64,000 nt of DNA from the NCBI RefSeq assembly GCF_007753095.1, contig NZ_CP036348.1:3038001-3102000 (forward strand), in the 5' to 3' direction. Shown in pieces: positions 1 to 64,000 of this stretch. The notes beneath the pieces were generated by a model that saw nothing but the letters and a program-made list of their open reading frames with translations, was not told where the DNA came from and made no database searches. The stretch is from Rosistilla carotiformis. GTDB lineage: Bacteria; Planctomycetota; Planctomycetia; Pirellulales; Pirellulaceae. How positions within the stretch are numbered: position 1 is the stretch's first letter; each line of letters opens with the position of its first letter. The translations under genes and the position numbers were made by a program.

Positions 1-1004
1 ATCAAACGCAGGAAGCTCGCGAATTGGTCGCCAGTGCGGAACAGAAGGTGTTTGCCATCATGGACGGCAAACAATCCAATTCGGTCAACAGCATTAGCGA
101 TATTCTGCACCAGGCGATGGACCGCATCGACGCCCGTTTGCGGGGCGAGCACACCGATGGCGGTTGCGATACGCTGTACACCGATTTCGATGCGATGACC
201 GGCGGCTTGCACAACGGTGAATTGGCGATTCTTGCGGCTCGGCCTTCGATGGGTAAAACCGCGTTTGCGATGAACATCGCCGAAAACGTTTCGATGCAGC
301 TCCGCTACCCCGTCCTGTTCCTGAGCTTGGAAATGTCGGGGATCGAGTTGGCCGATCGTATGTTGTGTTCGATCTCCCGAGTCAGCGGTCACAAGCTGCG
401 AAACGGTACGATCAGTAGCGAGGAGCGTGAACGGTTGGTCGAGAAGGCGAACGAGATCCACTCCGCGCCCCTATTCGTCGACGATTCGCCTAGCCGAACG
501 GTCAGCGAAATCGCTGCGGCGGGGCGGCGTATTAAGCGTCGCGACGGCGCGTTGGGGTTGATCGTGATCGATTACCTTCAGTTGATCGAACCCGACAACT
601 CGCGCGATCCGCGGCAGGAGCAGGTGGCGAAAATCGCGCGGCGTCTGAAAGGTATGGCTCGTGAATTGGAAGTCCCTGTTTTGTGCCTGTCGCAGTTGAA
701 CCGGCAGTCCGAAGAGGGCAAGGACCACCGGCCCAAGTTGAGCCATCTGCGGGAATCGGGTGCGATCGAGCAGGATGCGGATATCGTGATGTTCGTGCAT
801 CGCGAGGAGTATTACCACCGCGGCGAGGATCGCGAACAATACGCCGGCCAGGCGGAGATCATCATCGCCAAACAGCGTAACGGACCGGTCGGCGACGTCG
901 AACTGACCTGGGAAGGGGCGTTCACCCGCTTCCACAACAAGGCTCCCGAACGGCACAGCGAATTCGATCAGTACGCCGAATTCAGCGGACCGACCGATTA
1001 TTGA
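1..1004 (+). CDS. dnaB: Replicative DNA helicase DnaB, C-terminal part (5' truncated by window edge)
   Basis: This is the C-terminal RecA-like ATPase domain of the hexameric replicative helicase, which unwinds DNA ahead of the replisome. The reading frame is already open at base 3, so the N-terminal domain and linker lie upstream of the window; about 333 codons are seen. Visible motifs are the Walker A segment ARPSMGKT (about bases 236-259), the Walker B segment LGLIVIDYLQL, and the DnaB signature LSQLNRQSEEGKDHRPKLSH followed by LRESGAIEQDAD. The protein ends soon after the last core strand, as is usual for DnaB. Its stop overlaps the end of the convergent glycosyltransferase gene by a few bases. 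No intein is visible in the seen part. I see no reason to doubt the assignment. Confidence 0.96.
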   Translation, partial: QTQEARELVASAEQKVFAIMDGKQSNSVNSISDILHQAMDRIDARLRGEHTDGGCDTLYTDFDAMTGGLHNGELAILAARPSMGKTAFAMNIAENVSMQLRYPVLFLSLEMSGIELADRMLCSISRVSGHKLRNGTISSEERERLVEKANEIHSAPLFVDDSPSRTVSEIAAAGRRIKRRDGALGLIVIDYLQLIEPDNSRDPRQEQVAKIARRLKGMARELEVPVLCLSQLNRQSEEGKDHRPKLSHLRESGAIEQDADIVMFVHREEYYHRGEDREQYAGQAEIIIAKQRNGPVGDVELTWEGAFTRFHNKAPERHSEFDQYAEFSGPTDY

Positions 1005-2104
1005 TCCAACAGTTCGCTGTATAGATCGACGTGCCGGTCGATCATCTGGGCGACGGTGAAGTCGCTGGCGATCCGATCCTGCGCGGCCTGCCCCAGCCGG
1101 GCCGCACGCTCGGTGTCGGTGAACAGTAACTGGTAGGCGTGCTTGGCGAACTCCGCCGCTTCGCCGACCGGAGCGAGCATCCCGGTGACGCCGTTTTCGA
1201 TCAGGTCGCGGTTACCTGGAATGTCCGACGCCACGACCGGCAGGCCGGCCTGCATCGCTTCGATCAACGCATTGCTCTGCCCTTCGTAGCCGCTGCCGAT
1301 CCAGAACAGGTCGAAGTGCGGAAGCAGTTCGGCGACGTCGTCGCGTGCCCCCGCAAACAGGACCGCTTGGCCGGTCGTTGCCGAATCGCGGAACCGCTGC
1401 AGTTCACCCATCTGCGGCCCATCACCAATGATGACAAAGGTCGAATCGTTGCGAGCCGATTCCATCAACTGAGCGGCCCACACCAGGTCGCGAAGTCGTT
1501 TCTGAGGCCACAGCCGGCCGACGGCGACGATCAAGCGGCGATTGGGATCGATCCCCAGCCGTTGGCAAGCCTCTTCGCGCGTGATCGTGCTCGCGGTGCG
1601 AGGCGGAATCCCGTTGGGGATGATTCGAAACAGATCGGGGTCGATCCCGTGAGCGGCATAAAAATCGCGGACTCCGCTGCTGTTGGTGACGATCGCATCG
1701 GTTCGTTTGGCCAACGCGCGGTCGATCACAAAATGACGCGTGGTCTTCCATTGATCGACGCAGCGTTCCCCGGCCACGATTCGCCGAACGCCCAGGCTGC
1801 GAGCGGCCGCGCGTCCGTAGGAGTTCGCCGCGAACAGCCACGTGTGGACCAGATCGGGAGAGAGTTTTTTGAGCGTTCGCTTCAAGCGAAAGTAAGCCGA
1901 CGGATCGGCTTTAAATCGCTTGCCGACCACCGTGACTTCGACTCCGGCCGCCTCCAAGTCCGCTCGCAACGGACCATCGTGCGTTAACACGACGACGTGC
2001 ACGTCGAAGCGATCGCGCGGCAAACCGCTGGCCAGAAGAGCCAGCTGCTTTTCGGCACCGCCGCGAACCAAGGTCGGGATGATATGGCAAATCCGTTGGG
2101 TCAT
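998..2104 (-). CDS. Glycosyltransferase family 4 protein
   Basis: Predicted retaining GT-B glycosyltransferase of the GT4 type, 368 residues, which transfers a sugar from a nucleotide-sugar donor to an unknown acceptor, probably a surface polysaccharide or glycolipid. The N-terminus (CHIIPTLVRGGAEKQLALLA) is the typical Gly-rich acceptor-domain loop. The C-terminal half has the donor-site pattern with VGRLWPQKR, then GYEGQSNALIEAMQAGLPVV, matching the E-x7-E type motif of GT4. No signal peptide or membrane segment is seen, so it is likely cytoplasmic. It is the last gene of a minus-strand run: its ATG overlaps the stop of the upstream glycosyltransferase in an ATGA arrangement, indicating translational coupling. 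Donor and acceptor cannot be told from the sequence. Confidence 0.88.
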   Translation of the reverse strand: MTQRICHIIPTLVRGGAEKQLALLASGLPRDRFDVHVVVLTHDGPLRADLEAAGVEVTVVGKRFKADPSAYFRLKRTLKKLSPDLVHTWLFAANSYGRAAARSLGVRRIVAGERCVDQWKTTRHFVIDRALAKRTDAIVTNSSGVRDFYAAHGIDPDLFRIIPNGIPPRTASTITREEACQRLGIDPNRRLIVAVGRLWPQKRLRDLVWAAQLMESARNDSTFVIIGDGPQMGELQRFRDSATTGQAVLFAGARDDVAELLPHFDLFWIGSGYEGQSNALIEAMQAGLPVVASDIPGNRDLIENGVTGMLAPVGEAAEFAKHAYQLLFTDTERAARLGQAAQDRIASDFTVAQMIDRHVDLYSELLDQ

Positions 2105-3306
2105 CCCGTCGCTCCACTCATATTTGAGGCGGCCGAATTGCCCGCCAAGCGTTCAAATAACTGCACGTGCCGACGGATCGTATCGGACCAGGACGACGCG
2201 GCCGACAACTGCTTCCGCATCCGCTCGGCTCCCGCAGTCGCCATCGGCAGATCGTCCAAGACGTTTTGGACCGCTTCCCGCATCTTGTCGGTTGAATCGG
2301 CCGGAAAGCTGTGCAGTTCCGAAAAAGCGGCCATCGCAAAGGCGCGTGTGTCGGCGCAATCGACCACTGCGGTGGGGAGCGCCGCGGCGATCGCCGCCGG
2401 CCAAAACGACTCCGCTCCGCTGGCCGCCGATGGCAGCACAAACATATCCGCAGCTTGCATTAGTTCTTCCACATGATCAAAGTTGCCCGGTAGAAACGCC
2501 GACCGGCCGACGCCGTTGTGTTTTAAGTCGTTAAAAATTTTCTGACGCCATGGTCCGTCGCCGATCATCCACAACCGCAGGTTGGGCTGCGCCTCCAACA
2601 GCGGCCAGAGCGCCGATGCCAAGGTCAAAACGCCCCCTTCGGGAGACAGCCGATTCATGCACAGGATGACTTTGCCATCGACCGGCACCATCAGGTCGTG
2701 ATTCATGTTGCCGAGCGTCAGACGCGCTGCTTTACACGATTCGGGAGTGCGACGGATCGGATCACCGATGCCGTCGGCGATCCGCACGATCTTTGCCGCT
2801 TTGGCTCCGGCGACCAATAACGCTTGCTGGCACGACGCGCGGGGAGCGATCACGGCGTCGGCGGCAAAGCTGCGGACAAACGTGTTCCGCCGCGCACGCA
2901 GCGACGCTTGCCAGACGATATCGCGCGTTCCCATCATCGTGCCACAGCGGACGACGCTCGGCACGCCAGCCTGTCGGGCGGTCTCCACGACCGCTGCCGC
3001 CTCTTCCCGCATCATGTCGCAGTAGACGAGATCGAACCGCGGCAACTGCTCGCGCAACCACTTGGCCAGATTCCGCACATAACGGGCCATCGACCATTCG
3101 CCTCGCGGCGCAGCCAGCGGACGCAGCACCGGTATCTCGCGATGTTGGAACTCCACCGGCCAAGTCGCTTGGTAGCGTGGCGTCAAGACGGTCGGGTAAC
3201 ATCCTTGGCGGCGAAGGCCGCTGACAAGCGCGGTCAAGCGACTGCTGGCATCATCGCAATGCGGCCAGTAGCGTCGAGTGACGATCAGCACTTGGAATCG
3301 TTTCAT
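2101..3306 (-). CDS. Glycosyltransferase family 4-like protein
   Basis: A 401-residue GT-B glycosyltransferase, distantly similar in layout to its downstream neighbour. The N-terminus (LIVTRRYWPHCDDASSRLTA) fits the first Rossmann strand and acceptor loop of GT4 enzymes. The middle contains CMNRLSPEGGVLTLASAL and a GDGPWRQK segment typical of the donor-binding domain. The usual second acidic donor motif is weak: a SAASGAESFWPAAIAAALPT segment takes its place. It sits between hpt and the second glycosyltransferase with four-base ATGA overlaps on both sides, so the three genes are almost certainly one transcript. Substrate unknown; a role in cell-surface glycan assembly is inference. Confidence 0.78.
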   Translation of the reverse strand: MKRFQVLIVTRRYWPHCDDASSRLTALVSGLRRQGCYPTVLTPRYQATWPVEFQHREIPVLRPLAAPRGEWSMARYVRNLAKWLREQLPRFDLVYCDMMREEAAAVVETARQAGVPSVVRCGTMMGTRDIVWQASLRARRNTFVRSFAADAVIAPRASCQQALLVAGAKAAKIVRIADGIGDPIRRTPESCKAARLTLGNMNHDLMVPVDGKVILCMNRLSPEGGVLTLASALWPLLEAQPNLRLWMIGDGPWRQKIFNDLKHNGVGRSAFLPGNFDHVEELMQAADMFVLPSAASGAESFWPAAIAAALPTAVVDCADTRAFAMAAFSELHSFPADSTDKMREAVQNVLDDLPMATAGAERMRKQLSAASSWSDTIRRHVQLFERLAGNSAASNMSGATG

Positions 3307-3857
3307 CGATCGATGGCCGGTCCGTGCAACGCGTGATGGCGGTCGAGATCGGCTTGTTCCAACACGCCCAGATAAGGCAGGTTGCGATACATGTCCTCGT
3401 AATCCAATCCGTATCCGACGACAAATTCGTCGGGGATTTCAAAGGCGACAAAATCGGGGCGGACCTGCACGTCGTGCTGGCGATTCTTCTGCAGCAGCAC
3501 CGCACTTTTGACGTCCTGGGCACCCATCTGTCGCATGTCTTCCAATAATCGTTCCAGCGTCCGGCCGGTGTCGAAGATGTCGTCGATCAACAGCACCTCG
3601 CGGTCGCGGATGTTGATCAACATCGCCGCGTTGACCAACAGTTCGCCGCTGCGGGTGCCGCCGCGGTAACTGCTGGCTTGGACAACGCCCACCCGGATGG
3701 GCATGTTCAACCGGCGAATCAGATCGGCCAGCAGAATCAAGCTGCCCGTCATGACCGCGACAACCGTCAGCGGCCGCGAGCCGTAGTGATCGTTGATCCG
3801 TTGGGCCAATTCGCTGACACCGCGCTCCAACTGTTGTTCGTCAAGCAATGTCTTCAT
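3303..3857 (-). CDS. hpt: Hypoxanthine phosphoribosyltransferase
   Basis: Purine-salvage enzyme that makes IMP or GMP from hypoxanthine or guanine and PRPP in the cytoplasm. At 184 residues it has normal length for the family. The PRPP-binding signature VLLIDDIFDTGRT is at residues 88-100, with an upstream GSLILLADLIRR segment and a C-terminal DFVAFEIPDEFVVGYGLDY segment that matches the base-binding part. The frame stays open upstream, but the ATG at 3857 (MKTLLDEQQ) gives the family's normal N-terminus, so I chose it. The stop overlaps the start of the downstream glycosyltransferase (ATGA). It is divergent from the Gfo/Idh oxidoreductase with a 200-base gap. Coupling of a purine-salvage gene to two glycosyltransferases is unusual and may only reflect co-transcription. 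Confidence 0.93.
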   Translation of the reverse strand: MKTLLDEQQLERGVSELAQRINDHYGSRPLTVVAVMTGSLILLADLIRRLNMPIRVGVVQASSYRGGTRSGELLVNAAMLINIRDREVLLIDDIFDTGRTLERLLEDMRQMGAQDVKSAVLLQKNRQHDVQVRPDFVAFEIPDEFVVGYGLDYEDMYRNLPYLGVLEQADLDRHHALHGPAIDR

Positions 3858-4057
3858 ATTTAACAGTCGAAGGTGCGAAAAAGCGGTGATGGCAGGCGGA
3901 GATTGGGCCGTTCGGGGAACACGCCGACATCTTAACATGTTGCCCCACGGTTGAACCAGTTGATTGAAAAAACGATGGCCGGCCGCTAAGATTGACTCGG
4001 GCATGAAGCCCTCCCAAGACTCCGCTCGCCTCTCTCCAGCTGGTAATCGATAACACG

Positions 4058-5422
4058 ATGTCGAAACCCGATCGCACCAAAAAAACAGTCTCCACCGACG
4101 CCGCGCGTTCGGATGCATCGCGACGGAAGTTCATGCAAAGCTCCAGCCTGTTGTTGGCCGGCGGTGCGGTTGCGGGCGGGCTGAGCGTGGCTCGTGCGGC
4201 GCACAGCTTCGGCAGCGACACGATCCGCGTTGGGTTGATCGGATGTGGCGGACGGGGAACCGGCGCGGTGACTCAGGCGCTCAGCACCGTCGATGGCGAA
4301 GTCCGTTTGACGGCGATGGGAGATCTGTTCGAAGACCGCATGCAGACGGCGTTTCGGACGATCAAGAGCAAGCATCCCGACCGCGTCGATGTCACCCGCG
4401 ACACGCGGTTCGTCGGTTTCGACGCCTATCAAAAAGTGCTGCAAGCCGATGTCGACGTCGTGATCCTGGCGACCCCTCCCGGTTTCCGCCCCCTGCATTT
4501 CGAAGCGGCCGTCGACGTCGGGAAACATGTTTTCATGGAGAAACCTGTCGCCACCGATGCACCGGGCGTGCGACGCGTGCTGGCGGCCAACGCGATTGCG
4601 AAACATAACGGCCTGGCGGTCAGCGTCGGACTGCAACGCCACCACGAAGCCCGCTATCGCCAGTGCGTTGCTCAACTGCACGGCGGCATGATCGGCGACG
4701 TGATCATGTCCCGCGCCTACTGGAACGGTTCGGGAATTTGGGTCCGTCCGCGGCAGCAAAACGATACCGAACTGCAGTACCAATGTCGCAACTGGTACTA
4801 CTTCAACTGGCTCTGCGGCGATCACATCACCGAACAGCACGTCCATAATCTCGACGTGATCAACTGGGTGATGGACGGTTTCCCCGTGGAAGCTCAAGGC
4901 CAAGGCGGCCGCCAAGTGCGGACCGGCGAGGATACCGGTCAGATCTTCGACCACCACTTTGTTGAATACACCTACGACGGTGGGGCGAAGCTGATCAGCC
5001 AATGCCGGCACATGAAAGGCTGTTGGAACAGCGTCGGTGAATACGTTCACGGCACCCGCGGTTATGCGATTGTCAACAAAGCCGAAATCTACGATCACCA
5101 AGACAATCTGATCTGGAAGAGCGACGCGGCGGTTGAACAGGGGAAGGGCTGGCAGCAACAGCATCACGATCTGTTCGCCGCCCTGCGACGCGGCGAATCG
5201 CCGAACGAAGCCGATTATGGTGCGCACAGCACGATGACCGCGATCATGGGGCGAATGGCCACCTACGGCGGCAAAGTTGTCCGCTGGGACGATGCGATTC
5301 ACAGCGACATCGCCTTGGCCGATTTTGATTCCTTGCGATCGTGGGACGATGTTCCTCCGGTCCTGCCTGCCGACGACGGCTCGTATCCTGTCGCGGTGCC
5401 GGGTAAAACCATCGTCGTCTGA
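4058..5422 (+). CDS. Tat-exported Gfo/Idh/MocA family oxidoreductase
   Basis: Predicted NAD(P)-dependent sugar or cyclitol oxidoreductase of 454 residues. The first 50 residues contain a twin-arginine motif (SRRKFMQ) followed by a hydrophobic stretch and an ARAA cleavage region, so export by Tat, folded with its cofactor, is expected. The Rossmann fold begins at IRVGLIGCGGRGTGAV. The family's catalytic lysine motif appears as EKPVATDAPGV, and the C-terminal beta-sheet domain is complete. Many planctomycetes carry large expanded sets of such exported enzymes; the substrate cannot be predicted. It is followed after 48 bases by the ligase gene on the same strand, without evidence of a functional link. 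Confidence 0.9.
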   Translation: MSKPDRTKKTVSTDAARSDASRRKFMQSSSLLLAGGAVAGGLSVARAAHSFGSDTIRVGLIGCGGRGTGAVTQALSTVDGEVRLTAMGDLFEDRMQTAFRTIKSKHPDRVDVTRDTRFVGFDAYQKVLQADVDVVILATPPGFRPLHFEAAVDVGKHVFMEKPVATDAPGVRRVLAANAIAKHNGLAVSVGLQRHHEARYRQCVAQLHGGMIGDVIMSRAYWNGSGIWVRPRQQNDTELQYQCRNWYYFNWLCGDHITEQHVHNLDVINWVMDGFPVEAQGQGGRQVRTGEDTGQIFDHHFVEYTYDGGAKLISQCRHMKGCWNSVGEYVHGTRGYAIVNKAEIYDHQDNLIWKSDAAVEQGKGWQQQHHDLFAALRRGESPNEADYGAHSTMTAIMGRMATYGGKVVRWDDAIHSDIALADFDSLRSWDDVPPVLPADDGSYPVAVPGKTIVV

Positions 5423-5470
5423 TCGATCAGAACGACATTTCCCAAGGCTTCAAGGACGAGGAACACCGCT

Positions 5471-7621
5471 GTGGCGAAAGCGACAAAGCAATCCGATCGC
5501 GTGCAAACGCTGGAACGGATCATCGCCCATCTGGACACGCAGTACGAACAAGGGATCGCGTGTACGCATCCCGACACCGGCGTGTTGGTCAGCGATGGCG
5601 AATACGATGCGCTGCGTCGTGAACTGCAGACGCTGAATCCCCAGTCGACGCTTTTCGAGACGGCGACCGCGTCGCAGTTAGAGAGTGCGGTCGCGAAGGT
5701 CGTTCACCATCCGCCGCTGACGTCGATCGAAAAGGCGAGCCACGAAGATCTCGCCGTGCAGCAACAGATGCTTTTCAAATGGCTCCGCGGCGCCGATGAC
5801 CCGGCCGTTGCGGAAGCTCCCGCGGGCGAGCTGTTTGCCGACGCGTTGCCCGACGATTTGATTACCGTCGACGGGATGAGCTACGACGGCCAGCCGGTCG
5901 TCTACAGCCCCGATCGGTTCTACGCCGCCTACAAGCTCGATGGCGTGGCGATCGCTCTTTATTACGAACAGGGAAAACTTGTCCGCGCCGGGCTGCGACC
6001 GCGCGACGGGATCAACGGCGAAGATGTCACGGCGCAGGTTCGTTATGTTGCCGGCGTTCCGGATAAGCTTCCCAAGAAGATCAGTTGCTCGATCCGGGGC
6101 GAACTGATCTGCAAGCTCTCCGACTTCGAAAAGGTGCAAGCCGAATTGGCCGACGAAGGGGAGAAGTTGCGAGCGAATCCGCGGAACCACACCGCCGGTG
6201 GGATTCGCCAGTTCAAGAACCCCGAAAAAACCGCGCGGATGCGGATCAGCTTCATCGCCTACACGATCGAAGCACTCGACCATCCACCTTATAAGACCGA
6301 GATCGAACGCGCTCGCTGGTGTCAGGAAACGTTGGGGATCCACTATATCGAGCCCCAACCGTTTCGCTTCGAGAACCTGCAGGCGATGGAAGATGCCGTG
6401 CCGACTCTCGATTTCGAAGTCGACGGCGTCGTGATTGGGGTCAACGATCTCGAGGACCAGGAACAACTGGGGCGTCACGGCGATCCGAGGACCGGCAATC
6501 CGAAGGGGAAGATCGCCTGGAAATTCCGCGAGGAGGAAGCGACGCCGGTGATCCGCGACATCCAGTGGCAGACCGGCCGGACCGGCAAGATCGTCGCAGT
6601 GGCGATCTTCGATCCCGTTCGTTTGGCCGGCACCAACGTGACCCGGGCGACGCTGCACAACGCCGGATTTATGCTCCGCAATCAGATCACGATCGGGTCG
6701 ACGATCGCGGTTCGCAAGGCGGGGAAGATCATCCCCAAAGTGACCGGCGTGATTGCGGGGCAAGGCGAGCCGCAGTTTCCCGATCATTGTCCGGCTTGCA
6801 AAGCGAAGACCCAGCTACAGCAAGGGGGAACCGAAGAGATGCTGGAACTTGTCTGTCCCAACCCCGATTGCTCGGCGCAAAACGTCCACGGCCTGTGCCA
6901 CTATCTGAGCACCTTTGGCGTCGTCGGTTTGGGCGAGAGCCGCGTGCGGACGATGGTCGAAGGGGGCAAGGTCGCGACGCATGCCGATTTCTATCGCTTG
7001 GAATTGGAAGACGCGATGGAATGTGGGCTGACCGAACGACAGTCGCTGTTGGCACTGGCGGCGGTCCACATGATCCCCGCTCCTGACAAGATGAAAAACG
7101 AAGAGCTGGGGATCGCGATCGCGACGGCTCGGCAATCGAAGAAGCAGGTTCCGCTGTGGCAGCTGTTTGCCGCCTTTGGCATCGAAGCGGCGGGCAAGTC
7201 GGCTGGCAAAGCGCTCGAAGATCACTTCAGCAGCTTCGATGCGATCCGCGCCGCCACGGTCCAGCAACTGATCGAAGTTGGCGACGTCGGCGAAAAGACA
7301 GCCGAGACGGTCTCCAGCTACCTGTCGACCAACGCCGCAGCGATCGACGACCTGCTGAACTACGTCGAACCGCAGTCGCCGAAAACGGGGCTACTGACTG
7401 GCAAGAACTTCTGCTTCAGCGGCGGCTTTCCCGAGGGGAAGCGTCACTGGGAACAGCGCGTCGAAGAACTCGGCGGCAAGTGTTCGGGGAGCGTCTCCAA
7501 AAAGACCCACTACCTGGTCGCGGGAACCGCCAGCGGATCGAAGAGCGAAAAAGCGGAGAAGCTCGGGATCCCAATCATCGATACCGACGAGCTGCAGAAG
7601 TTGCTTCAAGCCGGTTCGTAA
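5471..7621 (+). CDS. ligA: NAD+-dependent DNA ligase (LigA-like, divergent)
   Basis: Seals nicks in DNA using NAD+. The 716-residue protein starts with GTG. It has the domain Ia pattern VSDGEYDALRREL, the adenylation motif YKLDGVAI with catalytic Lys at residue 155, the GINGEDVT and ANPRNHTAGGIRQF segments of the nucleotidyltransferase fold, a four-cysteine zinc finger (CPACK and CPNPDCS), a shortened helix-hairpin-helix region with GDVGEKTAETV, and a C-terminal BRCT domain (FCFSGGFPEGK to GTASGSKSEKA). Several signature positions deviate from canonical LigA: HTAGG replaces the usual AAAGS-type stretch, and GLRPRDGINGED replaces ATRGDGxxGED. About 25 extra residues precede motif I. It may be a second, specialised ligase; a canonical ligA may exist elsewhere in the genome. 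Confidence 0.88.
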   Translation: MAKATKQSDRVQTLERIIAHLDTQYEQGIACTHPDTGVLVSDGEYDALRRELQTLNPQSTLFETATASQLESAVAKVVHHPPLTSIEKASHEDLAVQQQMLFKWLRGADDPAVAEAPAGELFADALPDDLITVDGMSYDGQPVVYSPDRFYAAYKLDGVAIALYYEQGKLVRAGLRPRDGINGEDVTAQVRYVAGVPDKLPKKISCSIRGELICKLSDFEKVQAELADEGEKLRANPRNHTAGGIRQFKNPEKTARMRISFIAYTIEALDHPPYKTEIERARWCQETLGIHYIEPQPFRFENLQAMEDAVPTLDFEVDGVVIGVNDLEDQEQLGRHGDPRTGNPKGKIAWKFREEEATPVIRDIQWQTGRTGKIVAVAIFDPVRLAGTNVTRATLHNAGFMLRNQITIGSTIAVRKAGKIIPKVTGVIAGQGEPQFPDHCPACKAKTQLQQGGTEEMLELVCPNPDCSAQNVHGLCHYLSTFGVVGLGESRVRTMVEGGKVATHADFYRLELEDAMECGLTERQSLLALAAVHMIPAPDKMKNEELGIAIATARQSKKQVPLWQLFAAFGIEAAGKSAGKALEDHFSSFDAIRAATVQQLIEVGDVGEKTAETVSSYLSTNAAAIDDLLNYVEPQSPKTGLLTGKNFCFSGGFPEGKRHWEQRVEELGGKCSGSVSKKTHYLVAGTASGSKSEKAEKLGIPIIDTDELQKLLQAGS

Positions 7622-7666
7622 ACCCAAACATGACCGGTTGGTGGCGCCACGCTACATCGGAACGGT

Positions 7667-7695
7667 AGGTCGAAGACGACCCGCGTCTTCGACCT
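7667..7695. terminator. Inverted repeat between convergent genes, possible bidirectional terminator
   Basis: A perfect 12-bp stem (AGGTCGAAGACG and its complement) with a 5-base loop lies 45 bases after the ligase stop and 28 bases after the stop of the convergent isomerase gene. There is no run of T on either side, so the terminator role rests on position and stem stability. Confidence 0.5.
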
Positions 7696-7723
7696 CATTA
7701 GGCGGCTGGTTAAACGCGATTGT

Positions 7724-8623
7724 TTAGCCTAGCGTCCGCTTCATGTTCGCGAGGATTTCGGCCAAGCGTTCTTTGCCCCCTCCGCCAACTTCGGCTGCAC
7801 ACCAGCCTTCGAAACCGATTTCGGTCAGCGCGGCCCGGACATCTTTCCAATCGATATCCCCTTCGCCAATCTTGGTGAACCGGTTGTCGGTACGCGAAAA
7901 GCCTTTGGAATCGAGCTTCACGATCCGCTTGCCTAGCGTGCGGATCCAATCCCCTGTGTTTCCGTATTTCCAATGGTTACCGATATCGAACTGCATCGCT
8001 ACGCGCGGCGAATTGAATTCGTCGACATATTTTACGAACTTGTCTGCCGTTTGAGTGGCATCGCCGTCGTGATCGTACAAGAACTGGTTCCAGACGTTTT
8101 CGATGGCAATCGTGACGTTCAGGTCTTCGGCCAACGGAATCGCTTTGGAGATGTTTTCGACCGATCGTTCCCAGATCTCGCTTTCGGGACCGTCTTCACC
8201 TTTGCCAACAACGACAAGGACGGTGTCGCCACCAACGGCTTTGGTGTCGCGAAGAGCGACCGTTAGGTTGTTCAGCGCTCTGGCCCGAGTCTCCGCATCG
8301 GGGCTCGTGTGGCGAACCGACCAATGTTCGGCGCAGACGGTACCGTCGACGATCAGGCCGGATGCTTTGATCGCCGCCTTGGTTTCCTCGACGTCCATCC
8401 CCGGGGCACTCATCTCAATTCCGTCGAAGCCCACTTCCTTGACGACGCGAAATTTCTGTTCCAACGTCGCCCCGGGCATTTTGACCATTCCAATCTTCAA
8501 CGTGTTGAGGATTTTCGATTTGGATTGCCAGGCAAACGCGGAGGGGGCGACCAGGGCGGCGGCGGCAACTGGGGCGGTTGTACGCAACAGCTTGCGACGA
8601 GAAAAGGCGATCGATGCACTCAT
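7724..8623 (-). CDS. Tat-exported sugar phosphate isomerase/epimerase family (xylose isomerase-like TIM barrel)
   Basis: A 299-residue protein of the AP-endonuclease-2/xylose-isomerase-like TIM-barrel superfamily, commonly annotated as sugar phosphate isomerase/epimerase. Residues 1-35 form a Tat signal (FSRRKLLRTTAPVAAAALVA then AFAWQ). The barrel shows KEVGFDGIEMSAPGMDVEET near the start, an IAIENVWNQFLYD strand, MQFDIGNHWKYG and VKLDSKGFSR, with acidic and His residues at strand ends as in metal-binding members, and ends with GFEGWCAAEVGGGG. I chose the ATG at 8623 because it places the Tat motif at the normal distance; the frame is open further upstream. It probably acts on a sugar or related polyol in the periplasm; the substrate is unknown. 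Confidence 0.85.
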   Translation of the reverse strand: MSASIAFSRRKLLRTTAPVAAAALVAPSAFAWQSKSKILNTLKIGMVKMPGATLEQKFRVVKEVGFDGIEMSAPGMDVEETKAAIKASGLIVDGTVCAEHWSVRHTSPDAETRARALNNLTVALRDTKAVGGDTVLVVVGKGEDGPESEIWERSVENISKAIPLAEDLNVTIAIENVWNQFLYDHDGDATQTADKFVKYVDEFNSPRVAMQFDIGNHWKYGNTGDWIRTLGKRIVKLDSKGFSRTDNRFTKIGEGDIDWKDVRAALTEIGFEGWCAAEVGGGGKERLAEILANMKRTLG

Positions 8624-9001
8624 GGTGGGATCCTGGGGAGCTTGGAATTTAGCGAGAGGTGGGAAAGACGCGTCGGCGTCCGTTGAATCGCCTCCCATGA
8701 TAGTTCAAATGCCACAGCTCAAACAGCAGCAAACGGGAACGGTCGCAAGACATTCGCGGCTCGCAAACGGAGGGAACGGGGCTGGAGCGAAGAGGTGGTC
8801 CTGGCGGCTTCCCGCATCGGATCGGCGAAGAGTTTGTGAGATTTATCCCATGGATCGGCCGGCGACAAGAAAAAACCAAAAAGAGCTAGCGTTTGCGGGA
8901 ATCCGATAGTAGACGCGTGGATAGCATCCTAGCATTGGGGTTAAGGGGGCATTTCCCCTGATTGGTTGTTTGTTTTTGGAATTTTAAACGGAGCTTGGCG
9001 G
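8624..9001. other. Intergenic region between divergent genes
   Basis: 378 bases between two divergently transcribed genes, expected to carry both promoters. I see a GGAG ribosome-binding site about 8 bases before the DUF1559 start, but no convincing -35/-10 pair, small gene or structured RNA. Confidence 0.5.
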
Positions 9002-9997
9002 ATGAAATCTTCAAAACGCGGTTTTACCTTGGTGGAGTTATTGGTGGTGATTGCGATCATCGGGATCCTGGTGGGGCTGCTTCTACCCGCAGTGCAGGCG
9101 GCGCGCGAAGCGGCTCGGCGGATGCAATGCTCGAACAATCTGAAGCAAACGGCATTGTCGATGCACAACTACCACGACACCTATAAGACGTTTCCGCAGG
9201 GAGCGATCGTCAGGTTTGGTAGCGGTTCGCTCTCGAGCGACTTCTACGTCAACGCGTTTTCGTCGACGCTGCCGTTTATCGAACAAGGCTCGCTTCAAAA
9301 CCTGTACAATTTCGACGAACCATGGGAAAGCCAGCTGCCTGCCGTCGCGTCAACGGTGGTCTCCACCTATTACTGCCCGTCGAATGCAGGGCCCGAAACG
9401 GTAACCGATACTGCCGTGGGCGCAGTCCTGGCATCGTTTGGAGCAACCGTGGGAGATACGTTTGGCGTCACGACCTATCGGTTGTCCAAAGGGGCGCATG
9501 GCGAATGGTCCAACAATCCAAGCGGTTATGGAAGCGCCAAGGGGATGTTCGACTTGGGGTTAAAGACCAGCTTCCGCGACATCATCGATGGAACCAGCAA
9601 TACGTTGTGCATCGGTGAGGGATCCTCGGGCGCCCGTCACGATTTATGTGCCGGAGTCAACTGTACCACGCCAACGGAAACGGTCAGTTCGATCGGATGG
9701 ATCATTCCTCAACCCATTGCGGATGCGGCAGGGCTGACCCGCAACAGTATCTTCGCGGGAACGGTTGAACCGTTAAACAAGAACCCAACCACGTCGACCA
9801 ATCTTGCTGAGGCAACATTCAACAGCGCAGCGACCGGTGGTGGCGACACGGTGGGCAATTTCAGCAGCTACCATCCCGGTGGCGGCAACTTTGCCTTGGC
9901 CGATGGCTCCGTCCGATTTATCGGCGAAACGATCGACATGGTGATCTACCGCGCGGTTTCGACCGTCGCTGGTGGTGAAGTGGGCTCGCTGCCATAG
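9002..9997 (+). CDS. DUF1559 family protein with prepilin-type N-terminus
   Basis: Planctomycete-typical pilin-like secreted protein of 331 residues. It begins with MKSSKRGFTLVELLVVIAII, a type IV prepilin methylation/cleavage motif (cleavage after G8, F9, and the conserved E of the mature N-terminus) followed by a hydrophobic helix and the family's PAVQAAREAARRMQC segment. The C-terminal signature HPGGGNFALADGSVRF is the H-X9-DG motif. I chose the ATG at 9002 because it has a GGAG ribosome-binding site and places the cleavage site near the N-terminus. Such proteins occur in dozens to hundreds of copies in planctomycete genomes; they are thought to form surface or pseudopilus-like structures, but the role is not established. 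The next gene begins 23 bases downstream. Confidence 0.93.
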   Translation: MKSSKRGFTLVELLVVIAIIGILVGLLLPAVQAAREAARRMQCSNNLKQTALSMHNYHDTYKTFPQGAIVRFGSGSLSSDFYVNAFSSTLPFIEQGSLQNLYNFDEPWESQLPAVASTVVSTYYCPSNAGPETVTDTAVGAVLASFGATVGDTFGVTTYRLSKGAHGEWSNNPSGYGSAKGMFDLGLKTSFRDIIDGTSNTLCIGEGSSGARHDLCAGVNCTTPTETVSSIGWIIPQPIADAAGLTRNSIFAGTVEPLNKNPTTSTNLAEATFNSAATGGGDTVGNFSSYHPGGGNFALADGSVRFIGETIDMVIYRAVSTVAGGEVGSLP

Positions 9998-10020
9998 TTT
10001 GCTGTAAGGAACGTGAGGGG

Positions 10021-10482
10021 ATGGCCAAGAAAACCGCTGCCGATTGGTTCGCCATCTACGAGGTATGCCATCGCAATCCGACGAATGAACGCATCCATTG
10101 GATTTGCGTTCCGTTGATTGCGGTGTCGTTCCTGGGAATGCTGTGGGGACTTCCTGCCCCACACCTCCCTTGGGGAAGTATCAATTGGAGCGTCGTCGCG
10201 ATGGTTGCGGCATTGGTTTTCTACATCCGTTTGTCGCTAAGGTTGGCGGTTGGAATGGCGACCGGTTTCTTACTCACGTCGGCCCTCTTTGTTGCCTACC
10301 AGAAGTCTTTCGAGATGCCGCTTTGGATCCCGTCGTTCGCGGTCTTTGTGGTCGCGTGGCTGGGACAGTTCATCGGTCATAAGATTGAAGGGGCAAAGCC
10401 CGCGTTTTTCCAAGACCTTCAATTTCTGTTGATCGGTCCGGCGTGGGTGCTCGATGCGTTGTACCGTCGGTTAGGATGGTGA
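10021..10482 (+). CDS. Mpo1-like (DUF962) integral membrane protein
   Basis: A 153-residue membrane protein of the DUF962/Mpo1-like family. Yeast Mpo1 is an Fe(II)-dependent dioxygenase that alpha-oxidises 2-hydroxy fatty acids; whether bacterial members share this is an inference. The sequence shows the conserved HRNPTNERIHWICVPLI opening, four hydrophobic segments, and the diagnostic GHKIEGAKPAFFQDLQF segment with a His and acidic residue near the membrane face, followed by LIGPAWVLDALYRR. It starts with ATG 23 bases after the DUF1559 gene and precedes the aldehyde dehydrogenase by 53 bases. A link in fatty-aldehyde or hydroxy-fatty-acid metabolism with that dehydrogenase is possible but unproven. 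Confidence 0.85.
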   Translation: MAKKTAADWFAIYEVCHRNPTNERIHWICVPLIAVSFLGMLWGLPAPHLPWGSINWSVVAMVAALVFYIRLSLRLAVGMATGFLLTSALFVAYQKSFEMPLWIPSFAVFVVAWLGQFIGHKIEGAKPAFFQDLQFLLIGPAWVLDALYRRLGW

Positions 10483-10535
10483 TCGGGACGTGAAAGCGTC
10501 CGCTTGTTCTTGTCTCAGTCTTGTCGGAGAGCCCC

Positions 10536-12242
10536 ATGACGTCGACGTCCGAAACGGAGCCATCGCCGCGGAATCCTACGGCGTACGATGCATCGACGTT
10601 GGATCATGCATTGACCGACCTGAAGCGTGGGGCGAAACGTCTCCAGGCAATGCCTTTGGCAGAATGTTGTTCGCTGTTGGATGCATGTGCGGCGTTGATT
10701 GTGCAGCACGCCGACGAATGGATTCGTGTCAGTTGTTCCGCCAAGCGAATCGCGGTGGACCAACCGATCGCCGCTGAAGAAATCCTGGCGGGACCGGCCA
10801 GTCTGCTGCGGTATCTTCGCTTGGTCACCGGGGTGTTCCGCGATTTACAAGCGTCGGGCGTGCCTCGATTGCCAGCAGCGCCGCGCACGAATACTTTGGG
10901 CCGCTTGTGTGTTCCCGTTCTGCCGATCGATGATTTATATGATCGTTTGATCTTTAAAGGTTTGCAGGCGGAAGTCTGGCTGCAGCCGGAGGCAGATCGG
11001 CAGTCGATGTTTTCGGACGCTTGGGAAACGCGCGCCGCGCGTTCGCCGCGAGTCGCCTGTGTGCTGGGGGCGGGGAACGTCAGCGCGATCCCCGCCACCG
11101 ACGCGCTCTACAAGATCTTCTACGAATTTGAAGCGGTATTGCTGAAGCTGAATCCGGTGAACGAATACCTGGAACCTGTCTTCAGTAAAATTTTCGGGCC
11201 GTTGATTTCCGCGGATCTGTTACGCATTGTTCGCGGCGGACGCGACGTGGGAGATGCGATCGTTCAGCATCCCGCGATCGATGCGTTGCATTTGACCGGA
11301 TCCCATCGGACTCACGAAGCGATTGTTTGGGGAGCCGATCCTCAGCAGCGCGTTCAGCGGCAGCGCGACAACGAGCCCTTGGTAACCAAAGCGATTACCA
11401 GTGAATTGGGAAACGTCACGCCTTGGGTGATTGTGCCGGGGGAATACTCCCAACGCCAGTTGCGCGCTCAGGCCGAAAATTTGGTCGCATCGATTGTCGC
11501 CAATGCGTCGTTTAATTGTGTCGCGACCAAACTCATCGTGACCTCCAGCGGGTGGCCACAGCGGCAGGAGTTCTTGGATCACATCGACGCGCTGTTACAG
11601 CAAATCCCGCCGCGTTACGCCTACTACCCGGGCTCGCGCGAACGATTCGAACGGGCTGCAGGCTTCTTGCCTTTCGACGAAGAAGGGACACTGCCATGGA
11701 CGTTGATCCGCGACGCCAAGCCCGACCAATCGCCGCATCTATTTGACGAGGAGTCCTTTGTTTGCGTTTGTGCTGAGACGCAGTTGGAGGAATCGCAGCC
11801 AGAGCGGTTTTTGGATCAGGCGGTCGCGTTTGTTAACGACCAGGTTTTTGGAACGCTTTGCTGTTCGTTGACCCTTCCCGATGCGTGGCGCAAACAACAC
11901 CGCGATGATCTGGAGCGGGCGATCGATCGACTGCGTTATGGTTCGGTTTGTCTGAACCAATGGGCGGGGATCGTTTATGGATTGATGACGCCCCCATGGG
12001 GCGGTCACCATAGCGCCTCGCTGGCCTCACCGGACAGCGGATTGGGGCATGTTCACAACACGTTTGGGCTGGCGCATGTCGACAAAACAGTCTTGTTGGG
12101 GCCGCTGAGTAGCGTTCCCAAGCCGGTGTGGTTCCCGACCCATCGTACGGCCGATCGATTGGCCCGGAGGTTGATTCGATTTTACGAAAAGCCGGGGCCG
12201 TTGCGTTTGCCCCCCATTTTTTACCATGCCCTGCGGGGATAG
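10536..12242 (+). CDS. Aldehyde dehydrogenase family protein
   Basis: NAD(P)-dependent aldehyde dehydrogenase superfamily member of 568 residues, longer than the usual 480-500. The catalytic cysteine is at residue 328 in NASFNCVATK, preceded by the general-base region ELGNVTPWVIV, in which the canonical ELGGKSP becomes ELGNVTP. Cofactor-fold segments include ACVLGAGNVSAIPATDALYK and DALHLTGSHRTHEAIVWG. The C-terminus has the family's late NDQVFGTLCCSLTLP and YGSVCLNQWAGIVYGLM parts. The ATG at 10536 follows GGAGA by 6 bases and is preferred to an in-frame TTG at 10521. No export signal is seen. The substrate is unknown; adjacency to the Mpo1-like gene hints at fatty aldehyde, but weakly. Confidence 0.88.
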   Translation: MTSTSETEPSPRNPTAYDASTLDHALTDLKRGAKRLQAMPLAECCSLLDACAALIVQHADEWIRVSCSAKRIAVDQPIAAEEILAGPASLLRYLRLVTGVFRDLQASGVPRLPAAPRTNTLGRLCVPVLPIDDLYDRLIFKGLQAEVWLQPEADRQSMFSDAWETRAARSPRVACVLGAGNVSAIPATDALYKIFYEFEAVLLKLNPVNEYLEPVFSKIFGPLISADLLRIVRGGRDVGDAIVQHPAIDALHLTGSHRTHEAIVWGADPQQRVQRQRDNEPLVTKAITSELGNVTPWVIVPGEYSQRQLRAQAENLVASIVANASFNCVATKLIVTSSGWPQRQEFLDHIDALLQQIPPRYAYYPGSRERFERAAGFLPFDEEGTLPWTLIRDAKPDQSPHLFDEESFVCVCAETQLEESQPERFLDQAVAFVNDQVFGTLCCSLTLPDAWRKQHRDDLERAIDRLRYGSVCLNQWAGIVYGLMTPPWGGHHSASLASPDSGLGHVHNTFGLAHVDKTVLLGPLSSVPKPVWFPTHRTADRLARRLIRFYEKPGPLRLPPIFYHALRG

Positions 12243-12305
12243 CACCGCCAGCGTACCGTTTGCACCACCGTCCGTTTTGTGTTTTAAATTTCATTCGAAC
12301 GAGCC

Positions 12306-13646
12306 ATGATGATGACACGTCTGATTCCCGTTTTCTTCGCGTTGGGAGCTTTGCTGTGGATCGGATGCCGCGATCCCCAACCGATCACCGATCTTCCCGC
12401 TGGCGATTCGCAGCCCTCGATCCCCGCAAGCGAAATCGCTACGGACGAAGCGTCGTCATCGGAAGCGTATACCAGCGTGATCTTACCTGGCCCCGACGCG
12501 CAGACCCAAGCGCAAGAAGCCTTGATCACCGCAGAACCTGGAGACGTGATCGAATTTGCCGAAGGAACCTTTGAATTTGCCGGCACTCTTTCGCTCGATG
12601 GAGTCTCGGGGATTACGATTCGTGGGCAAGGTATCGACGCCACGATCTTAAACTTTAAAGGGCAGCGGAAGGGGACCGGCGGTGAGGGGCTGATGGTCAA
12701 GGCGGACCAATTTACGATCGAAGATCTGACGATTCAGAATACTCCTGGCGACGCGATCAAGATCAGCGATTCGTCCGACGTGACGATCCGGCGAATCCGA
12801 ACTTGGTGGAGTCGTGGCCCGAGTGAAGAGAATGGAGCCTACGGAATCTATCCGGTGATGTGTTCCAATGTGTTGATCGAGCACTGTGTCGCCGAGTGCG
12901 CTTCGGATGCCGGTATCTACGTTGGACAAACCCGGCAGACGATCGTTCGACACAACCGCGCCCAACGGAATGTCGCTGGGATCGAGATCGAAAATACGGT
13001 TGGGGCCGACGTTTACGAAAACGAAGCGACCAATAACACCGGCGGAATTTTGGTCTTTTCGCTTCCCGGCTTGCAGCTGAAGAATGGCAGCCACACCCGC
13101 GTCTTCAAAAATCAATTGTACGATAACAACCATCCCAATTTCGCGCACGCCGGAGCGATGGTGGCAACGGTTCCCGCCGGAACAGGCTTGATGATCATGG
13201 CGAACGATCACGTGGAGGTTTTTGATAATAGCATCCACGGAAACCAAACCGCCAATTGCGCGGTGATCAGTTTTCTGGCGACGCAGCGTAAATTCGACGA
13301 CCCTCAGTACGATCCGTATCCCGAAGCGATTCACATCCATGACAACCGGTTGTCCGATGGTGGGAATGACCCGCAAGGTTTTTTCGGTGAGGTGTACAAG
13401 CAGGCCGGAAGTTTGCCGATGCCCGATATCGTGGTCGACGGGCTTGTCAACGAGGCGAAATTGATGGAAGGGGAACTTCCCGAATCGTTGCGTTTTTCGA
13501 TCGTGAACAACGGTGAAGCGACCTTCGTGAACCTGGGCCTTGGTGCGATGTTGACGGGGGGAGCACCGGCGGTCAGCAACGACATCGCTTCTTTCCAAGC
13601 CAAGCTGGAACCGCTGCCGCCGATTGCGATTCCGGGAGTGGAGTGA
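12306..13646 (+). CDS. Parallel beta-helix repeat lipoprotein (TIGR03805-like)
   Basis: A 446-residue secreted protein. The N-terminus has a short hydrophobic stretch ending in the lipobox LWIGC (Cys about residue 21), so it is probably a lipoprotein. The body is a right-handed parallel beta-helix: repeated turns such as GVSGITIRGQGIDATILNF, SDVTIRRIRTWWSRG and NVAGIEIENTVGADVYENEA, with the NNTGGILVF step. It matches what I know of TIGR03805, a beta-helix family usually encoded next to the TIGR03806 diheme cytochrome; that neighbour follows immediately here. Three ATG codons lie together at the start and any could be used. Function unknown; the pair presumably acts together at the cell envelope. 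Confidence 0.85.
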   Translation: MMMTRLIPVFFALGALLWIGCRDPQPITDLPAGDSQPSIPASEIATDEASSSEAYTSVILPGPDAQTQAQEALITAEPGDVIEFAEGTFEFAGTLSLDGVSGITIRGQGIDATILNFKGQRKGTGGEGLMVKADQFTIEDLTIQNTPGDAIKISDSSDVTIRRIRTWWSRGPSEENGAYGIYPVMCSNVLIEHCVAECASDAGIYVGQTRQTIVRHNRAQRNVAGIEIENTVGADVYENEATNNTGGILVFSLPGLQLKNGSHTRVFKNQLYDNNHPNFAHAGAMVATVPAGTGLMIMANDHVEVFDNSIHGNQTANCAVISFLATQRKFDDPQYDPYPEAIHIHDNRLSDGGNDPQGFFGEVYKQAGSLPMPDIVVDGLVNEAKLMEGELPESLRFSIVNNGEATFVNLGLGAMLTGGAPAVSNDIASFQAKLEPLPPIAIPGVE

Positions 13647-13648
13647 CG

Positions 13649-14860
13649 ATGAATGGCGTGCCAGAAATCTTTACTTGGCGATCCCTTCCGATGCTGTTGC
13701 TGACGTTGATTGCGTTGGTGATGGGGAGTTTCGTCGGCTGCCGCGAAGCGACGCCGGTGGTTGTTCCCGGGGCGGCCGAAGGGGTGACCACGGTCTCGAC
13801 CGATGCGTCCGATTCGGCAAAGCCCGCGGCCGCGAAGCCACGCCGTGTTCGCAGCGCCAAGTATCTACAGCACTTGTCGCAATACGCATTGTTCGACGGA
13901 CCATTGGCGGATTTGCGGCCTGCATCGGGGACGATGCCCTACGATGTCAACACGCCGTTGTTTTCCGATTACGCAGCCAAGCATCGTTTGATTCGGATGC
14001 CCGAAGGGACGGCAGCGAACTATCAGCCTGAACACGTTTTCGACTTCCCGGTCGGCACGGTGATCGCGAAAACGTTTTATTATCCTCACGATAGGAACGA
14101 TCCGGCGCGGGGACGGCGACTGATCGAGACACGGATCCTATTGCACCAGCCAAGCGGATGGGTCGGATTGCCTTACCTTTGGGACGATGCGCAGCAGGAC
14201 GCGACGTTGTCGTTGACCGGCGGGGCGGTGGAAGTGCAATGGAAACATGAGGATGGCAAAGATCGAACCAACACGCATCTGGTGCCCAATTTCAACGACT
14301 GCAAACGTTGTCACGAAAATCAACGGTTCGAGCCGATCGGCCCCAAGGCGGGCAATTTGAATCGTGAATTCGATTATGTCGATGGGCGTGAGAACCAGCT
14401 GGAACGCTGGAGTCGGTTGGGACTGTTGGATGGCTTGCCCCCGGCAGCACAGCGCACGCGGTTCGCTGTCTGGGACGATGAATCGACGGGGGACTTGAAC
14501 GCACGAGCCCGTGCTTGGTTGGATGTAAATTGTGCACACTGTCATAGCGCGATCGGGCCAGCCCGCAATTCCGGATTGCACCTACACGTCGATGTCGACG
14601 AACCGTATCGGTTGGGCGTATTCAAAACCCCCGTGGCCGCAGGGCGGGGAACCGGCGGACGTTTGTACGACATCGTTCCCGGTCAGCCGGACGCTTCGAT
14701 TTTGATGCATCGGTTGGAGACCGACCATGTCGGTGAAATGATGCCCGAAATCGGCCGATCGCTTGTCGATCAAGAAGGGGTGGCACTGATACGTCAGTGG
14801 ATCACGGAACTTGATCAACCGCAGGACGCCCCGACAGCAAATGTTGCTCCGGGGATCTAA
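13649..14860 (+). CDS. SO2930-family (TIGR03806-like) diheme c-type cytochrome lipoprotein
   Basis: About 403 residues. A hydrophobic signal ends in a lipobox (FVGC), so it should be lipid-anchored outside the cytoplasmic membrane. Two heme c attachment motifs are visible: CKRCH (bases 14300-14314) and CAHCH (bases 14531-14545). The N-terminal half has the family's LSQYALFDGPLADLRPASG and MPYDVNTPLFSDYAAKHRLI stretch, and the end shows QPDASILMHRLETDHVGEMM, likely supplying a Met ligand. I chose the ATG at 13649, preceded by GGAG five bases upstream; a GTG at 13643 would overlap the previous stop. It sits directly behind the beta-helix gene, a conserved pairing. The electron donor and acceptor are unknown. 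Confidence 0.9.
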   Translation: MNGVPEIFTWRSLPMLLLTLIALVMGSFVGCREATPVVVPGAAEGVTTVSTDASDSAKPAAAKPRRVRSAKYLQHLSQYALFDGPLADLRPASGTMPYDVNTPLFSDYAAKHRLIRMPEGTAANYQPEHVFDFPVGTVIAKTFYYPHDRNDPARGRRLIETRILLHQPSGWVGLPYLWDDAQQDATLSLTGGAVEVQWKHEDGKDRTNTHLVPNFNDCKRCHENQRFEPIGPKAGNLNREFDYVDGRENQLERWSRLGLLDGLPPAAQRTRFAVWDDESTGDLNARARAWLDVNCAHCHSAIGPARNSGLHLHVDVDEPYRLGVFKTPVAAGRGTGGRLYDIVPGQPDASILMHRLETDHVGEMMPEIGRSLVDQEGVALIRQWITELDQPQDAPTANVAPGI

Positions 14861-14884
14861 GCCTGCGAAGGCCGAAGCCGCTTC

Positions 14885-16342
14885 TCAAGCAAACAGGTCG
14901 GTGACCGGTCGTCCTTTGCCGTCGTTGGTGACGTAAAACGGTCGGCCTTCGATATCGAATCCCGTCCGCGGGCTGATGCCCATCGCCGTCATGATGGTGG
15001 CGTGTAGGTCTTCGATCGAAACAGGGTTTTCGATTGCCATCAAGGGACGCTGCGGGGCGGTGGCACCATACAGGAACCCCTTCTTCATGCCGCCGCCAAA
15101 CATCAACACGCTCGATCCGCCGGTGAAGTGTCGGTGCAACCCATAGTGTTTCAGTTCGCTGAGCACATCGACTTTAGCCGTCGCTTGATCGTTGGCGTTG
15201 GAGCCGGGTTGGCCTTCCATCAAGGCGTCGCGACTAAATTCGGACGCCAAGATCACCAGCGTCCGGTCTAAGAGGCCACGCTGTTCCAGGTCGGTGATCA
15301 ATTGGGCGATTGGGCGGTCGATCTCGCGATGCATCCGTTCCAACGTGACGTGCCCATCGTTGTGCGTGTCCCAGTGCAGGAACGGCACGTATTCGGTGGT
15401 CACTTCGACAAACCGAGCTCCCGATTCGACCAACCGTCGCGCCAACAGACAACCTTGGCCAAATCGGCCGGTGTTGTAGCGATCGAAGCTTTCCTTGGGT
15501 TCCAGGCCGATGTCAAACGCTTCGCGATCGTTACTGCTGAGCAATCGGTAGGCGGAGTCCATCGAGCGTAACATCGACTCCTGTTGATAATCACTCAAGA
15601 AGTCGCGATCGGGACTACTGTCGACCAAGCGTCGGAACAGGCGGTTGCGATCGGCGAACCGCTGAGCCTGCATGCCTTTGGGAGGGCGAACCGAGATCGC
15701 CGCTTGATCGGGATAGGGCAGATTCATCGGCCCAAACTCGCTTCCAAAAAATCCTGCCGTGGTGAAGGCTTTGAGTTCTTCGCTTTCGCCCACCCCTTCG
15801 AGCCGTTGACCGATATTGATAAATGCCGGCATGACCTCATTGCGGGGGCCCAACACGCGAGACATCCAGGCACCGATGTGTGGGGCAGCCACCGTTTGTG
15901 GCGGGACGTAACCGGTATGCCAATGGTACTGATGACGCGAGTGCAAGATGCTGCCCAGATCGGGTTGCACGTGCGAACGGATCAACGTCGCTCGATCCAT
16001 CACACCGGCGATATGTTCCAGCCCTTCACAGATCTTGATGTTATCGACCGCGGTGTCGATCGCTGGAAATGTACTCAGCATGTCGGCCACCTTCAGGCCG
16101 GGCGCGTAGGGGATGTAGTGCTTGGGATCGAAGGTATCCGGTGCCGCCATGCCTCCGCCCATCCACAACAGGATGCAGGCGTCGGCGGTCGGGCGCGGAT
16201 GTTCGATTCCATGGGCGGTTTCGGATGCCAAGACCTGTGGGGCACCGGTCGCCAATGCAGCGGTTCCCGCAGCGGATAACTGACGCAGGAAATCGCGACG
16301 GACGATAGATCGGGGGGCGGTGGGATCGTCGAAGTAACGCAT
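14885..16342 (-). CDS. DUF1501 domain-containing Tat-exported protein
   Basis: A 485-residue member of the DUF1501 family, abundant in planctomycetes and related to the sulfatase/alkaline-phosphatase fold. The N-terminus carries a Tat motif (VRRDFLRQLSAAGTAALATG). Family features are LLWMGGGMAAPDTFDPK near the start, FVEVTTEYVPFLHWDTHNDG in the middle and TLVILASEFSRDALMEG towards the end. The protein is complete. DUF1501 genes are often paired with a DUF1549/DUF1553 cytochrome-like protein; no such partner is next to this copy. It ends 24 bases from the convergent cytochrome gene. Function not established. Confidence 0.92.
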   Translation of the reverse strand: MRYFDDPTAPRSIVRRDFLRQLSAAGTAALATGAPQVLASETAHGIEHPRPTADACILLWMGGGMAAPDTFDPKHYIPYAPGLKVADMLSTFPAIDTAVDNIKICEGLEHIAGVMDRATLIRSHVQPDLGSILHSRHQYHWHTGYVPPQTVAAPHIGAWMSRVLGPRNEVMPAFINIGQRLEGVGESEELKAFTTAGFFGSEFGPMNLPYPDQAAISVRPPKGMQAQRFADRNRLFRRLVDSSPDRDFLSDYQQESMLRSMDSAYRLLSSNDREAFDIGLEPKESFDRYNTGRFGQGCLLARRLVESGARFVEVTTEYVPFLHWDTHNDGHVTLERMHREIDRPIAQLITDLEQRGLLDRTLVILASEFSRDALMEGQPGSNANDQATAKVDVLSELKHYGLHRHFTGGSSVLMFGGGMKKGFLYGATAPQRPLMAIENPVSIEDLHATIMTAMGISPRTGFDIEGRPFYVTNDGKGRPVTDLFA

Positions 16343-16419
16343 GGCTTGGTTTGTTGTGGCTAGCGGAGTTCGGGGCGGTACGATCTAAGGGAACGTCTCA
16401 AGGCTCCCTAATCGCGGCC

Positions 16420-17286
16420 TCAGTCGTCGGAGAGTGGATCGGAATCGTCGGGCCGTTTTTTCGGGTCGACGTAAAATTTGGTGATATCCAGTCCGTGCCG
16501 CTGTTCCTCTTCCATGATCTTGAGTCGTGTTTCCAGTCGTTCCATGCGCCGCAGCAGTTGCGGAATGATCTCGACCGTCAGGTCAGCGGGGGTGGCGCGG
16601 GGAACCTTCGGATAGCCCAGATGTCGCTGCAGCGCTGCGAACAGAAACAACGGGTCCTTGTGATGATTCGCCATCGCCATCCGACCTTCGTGTTCGCCGA
16701 ACAGCGGCGGGAGCTTGGGTTGGAAGTCGGGGCCATCGACCGCGCGTTTGCGGGTCACATACTCTTCGCTGCGCAGGAAGATCATGTCGGCCATATCGAC
16801 CAGACCGATTTGATGGCGGACTTCGAGAATCCACCGGCTCCAATCGGCATCGTAGATCGGATCCTCGCTCATCGCTTTCAGCCCTGGGTCGTAACGCAAG
16901 CGGTTGCGGCATAGGGTTTCAAACTGATAAAGGAAGCAACCTTGGGGCGTTGGGGTTCCGCTGCGATATTCCGCATCGTGCTGCAACACTTTGACCGCCG
17001 TCTGCATTCCAAATCGGCCACGGTCGTATTCGGCTTCGTCGACCAGAAACGTCTGAAAGGGGGTAAAGTAATGTTGCATGCGACGCATCGCCGGACCCAT
17101 CGCGCCGCCGTGCAATAATTCCGTCAGCAGGAAATCGACCGCCATCGGCAGTTTCGTGCTGACCAGCAGTTCATACTTCACCTGCTTCAGCAAGTCCTGC
17201 ATCGCCAGCCGTTCGCCGATCCGTTCGCTAAGGATTCGGAAAAAGTAGGCCTGTTCGACAAGTTCTTCTTTGGGGAGCACAAGCAA
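16420..17286 (-). CDS. Conserved hypothetical protein with C-terminal coiled coil
   Basis: I do not recognise a characterised family in this 288-residue soluble protein. It begins MLVLPKEELVEQAYFF, is rich in charged and aromatic residues, and reads like a planctomycete-conserved cytoplasmic protein with mostly helical content. Recurrent R/E/F-rich helices (MRRMQHYFTPFQTFLVDEAE) fill the middle, and the last 60 residues have a heptad-like segment (LLRRMERLETRLKIMEEEQR) followed by an acidic tail ending DDSDPLSDD. No signal peptide, membrane span or catalytic motif is apparent. It is upstream of the DUF1501 gene on the same strand with a 77-base gap. Codon use is like its neighbours. Confidence 0.72.
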   Translation of the reverse strand: MLVLPKEELVEQAYFFRILSERIGERLAMQDLLKQVKYELLVSTKLPMAVDFLLTELLHGGAMGPAMRRMQHYFTPFQTFLVDEAEYDRGRFGMQTAVKVLQHDAEYRSGTPTPQGCFLYQFETLCRNRLRYDPGLKAMSEDPIYDADWSRWILEVRHQIGLVDMADMIFLRSEEYVTRKRAVDGPDFQPKLPPLFGEHEGRMAMANHHKDPLFLFAALQRHLGYPKVPRATPADLTVEIIPQLLRRMERLETRLKIMEEEQRHGLDITKFYVDPKKRPDDSDPLSDD

Positions 17287-17478
17287 GGTTCCTTAAGCAA
17301 TTGCGTAGCATCGGCCGACGCCAAGCTTCTATCGTACCCTGTTTTCACGTCGCTACGTAGCCAACAACGGAACTTGATACGTCCTAGCGTCCCGACCCTC
17401 GTGGTCTGGACGGGTGCCGCCGACGGACCTAAAACTGCGGGTTTATGATCTTCTTCAGGCGTTTCATTAGGTGATCGA

Positions 17479-18801
17479 TTGATTAACAACCCCCGTCCTC
17501 AACGGTCGATCGGAATGACGTCGCTGGTCTGTTTAGTGGTCGCCAACATGGTCGGGGCGGGCGTGTACACGACCAGTGGCTATTCCTTGCAAGCACTCGG
17601 ATCGCCGACTCGGGTGCTGGCGATGTGGGCGATCGCCGCGGTGATCGCGATTACTGGCGCAATTGCATACGGAGGGTTGTCACGTCAATTGGTTCGCTCC
17701 GGCGGCGAGTATCTGTTCCTGTCGCGTGCGGTCCATCCGTTGGCCGGCTTCATGGCGGGATGGATTTCGCTGTTGGCGGGCTTCACCGGCGCGATCGCTT
17801 TTGCCGCGACGACATTCGTGAATTACCTGCCCGCGAATTTGCAAATCGATAGCAGCCGCGAAAAAACGCTCGTGGCTGTTGGCTTGATCATCTGTGCGGC
17901 GCTGCTGCACTTGTTTCGGACCGGGACCGGTGCGATCGGACAGAACATCTTGGTGTGCGTCAAATTGGTGGCGATCGCGTTGTTTATCGCGATCGGCCTG
18001 GCCGCTGTCGATTGGCCGAGTGCAGGTGCGGCGGCGGATTCGGCGGCCGCGCCCGGGCCAGACTTCTCAACGTATGCCAATCAATTGATGTGGATCTCGT
18101 TCAGTTTTGCCGGCTTCAACGCATCGATCTACGTCGCGGGAGAAGCCAAACTGGGTCGCCGAACGGTGCGTCGATCGATGTTGTTTGCCGCGATCGGGGT
18201 GTCGGTTCTTTACCTGTTGATCAACACGGTCTTCCTGTGCACGGCGCCGCAAGAGGCGATCGTCGGACGCGGGGATATCGCCGCAGTCGTCGCGAAACAC
18301 CTGGGGGGCGAACGGCTGGGGCTGGCGGTGCAGTTACTGGTGGCCTTGTCGTTGGCGACCAGCGTGACGGCGATGCTACAAGCGGGACCACGGGTGTACG
18401 TGAAGATGGCCGAAGATGGGATGTTGCCCGCATGGTTGATACCGGATGGGGACGTGCCGCGTGTGGCGATCGTGTTACAGGCGGTGTTGGCTGCGGTGTT
18501 GGTCTGTGCAGCGTCGATTCACGATCTGTTGGATTACACAAGTTTTCTGCTTTCCGTGAGTGCCGGGGCTACGGTGTTGTGCCTGTTGTTGCCACGGTTT
18601 CGAGGCCAGCCGGGGAAGCGTCCCGTCGTCTTGTGGCCTGTTTTGCCTGCCTTTTTCGTGGTCGCGACGCTCGGGATCGCCGTGGTGGGCTGTCTCTATC
18701 GGTATCAACAGAGTCCGACCAGTCTGATGCTGAGCCTCGCGGTGGTGGCGTCGGGGATCGGAGTCTATCGCGTGCGGCCGGGCCGATCGGGCTCGCGATA
18801 G
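17479..18801 (+). CDS. APC superfamily amino acid/polyamine permease
   Basis: Integral membrane transporter of 440 residues with about 12 hydrophobic segments, fitting the APC (amino acid-polyamine-organocation) family. The first segment holds the diagnostic GMTSLVCLVVANMVGAGVYT, in which the GxG-type unwound part of TM1 binds substrate, and TM6 is WISFSFAGFNASIYVAGEAK. The start used here is TTG at 17479, preceded by AGGTGA four bases upstream; an ATG at 17515 would leave only a very short pre-TM1 tail and is an alternative. The substrate cannot be inferred. It stands alone, 72 bases before the CPBP protease gene on the same strand. Confidence 0.88.
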   Translation: MINNPRPQRSIGMTSLVCLVVANMVGAGVYTTSGYSLQALGSPTRVLAMWAIAAVIAITGAIAYGGLSRQLVRSGGEYLFLSRAVHPLAGFMAGWISLLAGFTGAIAFAATTFVNYLPANLQIDSSREKTLVAVGLIICAALLHLFRTGTGAIGQNILVCVKLVAIALFIAIGLAAVDWPSAGAAADSAAAPGPDFSTYANQLMWISFSFAGFNASIYVAGEAKLGRRTVRRSMLFAAIGVSVLYLLINTVFLCTAPQEAIVGRGDIAAVVAKHLGGERLGLAVQLLVALSLATSVTAMLQAGPRVYVKMAEDGMLPAWLIPDGDVPRVAIVLQAVLAAVLVCAASIHDLLDYTSFLLSVSAGATVLCLLLPRFRGQPGKRPVVLWPVLPAFFVVATLGIAVVGCLYRYQQSPTSLMLSLAVVASGIGVYRVRPGRSGSR

Positions 18802-18872
18802 CCTGTTTTTCGTGGTGACATTAAATTACGTTTAGCCTTGAAACCCACAGCCGCCCCCCTCCCACCTGTAGC

Positions 18873-19883
18873 ATGGAAACGATGAGCCCTCTGGAAATCT
18901 TCTCGGCTGTCTTTGGCCTGTTTGTGTTGGCGATGATCGTTGCCAGTCTTATCGCTTGGTCGGTCGCGCTGCGGCGGTTGTGGCAAGGCGACGACATCCT
19001 GCCACTGGAAAATCGAAGGCCGGTCGGTTGGGGTGTCGATGGCGTGATCGTGGCGCTGGGGCTTGTCGTCTTGTTGGCCAACGCGGCCAGCTTTATCGCT
19101 CAACGTGCCGGCTGGTTGGAGCTGCCCAAAGATCCCCAGACGACGCCGATCTCGCTGTCCGATATGTCGACCCTGCTGAGCCTCGAAGGGGGCTCCCGAA
19201 TCGTCGCCTGTGGATTGTTGGTCGTGTGGTTGGTCGCACTTTATCGTTCCAGCGCCATCGATCTGGGCTTTGCGGTTCGTCGATCGCATCTCGTCGCCGG
19301 CGTGTTGGGTGTCGTCGCATTGCTGCCTCCCATCTATTTACTGCAGGCGCTATTGACCGTTTGGTGGGTCGAATATGAACACCCGGTGTTGGAGCTGTTG
19401 CAAGAATCAGGGGACCCGATGTACCTGCTTCCAATGGCCTTGGTGGCGGTCGTTGTGGCTCCGTTGACCGAAGAGTTTTTGTTTCGCGTCGTCTTGCAAG
19501 GTTGGTTGGAGAGCAAAGCGATGGGCGGTCCAGAGAACGCCTTCCCCGTCGCAGGCCCGTCGCCTGGTGGCGACCAGGTAGACTTTGCGGACCCGGCCGC
19601 GGGCGAAGGGGGAGCACCGATCGTGGCAATGCCAACCGGAGCGACGCCAGACGACGTCCGCCGCGTCCCGTACTGGCCGATCTTGGTCAGCAGTCTATTT
19701 TTCGCGCTCGCGCACCTAGGACATGGGCCCGCTCCAGTGACACTTTTCTTCCTCGCCCTGGGGCTTGGCTACCTCTATCGCCAAACACACAGTATTTGGC
19801 CGTCGCTATTAGTTCACTTTAGTTTGAATGCGATCACGATGATCGTTGCGGCGGTCAGCATGATCGTTGGGGAAGGATTGTAG
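18873..19883 (+). CDS. CPBP family intramembrane metalloprotease (CAAX protease/Rce1-like)
   Basis: A 336-residue polytopic membrane protein. The family motifs are visible: motif 1 TEEFLFRVVLQG (EExxxR), motif 2 FALAHLGHGP (FxxxH), and motif 3 SLLVHFSLNAI (HxxxN/B), which together form the metal site. Roughly 60 hydrophilic residues between motif 1 and motif 2 (rich in Gly, Pro and Asp) form an unusually long loop. In bacteria these proteins act in bacteriocin self-immunity, secretion or unknown proteolysis; nothing nearby indicates which. ATG at 18873 lies a few bases after a weak purine-rich stretch. Confidence 0.9.
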   Translation: METMSPLEIFSAVFGLFVLAMIVASLIAWSVALRRLWQGDDILPLENRRPVGWGVDGVIVALGLVVLLANAASFIAQRAGWLELPKDPQTTPISLSDMSTLLSLEGGSRIVACGLLVVWLVALYRSSAIDLGFAVRRSHLVAGVLGVVALLPPIYLLQALLTVWWVEYEHPVLELLQESGDPMYLLPMALVAVVVAPLTEEFLFRVVLQGWLESKAMGGPENAFPVAGPSPGGDQVDFADPAAGEGGAPIVAMPTGATPDDVRRVPYWPILVSSLFFALAHLGHGPAPVTLFFLALGLGYLYRQTHSIWPSLLVHFSLNAITMIVAAVSMIVGEGL

Positions 19884-20111
19884 CGTTGGAGGTTCCCAGC
19901 GGGGTGATCGAAGCCCACCGAGCGGCTTGGGGGGGGATCACTCGAGCTCTAGTTTAATGGCGTTCAGAATTACTTAACGCGATTTTCATCATGGTTTTCG
20001 AACATTAAGGGCGACATGGTCTGTATGATCTATCGGTCACGGCACGGCAATTGCATTGTCTGAGACCGGAAAGGAACAGGGGACTGGGAAGTTACCGTCC
20101 CCGACAGCCAC

Positions 20112-20555
20112 ATGTTTAATTTTGCATGGGAAAATCGACCGATGAGCAACGTAACGGGCCAACTGCAAGCGGATTGGAACACTGATGCGATCTTGGAAGT
20201 GCCACGAAAATGGGCACGCTGGATCGAATCGTCGCCAACTATCCTTGCAGTGTTGGCAATTTGGATTGGACTCGTGTCGGCTTATGATATCTATCTGACG
20301 ATTAAGTTCGCGGATTCATTGGCCTACCTGGAACAGAACCCTGTCGCCCGCGGGATCTTGAATCTCGATTCGATCAACGGGATGGGGGTTGAACACTTGG
20401 CGCGATTCATTGGCCTCAAGTGTGGTGGCACGGTGGTGTCGATCGGCGCGCTGTTTTTGATCAGTCATTGGAAGCACCACTTGGCCAACTTGGCCGCTGG
20501 CGGTGTCGCTTTAGTTCAATTGGGAGTGCTCGCCTTTTTGAGTTTTGCAAACTGA
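20112..20555 (+). CDS. Small hypothetical membrane protein
   Basis: A 147-residue protein with three hydrophobic segments: one around SPTILAVLAIWIGLVSAYDI, one around KCGGTVVSIGALFLISHW and one at the C-terminus (GGVALVQLGVLAFLSFAN). The soluble N-terminus is acidic and Trp-containing. The segment AYDIYLTIKFADSLAYLEQN followed by NPVARGIL looks like a DUF5658-type small membrane protein, which I cannot confirm. Start may be ATG 20112 or ATG 20142; neither has a strong ribosome-binding site. It is isolated: 228 bases after the CPBP gene and 194 before the PhoD gene. Confidence 0.7.
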   Translation: MFNFAWENRPMSNVTGQLQADWNTDAILEVPRKWARWIESSPTILAVLAIWIGLVSAYDIYLTIKFADSLAYLEQNPVARGILNLDSINGMGVEHLARFIGLKCGGTVVSIGALFLISHWKHHLANLAAGGVALVQLGVLAFLSFAN

Positions 20556-20749
20556 GCATGAGGTATTGGGGATCCGCCCCACACCTCCGTCGACATCGCA
20601 CCCGCCTCACACCATCCCACCTACCATCCTCGACAACAAGCAAGCATTGGTTTTCTCTGGAGCGTTCTCCGCTTGAGGGCAATCGTTTGCTAGAATGACG
20701 CCACATCACCTGTGATCTTCATTCGAATGCCTTCCGACGAGGTTTTGTT

Positions 20750-22255
<1,506 letters not shown>

Positions 22256-22408
22256 GTGACGGAAACCACGACGCGGGGCCCAGCGATCCGGCACGTTCGT
22301 CAAGCGAGCCGCCAGGTTTTCCCGCGCCGTGGGGGAGGTTTCTCGATCGATGCGGGGTGCGAAATCCATCCCGCTGTCGCGCCGGCATGCAGCGCTTTTT
22401 GGTCCGGG

Positions 22409-23725
22409 TTAGAAATCGTCGATCCCGGCGGACATGTCTTCCAGTTTCGACATCGCTTGCGTTTGGATTTGGCGAATGCGTTCACGCGATAACGACATTG
22501 CGGAACTGACTTGCGTGAGCGTCCTCGGCGTGCCGTCTTTGATGCCGAAACGCATTTCAACGATGCGTCGCTCTCGCGGGTCCAGACGGCTCAACATCGA
22601 CAGCACCAACGGCCGCATGTTCTGTTGTTCCTCGATGAACGCCGGGTCGGACGATTCCGAAAGCTCGGGAAGCGTCTCGGCAAGCGACAATTGATCGTCG
22701 TCGGACCGGTCGTGAATGGAAACGGTTTCCCGTAAGGCGCCCAAAGCGCGGGCTGTCGATTCGACCGACATTCCTGCGTCGCGCGCGATCTCATGTGGAT
22801 CGGGATCGCGAAGGTGGCGACGGTAAAAATTCTCCTGCGTTTGGCGGACCTGTTTGACGCCTGAAAAGGCGGCTTGCGGGACACGGACCAATCTCCCTTG
22901 CACGGCGACCGCACGGCTGATCGCTTGGCGAATCCACCACGTCGCGTAGGTGCTGAAACGGAATCCGCGATCGGGATCAAATTTGTCGATCGCTTTCATC
23001 AGCACCGCGTTCCCCTCTTGAACGAGATCTAAAAATCCGAGTCCTCGGCCACGATACTGTTTGGCAATCGGAATCACCAAACGCAGATGATGGCTAACAA
23101 ATTCCTGCTTCAGTCGCGTCCAGTGGGCACTCACATCGTCGGCCCGTTTTGCGACCCGCGCCATCTGTCGCGATGGGAAGCGTGAATCGTCGGCGTCAAA
23201 CAGCGACTCCAAGATCGAGACGCGAATTGGCAGGTCATTCAAGAGATTGCGGACCGCGTGACGTCGACGGCGCAAGCGCCCCAGGGCGGCCTGACGTTTG
23301 ACTTGAGAGCAACGTCGGGTGGCGAGTTGCTTGCGATCGTTGTTATTGTCTTCGTCGATCCGCTGCAAAGAATCAATGACATGAGGGATCGCCTTGCGTA
23401 GGAACTGAATCCTTGGGAGGTCGTTGGGGGCGACTTCGATCACGGTGTCGATACGGACATCGCGGCAGACGACGGTCGTTAACCATTCGATGATTCCAGG
23501 CAAAATGCCCGGATGCATCAGCAAGCAGTGGCGGTACACAACGCCCGTCTTTTTGATCCGCCGCGTGATCGCGATCTCTTCGTCGTTGGTCAGCAGACGG
23601 GTCTTCGAAATGTCCGCAAAGTATTCTTCCAAGCCTTCGGTGTCGTTGCTCGATTGCAAAGCGTTGTGCGAACCCGTCTGACTGACCCAGCGATTGTTTT
23701 GTGATTTGTTGGCGAAGCGGACCAT
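22409..23725 (-). CDS. Sigma-70 family RNA polymerase sigma factor (RpoD/RpoS-like, group 2-3)
   Basis: A 438-residue sigma factor. Region 1.2 is around residues 30-56 (GLEEYFADISKTRLLTNDEE), region 2 around 210-275 (DLVQEGNAVLMKAIDKFDP and FSTYATWWIRQAI), region 3 around 285-345, and region 4 around 375-430 with an HTH (LTQVSSAMSLSRERIRQIQT). A non-conserved, Arg-rich segment of about 120 residues lies between regions 1.2 and 2. I start at ATG 23725 because it has a GGAGGAGAA ribosome-binding site; the frame continues open upstream. It lies 154 bases downstream of the HtrA gene on the same strand, so it may be expressed with the HtrA regulatory block. Its promoter class is unknown. It differs from a housekeeping RpoD in lacking a long region 1.1. 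Confidence 0.9.
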   Translation of the reverse strand: MVRFANKSQNNRWVSQTGSHNALQSSNDTEGLEEYFADISKTRLLTNDEEIAITRRIKKTGVVYRHCLLMHPGILPGIIEWLTTVVCRDVRIDTVIEVAPNDLPRIQFLRKAIPHVIDSLQRIDEDNNNDRKQLATRRCSQVKRQAALGRLRRRRHAVRNLLNDLPIRVSILESLFDADDSRFPSRQMARVAKRADDVSAHWTRLKQEFVSHHLRLVIPIAKQYRGRGLGFLDLVQEGNAVLMKAIDKFDPDRGFRFSTYATWWIRQAISRAVAVQGRLVRVPQAAFSGVKQVRQTQENFYRRHLRDPDPHEIARDAGMSVESTARALGALRETVSIHDRSDDDQLSLAETLPELSESSDPAFIEEQQNMRPLVLSMLSRLDPRERRIVEMRFGIKDGTPRTLTQVSSAMSLSRERIRQIQTQAMSKLEDMSAGIDDF

Positions 23726-23879
23726 GGGAGTTCTCCTCCGGGAGTTGTGAGCATTCGAGATCGGAATGCGGGGATGAGTTTTTGAGCGGAAAGTCGCAAC
23801 GGTGGGTTGGGGAGCCCGAACCGTTGCGACATCGATCCAGCCGACGCCCCTCAACGGAGCGTGTTGGCGGAGGGCACGA

Positions 23880-25400
23880 TTACGTGCCCGATTTCAAGAT
23901 CACGTACCGCGAGCCTTGATCTGTTTTGACCAACAACAGCAAGGGATTCGACAAATCGTGATCCTTGGTCAACGCTTCGAATTGGTCGACCGAAGCGACG
24001 CTTTTGCGTTCGACTTGCGTGATCACGTTGCCCTCTTGCAATCCCGCCCGGTCGGCAGCACTGCCAGGGTTCACGTTGGTGATCACCACGCCAGCGATGT
24101 CTTTGACGCCCAGCTTTTTCGCCAAGTCTTCGGTCAGATTGCCAACTTCCATGCCCAGCGATTCAACTTTCGATACTTCGGCGGTTTGACCGCTGTGGGC
24201 CAGACCCGCTTCGGGCTGGACTTCGCAAACCGCTTCGATCGTCAAAGGCTTTCCGTCACGCATGATCTCGATCGATTGCTTCGCACCGGGATCGGATTGT
24301 TCAACGACGTTCTGCAGACCGCGTGGATCGTGAACTTCGCGACCACTGAACGATAGGATCACATCGCCTTGCTTTAGTCCCGCCTTCTCGGCTGGCGAAC
24401 CGGGCACGACTTCGGTCACCAACACGCCGTGATTCGATTGCACGCCGAAGGTGGAAGCCAAATCGTGGCTGACCTTTTGAATCCCAACACCCAACATCGC
24501 ACGTCGGACGACTCCGTCTTTGATCAATTGATCGCTGACCCATTTCGCTTCATCGATGGGGATCGCGAACCCGACACCATTGTTGCCTCCGCTGCGCGAA
24601 GAGATCGCTGTGTTAATGCCGATCACTTCACCGGCCAGATTCACCAAGGGCCCACCACTGTTTCCAGGGTTGATCGCCGCATCGGTTTGCAGGAAATTTT
24701 CCCGCGCCGTAATCCCAATCCCACGACTCTTGGCACTGATGATGCCGGCGGTGACAGTACCTTCGAGACCGAAGGGTTGTCCCAGGGCCAGCACCCAATC
24801 GCCGATCTCCATCCGGTCGCTGTCTCCCATGCGGGCGGCAACCAAGTCGGTGGCTCCATCGATCTTCAGTACCGCCAGATCCGTTTTAGGATCGGTCTTT
24901 ACTTCCGAAGCCTTAAATTCGCGTCCGTCCGCCAATTTGACCATGACGTTGGTGGCGTCGGCGACGACGTGGTTGTTGGTCAGGATTAAACCCGACGCAT
25001 CGATGACCACTCCCGATCCGATGCCGGTTCGCGTGGTCGATTCCGCGGAAGGTTTGAAGAATCGATGCATCTCGGGTTGCCCCTTGAACATCTCACCAAA
25101 CGGTGTGCCTTCGCCGAAGAAACGTTTCATCATTTCATCGTCCATCGGTTGGCCCTGGCGCGGTGCGGTGGGGCCGGCGACTTCGGTCTCCGAGGTGATC
25201 GTGACCACCGACGGTGCGACGACGCGCGCCGTTTCGCGGAACGCTTCGCTCAACGAATTGGCGTTGGCCACCGCGGCGCTAACGCGTGGCGGATTCGATT
25301 CGGCTTGCAGGTGAACGGCCGCTGTCGAACCGATCATCGCCGCGATCGCGAAGCCCACGATCCAAGGGGCTTTGCGTTTATTCAGTTTTGTAAGTCTCAT
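23880..25400 (-). CDS. degP: HtrA/DegP family periplasmic serine protease with two PDZ domains
   Basis: Periplasmic protease-chaperone of 506 residues that degrades misfolded envelope proteins. The N-terminus has one hydrophobic segment (APWIVGFAIAAMIGSTAAVH), acting as signal peptide or membrane anchor. The S1C trypsin-like triad is His144 in LTNNHVV, Asp174 in TDLAVLKI and Ser248 in GNSGGPLV. Two PDZ domains follow (LGVGIQKVSHDLASTF and later VKDIAGVVITNVNPGSAADR). A flexible Q/P/M-rich linker at residues 75-120 resembles the LA loop of DegP. It is 407 bases from the upstream sigma-54 activator on the same strand, and a strong sigma-54 promoter match precedes it, indicating regulated expression by the adjacent two-component system. 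Confidence 0.94.
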   Translation of the reverse strand: MRLTKLNKRKAPWIVGFAIAAMIGSTAAVHLQAESNPPRVSAAVANANSLSEAFRETARVVAPSVVTITSETEVAGPTAPRQGQPMDDEMMKRFFGEGTPFGEMFKGQPEMHRFFKPSAESTTRTGIGSGVVIDASGLILTNNHVVADATNVMVKLADGREFKASEVKTDPKTDLAVLKIDGATDLVAARMGDSDRMEIGDWVLALGQPFGLEGTVTAGIISAKSRGIGITARENFLQTDAAINPGNSGGPLVNLAGEVIGINTAISSRSGGNNGVGFAIPIDEAKWVSDQLIKDGVVRRAMLGVGIQKVSHDLASTFGVQSNHGVLVTEVVPGSPAEKAGLKQGDVILSFSGREVHDPRGLQNVVEQSDPGAKQSIEIMRDGKPLTIEAVCEVQPEAGLAHSGQTAEVSKVESLGMEVGNLTEDLAKKLGVKDIAGVVITNVNPGSAADRAGLQEGNVITQVERKSVASVDQFEALTKDHDLSNPLLLLVKTDQGSRYVILKSGT

Positions 25401-25521
25401 ATCTTGTGCTCCCAGATTTCAACCACTCGTGGTGGTTTTGACAAACGGAAATTCCACGTTGTCGTGGTGCGGTTCGAGATCACCACTCCCTGAGCGATGC
25501 GAACTGCTGAGGGGATGCTTA

Positions 25522-25537
25522 AGCAGCGATCGTGCCA
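25522..25537 (-). promoter_or_regulatory. Predicted sigma-54 (-24/-12) promoter of the HtrA gene
   Basis: Minus-strand TGGCACGATCGCTGCT matches the consensus TGGCACG-N4-TTGCW at every defined position but one, with the invariant GG and GC exactly 10 bases apart. A start site near 25512 would give a leader of about 110 bases before the HtrA ATG at 25400. The upstream gene encodes a sigma-54-dependent activator, which strengthens the assignment. Confidence 0.75.
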
Positions 25538-25652
25538 ATCCATCGTTTGGGCACCGACTCGGAGTGGACAAGCGGTGGCACTGAACATGGAAAAACAAGC
25601 GTTTTTCAGCACCAAAAGAATTTCGAATGTTTCGCGTTCGACCCGATTTCCG

Positions 25653-25668
25653 ACGCGTTGCAACGCGT
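25653..25668. promoter_or_regulatory. 16-bp perfect palindrome, candidate enhancer site for the NtrC-type regulator
   Basis: ACGCGTTGCAACGCGT is a perfect palindrome centred about 125 bases upstream of the predicted -24 element, a typical distance for upstream activator sites of sigma-54 activators. Binding by the neighbouring regulator is inference; a nearby CGCGTTCG could be a half site. Confidence 0.5.
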
Positions 25669-25675
25669 TTGCCAC

Positions 25676-25708
25676 GGGGCATTCTGCCCCGCTGGGGCAG
25701 AATGCCCC
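25676..25708 (-). terminator. Perfect 15-bp inverted repeat downstream of the NtrC-type gene
   Basis: GGGGCATTCTGCCCC and its exact complement flank a 3-base GCT loop, about 100 bases after the stop of the minus-strand regulator. There is no T run, so it may be a factor-independent pause/terminator lacking a tail or an mRNA-stabilising hairpin. It also lies next to the candidate enhancer. Confidence 0.45.
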
Positions 25709-25807
25709 GATCGTGAACGGGGCGCAGAGGGCCCAAGATTTCCGCGTCGGCGAAGCGGCAAACGCTTCCTCATCGGTCCCCTTGGACGCGGCACGGGGAG
25801 CGCTTGG

Positions 25808-27190
25808 CTAAGGTGTTTCGCGGAGCTTGCGATAGAGCGTTTTGCGGTCGAAGCCAAGGATCTTCGCAGCGGTCGTCTTGTTGCCGTCGACAGCTTCCAA
25901 GACGTGTTGGATGTAGCGGGCTTCGACAGCTTCCATGGGCAATAGTTCGGCCGGGTCTTCGCCGCCGATCAAGACTTGTTTTCCGCGATGGCTGCGAATC
26001 TTTTCGGGCAGGTCTTCGGGCGCGATGCGATCGTAACGGGTCAGTGCGACGGCGCGTTGAATCACGTTGCGGAGTTCACGAACGTTGCCGGGCCAGTTGT
26101 AATCGACAAGCTTTTGCGCCGCAGTTTCGGAGAGTCCTCCGATCGGCCGGTTGGCTTGTTGAGCGAATTGGTCGATGAAGTGTTGCGCCAGGATCAGCAC
26201 GTCGGTGCCGCGACTGCGCAGCGGCGGCATTTCGATCTGGATGACGTTGATGCGATAGAACAGATCCTCGCGGAAGGTGCCCGCTTCGACCATCGCTTCG
26301 AGATCCCGATTGGTCGCGGTCAGCAACCGGACATCAAACGCGCGTTCGGCAGCACCGCCAACGGGGCGCGCGGATCCCTGTTCAAGCGCCCGCAATAACT
26401 TCGCCTGCATCGACAGCGGCATCTCTCCCAATTCGTCCAGGAAGATCGTGCCTCCATCGGCTTGGAAGAAGAGCCCGGGGCGATCGGTCGACGCATCGGT
26501 GAACGCGCCTTTGACGTGTCCAAACAATTCGCTTTCGAGCAGCGTTTCGGGGAGCGCGGCGCAATTGAGTGCGACAAACGCGTGTTGCGATCGGCGACTC
26601 AAACGGTGGATCGCTTGGGCCGCCATCTCCTTTCCCGATCCGCTCTCGCCGGTGATCAGCACCGAAGCTTCGGAGTCGGCGATCTGCCGCACTTGATCGG
26701 CTAAGCGAAGCATCACGGGACTTTCGCCCAGGATCTGATCCAGGCTGCCGCGTCGCGCCGCGGCGACCTGCTGGCTGAGCAAACGAATCTGTTGTTGCAT
26801 GTCGCGGCGTTCGACGGCGCGACCCAACGTTAACGCCAACAGTTCGAAATCCAGGGGTTTGGTGACGAAGTCGTAGGCGCCGGCGCGGATCGCGCTGATC
26901 GCCGTTTCCATGCTGCCAAACGCCGTCATCACAACCACCGGAACATCGCCGCGGTTGTTGACGATGCGTTGGCAGAGATCGATTCCGTTGAGACCTTTCA
27001 TCTGCATATCGGTCAGCACGACATCGAATTCGCTGCGTTCGAACGTGGCGAAGGCTTCCAACGGGTCGGTAAACCAATCGACGACAAAGCCCAGCGGTTC
27101 GATCGCCGCTTTGGTCAATTCGCACATGCTCTGTTGATCGTCGACGACCAGCACACGTGGCAACGGTTTTGTTGGAGAGTTCTCAGACAT
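25808..27190 (-). CDS. NtrC-family sigma-54-dependent response regulator
   Basis: A 460-residue activator in three domains. The receiver domain (residues 12-125) has the acidic pair DD17-18 and phosphoacceptor Asp61 in DVVLTDMQM. The AAA+ domain has Walker A GESGSGKE (181-188), the loop GAFTDA (228-233; GAFTGA in most members) and Walker B GTIFLDELGE. The C-terminal Fis-type HTH is AAKILGFDRKTLYRKLRE. The start at 27190 gives a normal receiver N-terminus. The histidine kinase ends 40 bases upstream, so the two genes form an operon. It is expected to activate sigma-54 promoters on phosphorylation; the best nearby candidate is the promoter before HtrA. The D in the sigma-54-contact loop is a known-type variation and does not by itself predict loss of activity. 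Confidence 0.94.
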   Translation of the reverse strand: MSENSPTKPLPRVLVVDDQQSMCELTKAAIEPLGFVVDWFTDPLEAFATFERSEFDVVLTDMQMKGLNGIDLCQRIVNNRGDVPVVVMTAFGSMETAISAIRAGAYDFVTKPLDFELLALTLGRAVERRDMQQQIRLLSQQVAAARRGSLDQILGESPVMLRLADQVRQIADSEASVLITGESGSGKEMAAQAIHRLSRRSQHAFVALNCAALPETLLESELFGHVKGAFTDASTDRPGLFFQADGGTIFLDELGEMPLSMQAKLLRALEQGSARPVGGAAERAFDVRLLTATNRDLEAMVEAGTFREDLFYRINVIQIEMPPLRSRGTDVLILAQHFIDQFAQQANRPIGGLSETAAQKLVDYNWPGNVRELRNVIQRAVALTRYDRIAPEDLPEKIRSHRGKQVLIGGEDPAELLPMEAVEARYIQHVLEAVDGNKTTAAKILGFDRKTLYRKLRETP

Positions 27191-27230
27191 GGGGGCCGAT
27201 GATTTGTGGGATGCGAGGAAAGGGGCCGAT

Positions 27231-28658
27231 TCAGGTCGTGGGGGCGGTCGGGGCGACGGGCAATTCGATCCGAAACGTTGTTTGGACGCCCGGTTCGCTT
27301 TCGACATCGATCCGCCCACCATGCTCTTGAACGATGCGGGTGACGATCGACAGCCCCAGTCCGGTTCCTTCACCGACAGGTTTGGTTGTATAGAACGGCT
27401 CAAACACTTGCTGGATGTCGTCGTTGTCGATCCCATGCCCCGCGTCGCTCACTTCGATCACCGCGCGCTCATCGTGACGCGCGACGCGGACGGTCACACG
27501 CCCGCCGTCGTCGCTGGCATCGATCGCGTTGACAATCAAATTGGTCAACACTTGTTGGATCTGATTCGCGTCGACGTGCCCCAAGACGTTGTCGTCGGCC
27601 AGGCATTCCAAGCTCACGCCGCGGCGTTGGGCAAGGGGCTTCAGCAGCACGATTGTCTGTTCGGCGATCTGGTTCAAGGGACATACGATCCGCCGAGGCG
27701 TATCGCGACGGGCAAAATCGAGCAGCTGGCGGATGATCGTTGTCATCCGTTTGGATTCCTTGATGATCTCGCCGGCACTGGTTTCGATCTGTGATGGATC
27801 GGCGGTTGTGGATTGGATCAATTGAGCGCGGCCTTGGATCACGTTTAATGGAGTGCCCAGTTCGTGTGCGATTCCCGAGGCCAATCGGCCGACGGTTCGC
27901 AGCCGGTCTTCGTGGCGCAGTTGCTCGATCGCGGCGACCTTGGCCGCCGTCTCGGCGTCGACTGCGGCCTGCGTTTCGGTCAACCGTTCGCACATCGCAT
28001 TGATGCCATCGGCCAGTTCTCCCAATTCATCGCGGGCGTGTCCCTGCAGTGGTCCCGAGAGATCGCCGTCGGCGATCCTCGACACTTTGCTGGTCAACCG
28101 CTGCAGCGGACTGGCGAGGAAATAGATGCTGGCGACGCCGACGGCCAGCGTCGAAGAAACCATCACGGCGGCGGCGAGTATCCAAATCGCACGCATCGAA
28201 TCGCGGCGGGCTTGGGTTAATTGATCCATCGTCTGCACAAACTCCAACCCCCCTGGCCGCGGTTGGTCGGTTTCGACCGGAATGTAGCTGAACAGCTGCA
28301 ACTGACCTTCGGCATCCCGGATCGGAACACTTTGCAGTTGCTGGCGGCGAAGCGATTGAATCTCGACGGCCACCCGCGGACCACCGCGATGGGACTGTTC
28401 GTCGAACCACACCCACCGCGAATGGAGCTCGATCGCAACCGGCGCAATGCCGGACATCTCGGTGCAGATCTTATGACGTTCCGACGCCGGACGAGCCGCG
28501 AGCGTGCCGGTCGCTTGGTCGGCGAAGCGTCCGGCCACTTCCTCGGCGCGCGCCAAGAAGACCGCTTCCTGCTGCTGCAGCAGAAACCACGACAGCATCC
28601 AGGTCACCGTCGCGATCACCGACAGCGAGACCAACATCATTTTGAACGCAATTTTCAT
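27231..28658 (-). CDS. Membrane sensor histidine kinase with HAMP domain
   Basis: A 475-residue sensor kinase. Two transmembrane segments (residues about 8-28 and 158-182) flank a periplasmic domain of roughly 130 residues that lacks a recognisable PAS or Cache signature. A HAMP domain follows (ASPLQRLTSKVSRIADGDLS). The HisKA box is GRLASGIAHELGTPLNVIQG with phosphorylated His265. The ATPase domain shows the N box LTNLIVNAIDAS, the G1 box VSDAGHGID and the GEGTGLGLSIV G2 box. The ATG at 28658 is used because it places TM1 at a normal distance. It pairs with the sigma-54-dependent regulator 40 bases downstream. The periplasmic signal is unknown; control of an HtrA protease makes envelope stress plausible. 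Confidence 0.93.
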   Translation of the reverse strand: MKIAFKMMLVSLSVIATVTWMLSWFLLQQQEAVFLARAEEVAGRFADQATGTLAARPASERHKICTEMSGIAPVAIELHSRWVWFDEQSHRGGPRVAVEIQSLRRQQLQSVPIRDAEGQLQLFSYIPVETDQPRPGGLEFVQTMDQLTQARRDSMRAIWILAAAVMVSSTLAVGVASIYFLASPLQRLTSKVSRIADGDLSGPLQGHARDELGELADGINAMCERLTETQAAVDAETAAKVAAIEQLRHEDRLRTVGRLASGIAHELGTPLNVIQGRAQLIQSTTADPSQIETSAGEIIKESKRMTTIIRQLLDFARRDTPRRIVCPLNQIAEQTIVLLKPLAQRRGVSLECLADDNVLGHVDANQIQQVLTNLIVNAIDASDDGGRVTVRVARHDERAVIEVSDAGHGIDNDDIQQVFEPFYTTKPVGEGTGLGLSIVTRIVQEHGGRIDVESEPGVQTTFRIELPVAPTAPTT

Positions 28659-29328
28659 GCAGTGGTGTACCAGTGGGATCTGTGTGAACGCATGAAGAAG
28701 ATCCGGCAAAATCTGAAAGTGACGTGCCGCAGTTTAAAAAATAAGCCATAAATTGGAGGTCGCCAAACCCGTCGCGAAGCGTGCTTGCGTCAGCCGTCCC
28801 CCCAAGCCGCGCGGCGGAGATCGCTGGCTCGGGGAATCGGATGCCATCGCTGCAGGGGCAACGGCATCGATGTCGAGGAACCGAGGTCGCCAGGGCGTCC
28901 ATCGACAAACCTTTGCCCGCGGTTTGGCTAAGTCCTATGATAAGACGCATCGCCTTGGCAAAACCAGCGGCGCTGGAGGCGGTTGACGACGCAAGGCACT
29001 CTGGATGCCCCCCTGAACCTCGCAATCGGAGCAGCTTCGCGGACCGCCATCGCAGCCCTGGGATCGAGTCATTGACGGGGCTCGGGGCTGTACAAGTGCC
29101 GCAAAACGAGGTATATTAGAGATCGGTTGGGTCGTGAAATGCTTGGCTAATGAAAGCAAATTTCGATCGTCAATCTGCTTCATATCCCAACGTCGGTGGC
29201 CAGTGTTTATCGTGCAATGAACGCTGGTGTTTTTTTGTATTTGTGTTGGTTGTCTAACCAAGGGCTCGGTCGTCGAGCGCTGGATGTTGGACGACTGGCC
29301 GAAGAGTTCGCGTCCGAGGAGACGATTG
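28659..29328. other. Intergenic region and long leader of the RRM gene
   Basis: 670 bases between divergent genes without a convincing reading frame. A TATATT hexamer at 29112-29117 is a possible -10 element but has no good -35. Such a start would give the RRM mRNA a leader of about 200 bases, including the small hairpin TTGGTTGTCTAACCAA near 29248 and a GAGGAGA ribosome-binding site at 29316-29322. Confidence 0.4.
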
Positions 29329-29628
29329 GTGGGTAAGAAACTGTACTGCGGGAACTTGGTCTTTGGTGCGACGAGTTCCGACTTGGAGCAGTTGTTTGGG
29401 CAGTTTGGTGTCGTCGCGAGTGCGCAGGTGATCAGCGATCGCGAGACCGGACGCAGCAAGGGGTTTGGGTTCGTCGAAATGTCCAGCGACGAAGAAGCCG
29501 CGGCGGCAATCGATGGACTCAATGAACAGGACTACGACGGCCGTGCCTTGGTCGTGAACGAAGCCCGCCCACGCGAAGATCGTGGTGGTGGCGGTGGTTA
29601 TCGTGGCGGCGGCGGCGGGCGCTACTAA
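29329..29628 (+). CDS. Glycine-rich RRM RNA-binding protein
   Basis: Small single-strand RNA-binding protein of 99 residues with one RRM domain. RNP2 is LYCGNL (residues 5-10) and RNP1 is KGFGFVEM (44-51). The tail is Gly-rich (RGGGGGYRGGGGGRY). Bacterial members, common in cyanobacteria and planctomycetes, are often induced by cold. The GTG at 29329 follows GAGGAGA by six bases and starts directly at the domain; the frame is open further upstream but that part (MFFCICVGCL) does not look coding. The long AT-richer leader is compatible with cold-shock-type post-transcriptional control, which is inference. It is followed by a small gene and rnpB on the same strand. Confidence 0.92.
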   Translation: MGKKLYCGNLVFGATSSDLEQLFGQFGVVASAQVISDRETGRSKGFGFVEMSSDEEAAAAIDGLNEQDYDGRALVVNEARPREDRGGGGGYRGGGGGRY

Positions 29629-29756
29629 GGATTACAATTTAAGTTCCAGCCGAACATTCGTATTTTAGATTGACTAGGGAAGGTCAGGATTTTCAGCAAC
29701 CGTTTGTGGGGCGTGTTTACGTCTCAACAATCGCCAACTACACAACGGAGATTTGC

Positions 29757-30002
29757 ATGCCTGTCGTTCGAGAACAAACTTTTACGAAGTCGGAACAGAG
29801 TGTCTTGAAAACGTTTCGTGAGTTTCTGATGAGCCCAGGCCAAATGCTGTGCTTTTACGGACCGGAACTGGAAAGGTACCGCAACGCGTTGAAGGGACTG
29901 ACCGAACGCGGGCTGTTGGTCAAAGAGCGGTTCAAGGGAGCTTACTCTCTGACTCGCGAAGGCTTTGCGGCAATGCGATCGGTGCATCCGCATCTGGCTT
30001 AG
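29757..30002 (+). CDS. Small winged-helix-like hypothetical protein abutting rnpB
   Basis: An 81-residue soluble protein. The sequence (KSEQSVLKTFREFLMSPGQM, then LKGLTERGLLVKERFKGAYS and LTREGFAAM) has the helix-turn-helix plus wing layout of small winged-helix proteins, ending in a LTxxG segment as in many MarR/PadR-like folds, but I cannot name a family. The ATG at 29757 has ACGGAG six bases upstream, so the start is secure; an in-frame upstream opening at 29670 lacks support. The stop codon TAG at 30000-30002 touches the first nucleotides of the RNase P RNA, which suggests the two are co-transcribed and that RNA processing frees rnpB. Confidence 0.75.
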   Translation: MPVVREQTFTKSEQSVLKTFREFLMSPGQMLCFYGPELERYRNALKGLTERGLLVKERFKGAYSLTREGFAAMRSVHPHLA

Positions 30003-30425
30003 ATCGAAGCGGGCAAGACGATCGCTTGCTTTTGGGCAAGAGGAAAGTCCGGGCTCCGCAGGACAGGGTGGTCGGTAACGCCGACCGGTCGTGAGATTAG
30101 GGAAAGTGCAGCAGAGAACAGACCGCCGAACGGCCTCTCCCTCGTGGAGAGGTGCGTGGTAAGGGTGAAACGGTGAGGTAAGAGCTCACCAGCGTCGAAG
30201 GTGACTTCGGCGGCTTGGTAAACCCCACCCGGAGCAAGACCAAACAGGAAGCCGTTCGGAGTAGGTTGGTGCCGCGAGGTGCAAACAGACGCCGGCGCGA
30301 TGCGGTTCGCATCGCTGTGACTTCCGGGTAGGTTGCTCGAGACGGTGAGCAATTTCCGTCCTAGATAAATGATCGTCCAACGCTACGGCGTTGCACAGAA
30401 CCCGGCTTATGCGCCTGCTTCGATC
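30003..30425 (+). ncRNA. rnpB: RNase P RNA (class A)
   Basis: Catalytic RNA of RNase P, which matures tRNA 5' ends. Diagnostic blocks are present in order: GAGGAAAGTCCGGGCTCC near the 5' end (P4 strand and its 5' flank), AGGGTGAAACGGTGAGGTAA in the middle, CCCACCCGGAGCAAGACCAA, and ACAGAACCCGGCTTAT near the 3' end. The ends pair as helix P1 (ATCGAAGCGGGC with GCCTGCTTCGATC), and seven T residues follow directly, so transcription probably ends there. The 5' end abuts the stop codon of the upstream 81-residue protein gene. Ends are accurate to a few bases. Confidence 0.97.
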
Positions 30426-30748
30426 TTTTTTTCTCCCGCGGCGGCCGACTTGTCATCGCCCGCTTCAGGGACGTCCGCCGTGCTTGGGCGGACTGCTCGT
30501 CCCCCAGACCGTTGTCGCGGTTTCCATCTGCAAGGACCGCTTTGGCGTTGCTGAGCGTTCGCGAGGGGGCGATTGAGACGGTCGGAATTGTTAAGATTTG
30601 ACTTGTCGGTGAAAAACGCCAGGCATTCGCAAGTTGCCCCCTTGGTTGTCCAGCCATGGGCGAATTATCGTTAACGGTTTGTGAGACTTTGCCATCGGAT
30701 CGCATCCATTCTGAAGCGTTCCGTACTTCCGCACCGGACCCGCCGTTT
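30426..30748. other. Intergenic region between rnpB and the alkaline phosphatase gene
   Basis: 323 bases without a supported gene. One small 7-bp hairpin (GTCCGCC/GGCGGAC, 30473-30493) is visible. The phosphatase frame is open back to 30656, but a signal peptide begins only at ATG 30749. Confidence 0.4.
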
Positions 30749-32359
30749 ATGAATCGCCGCACTGCATCGGTTACTTTGACGCTCTTCTCGTTTCTTTCAC
30801 TCGGCCTCTGTGGGGCCGCTGACCCCGTTCGCCAAATGCAAGCCGACGCCATGGCGAAGGGCTCCGCCACTTGGGGCTACTGGGGCACCGATCCCAGCGA
30901 ATACTCCACCTGGACCAGCCACTCCAATCGCTTGATTCCGATTTACACTTTCGGGCTCGACATGCAGTCGTTGCGAAGCGAGGGAAGCGTTTACAGCAAT
31001 GCCGAAGCGCTGACCCAGTTGTACGGTCAGGTGCCGAACGGTTCGTTGCAACCGGAGGCCGAATACTTCGATCAGACGGACATCTATCGACTGCAAAAAA
31101 TGGCTGTCGAAGCTGGGAAGAAGAAGATCATCTTGATGGTTTTTGATGGCATGGATTGGGAAACAACGCAGGCTGCGGCGATCTACAAGCAGCAGCGATT
31201 GACGCACGAAACGGGACGCGGCACGGGGTTGAAGTTCCTCGATTATCGCACGGCCGTAGCCGATTACGGCTATTGTGTCACCAGCGCCCATCACAGTGAC
31301 GCGACGTTTGACGTCTCCGCGCAATTGGTGATCAATGGCGAAGAGGGGAGTGCTGGCGGGTATGATCCGTTGCGCGGTGGCAAGGCGCCTTGGGACAAGG
31401 CCAAGTCGCGCGACTATCTGATTGGTAAAGATCGCCAGCAGCCCGATTGTGTGACCGATTCGGCTTCGTCGGCAACGTCGATGGTCTGTGGTGTCAAAAC
31501 GTACAACGCGGCGATCAACGTGTCGGTCGATGGGAAACAGCTCGAACCGATTGGCCGGTGGTTGCAACGTGAACACGGTTTCCGTGTGGGGATTGTCACC
31601 AGTGTTCCGATCAGTCACGCGACGCCAGCCGCTGCGTACGCAAACAATGTCAGCCGGAACGACTACCAGGACTTAACGCGAGATCTGCTGGGGCTGCCAT
31701 CGTGCAGCCATCGGATGCCGTTGTCGGGAGCCGACGTCGTGATCGGTGCCGGCTGGGGTGTCTATAAAGATCAAGATTCAGGGCAGGGGCAGAATTTTGC
31801 TCCTGGCAATACCTACGCCGATCTTGAAGATTTGCGTCGCAGCGACCTGGACCAGGGGGGGCGTTACGTTGTCGCGCAGCGGACTCCTGGAGAAAACGGG
31901 GCAAGTTTGCTTTCTGCGGCAGCTCGACGCGCGATCGCTGAAAACGGCCGCCTACTCGGTTTCTTCGGGACCGATCAAGCGCATCTGCCTTTCCGCACTG
32001 CCGATGGACGTTACGACCCAGCGGCAGATGTCAAAGGAACGGAGGTTTACGAACCGGCCGATATCAACGAAAATCCAACCCTCGCCCAGATGACTGAAGC
32101 GGCGCTGCAGGTTCTGGAATCCAGCGAGCAGGGTTTTTGGTTGATGATCGAAGCGGGGGACGTCGACTGGGCCAACCACGCCAACAATATCGACAGCTCG
32201 ATTGGCGCGGTTCTTAGCGGCGAAGAAGCGTTTCAGAAGACGGTCGATTGGATCGATGGTCACGATGCTTGGGAAGAGACGGCTTTGATCGTGACGTCGG
32301 ATCACGGGCACCACTTTGTGCTTCGTGAGCCCGAGGCGTTGATCCAGAAAAAACAATAA
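30749..32359 (+). CDS. Secreted alkaline phosphatase (PhoA family)
   Basis: Metal-dependent phosphomonoesterase of 536 residues for phosphate scavenging in the periplasm or outside. The signal peptide is MNRRTASVTLTLFSFLSLGL ending at CGAADP. The core shows the first metal-binding strand (ILMVFDGMDWETT), the nucleophile segment TDSASSATSMVCG (Ser after DCV-TD), SHATPAAAYANN, and the metal ligands EAGDVDWANHANN and TSDHGHHFV. All expected ligand Asp/His residues are present. Start at ATG 30749 is chosen for the signal peptide. A second phosphatase (PhoD-like) is encoded 8.5 kb away in the same orientation; no Pho box is evident at either. Confidence 0.9.
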   Translation: MNRRTASVTLTLFSFLSLGLCGAADPVRQMQADAMAKGSATWGYWGTDPSEYSTWTSHSNRLIPIYTFGLDMQSLRSEGSVYSNAEALTQLYGQVPNGSLQPEAEYFDQTDIYRLQKMAVEAGKKKIILMVFDGMDWETTQAAAIYKQQRLTHETGRGTGLKFLDYRTAVADYGYCVTSAHHSDATFDVSAQLVINGEEGSAGGYDPLRGGKAPWDKAKSRDYLIGKDRQQPDCVTDSASSATSMVCGVKTYNAAINVSVDGKQLEPIGRWLQREHGFRVGIVTSVPISHATPAAAYANNVSRNDYQDLTRDLLGLPSCSHRMPLSGADVVIGAGWGVYKDQDSGQGQNFAPGNTYADLEDLRRSDLDQGGRYVVAQRTPGENGASLLSAAARRAIAENGRLLGFFGTDQAHLPFRTADGRYDPAADVKGTEVYEPADINENPTLAQMTEAALQVLESSEQGFWLMIEAGDVDWANHANNIDSSIGAVLSGEEAFQKTVDWIDGHDAWEETALIVTSDHGHHFVLREPEALIQKKQ

Positions 32360-32414
32360 CCGGCGCCGGCCGCGAGCTTGGCTGCCGGACGGACGAACAA
32401 GGAATTTGAGCCCC

Positions 32415-33242
32415 ATGCCAGCTGCCACCGACGTCCGTTATCTGGTTTTTGATGTAGAAAGTGTCGCCGACGGGGACCTGATCGCTCGGGTCCGCTACAA
32501 GAGCGACACGATGCAGGCGGGGGCGGCGATCGAGGAATTCCGCAGCGATCTGGTCAACGAGGGTGGCAAGGATTTTATCCCTTACACTTTTCAAATTCCC
32601 GTGGCCGTGGTGATCGCCAAGGTGTCGGCGGATCTGGAGCTGTTGGATCTGGTGTCGTTGGACGAACCGCTGCATCGTCCTCACGTGATCACCCAGCACT
32701 TCTGGCGCGGCTGGCAGGCTTACAAGCAACCGACCTGGGTCACGTTCAATGGTCGCGGCTTTGACATCCCTTTGATGGAATTGGCCGCCTTCCGGCACGG
32801 CATCCAATTGCCTGAGTGGTTCAATATGTCGGCGCGGACCTACGACCAGAACCGCAATCGATACAACATGAAATCGCACATCGACCTGCACGAAGTGTTG
32901 ACCAATTTCGGTTCGACTTGGTTCCGTGGCGGACTGAATCTCGCCGCCAATTTAGTCGGCAAGCCGGGCAAGATGATGGTCGAAGGGAACATGGTCCAAG
33001 GGCTCTACGAAAAGGGCGAACTGCAAACGATCAGCGATTATTGTCGTTGCGACGTGCTGGATACCTATTTTGTATTCCTGCGATATCACGTGATCAGCGG
33101 ACGGATCGACGTCACCCGCGAGCAGGAATTGGTTGCCAAGGCGAAGCAGTTCATCGAGGAACGGGCGGCGGATTGTCAGGCCTACAAAGACTATCTGGAA
33201 GGCTGGGGCGAGTGGGAAAACCCTTGGACCGCGGGAACCTAA
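32415..33242 (+). CDS. 3'-5' exonuclease related to the PolB exonuclease domain
   Basis: Predicted DnaQ-like 3'-5' exonuclease of 275 residues, similar to stand-alone proteins matching the exonuclease domain of family B polymerases. Exo I is YLVFDVESVADG (D and E ligands), Exo II is VTFNGRGFDIPLMELAAF (N/D), and Exo III is YCRCDVLDTYFVFLRY (Y-x3-D). No polymerase domain follows. The ATG at 32415 follows AAGGAAT by nine bases. It is 55 bases downstream of the alkaline phosphatase and upstream of tRNA-Pro; no functional link is evident. Probably acts in DNA repair in the cytoplasm. Confidence 0.88.
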   Translation: MPAATDVRYLVFDVESVADGDLIARVRYKSDTMQAGAAIEEFRSDLVNEGGKDFIPYTFQIPVAVVIAKVSADLELLDLVSLDEPLHRPHVITQHFWRGWQAYKQPTWVTFNGRGFDIPLMELAAFRHGIQLPEWFNMSARTYDQNRNRYNMKSHIDLHEVLTNFGSTWFRGGLNLAANLVGKPGKMMVEGNMVQGLYEKGELQTISDYCRCDVLDTYFVFLRYHVISGRIDVTREQELVAKAKQFIEERAADCQAYKDYLEGWGEWENPWTAGT

Positions 33243-33375
33243 TCGACGTCGATAACGCATCGCGGGAAAAATCGTTGCGATCCCAACGGCTCGCTGGCGA
33301 TCGTCTAAAACGCTGCCGGACTGGGCCCAGCCCGGCTTGACAAAAAGCGACTTCCCGCCGACGATATGGACCACA

Positions 33376-33448
33376 CGGGCTGTAGCGCAGTTGGTAGCGC
33401 GCTTGACTGGGGGTCAAGAGGTCGCAGGTTCAAATCCTGTCAGCCCGA
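33376..33448 (+). tRNA. tRNA-Pro (anticodon GGG)
   Basis: Complete cloverleaf: acceptor CGGGCTG (33376-33382) pairs with CAGCCCG (33441-33447), discriminator A. D arm GCGC-AGTTGGTA-GCGC; anticodon stem CTTGA/TCAAG with loop CTGGGGG giving anticodon GGG; T arm GCAGG-TTCAAAT-CCTGT. No CCA is encoded. A T-rich stretch follows within 20 bases. Confidence 0.97.
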
Positions 33449-34273
33449 TTCGTTTTTCTTTCTATCAATCGTTGCTCAAAACGATTCCATGTTGTGCGTT
33501 CGCGTGGATTGGTCGAAAGCGGTTTCCTTGTTCGATACCGTTTTGGGCATCGAAGTTCGCTCACGACAAAAGCTGGCATCGGCAAGTTTGCTTCCCCGAT
33601 ATTCGTCGTATCGCCCCTTGGCGTGCTTTCTTTCCAGCGGTCTTGTTTGTCGCTCTATCTCAGACGCGGTGGTAACCCGAAATTCTGGTGTTTGACGCGC
33701 CGACGGCGCGTTTGCCGCGCATTTCCATACGGCCGTTATCCGTCTTTTCGATTCCTTCTATCGGCTGCGTTTGCACGTGGGGATTTCGCGATGGTACGAG
33801 GCGGAAGTTCGTGTGCTCCGCAGATGAATGCAGGACGCTCGATGCTCCCATCGCAGATCGTATGAGGCGAACATAACATTGTCATGGATCGGCACGATTT
33901 CAGGACGCGTTCGTTCCCGTGACAATTTCCCTGGCACCTTTACATTCCTAGATGCGGAATACACGGAAACCAGCTCGTCCCGTAAAAAGTCTTGGGCAGG
34001 TCGGCGAATCCAACAGGCAACCAGTCGCAAAATTGCGAACGAAGACGTCCGGTGCGCGGCGGTCTTTTTGTCACCGGCGAACGCCTAGCTCCAACGGATT
34101 TCAACCTCTGGAAAACAGGACTTCGGCGTCGCCACCGCCACGCGACGCCGGTTGGGCGTTGTTCGACGGAGGCATTCCATCGTAATTGTTTTCACGTCAA
34201 GGTGTGCCGGTTAGACTAAGAGATTCAACGCCCCCTCCAGCCTTCCTCGATCCCTCCAAGAGTTCCCCTCCTC
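33449..34273. other. 825-base gap after tRNA-Pro without a supported gene
   Basis: No frame here has protein-like composition, motifs or a ribosome-binding site. A GC-rich imperfect palindrome (GCGCCGACGGCGCG) lies near 33700. Downstream of a tRNA, such a stretch could be an integration scar; I find no integrase or repeat of the tRNA 3' end to support that. Confidence 0.4.
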
Positions 34274-35542
34274 ATGACAAATCAAACGCTCCCTCGTCGT
34301 CAATTTCTCGCTCAGCAAGCATCGCTTGCGTTGTTCGGTCTAGGAGCGTTGCCTCTTGCCGCGGCAGCGTCGGAGAGCGAGTTTCCGGTTCGCAAAATCA
34401 CCCGCGGGCCCAAGCATCACTGGTTCGGCTACTACGACAAACTGCAGTTCGATCCCAGCAACCGGTACGTGTTGGGAATGCAGGTCGACTTCGAACACCG
34501 ATCGCCAACCGCCGACGACACGATCCAAATCGGGATGGTCGATCTGGCGGACGGCGATCGCTGGATCGAACTTGGTGAAACGAAAGCGTGGTCGTGGCAG
34601 CAAGGCTGCATGCTGCAGTGGTTGCCTGGATCGGACTCCGAGATCATCTGGAACGATCGCAGCGGCGACCGCTTCGTGTCGCGGATTATGGATGTCCACA
34701 CGAAGAAAACCCGCACGATTCCCTATCCGGTCTACAGTGTCAGCCCCACCGGCAAAACCGCTGTGACCGCCGACTTCCGCCGCATCAACGATGTCCGGCC
34801 CGGATACGGATACGCGGGCCTTGCCGATCCGAACGCCGAAGTTTTGGCTCCCGACGATTCGGGTATCCAACAAGTCGACCTCGTCACCGGCGAAGCGAAA
34901 ACGATCATTACGCTCGCCAGCATCGCGCGGACCGGCGCGATTCCGAAACCGGAATTTGGCATCAAGCACTACTTCAACCATCTGCTGTTTAGTCCCGATG
35001 GTTCCCGATTCATCGCGTTGCACCGCTGGCGTTACCCCAATGGCTCTCGGTTGACACGCATGATCACCGCCAACGTCGACGGAAGCGATCTGCGGATTGT
35101 CTGCGGTAACGGGTATACGTCTCACTTCATCTGGCGAGACAACACGCACATCCTCGCCCAGTCGCGGCACTTCGATGGGAACGACAATTGGGCCAACTTC
35201 CTGTTTGAAGATGTCGATGGCGGAGGCGACGTCCGCGAAGTTGGCCGCGGCGTCCTGGATGGCGGCGGGCACCTCAGCTATCTGCCTGGCAACAAATGGA
35301 TCCTCAACGACACCTATCCCAAGGGGAAGTCGCGTATGCAGACGCCCCATCTGTTCGAAATCGCGACGCGGCGACGGATCGATCTAGGCAATTTCCATCT
35401 CCCCCCGATCTACAAGGGCGAGTGGCGAGTCGACACGCATCCGCGACTGTCGCGCGATGGCAAACTGGTCTGTATCGATACGCCTGCCGAAGGTGAAGGG
35501 CGACAACTTCATCTGATCGATATCAGCAAAGTCGTCGGCTAA
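34274..35542 (+). CDS. Tat-exported beta-propeller protein (oligogalacturonate lyase/WD40-like)
   Basis: A 422-residue exported protein. The N-terminus has a twin-arginine-type signal (LPRRQFLAQQASLALFGLGA). The rest is built from repeated beta-blades typical of TolB/oligogalacturonate-lyase-like propellers: FGYYDKLQFDPSNRYVLGMQ, HLLFSPDGSRFIALH, RLTRMITANVDGSDLRIVCG and THPRLSRDGKLVCI, each with a xxSPDG-type turn. It may bind or degrade an oligosaccharide outside the cytoplasm. No catalytic residues are assignable. Complete and isolated, with a start close to a CTCCTC-rich leader lacking a clear ribosome-binding site. Confidence 0.8.
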   Translation: MTNQTLPRRQFLAQQASLALFGLGALPLAAAASESEFPVRKITRGPKHHWFGYYDKLQFDPSNRYVLGMQVDFEHRSPTADDTIQIGMVDLADGDRWIELGETKAWSWQQGCMLQWLPGSDSEIIWNDRSGDRFVSRIMDVHTKKTRTIPYPVYSVSPTGKTAVTADFRRINDVRPGYGYAGLADPNAEVLAPDDSGIQQVDLVTGEAKTIITLASIARTGAIPKPEFGIKHYFNHLLFSPDGSRFIALHRWRYPNGSRLTRMITANVDGSDLRIVCGNGYTSHFIWRDNTHILAQSRHFDGNDNWANFLFEDVDGGGDVREVGRGVLDGGGHLSYLPGNKWILNDTYPKGKSRMQTPHLFEIATRRRIDLGNFHLPPIYKGEWRVDTHPRLSRDGKLVCIDTPAEGEGRQLHLIDISKVVG

Positions 35543-35582
35543 AGACTTAAGCCGACTGGCACGCGATCAATCCAATTTTCAA

Positions 35583-35632
35583 GACTCAGGAATCCTGAGT
35601 CTGCCAATTGATAGTCCTTGAAAGATTGGCAG
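35583..35632. repeat. Two adjacent inverted repeats beside the toxin-antitoxin locus
   Basis: GACTCAGGA-A-TCCTGAGTC (35583-35601) is a 9-bp-arm palindrome; directly next to it CTGCCAAT (35601-35608) is repeated inverted as ATTGGCAG (35625-35632). Such clustered dyads could be a terminator of the preceding gene or a recombination/regulatory site. Confidence 0.5.
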
Positions 35633-35835
35633 TAGGGTTTTCCATCGCCCAAGCTATGCGAACACGTCTCATCCGGCAGAGTAGGACAACGTCTCGCTTC
35701 CAGCCGTTTGACGATGTCTTCCGCTGGGAGCAGCGACCTGCCCGCATTGAGCAGTTTCGAACGACTGCCTTAGAAATCGTCGACGAATGGATGGAACGCC
35801 ACCAGGAGTTACTCAAGATCGTCCGGTCGGATTAG
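35608..35835 (+). pseudogene. Possible DUF4160-like fragment
   Basis: The last 25 codons (ALEIVDEWMERHQELLKIV) resemble the C-terminal helix of DUF4160 proteins, which often occur in toxin-antitoxin-like pairs; the first part has no such match. The frame ends 26 bases inside the 3' end of the convergent toxin gene. I read it as a remnant or chance frame. Confidence 0.25.
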
Positions 35836-36111
35836 ACGAGCACCGTGGAGAACACGGAGAATTAAGACGCCCTCCGCCTCAGCTTGATAAAAGACAAGGA
35901 AGCGTTTTTTGACGATTGAACGTCTCGTACCCGGTCGCAAATGCTCAACGGATTCACCGGTTTGTGGGTGCGCAGCGAGCAATTGGAAACGTTCATCAAA
36001 GGCATCCGCTAAGGAATCTGCATTGACCGGGCTTTGCTGCTCAACGGCAACGTAGTGCCAGATCTCCGCAAGGTCGTCTTGAGCGGAGGCGGTGAGCCGA
36101 ATCCTCGGCAT
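35809..36111 (-). CDS. ParE/RelE-superfamily toxin of a type II toxin-antitoxin system
   Basis: A 100-residue protein with the ParE fold pattern: RIRLTASAQDDLAEIWHYVA at the N-terminus, FDERFQLLAAHPQTGESV in the middle and KRFLVFYQAEAEGVLILRVL followed by HGAR at the C-terminus. ParE toxins inhibit DNA gyrase; RelE relatives cleave mRNA. The ILRVLHGARL end points to ParE. It overlaps the antitoxin stop by one base (TGATG), giving the usual antitoxin-first operon. The pair is flanked by inverted repeats and a possible gene fragment, typical of a mobile accessory locus. Confidence 0.9.
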   Translation of the reverse strand: MPRIRLTASAQDDLAEIWHYVAVEQQSPVNADSLADAFDERFQLLAAHPQTGESVEHLRPGTRRSIVKKRFLVFYQAEAEGVLILRVLHGARLIRPDDLE

Positions 36112-36380
36112 CAGCCTTGCTCAGAGCCAGAGAAACGTTCGCGACCGAGGCGTTTCATCGCATCGGGATTCCATTCAACAATCCGACCTGCGGCGATGTC
36201 TTCATCGGCCTCGCTTAGAGCCTCGCCGACCCGACGATCAACCAGCGCCTGTAAGTTGGCGATATCATCCAACCGAACCAGGTAGACAGGGACGCCGCCG
36301 GTATCGCCGTCGATGCGTACAGGCCCCACCGGATGTTTTTCGAGAGCCGTGCGGATTTCTGGAGTCATTTGCGGATTCAT
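36111..36380 (-). CDS. Antitoxin partner of the ParE-type toxin
   Basis: An 89-residue protein that precedes the toxin with a TGATG overlap. It contains VYLVRLDDIANLQALVDRRV, then a helical acidic C-terminus (GEALSEADEDIAAGRIVEWN) of the type that wraps around ParE/RelE toxins. I do not see a clear ribbon-helix-helix at the N-terminus, so DNA binding is uncertain. ATG at 36380 is used; ATG 36368 is possible. Expected to neutralise the toxin and autorepress the operon. Confidence 0.75.
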   Translation of the reverse strand: MNPQMTPEIRTALEKHPVGPVRIDGDTGGVPVYLVRLDDIANLQALVDRRVGEALSEADEDIAAGRIVEWNPDAMKRLGRERFSGSEQG

Positions 36381-36650
36381 GATCCAAGTATACCGGACGC
36401 TTGCCCGCTAGACCAGCAAATCGGTGCTTCGATCCGCTACGTCAGGTATGCCGCCAAAGCCGCCTATGCGATGGTGAAGTGGCAGTGCGGGGCAGTTTTT
36501 TGTCTGTGAAGCGGCAAGCTGACGGTGTTCCAAAAACCGCTGATGCTCGACGCCCCTAAGACCTGGGGGCCACGTAGCAAGCAGCGGAAATAGCGGTTTG
36601 CGTTTCAGCAAGTGTCACGCTCGCACCTCACTTCGCAATCGCGAGCGTTC

Positions 36651-39600
36651 TCACGCTTGCGGTTGGGATTTGAAGAGCGCGACGATGTCTTCGAGGATCA
36701 GGTACAGACAGGGGATCAGGACCAGGACGATCGCCGTCGAGAAGAGGATGCCAAAGCCGAGCGAGATCGCCATCGGGACGATGTATTGAGCTTGCAGTGA
36801 TTTCTCGAAGATCAATGGCAACAGGCCGCCGAAGGTGGTCAGAGTGGTCAAGAGGATCGGCCGGAAGCGACGCAGGCCCGCTTGCGAGATCGCTTCGAAC
36901 GCGGTGCAGTCCTGCTTGCGGCGGCGGTTGGCGTAGTCGACCATGATCAGCGAATCGTTGATCACGACGCCCGACAGCGCGATCACCCCCATCAGGCTGA
37001 CGAGCGAGATGTCGTAGCCTAACCAAATGTGTCCCAGGACCGCGCCGACGATTCCGAACGGAATCGCAACGAGTACGATCAGCGGTTGGACGTAGTCGCG
37101 GAACGCAATCGCCAACAGCGAATAGATCACGGCCAGGGCGAGGCCAAAGTAGCCCCACAGAGTCGATGTCGCGCGACGCATCTCGGCATCGCTCCCTTCG
37201 AAACTCCACGTGATGCCCGGGTAATCGCGGCGCAGTTCGGGAAGGGCTTCGGATTGGATCGCGGTGATCACTTGGGTGATCGCACGCTTTGGTTCGACGT
37301 CCATGCTAACACTGATCGCGCGGCGGCCATCGCGTCGATTGATGCGTGAAAAGGAAACATCCTTCTTCAGCTCGGCAACATCCAGCAGCGGCACCTCGGC
37401 GCCGCTGGGAGTGCGGATCACAAGGTCTTCCAGATGGTGAAGGTCTTCGCGTTGCTCTTCCGGCAATTTGACTCGCACCTCCACCTCGTTGGTACCTCGC
37501 AGCAACCGCAGGGCCAGCGAACCGAAGAATGCACCGCGTAGCTGTTCCCCCAGCGATTCATCGGTCAGCCCCAGAGCTCGCCCTTCGGGACGCAGGTGGA
37601 AGTCGTATTGGGCTTTGCCGCGGTTGTAGTTGTGGTTGACATCGCGAACGTACGAATACTGTTCGACTCGGCTCACAAACGCTTCGGAAGCTTTCTCGAG
37701 CACCTCGATATCGGTGTGACTGAGCGCGATACTGATGTCCCGTCGATGGCCGCCGGGGCCGCGTTCGGCTTCGAAGGTGACCTGGTCGACCCCCGGCAGA
37801 TCGCCGATCGAATCACGCCACAATTCGATGACTTCGTTGGCGGTCATGTCGCGTTGGTCGGGAGGCAACATCACGATTTCAACGTCGATAAAGTCTTGGC
37901 CGCGAACGTTCGTTTTGATTCCTTCGGCCACTTCATACAAATTGTGTTCTTCGAACATTCGCAAGCTGGCTTCGGTGACCACGCGTGCGATCTCGGCCGA
38001 TTGATCCTGCGTCGTTCCCACCGGCATCCGCACTCCCGCTTCGATCTCGTCGGCGGAGACCTCAGGCATCAGGATCATTCCCATGTGCGCACTCGTTGCG
38101 TAGCCGCCGACCAACACAAACAAAGCCACCGCGATGCAAGCGGTGACGTAGCGGAAACGCAGGCACAGTCGCAGCACCGGCCCGTAAAGGATCTCGACCA
38201 CGCGGTTGAAGTTGCGACCAAAGGCTTGTTGCCCGCGATGCAGGAACTGCGTCAACCATATTTTGCGTCGCACCTTGGGCGTGTGGGCCAAGTGAGCGGG
38301 GAGGATGAAAAGCGATTCGACAAGCGACAGTGCCAGGACGATGATGACCACCACCGGCAACGGGCTCCAAAACTTTCCAGTCTCGCCGGGAATGAACATC
38401 AGTGGCACAAACGCGACGATGTTGGTCAAGATGCTGAAGACCACCGGCGCGGCGACTTCTCGTGTTCCGTGAATCGCGGCGCGTTCGAGACTGCGGGACG
38501 TCTGCCGTTCTTCGTAGACGTTTTCGCCGACGACCACCGCGTCATCGACGACGATGCCCAGCACCACCAAAAATCCAAACAGCGAGATCATGTTGATGCT
38601 GATGCCGGCCAGAGGCAGGAACAGCAGGCCGCCGATAAACGAGACGACCATCCCCATCATGACCCAGAACGCCAATCGGAACTCCAGGAACAATGCCAGG
38701 ATCACCAGCACGATGACCACCGCCTGCATCGCGTTTTCGGTCACCAGTTCCAAGCGACGACGAAACTCTTCCGCATTGTTGCGGTCGATCCGCCACTGCA
38801 CGCCCGGCGGCAGCACGCTTTCGAATTCGTTCATGGTCGTTTCGACCACGTTGGCGATGTCGATGGGTGACTGCGAGCCGACGCGGAAAATGTCGAGTTC
38901 CACCGAGGGCGTTTGGCTGAACTGCGAGTGGAAGCCCACCTCTTCGAAGCCATCGCGAATCACCGCCAGATCGCCCAGCGTGACCGAAGGGCCGGAGCGG
39001 CCGGAGACGATTTCGATGTTGGCGAATTCGTCGGCCCATTGCTTGCGAGCTTTCACGCGCAACAGGATTTCCCCGGCGCCGGTTTGAACCGAACCGGCGG
39101 CCACATCCTGGCTGGACGTGCGGATGATCTCGGCCACTTCGGGCAGGGTGAGTCCGTATTCGCGAAGCTGTTGGCGAGGGATTTCGATGTGCGTCACATA
39201 TTGCGGGACGCGTCGCAGTTCGACTTGCGTAATTTCTTCGGTCGACAGCAGTGTGTCGCGCAGCTGTTCGGCGAGTTTGCGGAGTGCCCAGACGTCGATC
39301 GCTCCGTAGATCGACACCTGCATGACTTCGCGTTGGTCGGTTTGAAGTCGGACCTCGGGTTGTTCGATCTGGTCGGGGAAGGTGCGGATCCGGCTGACCG
39401 CTTGGTCGATATCCTGGAACGCCTTCATCCGGTTCTGCCCGGCGACCAGTTCGATCAAGACCGTGCCGCGCCCCTCGCGGGCTTCGCTGTCGATCCGTTG
39501 GATCCCATCGACGCCGCGGACCGCCCCTTCGATGGGACGCAAGATTCCCTGCTCGACTTCCGCCGGCGACGCGCCGGGGTACCCGACTTCGATCTCCACG

Positions 39601-39800
39601 ATATCCAGCTGCGATGGCGGGAAGACTTCTTTTTGCATCGAAATCGCCGACCAGATGCCACCTCCCAACAGGATGAACATCAGCAGATTGGCGGCGATCG
39701 AATTGCGAGCCATCCACGCGATCGGACCGCTCGTTTCCGAGGTCTCCGCAACGATCGCTTGGTCGTCGTTCGATTCGATCTCGTCGGCAGGCTGGCTCAC
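36651..39800 (-). CDS. RND efflux transporter permease (AcrB/HAE1-type)
   Basis: Inner-membrane proton-driven pump subunit, 1,049 residues, the usual size for RND permeases. TM1 is followed by the large periplasmic porter domain ([20 protein letters not shown]). TM4 carries the two conserved acidic residues in [15 protein letters not shown]. The second half repeats the topology, including [20 protein letters not shown] and [18 protein letters not shown], and ends with a short cytoplasmic tail. It is the last gene of a three-gene operon and overlaps the adaptor stop by four bases. Substrate class cannot be determined; the architecture fits multidrug or hydrophobic-compound export. Confidence 0.95.
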
Positions 39801-41077
39801 TCGCTCGCCTCCGCGGACTCGTTGTCGTCGGATTCGGTGGCGGTTTCGGATTCTACGTCGACAGTTTCTGCGTCTTCCGCTTTTGCGGGCGCGTCGACTT
39901 TTCGAAGCTTCACGCCGTTGGCGACCGTCGCGAGCGTCGTGGTCACAACTTCATCTCCGTCTTCCAAACCGCTGCTGATGTAGGCATATTCGGGATCGCG
40001 GAACTCGATCACCGTATCGCGGATCTCCAGTTCCCCCTCCTTCATCACCCAGACCGTATCGCCATCGTGCACATATTCACGGTGCAGACGTACAACATCG
40101 TCGATCTCTTTGCCAGCAATTTCTACTTTCAGCAGCGAATCGAGAATCAACGGCGGCACATCGGACTCCAGCCCCAATGGATCTTCGACAACGACCAAGA
40201 CACGGGCCAGCCGAGTTTCTTCGTCCAGCGAACCGATCATCCGCTCGACGCGCCCCACGCGCTGCACCTCGTGTCCCCAAGCATCGGGATTGTGCAAAGT
40301 GGCTTCGGAACCGTGTCGTTCATCGGATGAGAACCGCACCCAACGCAGATTTCGAATCGGGACCGCTGCCATCACCCAATACTGATCGATACCAACCAGC
40401 TGTCCCAGTTCATCCCCCGGTTCCACCTGGGAACCAACGTTGACGGATCGGTCGAGAATCTGAGCGTCGAAGGGGGCGAAGATCTCGGTGCGATCCAAAT
40501 CCAAGATAGCGCGTTCGACAGCCGCCTTGGCGGCGCTCAACCTCGATAGCAGCGACGCCGATTGGGGTTCTCGCAACACAAGGGCGGCGTTGACCTTGCC
40601 AATCGAATCTCCCAAGAGGTCTAGCTCTTGCTTGGCCAGTTTCTTGCGTCCGGACTCGATTTCCCAATCCGCTTCCACCTGTTCCAATTCACTTTTGCGA
40701 ATCGAAACGGTGTTCTCAAAGTCGGCCGGATCGATCTGCATCAGCAGGTCGCCTTTGCGAACCATGCCTCCGGGAGCGAAGGAGGGGGCAAGTTCAAGCA
40801 CTTGGCCGCGAATTCGAGGACTGAGTACGATGTCTTGAGCCGGACGTACGGTTCCTAAAACCACCAGGTTGGGCGAATAGGTGGCACGCTCCACAACGAT
40901 CGTTTCCACCAGCGCCGCCGACTTGCGTTTGGCGTTGATCTGCTTTGCTTCGGGTTCGGTCTGGTAAATCCACCACACCCCTGCCGCAGAGCCCGCGAGG
41001 ATCGCGAGGCACAGAAACATATTGGCAAGGAGACTGATCCAGCTACGGCGTGGTCTGGAATGGCCAGCGTCACTCAT
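39797..41077 (-). CDS. RND efflux periplasmic adaptor subunit (HlyD/AcrA-like)
   Basis: Membrane-fusion protein of 426 residues linking the permease to the outer membrane factor. One N-terminal membrane anchor ([20 protein letters not shown]) precedes a lipoyl/barrel-sandwich domain ([20 protein letters not shown] and [19 protein letters not shown]) split by an alpha-helical hairpin, then a beta-barrel and a membrane-proximal part. The C-terminal 30 residues are strongly acidic ([15 protein letters not shown]), which is unusual for adaptors. It overlaps the permease ATG by four bases and the outer membrane factor by eight. Confidence 0.93.
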
Positions 41078-42716
41078 TTAAATCGAATTCTTTGGCGGGC
41101 TTCACCGTGCCACTTCCGGCTGCTGGCGAAGGCAATTCTGTTGGGGCGGGAGATACGTCAACTGGCATCCCGGCAGGAGGGGGCAACAATTCGCCCGCGT
41201 CGCTATCTCTCTCTGAGGTTAATTGCGGGGCGTCCAAGAGCAACCCATTGTTTTCAATCGGACGCGTGTCGAAGGCGCCCGCCAGAGCCAAATACAAACC
41301 GATTCGGATCTGGATAAGATCCAATCTGGCAGACAGGATCGAACGTTGCAAGCTTTGACGCGACTGAACCGTGCTGAGAACGTCCAAGTAACTGGTATTA
41401 CCGGTAATAAAGTACTGCAGCAGCTGTTGAGAGGCGAGTTCCGCACTCTTGAACTGAGCTTCCAGCAATTGGATTCGCTCGATTTGCCGACGCTCCAACG
41501 CCAATGCATCTTCCACTTCCTGCAGCGCGATCAGGGTCGTTTGACGATATTCGCTGAACCGCTGCCACACGACAGCCCGCGTTCTGGCGACTTCGGCACG
41601 TCGTTGTCCGCCATCGATGATCGGACCGATCAACTGCCCGCCGAGCGAAAGGAACCAATCTCTGAATAGCGTTTCGGGATTTTGGGCCGAATTGACAATC
41701 GAAGCTCCCAGGTTCAGCCGCGGGTATTGATCGCTGACGGCAGCTGCCACATCTCGGTCGGCTGCGGCCAGGGCAAAGTAGGCGGCGCGGACATCGGGTC
41801 GGCGATTCAGCAGGTCGGCTGGCAATCCGGCGAATGGCATCGGAGGAAGTTCGGGCAATGTGTCGCCGGGTTCGTACCGGGCGATTTGTGGAGGTTGTCC
41901 AGTGAGCACGGCCAGTTGGTGTTCGAGCACTTCGATACCCGCCCGCACGACAACCATCTGCTCCAACGTCGCTTGCACCAACTGCTGCTGACGCAACACA
42001 TTGGGGCCCCCTTCGCCGACTTCCGCATACCGCAACTCGACCGCCTTCAGCCCCTCCCGGTTTGTCTCAACCTGTTCATCCAGAAGTTTCAGCTGAGCGT
42101 AGGACTCGATCAGCGAGTACCAAGTGCGAGCGACTTCCGCAGAGAGCGATAGGGCAACGGCTTGATAGTCCGACCGAGTTGCTGAGGTTCGGAAACGTTC
42201 GGCGTCGACACGCGAACGAATCTGTCCCCACAAATCGACTTGGTAACTCGCATCCAGGCCCCAGGTCATCTGAGAACTATCGCGCCCCGGCCCAAAGGTA
42301 CGCGAAGACTCGGAGAATCCATTCACGTCCCAACACCAATCCGACGCTGCGATCCGCGTCACCGCTTGAGCGGCTCGCAGGCGGCTGAGTGCGACGGCGA
42401 GATCAAAGTTCTGGCCCAGGGCCAAATTGACTTCGCGGTCCAAGCCGTCATCATCGAACGTCGTCCACCAACGCTCCGGTGCAATCGTTTCGCCACTCTC
42501 GGACATCGGCGGCAGCGAACTGGCCGCAAAAGTAGGCATCGGCCCTTTGCTAGCGCAGCCAGCCAGCACCGCGAGCGTCAGCATCAGCAGCAAATGCATC
42601 ACCACTGTCGCAAACGAAGTAGCGCTCCCACGGCGATAGTCCGCGGCGTCGGCAGCCTTCACTGCGCAATTCGACCGATAGTTGGGACGCCGGTGGTCTG
42701 CTATGGGATTCGCCAT
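41070..42716 (-). CDS. Efflux outer membrane factor lipoprotein (TolC/NodT family)
   Basis: Outer membrane channel component, about 548 residues (509 if ATG 42599 is used). The lipobox LAVLAGC is preceded by a hydrophobic stretch starting at MHLLLMLTL, so a lipid anchor is likely; the first 39 residues before it (polar, Arg-rich) may not be translated. The mature part has the two OEP repeats of the NodT family: WDVNGFSESSRTFGPG-type barrel strands, long heptad helices (YAQLKLLDEQVETNREGL and AVELRYAEVGEGG), a QQLVQATLEQMVVVRAGIEV helix, and RRPDVRAAYFALAAADRDVA (the family's most conserved block). First gene of the efflux operon; no neighbouring regulator is evident. Confidence 0.93.
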   Translation of the reverse strand: MANPIADHRRPNYRSNCAVKAADAADYRRGSATSFATVVMHLLLMLTLAVLAGCASKGPMPTFAASSLPPMSESGETIAPERWWTTFDDDGLDREVNLALGQNFDLAVALSRLRAAQAVTRIAASDWCWDVNGFSESSRTFGPGRDSSQMTWGLDASYQVDLWGQIRSRVDAERFRTSATRSDYQAVALSLSAEVARTWYSLIESYAQLKLLDEQVETNREGLKAVELRYAEVGEGGPNVLRQQQLVQATLEQMVVVRAGIEVLEHQLAVLTGQPPQIARYEPGDTLPELPPMPFAGLPADLLNRRPDVRAAYFALAAADRDVAAAVSDQYPRLNLGASIVNSAQNPETLFRDWFLSLGGQLIGPIIDGGQRRAEVARTRAVVWQRFSEYRQTTLIALQEVEDALALERRQIERIQLLEAQFKSAELASQQLLQYFITGNTSYLDVLSTVQSRQSLQRSILSARLDLIQIRIGLYLALAGAFDTRPIENNGLLLDAPQLTSERDSDAGELLPPPAGMPVDVSPAPTELPSPAAGSGTVKPAKEFDLNE

Positions 42717-42899
42717 GGAATGCTAGCTAAATTGATTCAATCGCGACGTTCCCTACGATCGGACGCCGTCTAGTTGTTAGCTCGACCTTCCACGCACCTC
42801 ACTTGCCTGTTTTCCCAGAAGCCCTCAGTTGCCCACGGGTTTGCCTAAATTGCCAGAAGTCGCATTTTCCAACATCTTGAGCATCTCTCCGGCCAAACC

Positions 42900-42927
42900 G
42901 TAGCGGAAGTCGTCAAGACTTCCGGTC
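42900..42927. repeat. GTAGCGGAAGTC intergenic repeat, copy 1
   Basis: GTAGCGGAAGTCGTCAAGAC and the following TTCCGGTCC match, with few changes, the start of the element at 48739-48767. Both are intergenic, and each contains the internal dyad AAGTC-TTCAAGACTT. Likely a dispersed non-coding repeat family. Confidence 0.6.
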
Positions 42928-43004
42928 CCACTCAACGCACTCCTCCGAAACGCGTGCCGAGTTCCGCGATGCGATGTTTGTGCAACGCAGCCCGACCGGA
43001 GCCC

Positions 43005-43084
43005 TTCGTTTAACCGTGGTGCCCAACGGGCCGCGCGTTGGAACCGTGCGACGCGCGGCCCGTTGGGCACCACGGTTCAACGAA
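43005..43084. repeat. Large inverted repeat, 34-bp stem with 12-base loop
   Basis: The arm at 43005-43038 (TTCGTT, then AACCGTGGTGCCCAACGGGC, then CGCGCGT) is the reverse complement of 43051-43084 with a single mismatch. No T run follows. The nearest gene end is far, so it is not a simple terminator; it resembles a repeat-element or cruciform-forming sequence. Confidence 0.85.
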
Positions 43085-43250
43085 ACGGTGGCTACCTTCC
43101 ACGGTTCGTCAGAGATTGGATCGCATCGACGTGCAGCGACGTTTTCGAGCGGATTGTGGACAGATCGGCGCCCCAGTTCGGGGGCGGCAATCGATTGCGT
43201 TTCCGGTTCCGGTGGTATTCGCTCCGCTCAAACCACCGCCTACCTTCTAA

Positions 43251-43413
43251 GATCCCAGCGGGAACAGATCTCATTGACGCGGCATGCCAACCGTTTGGGA
43301 AACACCGATCCCGAAGGGATCCAAGATGGTAGCCGGAGGTCGTCGCGCAGCGGCGCACCTCCCGAATGCGAGTACCCGTCGCGAGGATCAAGTCCCGAAG
43401 GGATTACAGATGG
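43251..43413. repeat. Three dispersed copies of a TCCC-NNN-GGGA element
   Basis: GATCCCAGCGGGAACAGAT (43251), GATCCCGAAGGGATCCAAG followed by ATGG (43307) and AGTCCCGAAGGGATTACAG followed by ATGG (43391) share a 3-base-loop dyad plus an AGATGG tail. Between copies 2 and 3 lies a GGAGGT/ACCTCC hairpin. It resembles a palindromic intergenic repeat family. Confidence 0.6.
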
Positions 43414-44247
43414 CGCTGGCTCCTGTCGGGGCCGCAGAACGTTTTTCATTCCACGGTGGCACCTAAGTTTCGTAGACGGGATTCGCGAAGTCAATTTGAT
43501 CGGATTGACGGAAGGTCGAAAGAGCTTTTTCAAATCCTTCAATTCGATTGTACGCCAGTTCCATTCCTGTCGACTTGTCCGACGTTCACCTGGTTTCTTC
43601 GGCTAGGTTCCTTCCTTCGATAACCTAATTATCCAACGTCACGCGTCGCGTCGACACGAGAACCGGTTTGATTGGCATGCTAAAGCGGTGGCAATACAGA
43701 CACCTGTGGAGATGCTTTGATTAGCTACTCGCGGGCGTCCTACTCGGCCTTCGCCGTTTAACGACGCGTCGAAAAAAAACGCGCCTCTTCACGGTTCGTT
43801 TACTGTTCCGTTCCGCGAGCGATCGCAATGGTCGTCGATTTCGCCGTTCTTCCACACAGCTTGTGTTCGCCGCGATGTCAACACCGATGCTTGACTTCAT
43901 TAAGGTTCCGTTGCGCATCGATCCGCCTGACCTACTCTCGAAACATTGTTCTGCTCGCTTGAGGCATTGGGGCGTTCTTGTTGTGACCAAACTATTGCAC
44001 CTCCATTCCCAAAATATAATAATTGCCAAATTCTGCCGACTATTGCTGACGATCTCGGCGTGGACGATTTGAAAGTCGTCCACACTGCAAGAATTATTGA
44101 ACAGATTGGAATGAAGTGAAGGCCGGTAACCATGCCGTGTCGCATATCTTGTTACCGTGTACTTGCGAGTCAAAGAACCTTTCGCTCTATCCGGTGCGCT
44201 AGTACGGTATCCTTTTGAAAAACAAGCATCCAATGCGTGAGGCGGCC

Positions 44248-44487
44248 ATGAAATCGTTCCTTGACACGACACCACCGAACTATCGTGTCCTGTTCATTGT
44301 GTTTTCGATCTGTACGGTATTGGGAACCGCATCACTGATTGTTTCTGAGCTGTTCATGCCTGCGAATCCTGGTGGCGATCGTGGACGGTTTGCGATGTAC
44401 CGCTATGTGGGCGCCGCTACTTTTTGTTGGCTGTCTCTATCGCTATGGTCATGGCACAAGATGCAACGTCCGAGAATGGAGAAATAG
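44248..44487 (+). CDS. Small hypothetical membrane protein
   Basis: A 79-residue protein with two hydrophobic segments (VLFIVFSICTVLGTASLIVS and FCWLSLSLWSWHKM) separated by a polar loop containing NPGGDRGRF. The ATG at 44248 follows GAGG by five bases; frames opening at 44215 or 44233 lack such a site. No family recognised. It stands alone after the repeat-rich gap and is convergent with the regulator gene, so it could be genuine or a decayed remnant. Confidence 0.5.
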   Translation: MKSFLDTTPPNYRVLFIVFSICTVLGTASLIVSELFMPANPGGDRGRFAMYRYVGAATFCWLSLSLWSWHKMQRPRMEK

Positions 44488-44571
44488 TTCGAACGCGCAC
44501 TGCCGTGTAGCGAATGGGATTCCGCCCCGAGCAGTTCTGCGAAAAATGATGGCGTTTGAGCGTGCGAACTT

Positions 44572-45762
44572 CTATTGTGAGTCTTCCGTCGCGGGCGGGT
44601 CGTCTTCACGCCGCGCTGACTCGCGGAACTCTTTGGTGGTCACTCCGACTTTCTTGTGGAAGTGATCCATGAAATACGCGGGACTACTGAAGCCGCATCG
44701 GTAGGAGATCGTAGTTGCGGAGAGCGATGTTTCGATCAGCAGTTCTCGAGCGCGCGCCAGCCGGACGCGCACGATTTCGGATTTGAGCGACCGTCCTAGC
44801 AAGTCGCGGAACCGACGCTCCAGCACACGCCTGCCCACGGCGACTTCCTGCACGACATCGTTGACGTCGATTGCATCGCAAGCATGCAGGCGAATGTATT
44901 TCACCGCATCGGCAACCTCCGGATCCTCCACCGCCAGCATGTCAGTCGATTGCCTTTCGACAACGCGTCGTGGCGAGACGTTGAACTTCGCTGGAACGTT
45001 TTGCCCCTGCATCATTCGACTTAGCAGATCGGCGGCTTGGTAGCCGACGCGGATCGGATTGACGTCCACGCTGGTGAGCCGTTGGTCGCTTAATTCGCAC
45101 AGCAATTCATCGTTGCCAACGCCGATCACGGCGACACGTTCGGGAACCGGAATATCCGCGGTAGCGCAGGCATCGAGCGTCTCTCGACCCCGGATGTCGT
45201 TGCAAGCGAAGATCCCGATGGGCTTTGGCAAACTGCGAACCCAATCGACCAACTGCTTTTGTTCTTTTGCCCAAGACGGACCGTACTGACCGCCGCCGCG
45301 TGGCTGAAAAATGTTGACGTCGTACCCCGCCTCTTCGGCCAGCGATTGAAACGCATCACAACGCTCGTCGAGACGCGGGCGATGGCCGCGTCGCATACCG
45401 CAGATGCCGATGTTTTTCAGGCCCAAACCAGCCAGATGCCCAAACGCCAATTCGGCGATTCGCAGGCAATCGGTCTTCACCACTGGGAATCCTGTGTTGT
45501 GTATATCGCCAAGGACGTCGACGCAGGGGGCCGCCGACCGTTTCAGCACCGCTGCCGTTCGTAGGCTGGTTACATGCGCAATGATTCCATCGCCTTGCCA
45601 GGAAGCCATCCAGGCGGGTGTCGGTTCTTCCAATCCGCGGGGGCGGAACAGAATCGACCAGCGGTCATGCGCTTGAACATGTTGCCAGATTCCCTTCAGC
45701 ACGCCTCGGCCGTAGGCCCGCGACGTTTCGACAAACAAGGCAACGCGTGGTGTCGGTTGCAT
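44572..45762 (-). CDS. XylR-type transcriptional regulator: LacI-like sugar sensor fused to AraC HTH
   Basis: A 396-residue regulator. The N-terminal 280 residues form a periplasmic-binding-protein-like sensor as in LacI/GalR (start RVALFVETSRAYGRGVLKGI; PIGIFACNDIRGRETLDAC is the usual sugar-sensor block, and VAVIGVGNDELLCELSDQRL the next). The C-terminus is an AraC-type double HTH (VLERRFRDLLGRSLKSEIVR and TISYRCGFSSPAYFMDHFHK). The family responds to sugars such as xylose. I chose the ATG at 45762 to match the family's N-terminus; the frame is open to 45810. It is divergent from the DUF1559-lipoprotein-sialidase operon, its probable target, and a 21-bp-spaced direct repeat lies between them. 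Confidence 0.92.
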   Translation of the reverse strand: MQPTPRVALFVETSRAYGRGVLKGIWQHVQAHDRWSILFRPRGLEEPTPAWMASWQGDGIIAHVTSLRTAAVLKRSAAPCVDVLGDIHNTGFPVVKTDCLRIAELAFGHLAGLGLKNIGICGMRRGHRPRLDERCDAFQSLAEEAGYDVNIFQPRGGGQYGPSWAKEQKQLVDWVRSLPKPIGIFACNDIRGRETLDACATADIPVPERVAVIGVGNDELLCELSDQRLTSVDVNPIRVGYQAADLLSRMMQGQNVPAKFNVSPRRVVERQSTDMLAVEDPEVADAVKYIRLHACDAIDVNDVVQEVAVGRRVLERRFRDLLGRSLKSEIVRVRLARARELLIETSLSATTISYRCGFSSPAYFMDHFHKKVGVTTKEFRESARREDDPPATEDSQ

Positions 45763-45877
45763 AGCGGGTAGCACCTCGGGAGGACGCAGCGTGAGAAAGG
45801 GACGAAGCATCTCGAATTGCCCGAAATACTCGCATCTAAACTAACGGGAGAGGACGGGGCTGGTAAACAGACGTTGA

Positions 45878-45911
45878 CGCAAAAACGAATAAGTTGTTCG
45901 CAAAACTGAAT
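45878..45911 (+). promoter_or_regulatory. 21-bp-spaced direct repeats, candidate operator of the XylR-type regulator
   Basis: CGCAAAAACGAAT (45878-45890) is repeated as CGCAAAACTGAAT (45899-45911), 11 of 13 bases identical and exactly 21 bp apart, two helical turns on one face. This spacing equals that of AraC/XylR half-sites. It lies in the divergent promoter region between the regulator and the DUF1559 gene. Confidence 0.6.
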
Positions 45912-46032
45912 TGAACCTGCGCGCAGCGGGCGTCTAGGATATGGACGTGCGCTGAACCACGATGCCGCAACACCGTTGTGCGTTCCTCCTTTATCCATTC
46001 GATCCCGTTTAAAATTTCTGAGGACTATCGCG

Positions 46033-47022
46033 ATGCTCCACCAAACCTGTTTCCCGAATCAAAGACTGCGTCGCAGGGGGATTCGTCCCGTGACGTCGAT
46101 CCGCACGATGGGCTTTACATTGGTTGAGTTGTTGGTTGTGATTGCGATCATCGGGATTTTGGTTGGCCTGCTGCTGCCTGCGGTTCAAGCAGCGCGCGAA
46201 GCAGCCCGACGGATGCAATGCACAAACAATCTCAAGCAACTCGGCCTGGCGGTTCATAACTATGCCGATACGTTCAAGGTGATTCCCCCGCTGGAAGTCT
46301 GGCAAAACGGCAGAACGACGAACTGGGGAGCAAACGTTTTGTTGATGCCATTTATCGAGCAATCGGCATTGCACGAAGCGTTGAATCCTCAAGGGGATGC
46401 GATTCCCAACGTGAGTGTCCAGCCTTTGCTGGCCACACGGATCGATGGGTTTATCTGTCCATCGGACCCAGGCCCCGATCTGAATTTCGCGTTCAACGAT
46501 TATGGCAAAGCAAACTACTTGCCAAGCCAGGGTGTTTTTTGGGTGCCTTATAACGACAGCGGTTATACCCAAGCGTGCCGCTTGGCCAACATCACCGATG
46601 GACTTTCCAATACGCTTTTGTACGGCGAGCGGTTTCTAGGAGAGCAGCCGTTTCGTAGCGTGGGAGGCATTTGGGCAGGACGCAGCAAGACCGGGGGCAA
46701 CGTCCAGGCCCATGGTCGCGCCGCTTGGCCGCCGAATGCTCCCTATGCCGGTGATCTCGATGACATCTCGGGCGCGTCGGATCCGCTGAATACGCGGAGC
46801 GCCTATACCAGCTTGCATCCTGGTGGCGTTAACATCACTCGTTGTGACGGCTCGGTCCGATTTATCAGCGAAAACGTTGACAGCCTCACCAGTTACCCGT
46901 CGAGTTCTTCCACAAACTTCTTCCGCCTGGCCGCCCAAGCCGTCTCGCAACCGTCGGATGCCAATCGTGTCTGGCAAAACTTGTTCATTCCCAACGACGG
47001 CAATCCTGTCGGCGACTACTAA
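46033..47022 (+). CDS. DUF1559 family protein with prepilin-type N-terminus
   Basis: Second pilin-like DUF1559 protein of the window, 329 residues. A longer basic leader (QRLRRRGIRPVTSIRTM) precedes the methylation motif GFTLVELLVVIAII and the AREAARRMQCTNNL segment, as in the family. The C-terminal H-X9-DG signature is HPGGVNITRCDGSVRF. The start at ATG 46033 follows GAGGA by eight bases. It is the first gene of an operon with the lipoprotein 19 bases downstream and the sialidase-like gene. Position next to a sugar-sensing regulator suggests a role in a carbohydrate-linked surface system; this is inference. Confidence 0.93.
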   Translation: MLHQTCFPNQRLRRRGIRPVTSIRTMGFTLVELLVVIAIIGILVGLLLPAVQAAREAARRMQCTNNLKQLGLAVHNYADTFKVIPPLEVWQNGRTTNWGANVLLMPFIEQSALHEALNPQGDAIPNVSVQPLLATRIDGFICPSDPGPDLNFAFNDYGKANYLPSQGVFWVPYNDSGYTQACRLANITDGLSNTLLYGERFLGEQPFRSVGGIWAGRSKTGGNVQAHGRAAWPPNAPYAGDLDDISGASDPLNTRSAYTSLHPGGVNITRCDGSVRFISENVDSLTSYPSSSSTNFFRLAAQAVSQPSDANRVWQNLFIPNDGNPVGDY

Positions 47023-47041
47023 GAAGAATTGGAGCATTGTT

Positions 47042-47455
47042 ATGAAGCGTTTTCATTCAGTCGGCTTACGGGTCGCGATGGCGTTGATGGTTTTGGGAAC
47101 TCTGGGGTGCGGATCCAAGAGCGGCGTCGAGCGGCACGATCTTTCGGGCACCGTCACCTTTGAAGGTGCTCCCGTGCCAGTGGGGATGGTTTCATTCGAA
47201 CCGATCGAAAAGGGAGTCGGAGGCGGGTTCGCTCCGATCCGAAACGGTCTGTTCGATACGGCTGATGGAGGCCGAGGGGCGCTCAGCGGGCCGACTTCCG
47301 TTCGGATCACGGGCTTTGACGGGATCAAAGATCCGAGTAACCCCGATGCGACGCCGAAGGCATTGGTTGAAGCCTACGAAACGACGCTCGACTTGGCTGA
47401 CGATCAAGATGAAATCGAGTTTGCGTTGCCGCTGGAAGGCGCTCAACCGAATTAG
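47042..47455 (+). CDS. Small lipoprotein with transthyretin-like/carboxypeptidase-regulatory-like domain
   Basis: A 137-residue secreted lipoprotein: signal MKRFHSVGLRVAMALMVLGT ending in the lipobox LGCGS. The mature part is a small beta-sandwich of the kind found in short planctomycete proteins downstream of DUF1559 genes (LSGTVTFEGAPVPVGMVSFE opening, GLFDTADGGRGALSG, then VRITGFDGIKDPSN). The pairing DUF1559-lipoprotein is common in planctomycetes. Start ATG 47042 is 19 bases after the DUF1559 stop. The function is unknown. Confidence 0.85.
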   Translation: MKRFHSVGLRVAMALMVLGTLGCGSKSGVERHDLSGTVTFEGAPVPVGMVSFEPIEKGVGGGFAPIRNGLFDTADGGRGALSGPTSVRITGFDGIKDPSNPDATPKALVEAYETTLDLADDQDEIEFALPLEGAQPN

Positions 47456-47521
47456 TTCGGAGCGATTTTCCCAAAGGTCTGAAAAGACAATTACCTCTTT
47501 AACAACGGAGGCATGGCGACC

Positions 47522-48703
47522 ATGCTGAATCGACGAAATCTCATCAAAGCGGCGGCAGGTTGGGGCGGAGCGTGTGCCCTGCCAGGCATTTCGGCGAACA
47601 GCTGGGCGAAATCGTATGGCGAAGATCGTCCTTTGCTGCGCCCGGTTTTCGACCAGGTGATTTGTCCCGAGACGGCGGAGCATCCGCGAAACGACCATCA
47701 AACGATCCTGCCCTTGGATTCGGATCGGCTGATGTTGGTCTGGTCCGAATACTACTTGAATGCGGCGCAGCCATCGCAGCGGGGTGGAAATGCAAGGATC
47801 GGGGACGAAGTCTCGTGTCAGATCTCGAGCATGATTTCGTCGGATCGCGGCCGCACGTGGGGCGACCGACGCGTGCTGCAACCGAATGAATGGAAACACA
47901 ACGTCAAGCAATCCAATCTGGTTCGGCTTTCCGAGAACGAACTTTTGATGTTCTATGTCGGCTGGGATTCGGCGACCGATCGCAACGTCTTTCGGCGGCG
48001 GTCGTTCGACAATGGCCAAACATGGGACGCGCAAGTGCAAATCTCACAGCCAGGCTGGTACTGTAACAACGCCGACCGAGCGATTCGCTTGAGCACAGGG
48101 CGGATCCTTTTGCCGGCGCATGGTCCGTACGATCCTCGTTATATCGGCGGCACGCGTTACAAAGGAGGCGACTTGCATTCGTTTTTCTATTATTCGGATG
48201 ACGGCTTTCAAACGTGGAAGACCAGCAAAAACAGCATGACGGCCCAAGGGCGTGGGTGCCATGAACCGACCCTCGTCGAGCTGAAAGATGGTAGCCTGTA
48301 TTGCCTGATGCGGAATACGAACAAGACGCAATATGCGAGCCGTTCGACCGATGGCGGCGAAACGTGGTCGACCCCCGAGCCGACGGTGCTGATCTCTCCC
48401 GAGTCCCCCGCGCTCTTGAAGCGAATTCCCAGCACCGGCGATTTGATGGTGATCTGGAACAACGTCAGTTCGAGTTCCAATTGGCCGAGAAATCCGCTCA
48501 GCGTCGCCATTTCTGACGATGAAGCGAAAACTTGGAAGCATGTTCAAGACATCGACAATCGCGCCAATTACGAGGTCGCTTATCCTTCGGCAACTTTCGT
48601 CGATGATGAAGTGTTGATCGCCTATTACTCGCGTCCCACCAAGGGAAGAGTCGGCTCCGAGGTAACGCTGCGAATCTATAAAACCGACCAGCTCTACACG
48701 TAG
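47522..48703 (+). CDS. Exported sialidase-like BNR-repeat protein
   Basis: A 393-residue six-bladed beta-propeller of the sialidase superfamily. Asp-box motifs are visible several times: SSDRGRTWGD, SFDNGQTWDA, YSDDGFQTWK, STDGGETWST and a degenerate SDDEAKTWKH. The N-terminus MLNRRNLIKAAAGWGGACAL is a Tat-type signal. The ATG at 47522 is 10 bases after GGAGG, better than ATG 47513. The fold fits an exo-sialidase or a related glycan-processing lyase/hydrolase; the catalytic Arg triad cannot be assigned from the sequence alone. It closes the operon likely controlled by the XylR-type regulator, so its substrate may be a glycan that releases the sensed sugar. Confidence 0.88.
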   Translation: MLNRRNLIKAAAGWGGACALPGISANSWAKSYGEDRPLLRPVFDQVICPETAEHPRNDHQTILPLDSDRLMLVWSEYYLNAAQPSQRGGNARIGDEVSCQISSMISSDRGRTWGDRRVLQPNEWKHNVKQSNLVRLSENELLMFYVGWDSATDRNVFRRRSFDNGQTWDAQVQISQPGWYCNNADRAIRLSTGRILLPAHGPYDPRYIGGTRYKGGDLHSFFYYSDDGFQTWKTSKNSMTAQGRGCHEPTLVELKDGSLYCLMRNTNKTQYASRSTDGGETWSTPEPTVLISPESPALLKRIPSTGDLMVIWNNVSSSSNWPRNPLSVAISDDEAKTWKHVQDIDNRANYEVAYPSATFVDDEVLIAYYSRPTKGRVGSEVTLRIYKTDQLYT

Positions 48704-48738
48704 AACGCGTAGCCCGACCTGGAACATCGATCGATTGC

Positions 48739-48812
48739 GTAGCGGAAGTCTTCAAGACTTTCGATCCACGGCTAGTCTTCCCCCTCACGGAACTCTCGAC
48801 GAGATCCGCTAC
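48739..48812. repeat. GTAGCGGAAGTC intergenic repeat, copy 2, with terminal inverted repeat
   Basis: The element begins GTAGCGGAAGTCTTCAAGAC and ends GAGATCCGCTAC; its ends GTAGCGGA/TCCGCTAC are inverted. It shares its first 28 bases with 42900-42927. Terminal inversion suggests a small MITE-like or REP-like element. Confidence 0.6.
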
Positions 48813-48890
48813 GAAGGCTATACAACAATCGAATCGATACCGGAACTGCTGGCAAGTCAAAGAGCCTGTTCTAAACAGCTCTAAACCGCT

Positions 48891-49196
48891 TCAATGCGGC
48901 GAGTCGAACTGAACCCGCGTCTTGTTTAGGTAGATTCGCTCCATCGCGGAAGAGGCCAACTCAAACGCCACCAAGATGGACGTGCCGACTCCGACCGATA
49001 ATGGATACCAATGAATGGGGCCCTCCAGAATCTGAGGGATCAGTCCAACGGCGATAGCTGGTGGGATATGGAGTCGAATCAGTTTAAGTGACACGATCCC
49101 AAGGAAGACGGTGAGCGCAGTTGAAATGACGCCTGGCCCAAACAAGGCGACGGAAAGCATCCCAATTGTTGCCGCCGCGAGACATGTGGTTGGCAA
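48891..49196 (-). pseudogene. HPP-family-like membrane protein fragment
   Basis: A 101-codon frame with three or four hydrophobic stretches and a segment VISTALTVFLGIVSLKLIRL-HIPP resembling the second half of HPP-family membrane proteins (whose name comes from the conserved HPP motif; here HIPP). The only start in frame is TTG directly behind a stop, and the expected N-terminal membrane segments are not in this frame; other frames upstream look scrambled. I read it as a remnant of a larger gene, but an intact small gene cannot be excluded. Confidence 0.4.
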
Positions 49197-49672
49197 TTTT
49201 CAGGGGATGCGAACAGGAAACTCCCTTTCCCTGCCGTGTATCGGGGATCTGAATGGGGGCGGTACTGCCCTGCCAGAGAGTTTGCGCCAAGGCCAATCCC
49301 TCCTTTCGGAATGTCTCCGGCAATAAGTGCTACGGAGCCAAGGCTGCTGCGGGGGAGTTTGGGCTGAAACACGCAATATTGCCACCGCGGCGTCGCTTGT
49401 TGGACCCGTTGGTGGGGCCCCAGAAGGTGGAGCTTCGGAGAAAGGTTTCGCAAGAAAATTCATCGACGGCGCGAACGCCGCATCGGTCGTGTAGCGCGAC
49501 GCAGCAAGTGCTTTTGGAATCAGGGGGCGAGTTTGCCAAGCCAACAACGTCGACGAAAGTCGCCCAACGTTGTCTTGCATGTCAGCGTCCATGTTTGCGT
49601 TGGCTGTGTGGAAACGCCATCCATCGAGCTCGCATTCCGTGCCAAACGCCTGGTTGATGGGATAACCGGATC
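49197..49672. other. Gap upstream of the HPP-like fragment and downstream of the giant gene
   Basis: 476 bases where minus-strand frames look like a decayed coding region but no continuous gene is present. I see no structured RNA; it may hold the degraded 5' part of the HPP-like gene. Confidence 0.35.
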
Positions 49673-52600
49673 TTAGAACTCTTCCGCGAAGATTGAGTCG
49701 ACAGTCTCCTCGTATTCGCTCAACGATTCAGAGTCTTCGAGCTCGTTGTTCGATGGCAGACGGTCTACAGGCGTGGTCGCATGCGGAGCGTCGATCCTGA
49801 TGGTTGGCGCGTTGTCGGGATACAGGTTCCCATCCAATGCATCCGCGGAGACAACTTCATCATTCTCTTCGTCCTGTTTCGATGGAAGCTGGGACGATGG
49901 TGGTAATTCCGCTGCCACGTATGCGTTCTGCTTATTCAACCAATTGATCACCTGCAACGCATCGACTGGCGTAACACGTTGATCGCCATTGACGTCAAGC
50001 ATTGACGCTCCGTCGACGCGTTGGTGCGATAGCAACGGATCGTTGGAACGATTCAACCGATTCAGAATCAGCAACGCATCGATCGGCTCAACCCGATCGT
50101 CGCCGTTGACATCTCGAGAATTGGATTCATTCTGCCATACGCTGCGGTCGGCGACGGCTTGCAGAACAAACGTCGTGCTCGAGTAACGAACCGGCGATCC
50201 GTTGTCGGTTGCCGTGACCGTGATCGACCACTGTCCCGATTCGGGAATCGAATCGCTGTGGAAGGCGAGGCGATTCGGATCAAAGGTGAGCCATTCGGGA
50301 AGCGCCGAACCGTCGCTTTGCCGCGCGTTGTAGAACAGTGAGGTGTCCGAATCGGGATCGACAAACGGATCGTCGACGATGTCGAAGTCGAACGGCTTGT
50401 CGACGGTGGCTGTGAAGTTTGGCAGTTCTGCCGTCGGTTCGGGAGCCAGATTGTTCGCGGTGACCACAACGGGCGAGCCGACGATGTTCAGGGGGAGGAC
50501 GTTGGAGACTTGCGGATTGGGGGCAATTTCGAATGCCTGGAACCAAAATTCATCCCCTTCCATCGTAAACGGTACTGGAATGACACCGGACGTTGTGCCA
50601 TCGATTCCCCCTTCGGCTAGCGAAATGAGCGTGGGGTTGGCGATGTCCAGCGTGACCCCAAATTGGGGAAGGAAGGTGGAACCAGGCTCCGTGCCCCAAG
50701 CGAAGATGACGATCCCATCGGGGGTGACGTCGGTCAAATCGACGACAGCGTATCCATCGAGTAAGTGAGAAAATGAAATGACCGGTTCATCATCGAGGCT
50801 GATGACAGGGAGATCCGCGACGGGGAAAGCATCGTAAAAGGGATCGTCGCTCGACACATCGGATTGAATTGCAAATTCGATGGTGCCATCGCCACGATCA
50901 TCGTCCTGTCCTTGGATCGCAATGGACTGAGGTTGGTCCCAGTTGCTGGCGTCAAACGTCAAACTCGCTGTCGCCGCGTATTTGACACCGTCGATCGACA
51001 GCAAACCTTCGGTCGCGTCGGTGCTCGAGAACTGCACGGTCACTTCGGCCGTCGGTTCGGATGTGAGTTGGATTGTAACCGTGGAAGTGCCGCCCGCTTC
51101 AGTGACGTAGAGCCCGTCCACGGGGGAAATTACAAATCCCGCTTCGTCATCATCCAATATCGTACCGGTTGCCGTTCCGAACGTAACCGATCTTGTCCCC
51201 AGGTCGGTCGACGTATCCAACAAGAGACCGTAGTCCTCGTCCATTTCATCGATGGCATCTTCCATGATTGCCACGTCAAACGTCTGAGCCGTGATACTCG
51301 ACGGATCAAACGTCAACTGCACTAACGCGTCATCAAAATCAACGCCCCCCGTAGCCGTACCATCGTTGAGGTGGATATCCAAAACAACTTGGGTATCGAT
51401 CGGATGATCCAACGAAACGGTAAACGTTGCCGTTTCGCCTTCGTTGATCGTGACCGCTTCGATTGTGAAGCTGGCCGCATCGTCATCGATAATCGTACCG
51501 GTGGCACTATCGCTGGCGGTCGCGTTGCGCGAGCCCAATTCTGTCGACGTGCTGAGTGCTGCAGTAAAGGTCTCGGTCAATTCGACCAAGTCCTCTTCCG
51601 TCGTAGCAACGGTGAATGTCTGGGCTGTGGTCGTACCGGCGGCAAACGTCACGATCTGAGGAGCGCTTGCGTAGTCGGCAGCGGTTGCCGTGCCATCGGT
51701 GAAGTCGATGTCGACGATCACGTCGGTATCGATTGGATGATCTAGGGAGACGGTAAACGTCGCCGTATCGCCTTCGTTGACCGTGACCGATTCGATTGTG
51801 AAGCTGGCGGTATCGTCATCGATAATCGTACCCGTGGCACTATCACTGGCGGTCACGTTGCGCGAGCCCAAGTCCGTCGCCGTGCTGAGTGCTGCAGTAA
51901 ACGCTTCGGTCAATTCGACCAAGTCCTCTTCCGTCGTAGCAACGGTGAATGTCTGGGCTGTGGTCGTACCGGCGGCAAACGTCACGATCTGAGGAGCGCT
52001 TGCGTAGTCGGCGGCCGATGCCGTTCCATTTGTGAAGTCGATGTCGACGATCACGTCGGTATCGATCGGATGATCTAGGGAGACGGTAAACTTCGCCGTT
52101 TCGCCTTCGTTGACAGTAACCGCTTCGATCGTAAAGCTGGCGGCATCGTCATCGATAATCGTACCCGTGGCACTATCGCTGGCGGTTACGGTGCGCGAGC
52201 CGAATTCTGTCGATGTGCTGAGTGCTGCAGTAAAGGATTCGGTCAATTCGACCAAGTCTTCTTCCGTCGTAGCAACGGTGAATGTCTGGGCGGTGGTCGT
52301 ACCGGCGGCAAACGTCACGATCTGAGCACCGCTGGCGTAGTCGGCGGCCGATGCCGTTCCATTTGTGAAGTCGATGTCGACGATCACGTCGGTATCGATC
52401 GGATGATCTAGGGAGACGGTAAACGTCGCCGTATCGCCTTCGTTGACAGTAACCGATTCGATTGTAAAGCTGGCGGCATCGTCATCGATAATCGTACCGG
52501 TGGCACTATCGCTGGCGGTTGCGGTGCGCGAGCCGAATTCTGTCGATGTGCTGAGTGCTGCAGTAAACGCTTCGGTCAGTTCGACCAAGTCCTCTTCCGT

Positions 52601-55600
52601 CGTGGCAACGGTGAATGTCTGGGCTGTGGTCGTGCCGGCGGCAAACGTCACGATCTGAGCAGCGCTTGCGTAGTCGGCGGCCGATGCCGTTCCATTTGTG
52701 AAGTCGATGTCGACGATCACGTCGGTATCGATCGGATGGTCCAACGAAACTGTAAACGTCGCCGTTTCGCCTTCATTGACCGTGACTGATTCGATCGTGA
52801 AGCTGGCCGCATCGTCATCGATAATCGTACCGGTGGCACTATCGCTGGCGGTTACGGTGCGCGAGCCCAATTCTGTCGACGTGCTGAGTGCTGCAGTAAA
52901 GGTCTCGGTCAATTCGACCAAGTCTTCTTCCGTTGTAGCAACGGTGAATGTCTGGGCGGTGGTCGTACCAGCGGCAAACGTCACGATCTGAGGAGCGCTT
53001 GCGTCGTCGGCGGCCGATGCCGTTCCATCGGTGAAGTCGATGTCGACGATCACGTCGGTATCGATCGGATGATCTAGGGAGACGGTAAACGTCGCCGTAT
53101 CGCCTTCGTTGACAGTAACCGCTTCGATTGTGAAGCTGGCCGCATCGTCGTTGGTGATCGTGTAGGTATGGGTACCTTGAATTGTCGAATCACCGTCGGC
53201 ATCCTCGATCCGGAGGCCGGCACTTGGATTGGCGAGGGTCAGTTCGATGGTTTCGTCGAGTTCGACGATGCTTTCATCCGTGATGATAATAGGGACATCG
53301 ATCGCCGAATCGAGTGTGCCATCGTAGGTGCCGGCGGGAATCGTGACGCTGGTGGTCAAGGTAAAGTCGTCGCCAACATCTGCGGATCCACCGGTGATCG
53401 TGACGTCGATAGTCTGATCTTCACTGATAACGCCATCGACCAGCAATTTGGGCAGGTTGCTGCCAGTGGCTTCGAGATCCGAGGCGGCGGCGGCGCTGAA
53501 TTCGACATCGGCCTGGAATTGGAAGTTGGCCAGCGAATCACGCTCCTCCGGCGTCAAGAAGGCGGCGGCTTGGCCACCAAAACCAGCAGCGGTAACGAGG
53601 TTCTCGGCCGCCGCGACTGCATCTTCGCGAGCATCGGCAAGAATCGTCAGCGTCATCAGACGCACCGTTTCATGAGCGGGCACGGTCACGACAAATTTCC
53701 AGACGATGTTGTCATCGATTACATCAACGCTCGATGGCAACAGGCCGCCGGGGCCATGGATGAAATGCACGATCGCTGGCGAACCGCTTTCATCGGAGTC
53801 GTCGGTTCCGATCCACTGATCGGTAACTTCGACAGCGGTATCGCCGCTGGAAGTTCCGAAGACCTCGGTGGCCCCGTCCGAACCGAGGTTACCAACGATG
53901 CGAACGGTCGTCGTGATATCAGCCCCCGTTGTGTTTTCGAGTACTTCGATCGTTTGCGCAAAGTCGTCGCTGCCGATTGATGGAACGGTAATCTCGCGAA
54001 AGGCGTTTAGTCCAGCGAAGTCCGTTGAATCGGTCACCACGGTTTGGCGGGCATCGTCGAACGTGGCTGACGCAGTCGGAGCAAAGTCCACTCCACCAAT
54101 TTGCAATCGGTTGATTCCGTCAAATACGCTATCCGTCCCCTCTAAAAGTTGCCCCGTTCCATGGCCACCCCCATCAACGTCCCAGTGCCTTCCGCTTGCA
54201 GACATCAACCCCACCGCGGTGGTTCCCGAACTGATACGGATCACTGCAAAGTCATAGTTGCTACCGTTGTAGCTGTACCCCGCGACCACGATCTTCCCGT
54301 CGCTCTGCACCGCCACGCTCTGTGCAATGTCGTTTGAAGAGCCGATGGCGGTGGTCATTACGCCATCGCTGTCAAAGGATGTATCGGGCGACCCGTCGGC
54401 GTTGTACCGCACGACAGCAAAGTCATAGCTGCTACCGTTGTAGCTGTACCCCGCGACCACGATCTTCCCATCGCTCTGCACCACCACGCTCTGTGCGGCG
54501 TCGTGTGAAGCGCCGATGGCAGTGGTTAGTACGCCGTCGCTGTCAAAGGTCGTATCGGGCGTCCCGTCGGCGTTGTACCGCGCGACCGCAAAATCATAGT
54601 TGCTACCGTTGTCGCTGTACCCCGCGACCACGATCTTCCCGTCGCTCTGCACCGCCACGCTCCGTGCGTAGGCGCTTGACGAGCCGATTGCGGTGGTCAG
54701 TATCCCGTCGTTGCTAAAGGTCGTATCGGGCGTCCCGTCGGCGTTGTACCGCGCGACTGCAAAATCATAGTTGCTACCGTTGTCGCTGTACCCCGCGACC
54801 ACGATCTTCCCGTCGCTCTGCACCACCACGCTCTGTCCGTAGTCGCGTGAAGAGCCGATGGCAGTGGTTAGTACGCCGTCGCTGTCAAAGGTCGTATCGA
54901 GTGTCCCGTCGGCGTTGTACCGCGCGACTGCAAAATCATAGTTGCTACCGTTGTAGCTGGTCCCCGCGACCACGATCTTCCCGTCGCTCTGCACCGCCAC
55001 GCTCTGTGCTTGGTCGCTTGACGAGCCGATTGCGGTGGTCAGAATCCCGTCGCTGTCAAAGGTCGTATCGAGTGTCCCGTCGGCGTTGTATCGAGCGACC
55101 GCAAATTCCTCGTTGCTACCGTTGTAGCTGGACCCCGCGACCACGATCTTCCCGTCGCTCTGCACCACCACGCTCTGTGCGACGTCGCTTGACGAGCCGA
55201 TTGCTGTGGTCAGTATCCCGTCGTTGCCAAAGGTCGTATCGAGTGTTCCGTCGGCGTTGTATCGCGCGACCGCAAAGTCCTCGTTGCTACCGTTGTAGCT
55301 GGACCCCGCGACCACGATCTTCCCGTCGCTCTGCACCGCCACGCTCTGTGCTTGGTCGTTTGAAGAGCCGATGGCGGTGGTCAGAATCCCGTCGCTGTCA
55401 AAGGTCGTATCGGGCGTCCCGTCGGCGTTGTATCGCGCGACCGCAAATTCCTCGTTGCTACCGTTGTAGCGGGTCCCCGCGACCACGATCTTCCCGTCGC
55501 TCTGCACCGCCACGCTCTGTGCGGCGTCGTGTGAAGCGCCGATGGCAGTGGTTAGTACGCCGTCGCTGTCAAAGGTCGTATCGGGCGTCCCGTCGGCGTT

Positions 55601-58600
55601 GTACCGCGCGACCGCAAAGTCCTGGTAGCTACCGTTGTAGCTGGACCCCGCGACCACGATCTTCCCGTCGCTCTGCACCGCCACGCTCTGTGCGCCGTCG
55701 CTTTGCGAGCCGATTGCGGTGGTCAGAATCCCGTCGCTGTCAAAAGTCGTATCGGGCGTCCCGTCGGCGTTGTACCGCGCGACTGCAAAGTCATAGTTGC
55801 TACCGTTGTAGCTGGTCCCCGCGACCACGATCTTCCCGTCGCTCTGCACCGCCACGCTCTGTGCGCCGTCGCTTTGCGAGCCGATGCCAGTGGTTAGTAC
55901 GCCGTCGCTGTCAAAGGTCGTATCGGGCGTCCCGTCGGCGTTGTACCGCGCGACAGCAAAGTCATCGTTGCTACCGTTGTAGCTGGACCCCGCGACCACG
56001 ATCTTCCCGTCGCTCTGCACCGCTACGCTCCGTGCGTAGTCGTTTGAAGAGCCGACGATGGCGGCGGTCAGAATCCCGTCGCTGTCAAAGGTCGTATCGG
56101 GCGTCCCGTCGGCGTTGTACCGCGCGACTGCAAAGTCATTGTTGCTACCGTTGTAGCTGTACCCCGCGACCACGATCTTCCCGTCGCTCTGCAACGCCAC
56201 GCTCGTCGCGTACCCCCTGAAAGTCACAACCCCGTTGTATCCGAAAGATATGTCCTTCGATCCATTTGGGTTGTATCGCACCAAGCCATAGTCCCCAGCA
56301 ACTACCATCTTTCCATCCGGTTGCAATACCAAACTCTGGGCCTGGTCCGAGGAGGAGGCATTGTGAAAGAATTCGGTCGTCACCGCTCCAGCGTTTCCAA
56401 ACGCTGGATCCAATCCTACATCACCCGAACCATCGACCACAAAATCCGCGACAAAGTCACCTCCCGCAACACCATCACCGTCTCCGTCGATTGGATCGCC
56501 GCCGGGACCGCCGAGCGGCGGAGTGTTGGCTAGTTGTTGCTGCAGCAGGTCGAGCTGCGTCTGTTCTGCTGGCAGCTGAGACTCCATGTCGAATCGCCGG
56601 TCAATGGCCTCATCTCGAAGCGGGATCAGTTGATGGATTTGGTTTTGCAGGTAATTCGCCCGTTGCTGAAGATTTGCCAGCTCCGTTTGCTTGTCGTCGA
56701 TCTGAGACTGCAGCACGGCGTCCTGCCCGAGCAAATCATCCAGAACCGACTGCAGATCGCTCAGTTCCGTTTGCAGGCGATCAATTTCTGGCTGCGGTGC
56801 GTTGTTCGTTATCGCGTCGTCCAGCTCCAGCTGTTTGATATCCAGTTGCTGCAGCTGGTCCGATATCAAGGACTGCACATCCTGCTGCTGCGTCTGAAGG
56901 TCGTTCATTTCGCCTTCGACAATCGGGATCGTGTTCTGGGTGACAAAAAGCTCGCTTTCGGCCTGGTCGATCTGCCCCGTCAGATCCGCTTCGAGCACGG
57001 ACAACACATCAATCTCTCCTTGCAGGTCATTGACGACACCGGTTTGTTCATCGACCTGGACCTGAATGGCAGCAATCCCGGCAAATGGATCGATTGTCAG
57101 CCGGTACACACTCTCGGGCAGTGCAGCGAATGCGAGCGTCACCGAATCGCCGTCGTAGGTGGCCGAATCGATGTCAATGAACAGATCGTCGTCATTGCCC
57201 AGCAATCCATCCGGTCCCACCGACTGCAACACATACGGAGCCGTTCCCGCACTCGCGTCGACCGCGCGGCTGAAATCGATCGTCAGTTCCGTGGTACCCG
57301 CAGCGATAACGCCCGCGGCCAGCGAGGGTGTTGTGCCGGTGACGGTGTTTGCGGCAACCGCAGTTAGAGTGTAGTTCGCGGCGTCACCACCGTAGCTGAT
57401 TTGGAATAACGATGCTTCGGTCGCGAAAATCGCTCCCTCGCTGAGTCCCTGGAACACCGTCCCTGTCTCGTCCGCTCCGGCGTCACTGCGAATGTCAATG
57501 ATCTGAAACGTTTCTCCTGCATCCGGGGATCCGGTAAGTGTGACCGAGAGTTTGCCATCCTGGTTGGACATCGCACTGGTAATAATTTTGTCTGAGAAGC
57601 CAGAGTCAGTCCAGAGAATATCCACGTGGTACAGGGAACCCGGCAGAAGTTTCACGGCCGAGGCCTGGATCGTACCAATTCCACTCGGACTGACAGCTCC
57701 GGGACTCAGCGTTCCGCCATCGGCAACGGTGATGAGTCCAGTGACCGTTTGGTTTCCGGCAAGCGTTCCTCCCGATGCGACGTGGACGTTTCCGTGAATC
57801 ATGTCGCCACCCGCTACTGTCGCTCCGTCTTGGATCGAGACTTGCCCAATAAGATTGTCTCCATTGCTTAAATCGAACGTGCCTGAACTTAGTACGATGT
57901 TCCCCGTAATGTTCGAGCTAACCGATGTCGTCGTTCCCGAAGACAATTCGACGTTGCGATTCGTCGACTCAATGGGACTGTTCAGAATCAAATCCCCTGA
58001 TGCTGCCAAGCGGACATCGAAATCGGTCAAAGTAATCGGCTGATTCACAGTGATTGAAGTCGCTTCGACAGCGAAGTCTGCAATTGCATTGATTGCCCCG
58101 TCGACGGCCACGTTAACATCGTCGGATCCTAGGAAATCCGCATCCACGTTCAGTGCCCCTGTGAACGCCGGGTCCAGCGATGCAATCGAAATCGTGTCGG
58201 TGCCGTCACCTCCACGAATGGTCAGTGATCCCGATGGATTCGGAAAGATCTGTTCTTCGAAATCGCTATTGGGGCTGTAGAGTCGCATCACGCCAGGGCT
58301 GACAAGATCGGTTGGATCCATGTCTTCCAACACTGCTGAAGTCACGCCTGCTGGCAATTCAAAGACCATGTCGGCGATCACGGAGTTGAACGTAAATGGT
58401 TCGAGTCCCAGCCAGTTCAGCGTGACGGTTTCAACACTGTCAGCGGGGTCGAATACCGTCTGGCCGTCGGTGGCATTGGTGAGCGATACGGTGACGGTGT
58501 CGAAATCTCCACCGCTGACAATTGCCGAATCGAATCCTGTGCCTCCTCCGCCATCGAACGTGATCGTGTCGCTTCGATAAGTTCCTGCGGAGAAGTCGAG

Positions 58601-61600
58601 GAATAGCGTATCATCGATATCGTCTTGTCCCGTGAGCAATGCCTGCCATGGCTCGGCCTGGAATCCACCAAAGACCTCCACGTCATCTTCGATTACAAAC
58701 ACGTCCTCTTCACTTAGTGCGACGACAAACTGATTCTCGGTCTGATCGGCAAGATGCGTCGCCGTATAATCGACGGCATCGTCGTTGATGATAAAGCCCG
58801 CTCCAACCTCGCGGCGCACGATGGCGTTTTCGGCGTCGAATAGGTTCAGCAGAAACCTTTCGTCCGCTTCGGCAACCTCGTCGCCGCTAACGACAACGCT
58901 GACCGTTTGCTCGCCCGATTCACCTGGAGCCCAGTTCAACGTGCCACTGGTTGGCGTATAGTCGCCATCGGCAGCCTCCGCCGTATCGTCGTTCGTCTGG
59001 TAATCAACCGAGACAGGGAATTTTGACGCAGAGGTCAGCGAGACGGTGAAGTCAAAGGATGTCGTCCCGTCGTCGCCTTCGGTCTTTACGACATCGTTCA
59101 CAAAGATGACGGGAACTTCGATGTCTCCAACGGGCGTATTGGCGACAGCCGTGTCAAGGGCCGCGCCCGCATAGGCCGCAAGCACGGTCGCGATATCCGT
59201 CGAACCGCCAGCAACGGCTTGCAAGTCCGTAGCCAGAGCACCCTGCATCCATGCTTCCACCCGCACGATGTCTTCGACAAATGCGGCGTCCGTGGCGACG
59301 GGTAGGTCGCGGATCTTCAAATTACCGCGTGCGATCAATGAAGCTGCACCATCAATCACGTCGGCCGAGAGTGTGATGCCGGTACGGAATCCGATTCCTT
59401 CAAGCAACGAACGTACGGTGGATTCATTCGCCAAGTCGATTTCTGAACCAGCATCCTGGATGCGCAAAGCGATCTCAGCGTAGGCCAGATCAACAAGCAA
59501 ATTCGAAGGCGGAGCGCCAGGCGCGGCGGAGAACAGGCTTGCCGCGTCGACGGTGGCATTGAACAGTTCGGCGGAACGTGCATATCCGACTGCAGCATCC
59601 GCATTGCCATCCATCGTCGCCTCAAACAGGTCCAGCGTGTCGAGTTCCATGCCGTCAGGCATTCCCATCGCCTGAACCACGCGCTCGCTTGCCTGTGGAA
59701 TATCAAATCCCAGTTGTGTGAGATGCTGAATCGTCGACGAGATCGAACTGAGCAGTAACTGTCCGGGTACGGACGAGAACTGGCCGACGAATGGCAGTTG
59801 CGTTGCCCCATCGGTGCCACCGATTAGAACGAAGCGGCCTTCATCGCGATCGAGGGTCTCGTTGCCATCCACATCAAAAGCAGAATCGATGTCAAGGGAA
59901 AAGCTTCCGTCCTGCAGGGTTGTCGTGACCGGTTCGGAGGGCTCACCTTCGTCCTGAATACCATTGTCATTCAAGTCGAGATAATCGACGATTCCATTGA
60001 AATTGGCATCGAAGAAGGCCGTGCCATCGACGACATATCCTCCATTGACCGCTAATTGTCCGTTGAAAATGCGGTCGGAGACGGGGATCTGCGACAGATT
60101 GATCGAGCTTCCGAACCCAGAGCGACAATCGCCAATCGTTTTCAAATTGATCCTTGGGTTCACGGCCAGCGTGCCGGAAACCGTCTCCGCGTTACTTGAA
60201 CTGGAAGACAAGACTCGGCAGGCATCACTTGGAACGATGTAAACGGAGAATAGGTTTCTCGATTTGTCGGTTACGGCATTCTTTGTATTACTTGAGAGGA
60301 ACAGCAACAACCTTTCCCTGTTCTCGCTGCGGCTGTCATTTGTGATTCGGACCTGGAAGGACTTGATCGTCTCTCCCGGCTTAAAGGTCAGTGTCCTGTT
60401 GCGGAAATTATGGTCGCTGGTGGTTGCGGTCGAGTATCTTGAAATCCCAATCGGCACGGTGATCGTTTTGCCACTTGCCCTGGAAAGCCGGACCTCCACC
60501 CATGCCCCCTGGCCTTCTTTCCGCTCATACGATGTCACCTTAAACGAAGCAACTGGCTGGGCGTCGTCGTCATAAACGCTAACGGTTTCTGACCTTTTAA
60601 GTTTCGATGATGTCGTAGCATTGGTGGGGGGGGCGATGCTGACTTTAACTTTTTCGGTGTATTCATCAATGCTGTCGTTCTTGGCTTTGATTGTGAATGT
60701 CTTGCTGGTTTGGCCGGGGCTGAACGTTACGCTTGATGGTCCTGTAAAATCTCTGTTGCGACCCGCGGAAGAGCCCGCATAGGAGAGCGGAACCGTGACG
60801 GTACGGTTTGATGAGGCTGTCAGCCGCATCGTAATCGACGTGCTGGTTTGGTTTCGCTCACTGATGCTGGAACCTTCACCCATGTAGACGTAAGGATCAT
60901 CGTCGCGGATCTTGAGCCGAAAATAATCTTGGTTTCCAATTTTCACGCCGTCGGAATTGGCGATTCTTACGTAGCCGTACTCGTCACCTTCGTTATGGGA
61001 GTCAGCATAAGGATCGACCGTGAGGGTCTTGCTTGTCTGTCCAGCAGTGAACGTGATCGAGGTCGTGCTAATATCGAAGTCGCGTGAACTGCCCGTCGAC
61101 TTCACGCCCGTTGTGTAGAGCAGTACGGTAACATCCGTTGCCGACGGGGGGGTTAGCGTCAGTGTTACCGTCTGCGGACCTGCATTTTCCCAAACCGTGG
61201 TTCCGCTCGACGAAAACTCTAAAATTGATGTATCGTCGTCGATGATGGTGCCCACAAATGAGCGTGTGGTACCCAGGACGGCATTTGTTGGTTCTCCTAG
61301 CCGTAGGGTGACGTTCTCGTTGTTTTCGTCGATGATGTCATCCTGGCCCGTCAGGGTGATAACGCCCTCCGTCTCTCCGGCAGCGATCACAATCGACCCT
61401 ATTGGCGAGACGCTGTAATCGCCAGCTGTTACCTCGAGGCCGTTCACAAGAGTGTAAGGGACGGTTACCGGAAGTACATGTGGTTCCGATAGTCGCACCG
61501 TCGCCGCAAGCTGTCCGCCGTTTTCGCTAAAACTACCTTGGCTCGCAGTAAAACTAACATTGGGGACGTCATTCTGTGGGATCGTAATTACGTGCGTCAG

Positions 61601-64000
61601 CGGATCACCGACGGCGGTAGAAAGCGTTGCTCCCACCGGCGTTCCGAATTCCGCTACGATACGCTCCGTCAATTCCGGCCTTGTATCGTCAATGATCGTC
61701 AGCGGGATCGACCCGCGAAGCGAACCGGCAGGGATCAAAATCTCCGGAGTGGCGACGATGGCGTAGTCCGCATCGTTGGAGTCATCCGCTTCGTTGGTTG
61801 CAGTACCCGACAACAGAATCGGTACCCGGATATCCACTTCGGATTCGGCCAGAATTCGTGCCTCAATCACGATCGGACCCGCATCTTCCGCGGCGGTAAC
61901 GCCCAATGTAAAGAACGACAATTCGGGGATTGCGTCGTTGTCGTTGATGGTCAGCGTGTGAACTGGCGTCCCGCCTGGCGCAACACCAACGCCAGGCTGC
62001 ATCGTTAGGACGACGGTGTTCGCCCCCTCGAATCGAAGGTCATCGTCGATAGCTAAAGTTAACGTACCCGTAGTGCTACCTGCAGGGAAAAAGAAGTTCG
62101 GGTCCGATGCGAAATAGTCGAAATTCAGATCGGCCGTGCCAGAGAACGTGACTGGCACCGTCGTATCAAACGGCAGCGGCTGGGCAAGCTGAGCCACAAT
62201 TTGCACGACACCCGCGTCCTCGTCAGCCGATGCCGTCGTGTCGGAAAACGAAGCGGTAATCTTTTGGAAATTCCCGAAGTTCGCGTCAACGGCGATCTCA
62301 CCGGATCCCAGTGTCAGTGAATGGAATCCAACCTCGGGTGGAGTGGCATCGAGTTCCTGAAGCGAATAAGGATCAACCGTCACGGTTCCCACGGAACCGT
62401 CATCAGCGCTGTCGTGAACGGAATTCGCAATTTCAAGTGCCGATTGGGTTCCCCAGTAGTTGCCTGCTAGGTTGCGATCATTGACAGAGAGGTTCTGGGC
62501 GTTGAAGACGGCGTTGTCGAAGATGTTGTTTGTCGCGATCGCGGTGGAGAATTGCGCTGTCAATTCAATGCCGATTTCGTTCGCTGTGATATTGTTGTAT
62601 CGCAGGTTGGGGCCGTTGTAAGCGGGCGCCGTCACGCCGATCCGGTTGCCGGTAATCGTCGAGTATTCCACCAGGGTGCTGGCGTGTGCACTGATCGCCA
62701 CGTCGTTGTTCTCGAAAAGGCTGTTGACGATCGTATGCCGGTCGGCATCGTATAACGCAGTGACGTTGTTGCGGAAAATGGAATCGTAGAACGTGCGGTC
62801 CGCACCGCCCGAAACGGTCGTGTTGTTTTCAAACAACGAACGGAAGACTTCGACGTCTCCGCCAGAATAGCCGCCGAAGACAAGCGAGTTGTGCCGGAAC
62901 GTGCTGTCCGAAATGGTGGCTGGAATGATCGAATTGGTGCAGCATGAAACCTGGAACGCAGTATTGGCGTACTCCAGTGCGACGAAGCCCAGTTCCGCTG
63001 TGCCGCCGATCGTGTTTTCCAGCTGAATGCCGTTCCAGTCGTTCATCGCCGGAGTCGCCGACGAACTGGTCAGCAGGATGGGAGCGGCGTCGGTACCGAC
63101 GGCATCTAGGTGGCCACGGACTGTCAGGCGGGTTCCGGAATCAAACAGCACCACGACGCCCGGATCGATGGAGAGCGTCGTATCGGGAAAGACCAAAACA
63201 TCGCCAGTCACGCGAACCGGAGAATCGGCGAGGCTCCATGTTGTGTCTTCAAATAGCGCACCATTTACCGTTGTGGCGGTGGAGATCGTTGCGTGATCGA
63301 TGGTCGTCGTTGCCGGTGCCGCCGGAGGTGCCGGAGTTTCCAACGCTGGAAACGACTGCTGCCAGCTGGCCTGTGGCACTTCGCCAACGGAATAGGTTCC
63401 CGCCGCTAGATTGGTAAAGCTGTAGCTGCCGTCATCGGCCGTGGTGGTACTGGGCTCGCCGGTATCTTTTTGCCGATTGTTGTTGAGATCTAAGAAAATT
63501 GTCCAGTCCGACAGTCCTGGCTCTCCGGCATCCTGAATGCCGTCGGCATCAAGATCATTAAATTTGACGCCATGAATTTCGACGGGAGCGGGACGATCGG
63601 TTTCATGATTGCCGAAGTCGATATCGGTTATCGTGGACCCGCTGGTGGTGGAGAGGTCGACAAACCCGGTTGCTGGAAGGGTGTTGATCCAGCCAGCGCG
63701 TCCGACTTCGCGGAGCCGATAGGAGCCTGGGGTTAGGTTCGTAAAGGCGTAGGTCCCATCGGAAGCGGTCGCGACTCGGTGTTCGAAGTTGTCCAATTGG
63801 CCGTTGTCGTTGGTGTCGATGTAAATCGTCCAACCCTCGAGGCCAGATTCGCCTGCGTCTTTGATGCCGTCGCCGTTAATGTCATCGAACTTAACACCGC
63901 TGACCGTCGTTAGTTGATAATTGCCAAAGTCAACGTTCGAAAGGGTTTCCCCACGTGACACGCTTACTGGAAGACTCCCCGCAAGCAATGGTGTCACCTC
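49673..64000 (-). CDS. Giant multi-domain repeat protein (secreted/surface), N-terminus beyond window
   Basis: A single uninterrupted frame of at least 4,775 codons; the codon before the first Met in view is sense (GAG), so it is 5'-truncated by the window. In protein order: three SdrD-type B domains (VKFDDINGDGIKDAGESGLE; about 64000-63400), a right-handed beta-helix (about 63290-62400), several Calx-beta-type domains (62270-60240), a region with LDLNDNGIQDEGEPSEP and a helical segment (60180-59120), another Calx-beta (59120-58780), hemagglutinin-like beta-repeats (58780-57340), an SbsA/Ig-like module split by a coiled coil (57340-56480), 13 delta-60 units (56349-54234), a spacer, six Calx-beta units (53150-51150), a cadherin-like module (50450-50140), two dockerin-type Ca2+ loops (DVNGDDRVEPIDALLILNRL and DVNGDQRVTPVDALQVINWL; 50130-49930) and an acidic tail ending DSIFAEEF. 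No LPxTG or PEP-CTERM signal is present. Likely an adhesin or matrix protein; export route is unknown. Confidence 0.93.
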   Translation of the reverse strand, partial: EVTPLLAGSLPVSVSRGETLSNVDFGNYQLTTVSGVKFDDINGDGIKDAGESGLEGWTIYIDTNDNGQLDNFEHRVATASDGTYAFTNLTPGSYRLREVGRAGWINTLPATGFVDLSTTSGSTITDIDFGNHETDRPAPVEIHGVKFNDLDADGIQDAGEPGLSDWTIFLDLNNNRQKDTGEPSTTTADDGSYSFTNLAAGTYSVGEVPQASWQQSFPALETPAPPAAPATTTIDHATISTATTVNGALFEDTTWSLADSPVRVTGDVLVFPDTTLSIDPGVVVLFDSGTRLTVRGHLDAVGTDAAPILLTSSSATPAMNDWNGIQLENTIGGTAELGFVALEYANTAFQVSCCTNSIIPATISDSTFRHNSLVFGGYSGGDVEVFRSLFENNTTVSGGADRTFYDSIFRNNVTALYDADRHTIVNSLFENNDVAISAHASTLVEYSTITGNRIGVTAPAYNGPNLRYNNITANEIGIELTAQFSTAIATNNIFDNAVFNAQNLSVNDRNLAGNYWGTQSALEIANSVHDSADDGSVGTVTVDPYSLQELDATPPEVGFHSLTLGSGEIAVDANFGNFQKITASFSDTTASADEDAGVVQIVAQLAQPLPFDTTVPVTFSGTADLNFDYFASDPNFFFPAGSTTGTLTLAIDDDLRFEGANTVVLTMQPGVGVAPGGTPVHTLTINDNDAIPELSFFTLGVTAAEDAGPIVIEARILAESEVDIRVPILLSGTATNEADDSNDADYAIVATPEILIPAGSLRGSIPLTIIDDTRPELTERIVAEFGTPVGATLSTAVGDPLTHVITIPQNDVPNVSFTASQGSFSENGGQLAATVRLSEPHVLPVTVPYTLVNGLEVTAGDYSVSPIGSIVIAAGETEGVITLTGQDDIIDENNENVTLRLGEPTNAVLGTTRSFVGTIIDDDTSILEFSSSGTTVWENAGPQTVTLTLTPPSATDVTVLLYTTGVKSTGSSRDFDISTTSITFTAGQTSKTLTVDPYADSHNEGDEYGYVRIANSDGVKIGNQDYFRLKIRDDDPYVYMGEGSSISERNQTSTSITMRLTASSNRTVTVPLSYAGSSAGRNRDFTGPSSVTFSPGQTSKTFTIKAKNDSIDEYTEKVKVSIAPPTNATTSSKLKRSETVSVYDDDAQPVASFKVTSYERKEGQGAWVEVRLSRASGKTITVPIGISRYSTATTSDHNFRNRTLTFKPGETIKSFQVRITNDSRSENRERLLLFLSSNTKNAVTDKSRNLFSVYIVPSDACRVLSSSSSNAETVSGTLAVNPRINLKTIGDCRSGFGSSINLSQIPVSDRIFNGQLAVNGGYVVDGTAFFDANFNGIVDYLDLNDNGIQDEGEPSEPVTTTLQDGSFSLDIDSAFDVDGNETLDRDEGRFVLIGGTDGATQLPFVGQFSSVPGQLLLSSISSTIQHLTQLGFDIPQASERVVQAMGMPDGMELDTLDLFEATMDGNADAAVGYARSAELFNATVDAASLFSAAPGAPPSNLLVDLAYAEIALRIQDAGSEIDLANESTVRSLLEGIGFRTGITLSADVIDGAASLIARGNLKIRDLPVATDAAFVEDIVRVEAWMQGALATDLQAVAGGSTDIATVLAAYAGAALDTAVANTPVGDIEVPVIFVNDVVKTEGDDGTTSFDFTVSLTSASKFPVSVDYQTNDDTAEAADGDYTPTSGTLNWAPGESGEQTVSVVVSGDEVAEADERFLLNLFDAENAIVRREVGAGFIINDDAVDYTATHLADQTENQFVVALSEEDVFVIEDDVEVFGGFQAEPWQALLTGQDDIDDTLFLDFSAGTYRSDTITFDGGGGTGFDSAIVSGGDFDTVTVSLTNATDGQTVFDPADSVETVTLNWLGLEPFTFNSVIADMVFELPAGVTSAVLEDMDPTDLVSPGVMRLYSPNSDFEEQIFPNPSGSLTIRGGDGTDTISIASLDPAFTGALNVDADFLGSDDVNVAVDGAINAIADFAVEATSITVNQPITLTDFDVRLAASGDLILNSPIESTNRNVELSSGTTTSVSSNITGNIVLSSGTFDLSNGDNLIGQVSIQDGATVAGGDMIHGNVHVASGGTLAGNQTVTGLITVADGGTLSPGAVSPSGIGTIQASAVKLLPGSLYHVDILWTDSGFSDKIITSAMSNQDGKLSVTLTGSPDAGETFQIIDIRSDAGADETGTVFQGLSEGAIFATEASLFQISYGGDAANYTLTAVAANTVTGTTPSLAAGVIAAGTTELTIDFSRAVDASAGTAPYVLQSVGPDGLLGNDDDLFIDIDSATYDGDSVTLAFAALPESVYRLTIDPFAGIAAIQVQVDEQTGVVNDLQGEIDVLSVLEADLTGQIDQAESELFVTQNTIPIVEGEMNDLQTQQQDVQSLISDQLQQLDIKQLELDDAITNNAPQPEIDRLQTELSDLQSVLDDLLGQDAVLQSQIDDKQTELANLQQRANYLQNQIHQLIPLRDEAIDRRFDMESQLPAEQTQLDLLQQQLANTPPLGGPGGDPIDGDGDGVAGGDFVADFVVDGSGDVGLDPAFGNAGAVTTEFFHNASSSDQAQSLVLQPDGKMVVAGDYGLVRYNPNGSKDISFGYNGVVTFRGYATSVALQSDGKIVVAGYSYNGSNNDFAVARYNADGTPDTTFDSDGILTAAIVGSSNDYARSVAVQSDGKIVVAGSSYNGSNDDFAVARYNADGTPDTTFDSDGVLTTGIGSQSDGAQSVAVQSDGKIVVAGTSYNGSNYDFAVARYNADGTPDTTFDSDGILTTAIGSQSDGAQSVAVQSDGKIVVAGSSYNGSYQDFAVARYNADGTPDTTFDSDGVLTTAIGASHDAAQSVAVQSDGKIVVAGTRYNGSNEEFAVARYNADGTPDTTFDSDGILTTAIGSSNDQAQSVAVQSDGKIVVAGSSYNGSNEDFAVARYNADGTLDTTFGNDGILTTAIGSSSDVAQSVVVQSDGKIVVAGSSYNGSNEEFAVARYNADGTLDTTFDSDGILTTAIGSSSDQAQSVAVQSDGKIVVAGTSYNGSNYDFAVARYNADGTLDTTFDSDGVLTTAIGSSRDYGQSVVVQSDGKIVVAGYSDNGSNYDFAVARYNADGTPDTTFSNDGILTTAIGSSSAYARSVAVQSDGKIVVAGYSDNGSNYDFAVARYNADGTPDTTFDSDGVLTTAIGASHDAAQSVVVQSDGKIVVAGYSYNGSSYDFAVVRYNADGSPDTSFDSDGVMTTAIGSSNDIAQSVAVQSDGKIVVAGYSYNGSNYDFAVIRISSGTTAVGLMSASGRHWDVDGGGHGTGQLLEGTDSVFDGINRLQIGGVDFAPTASATFDDARQTVVTDSTDFAGLNAFREITVPSIGSDDFAQTIEVLENTTGADITTTVRIVGNLGSDGATEVFGTSSGDTAVEVTDQWIGTDDSDESGSPAIVHFIHGPGGLLPSSVDVIDDNIVWKFVVTVPAHETVRLMTLTILADAREDAVAAAENLVTAAGFGGQAAAFLTPEERDSLANFQFQADVEFSAAAASDLEATGSNLPKLLVDGVISEDQTIDVTITGGSADVGDDFTLTTSVTIPAGTYDGTLDSAIDVPIIITDESIVELDETIELTLANPSAGLRIEDADGDSTIQGTHTYTITNDDAASFTIEAVTVNEGDTATFTVSLDHPIDTDVIVDIDFTDGTASAADDASAPQIVTFAAGTTTAQTFTVATTEEDLVELTETFTAALSTSTELGSRTVTASDSATGTIIDDDAASFTIESVTVNEGETATFTVSLDHPIDTDVIVDIDFTNGTASAADYASAAQIVTFAAGTTTAQTFTVATTEEDLVELTEAFTAALSTSTEFGSRTATASDSATGTIIDDDAASFTIESVTVNEGDTATFTVSLDHPIDTDVIVDIDFTNGTASAADYASGAQIVTFAAGTTTAQTFTVATTEEDLVELTESFTAALSTSTEFGSRTVTASDSATGTIIDDDAASFTIEAVTVNEGETAKFTVSLDHPIDTDVIVDIDFTNGTASAADYASAPQIVTFAAGTTTAQTFTVATTEEDLVELTEAFTAALSTATDLGSRNVTASDSATGTIIDDDTASFTIESVTVNEGDTATFTVSLDHPIDTDVIVDIDFTDGTATAADYASAPQIVTFAAGTTTAQTFTVATTEEDLVELTETFTAALSTSTELGSRNATASDSATGTIIDDDAASFTIEAVTINEGETATFTVSLDHPIDTQVVLDIHLNDGTATGGVDFDDALVQLTFDPSSITAQTFDVAIMEDAIDEMDEDYGLLLDTSTDLGTRSVTFGTATGTILDDDEAGFVISPVDGLYVTEAGGTSTVTIQLTSEPTAEVTVQFSSTDATEGLLSIDGVKYAATASLTFDASNWDQPQSIAIQGQDDDRGDGTIEFAIQSDVSSDDPFYDAFPVADLPVISLDDEPVISFSHLLDGYAVVDLTDVTPDGIVIFAWGTEPGSTFLPQFGVTLDIANPTLISLAEGGIDGTTSGVIPVPFTMEGDEFWFQAFEIAPNPQVSNVLPLNIVGSPVVVTANNLAPEPTAELPNFTATVDKPFDFDIVDDPFVDPDSDTSLFYNARQSDGSALPEWLTFDPNRLAFHSDSIPESGQWSITVTATDNGSPVRYSSTTFVLQAVADRSVWQNESNSRDVNGDDRVEPIDALLILNRLNRSNDPLLSHQRVDGASMLDVNGDQRVTPVDALQVINWLNKQNAYVAAELPPSSQLPSKQDEENDEVVSADALDGNLYPDNAPTIRIDAPHATTPVDRLPSNNELEDSESLSEYEETVDSIFAEEF
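49930..50130 (-). other. Dockerin-like Ca2+-binding repeat pair at the C-terminus of the giant protein
   Basis: Two 20-residue loops (DVNGDDRVEPIDALLILNRL and DVNGDQRVTPVDALQVINWL) have D-x-N-x-D-x-x-x-x-x-x-D spacing, as in type I dockerins. Such modules end many giant planctomycete proteins. No cohesin gene is in view. Confidence 0.8.
51150..53150 (-). repeat. Six-unit Calx-beta array with a 333-bp DNA period
   Basis: Each unit of 111 residues opens with ASFTIEAVTVNEGDTATFTV and ends GTIIDDD. Units 1-5 differ at only a few positions each (for example DYASAPQ, DYASGAQ, DYASAAQ); unit 6 is more divergent (LNDGTATGGVDFDDALVQLT). The identity is at the DNA level too, so the array is recent or kept homogeneous. 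The acidic edges are typical Ca2+ sites. Confidence 0.95.
54234..56349 (-). repeat. Delta-60 repeat array, 13 units, 171-bp DNA period
   Basis: Units of 57 residues follow the delta-60 pattern (QSVAVQSDGKIVVAGSSYNG, then FAVARYNADGTPDTTFDSDG and ILTTAIGS). Unit 1 is divergent and shorter (LQPDGKMVVAGDYGLVRYNP), the inner copies are nearly identical at the DNA level with a strict 171-base spacing. The fold is expected to be a beta-propeller. The regularity predicts copy-number variation between strains. Confidence 0.95.
56530..57065 (-). other. Gln-rich coiled coil inserted in an Ig-like module of the giant protein
   Basis: About 180 residues of Q/L/D-rich heptads (DLQTQQQDVQSLISDQLQQL, LQTELSDLQSVLDDLLGQDA, QSQIDDKQTELANLQQRANY) interrupt a beta module between LTIDPFAGI and the LDGDGDG-type strand (DPIDGDGDGVAGGDFVADFV). 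Without the insert the flanks would join as a continuous SbsA-like Ig domain. Confidence 0.75.
62400..63290 (-). other. Right-handed beta-helix inserted in the B-domain region of the giant protein
   Basis: Short turns such as TFRHNSLVFGGYSGGDVEVF, SLFENNDVAISAHASTLVEY and NNITANEIGIELTAQFSTAI form a parallel beta-helix of about 300 residues between a SdrD-type B domain and its DANFGNFQ-like closing strand. Beta-helices of this kind often bind or cleave polysaccharides. Confidence 0.8.

Follow-up and report, generated by a model that had tools for sequence, protein, structure and literature searches.

A predicted sigma-54 two-component circuit for htrA in Rosistilla carotiformis and its relatives

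Results

In a 64,000-nucleotide stretch of the Rosistilla carotiformis genome (the window) we found a sensor kinase and an NtrC-type activator that very probably switch on the protease HtrA, and perhaps also the sigma-70 factor encoded behind it. It is likely that this sigma-54 two-component circuit governs envelope proteolysis and, perhaps in several lineages, further sigma factors. Sequence comparison supports the circuit through its gene content, a conserved promoter architecture, recurring targets and a near-unique genomic location.

Gene block and encoded proteins

The initial annotation had described a minus-strand block of a histidine kinase, a sigma-54 activator, HtrA and a sigma-70-family factor, with 40 bases between the first two genes. 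Pfam and NCBIfam models recover all four genes where it had placed them:

27231-28658, minus strand: sensor histidine kinase with HAMP, HisKA and HATPase_c domains (Pfam)
25808-27190, minus strand: NtrC-type response regulator with Response_reg, Sigma54_activat AAA+ and Fis-type HTH_8 domains, all three above the Pfam cut-off
23880-25400, minus strand: htrA, Do-family serine protease with two PDZ domains (TIGR02037, Pfam)
22409-23722, minus strand: divergent RpoD-like sigma-70 factor, presumed second output (Pfam)

The regulator indeed begins exactly 40 bases past the kinase stop and, with its receiver, AAA+ and Fis-type HTH domains, has the make-up of an NtrC-type sigma-54 activator. Its sigma-54 contact loop reads GAFTDA, compared with the canonical GAFTGA. 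GAFTDA or GSFTDA occurs in the 15 rows of the regulator alignment (A4), and GAFTDA is listed in PMC4641369 among the loop variants expected to retain activity. The gene for sigma-54 itself, rpoN, is present once. At E ≤1e-135 the regulator is matched in 45 of the 296 genomes of the order, its own genome counted, and a profile search of contigs with the regulator alignment gave identities of at most 47% among the best 80 matches.

HtrA scores 473.6 bits against TIGR02037 (cut-off 416.2), which assigns it to the Do family; PDZ_2 is found twice (Pfam), and the His, Asp and Ser motifs appear in the translation as TNNHVV, KTDLAVL and GNSGGP. The protein stays below the NCBIfam equivalog cut-offs for DegP (314.5 versus 720 bits) and DegQ (307.7 versus 756 bits). 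Eight other window proteins were scanned, which included one DUF1501 protein, of a family common in planctomycetes, as well as RND-efflux and outer-membrane-channel proteins; the latter two types imply an outer membrane.

Promoter region of htrA

The following elements were located upstream of htrA. The two perfect dyads had been missed in the initial annotation and were revealed by aligning three congeners.

25694-25708, palindromic: distal dyad GGGGCA-N3-TGCCCC, exact, predicted regulator site
25676-25690, palindromic: proximal dyad GGGGCA-N3-TGCCCC, exact, predicted regulator site, 18 bp from the distal dyad
25522-25537, minus strand: predicted sigma-54 promoter box TGGCACGATCGCTGCT before htrA, with TGGCAC-GATCG-CTGC at 25523-25537, from consensus match and conservation
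25401-25511, minus strand: predicted htrA 5' leader, from alignment and folds

Sigma-54 promoters are characterized by GG at -24 and GC at -12 in the correct spacing, together with a mapped start site. The box before htrA, which had been called near-perfect, is present, differs at one position from the generally known consensus and is conserved in all three aligned genus members, including G001 and G002, but its match taken alone is unremarkable: the window holds 8 one-mismatch sites where 4.8 are expected, and 12 of 100 window shuffles contained as many. The case is made by conservation. The predicted start lies 111 bases from the htrA ATG. A second sigma-54-like site (25660-25674) lacks conservation in G001 and G002 and was set aside as a chance match.

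The dyads, some 140 and 156 bp before the box, constitute a candidate enhancer for the NtrC-type regulator. The 7.4-Mb genome contains three exact copies, two of them being those upstream of htrA. The third, at 1527375, falls within an open reading frame whose translation resembles a transketolase and has only a weak box (18.9, with GGC for TGC at -12); we regard it as a chance occurrence. Of the 17 one-mismatch dyads of G000, 12 were examined, and none of these has a box scoring 18.5 or higher in range. In 20 of 39 promoters, many of them related to one another, a second dyad copy with up to three mismatches lies at a distance of exactly 18 bp, against a background of 0.00045 per position.

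Two hairpins can be drawn in the htrA leader in all three congeners. With fold z-scores of only -1.9, -1.9 and -1.3 they are not significant by energy, and an Rfam search at the gathering threshold yielded nothing in 22000-29500.

Targets across the order

The initial annotation had named a lack of synteny in related genomes as evidence against its proposal. Such a lack was not observed. HtrA is encoded near the kinase-regulator pair, that is, in the stretch around it, at 28 of 51 regulator-ortholog loci, where about two would be expected by chance from 18 HtrA-like matches per genome. Gene order varies between loci, with four or more arrangements, among them HK-RR-HtrA, HtrA-HK-RR, divergent and convergent ones. 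In G002 the htrA-sigma unit lies about 870 kb from the pair; even so, dyad and sigma-54 box are conserved at htrA as in the other two congeners, and the sole exact dyad of that genome is located there. The proposal that a sigma-54 two-component circuit controls HtrA thus gains support, as many genomes of the order have palindrome and box ahead of htrA, and these remain with htrA where it is unlinked.

A dyad with up to one mismatch plus a sigma-54 box is present within 900 bp before an htrA, moxR, ECF sigma or M50 protease gene at 30 of the 51 loci; counted anywhere, the dyad-box pair occurs at 29 loci, compared with a mean of 0.2 and a maximum of 2 for 40 permuted palindromes. The relatives counted are not independent. 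When 396 genomes were scanned for the composite promoter, in a spacing range taken from promoters already seen, 20 matches were obtained and none with the control pattern. All 20 lie ahead of htrA, moxR or an M50 protease gene, one of the htrA cases with a receiver gene in between; 17 were already known and three are at loci new to the analysis. At the thresholds used, 14 of the 50 ortholog genomes have no such promoter, several of them having two-mismatch versions. At the moxR loci of G000, G001, G002 and G144 a scan of the first 1700 bases found no dyad and no box. No clear target could be assigned to the composite sites of G130 and G140, the latter ahead of a frame resembling a phosphate-binding protein, or to one composite site of G282.

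Sigma-70 factor behind htrA

Regions 1.2, 2 and 4 of the sigma factor exceed the Pfam cut-offs, region 3 reaching 24.4 versus 25.3 bits, and its ATG at 23722 is preceded by GGAGGA. It fails the RpoD cut-offs among the 25 NCBIfam models listed (best 254 versus 555 bits) and in the tree it shares its divergent branch with a single paralog from the genus and no other sequence. An assignment to MzaA, the sigma factor of the MZA anti-phage system, was rejected (239.5 bits, NCBIfam cut-off 800).

That this factor forms a second output layer, as the initial annotation had suggested as a possibility, gains some support. A sigma-70 gene is present at 12 of the 51 ortholog loci, across at least five groups of genera; it adjoins htrA in G001 and also in G002, where the two have stayed together away from the pair, and G235 likewise has htrA followed by the sigma gene. 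Family f3 has the dyad in front of an ECF sigma gene, behind which comes an RpoD-like one, and the sigma genes of G230 and G008 have their own sigma-54-like box with an upstream dyad (at about 333 bp in G230, with two mismatches in G008). All this speaks against a circuit that controls htrA (or moxR) only, with the sigma-70 gene as an independent neighbour that has its own promoter and adds no second layer. We consider such a restricted circuit rather unlikely, although several features would suit it. The linked sigma factors have diverged and do not group in one clade; the tree, in which branches are long and several too long to place, does not support a single orthologous family. The sigma gene of G180 and G159 is upstream of the htrA dyad and has a one-mismatch dyad before it, with no good box between. 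Moreover, the gap between the two genes is strongly structured:

23723-23879, minus strand: htrA-sigma intergenic region with a conserved GTCGCAACGG...CCGTTGCGAC stem

The fold z-scores of this 157-base gap are -4.1, -6.5 and -7.2 in three species. The predicted sigma-factor layer is thus supported more weakly than the control of htrA.

Sensor kinase and its signal

The kinase comprises a first helix, a small alpha/beta domain, presumed to be periplasmic, a second helix, HAMP, HisKA and HATPase_c. Its structure model is of modest confidence (pLDDT 75.7, pTM 0.40; elements H2-54, E78-84, E109-114, E120-128, E136-143 and H145-196), and the 50 matches listed by a fold search with it were kinase cores, which gave no identity for the sensor domain. 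Presumably the kinase senses periplasmic stress. A signal other than envelope protein damage, such as a metal or a metabolite, with HtrA as one of several effects, is conceivable in so far as 20 orthologs show little conservation in the stretch that joins the two helices and the nearest solved structure by sequence is the cytoplasmic domain of ZraS (9jfj), ZraS/ZraR being tied to zinc and heavy metals in PMC12316311. We nevertheless find it doubtful, given that it is proteases, MoxR and sigma factors that recur as targets.

Co-occurrence of regulator and enhancer

The composite promoters were found without reference to the regulator, and 18 of the 20, all those whose genomes were searched for it, are in genomes known to carry it. 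Of 27 loci with an exact dyad in regulator-carrying genomes, 18 have a box in range, compared with 1 of 16 in genomes without the regulator at threshold. The remaining nine loci in regulator-carrying genomes lack such a box, so that an exact dyad does not suffice. In genus g39 five regulator-carrying genomes have moxR behind dyad and box, whereas three without an ortholog at threshold have neither an exact dyad nor a moxR match. In view of this distribution it is quite improbable that the dyads are bound by another regulator, be it a repressor or a different sigma-54 activator, while the linked pair acts elsewhere, even if 20 loci outside the order have the kinase-regulator pair but neither HtrA nor a box-paired dyad with one mismatch or fewer, four of them showing only two-mismatch dyad-box pairs.

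Discussion

In the circuit that we propose, the membrane kinase would detect an envelope condition and phosphorylate the NtrC-type regulator, which would bind directly to the two dyads upstream of the htrA promoter, loop over to the sigma-54 polymerase and trigger open complex formation, so that HtrA is raised. Read-through past htrA might also raise the divergent sigma-70 factor, which could activate a second set of genes. In other members of the order, this regulator and its enhancer would drive htrA, moxR, an M50 membrane protease gene or an ECF sigma gene. Because these are the targets across the order, the core job would be envelope protein quality control, with secondary sigma activation in some lineages.

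On balance, we lean slightly towards an order-wide envelope-stress system, probably a planctomycete one, in which one sigma-54 regulator and a fixed enhancer code are kept and the outputs are swapped among periplasmic HtrA, the MoxR ATPase, an intramembrane M50 protease, an ECF sigma factor and a divergent RpoD-like sigma factor; a sigma-54 to sigma-70 cascade would thereby replace the Cpx/sigma-E logic. The circuit predicts the regulator, its binding site, the promoter spacing and a small target list. By placing MoxR and the M50 membrane protease in the same regulon as HtrA, this list suggests an envelope-stress role for both, and the sigma factors that recur as neighbours lead us to predict a second tier of regulation.

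In the literature searched we found no description of such a circuit; related systems are known. In Desulfovibrio vulgaris the two-component sigma-54 activators DVU1419 and DVU3381 are annotated with envelope stress in PMC4641369, the main text of which does not contain the words htrA, degP or protease. QseEF (GlrKR) of Enterobacteriaceae is likewise an NtrC-type two-component system that activates sigma-54 promoters from upstream sites, its targets being glmY and rpoE, which encodes an envelope-stress sigma factor (PMC6075780, available part). According to the same portion of that source, its enhancer is TGTN12ACA, the lipoprotein QseG is needed and HtrA is not among the targets described, whereas the dyad here is GGGGCA-N3-TGCCCC and htrA is a predicted target. 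The regulator was rejected as GlrR (363 bits versus an NCBIfam cut-off of 763). ZraSR/ZraP is a sigma-54 two-component envelope-stress system as well, and the kinase resembles ZraS as noted above. The predicted targets here, in contrast, are htrA, moxR, M50 protease and sigma genes, and the pair was rejected as ZraSR by the NCBIfam equivalog cut-offs (ZraR 386 versus 760, ZraS 174 versus 479 bits). In other bacteria, envelope stress induces a DegP/HtrA protease through Cpx and sigma-E, which control degP. Those systems use sigma-70-family promoters, whereas an enhancer and a sigma-54 promoter are predicted here. The predicted step from a sigma-54 activator to a sigma-70-family factor resembles, by description, the Rrp2-RpoN-RpoS cascade of Borrelia.

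The predicted htrA promoter and its conservation among congeners

As the initial annotation had proposed, a kinase, an NtrC-type regulator, an HtrA protease and a sigma factor are encoded together on the minus strand of the window, whose genome comprises one contig of 7.44 Mb with one copy of rpoN.

27231-28658, minus strand, histidine kinase
25808-27190, minus strand, NtrC-type regulator, 40-base gap to the kinase gene
23880-25400, minus strand, HtrA
22409-23722, minus strand, sigma-70-family factor

The sigma-54 box reported before htrA does have a single mismatch to the sigma-54 consensus. The match is not significant by itself, as the window holds eight one-mismatch sites versus 4.8 expected, a count reached by 12 of 100 shuffles. 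Divergent from the kinase gene, a small RRM-like RNA-binding frame (29227-29628, plus strand) was recognized by eye from the translation. The window also contains RND efflux permease and outer-membrane channel genes (36651-42716, minus strand) and one DUF1501 protein, a family common in planctomycetes and a weak hint of that affiliation.

An alignment of the htrA upstream regions of the three congeners (G000, the window's own genome, G001 and G002) revealed that the box is kept amid mostly diverged sequence. Two dyads of the type GGGGCA-N3-TGCCCC, GGGGCATTCTGCCCC and GGGGCAGAATGCCCC, are spaced by 18 bp and lie about 138 and 156 bp upstream of it; in both G001 and G002, the pair combines an exact dyad with a copy carrying two or three mismatches. 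Two of the three exact dyads in the genome of G000 and the single one in G001 are located at htrA. The same holds for the sole exact dyad in the 7.5 Mb of G002, despite the htrA-sigma pair being unlinked from the kinase-regulator pair, about 870 kb away. A second dyad copy (at most three mismatches) occurs exactly 18 bp off the best one in 20 of 39 promoters, with a background of 0.00045 per position. The predicted layout matches that of sigma-54 promoters driven from an enhancer. The regulator carries a GAFTDA loop, which a passage of PMC4641369 places among the variants compatible with activity.

Regulator orthologs and their predicted targets

Regulator matches at E <=1e-135 were regarded as orthologs, the remaining matches being at about 1e-114 to 1e-101. 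Of 296 genomes of the order, 45 have such a match; a 40-genome sample supplied five more, giving 50 genomes and 51 loci. The neighbourhood recurs in relatives, which the reading of the initial annotation requires: HtrA is encoded within the fetched stretch (usually about 17 kb, range 3.4 to 22 kb) at 28 of the 51 loci, compared with about two expected by chance, as calculated from 18 HtrA-like matches per genome. A sigma-70 gene is present at 12 loci, and moxR lies immediately 3' of the regulator gene at six. Since the order of the circuit genes varies from lineage to lineage, a functional link is favoured over simple inherited order. Genome G295 has two regulator copies (L097, L100), each with an inverted kinase gene alongside; htrA is close to one copy and a sigma-70 gene to the other, as though each duplicate had taken over one of two outputs.

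When a dyad with at most one mismatch and a box scoring at least 17.9 of 22 were sought in the 900 bp ahead of a target gene, 30 of the 51 loci had both: 20 before htrA, one before htrA and a divergent M50 protease gene, six before moxR and three before ECF sigma genes. Such promoters also occur elsewhere in the genome, at htrA of G002, moxR of G101, G116 and G086, the ECF gene of G056 and a receiver-htrA pair of G214, bringing the count to 36 of 50 genomes; at these thresholds, the remaining 14 have none. Dyads precede the box by 54-245 bp. Three separate places in G282 carry the promoter, namely htrA, moxR and an M50 protease gene; in G014 it precedes htrA and also moxR, the latter with a weaker box (19.2). 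For dyad-box pairs at any position within a locus, with boxes scoring 18.5 or more, 40 permuted palindromes gave a mean of 0.2 and a maximum of two loci versus 29 for the real palindrome. The motif was drawn from the three congeners, which contribute two dyad-bearing loci to the 51, and therefore nearly all other loci constitute a test, even if those of related genomes are non-independent observations.

Scanning 396 genomes of the order for a dyad followed after 54-84 bases by a box yielded 20 matches, one in each of 20 genomes, and none for a control pattern. Because this spacing, which excludes the window's own htrA promoter, was picked from promoters already seen, 17 matches were expected; the new ones are at htrA of G747 and G766 and the M50 protease gene of G259. 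A target follows all 20: htrA in 11 (in G214 after a receiver gene), moxR in six and the M50 protease gene in three (G232, G259, G282). The regulator was already known in 18 of these genomes, G747 and G766 being outside the regulator search. In G766 htrA is followed by the kinase gene at a contig end, and the 18-kb stretch around the G747 match holds neither kinase nor regulator. Several promoters show A-tract/T-tract blocks (e.g. GAAAAC...GTTTTC) between dyad and box, possibly a DNA-bending site. Exact dyads number 37 in G259 and 31 in G106, many with one spelling; these probably represent copies of a dispersed repeat instead of binding sites for the regulator.

Co-occurrence of regulator and dyad

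Exact dyads were found in 35 of 47 regulator-carrying genomes searched (of 50) versus 12 of 42 genomes without a match at threshold, among which a more diverged ortholog could remain. A box in range accompanies 18 of 27 fetched exact-dyad loci in the former, including one place counted twice and a weak transketolase site, and is missing at nine; in the latter it occurs at one of 16, with GGC at -12. Within genus g39, five genomes with the regulator have moxR behind dyad and box, and the three without it lack both an exact dyad and a moxR match at 1e-100. In a phylum sample, 21 of 392 genomes gave a regulator match, six of them in the window's family. At 20 loci fetched from the other 15, HtrA was found at none and a dyad-box pair at four, always with two dyad mismatches; the enhancer-target code is thus documented only for this order.

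Linked sigma factors and predicted RNA structure

The window's sigma gene is RpoD-like, scoring under the listed RpoD cut-offs, and has one paralog in the genus (L147, G000 1363980-1365272; 45% identity, nearly full length; also in G001 and G002). Linked sigma genes of other lineages match at 25-31% over most of their length and form mostly long branches that the tree does not join. They are found repeatedly next to the circuit, in differing positions.

Positions of linked sigma genes
After htrA: G000, G001, G002, G235
Divergent from htrA and sharing a dyad with it, the dyad being about 333 bp from the box of the sigma gene: G230
Before htrA: G008, G180, G159
After an ECF gene: G026, G103, G108, G097 (family f3)
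Beside the second kinase-regulator copy: G295

The G180 and G159 genes have a one-mismatch dyad upstream, with no good box in between. In the window, htrA and the sigma gene could plausibly be transcribed together. The 157-base gap (23723-23879, minus strand) folds strongly in the three congeners (z -4.1, -6.5, -7.2) into conserved hairpins. The stem of one is 10 bp long, no T run follows the main stem, and the structure might reduce or buffer read-through. In the htrA 5' leader as predicted (25401-25511, minus strand), all three share two similar hairpins, with some paired changes by eye and non-significant fold energies (z -1.3 to -1.9), a possible RNA control element.

The sensor and comparison with known systems

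The kinase model (mean pLDDT 75.7, pTM 0.40, from 20 sequences) features a small, presumably periplasmic helix-strand domain flanked by two long N-terminal helices. A fold search returned kinase cores and no sensor class among the matches listed; by sequence, ZraS is the nearest solved structure to the catalytic part.

RavA is a MoxR-type protein. In Vibrio, RavA is connected with Zra2 and Cpx, according to PMC10848872. For Rhodopirellula baltica, PMC2754498 describes an htrA induced by cold and an rpoN that is unregulated on heat shock and lowered by high salinity. A 2025 sigma-54 regulon survey includes planctomycetes and notes ZraR-like regulators there, HtrA and MoxR both being missing from its main text (PMC12316311). 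The titles and abstracts found in the open-licence literature contain no description of such a circuit; the closest published logic is that of QseEF, which drives rpoE (PMC6075780).
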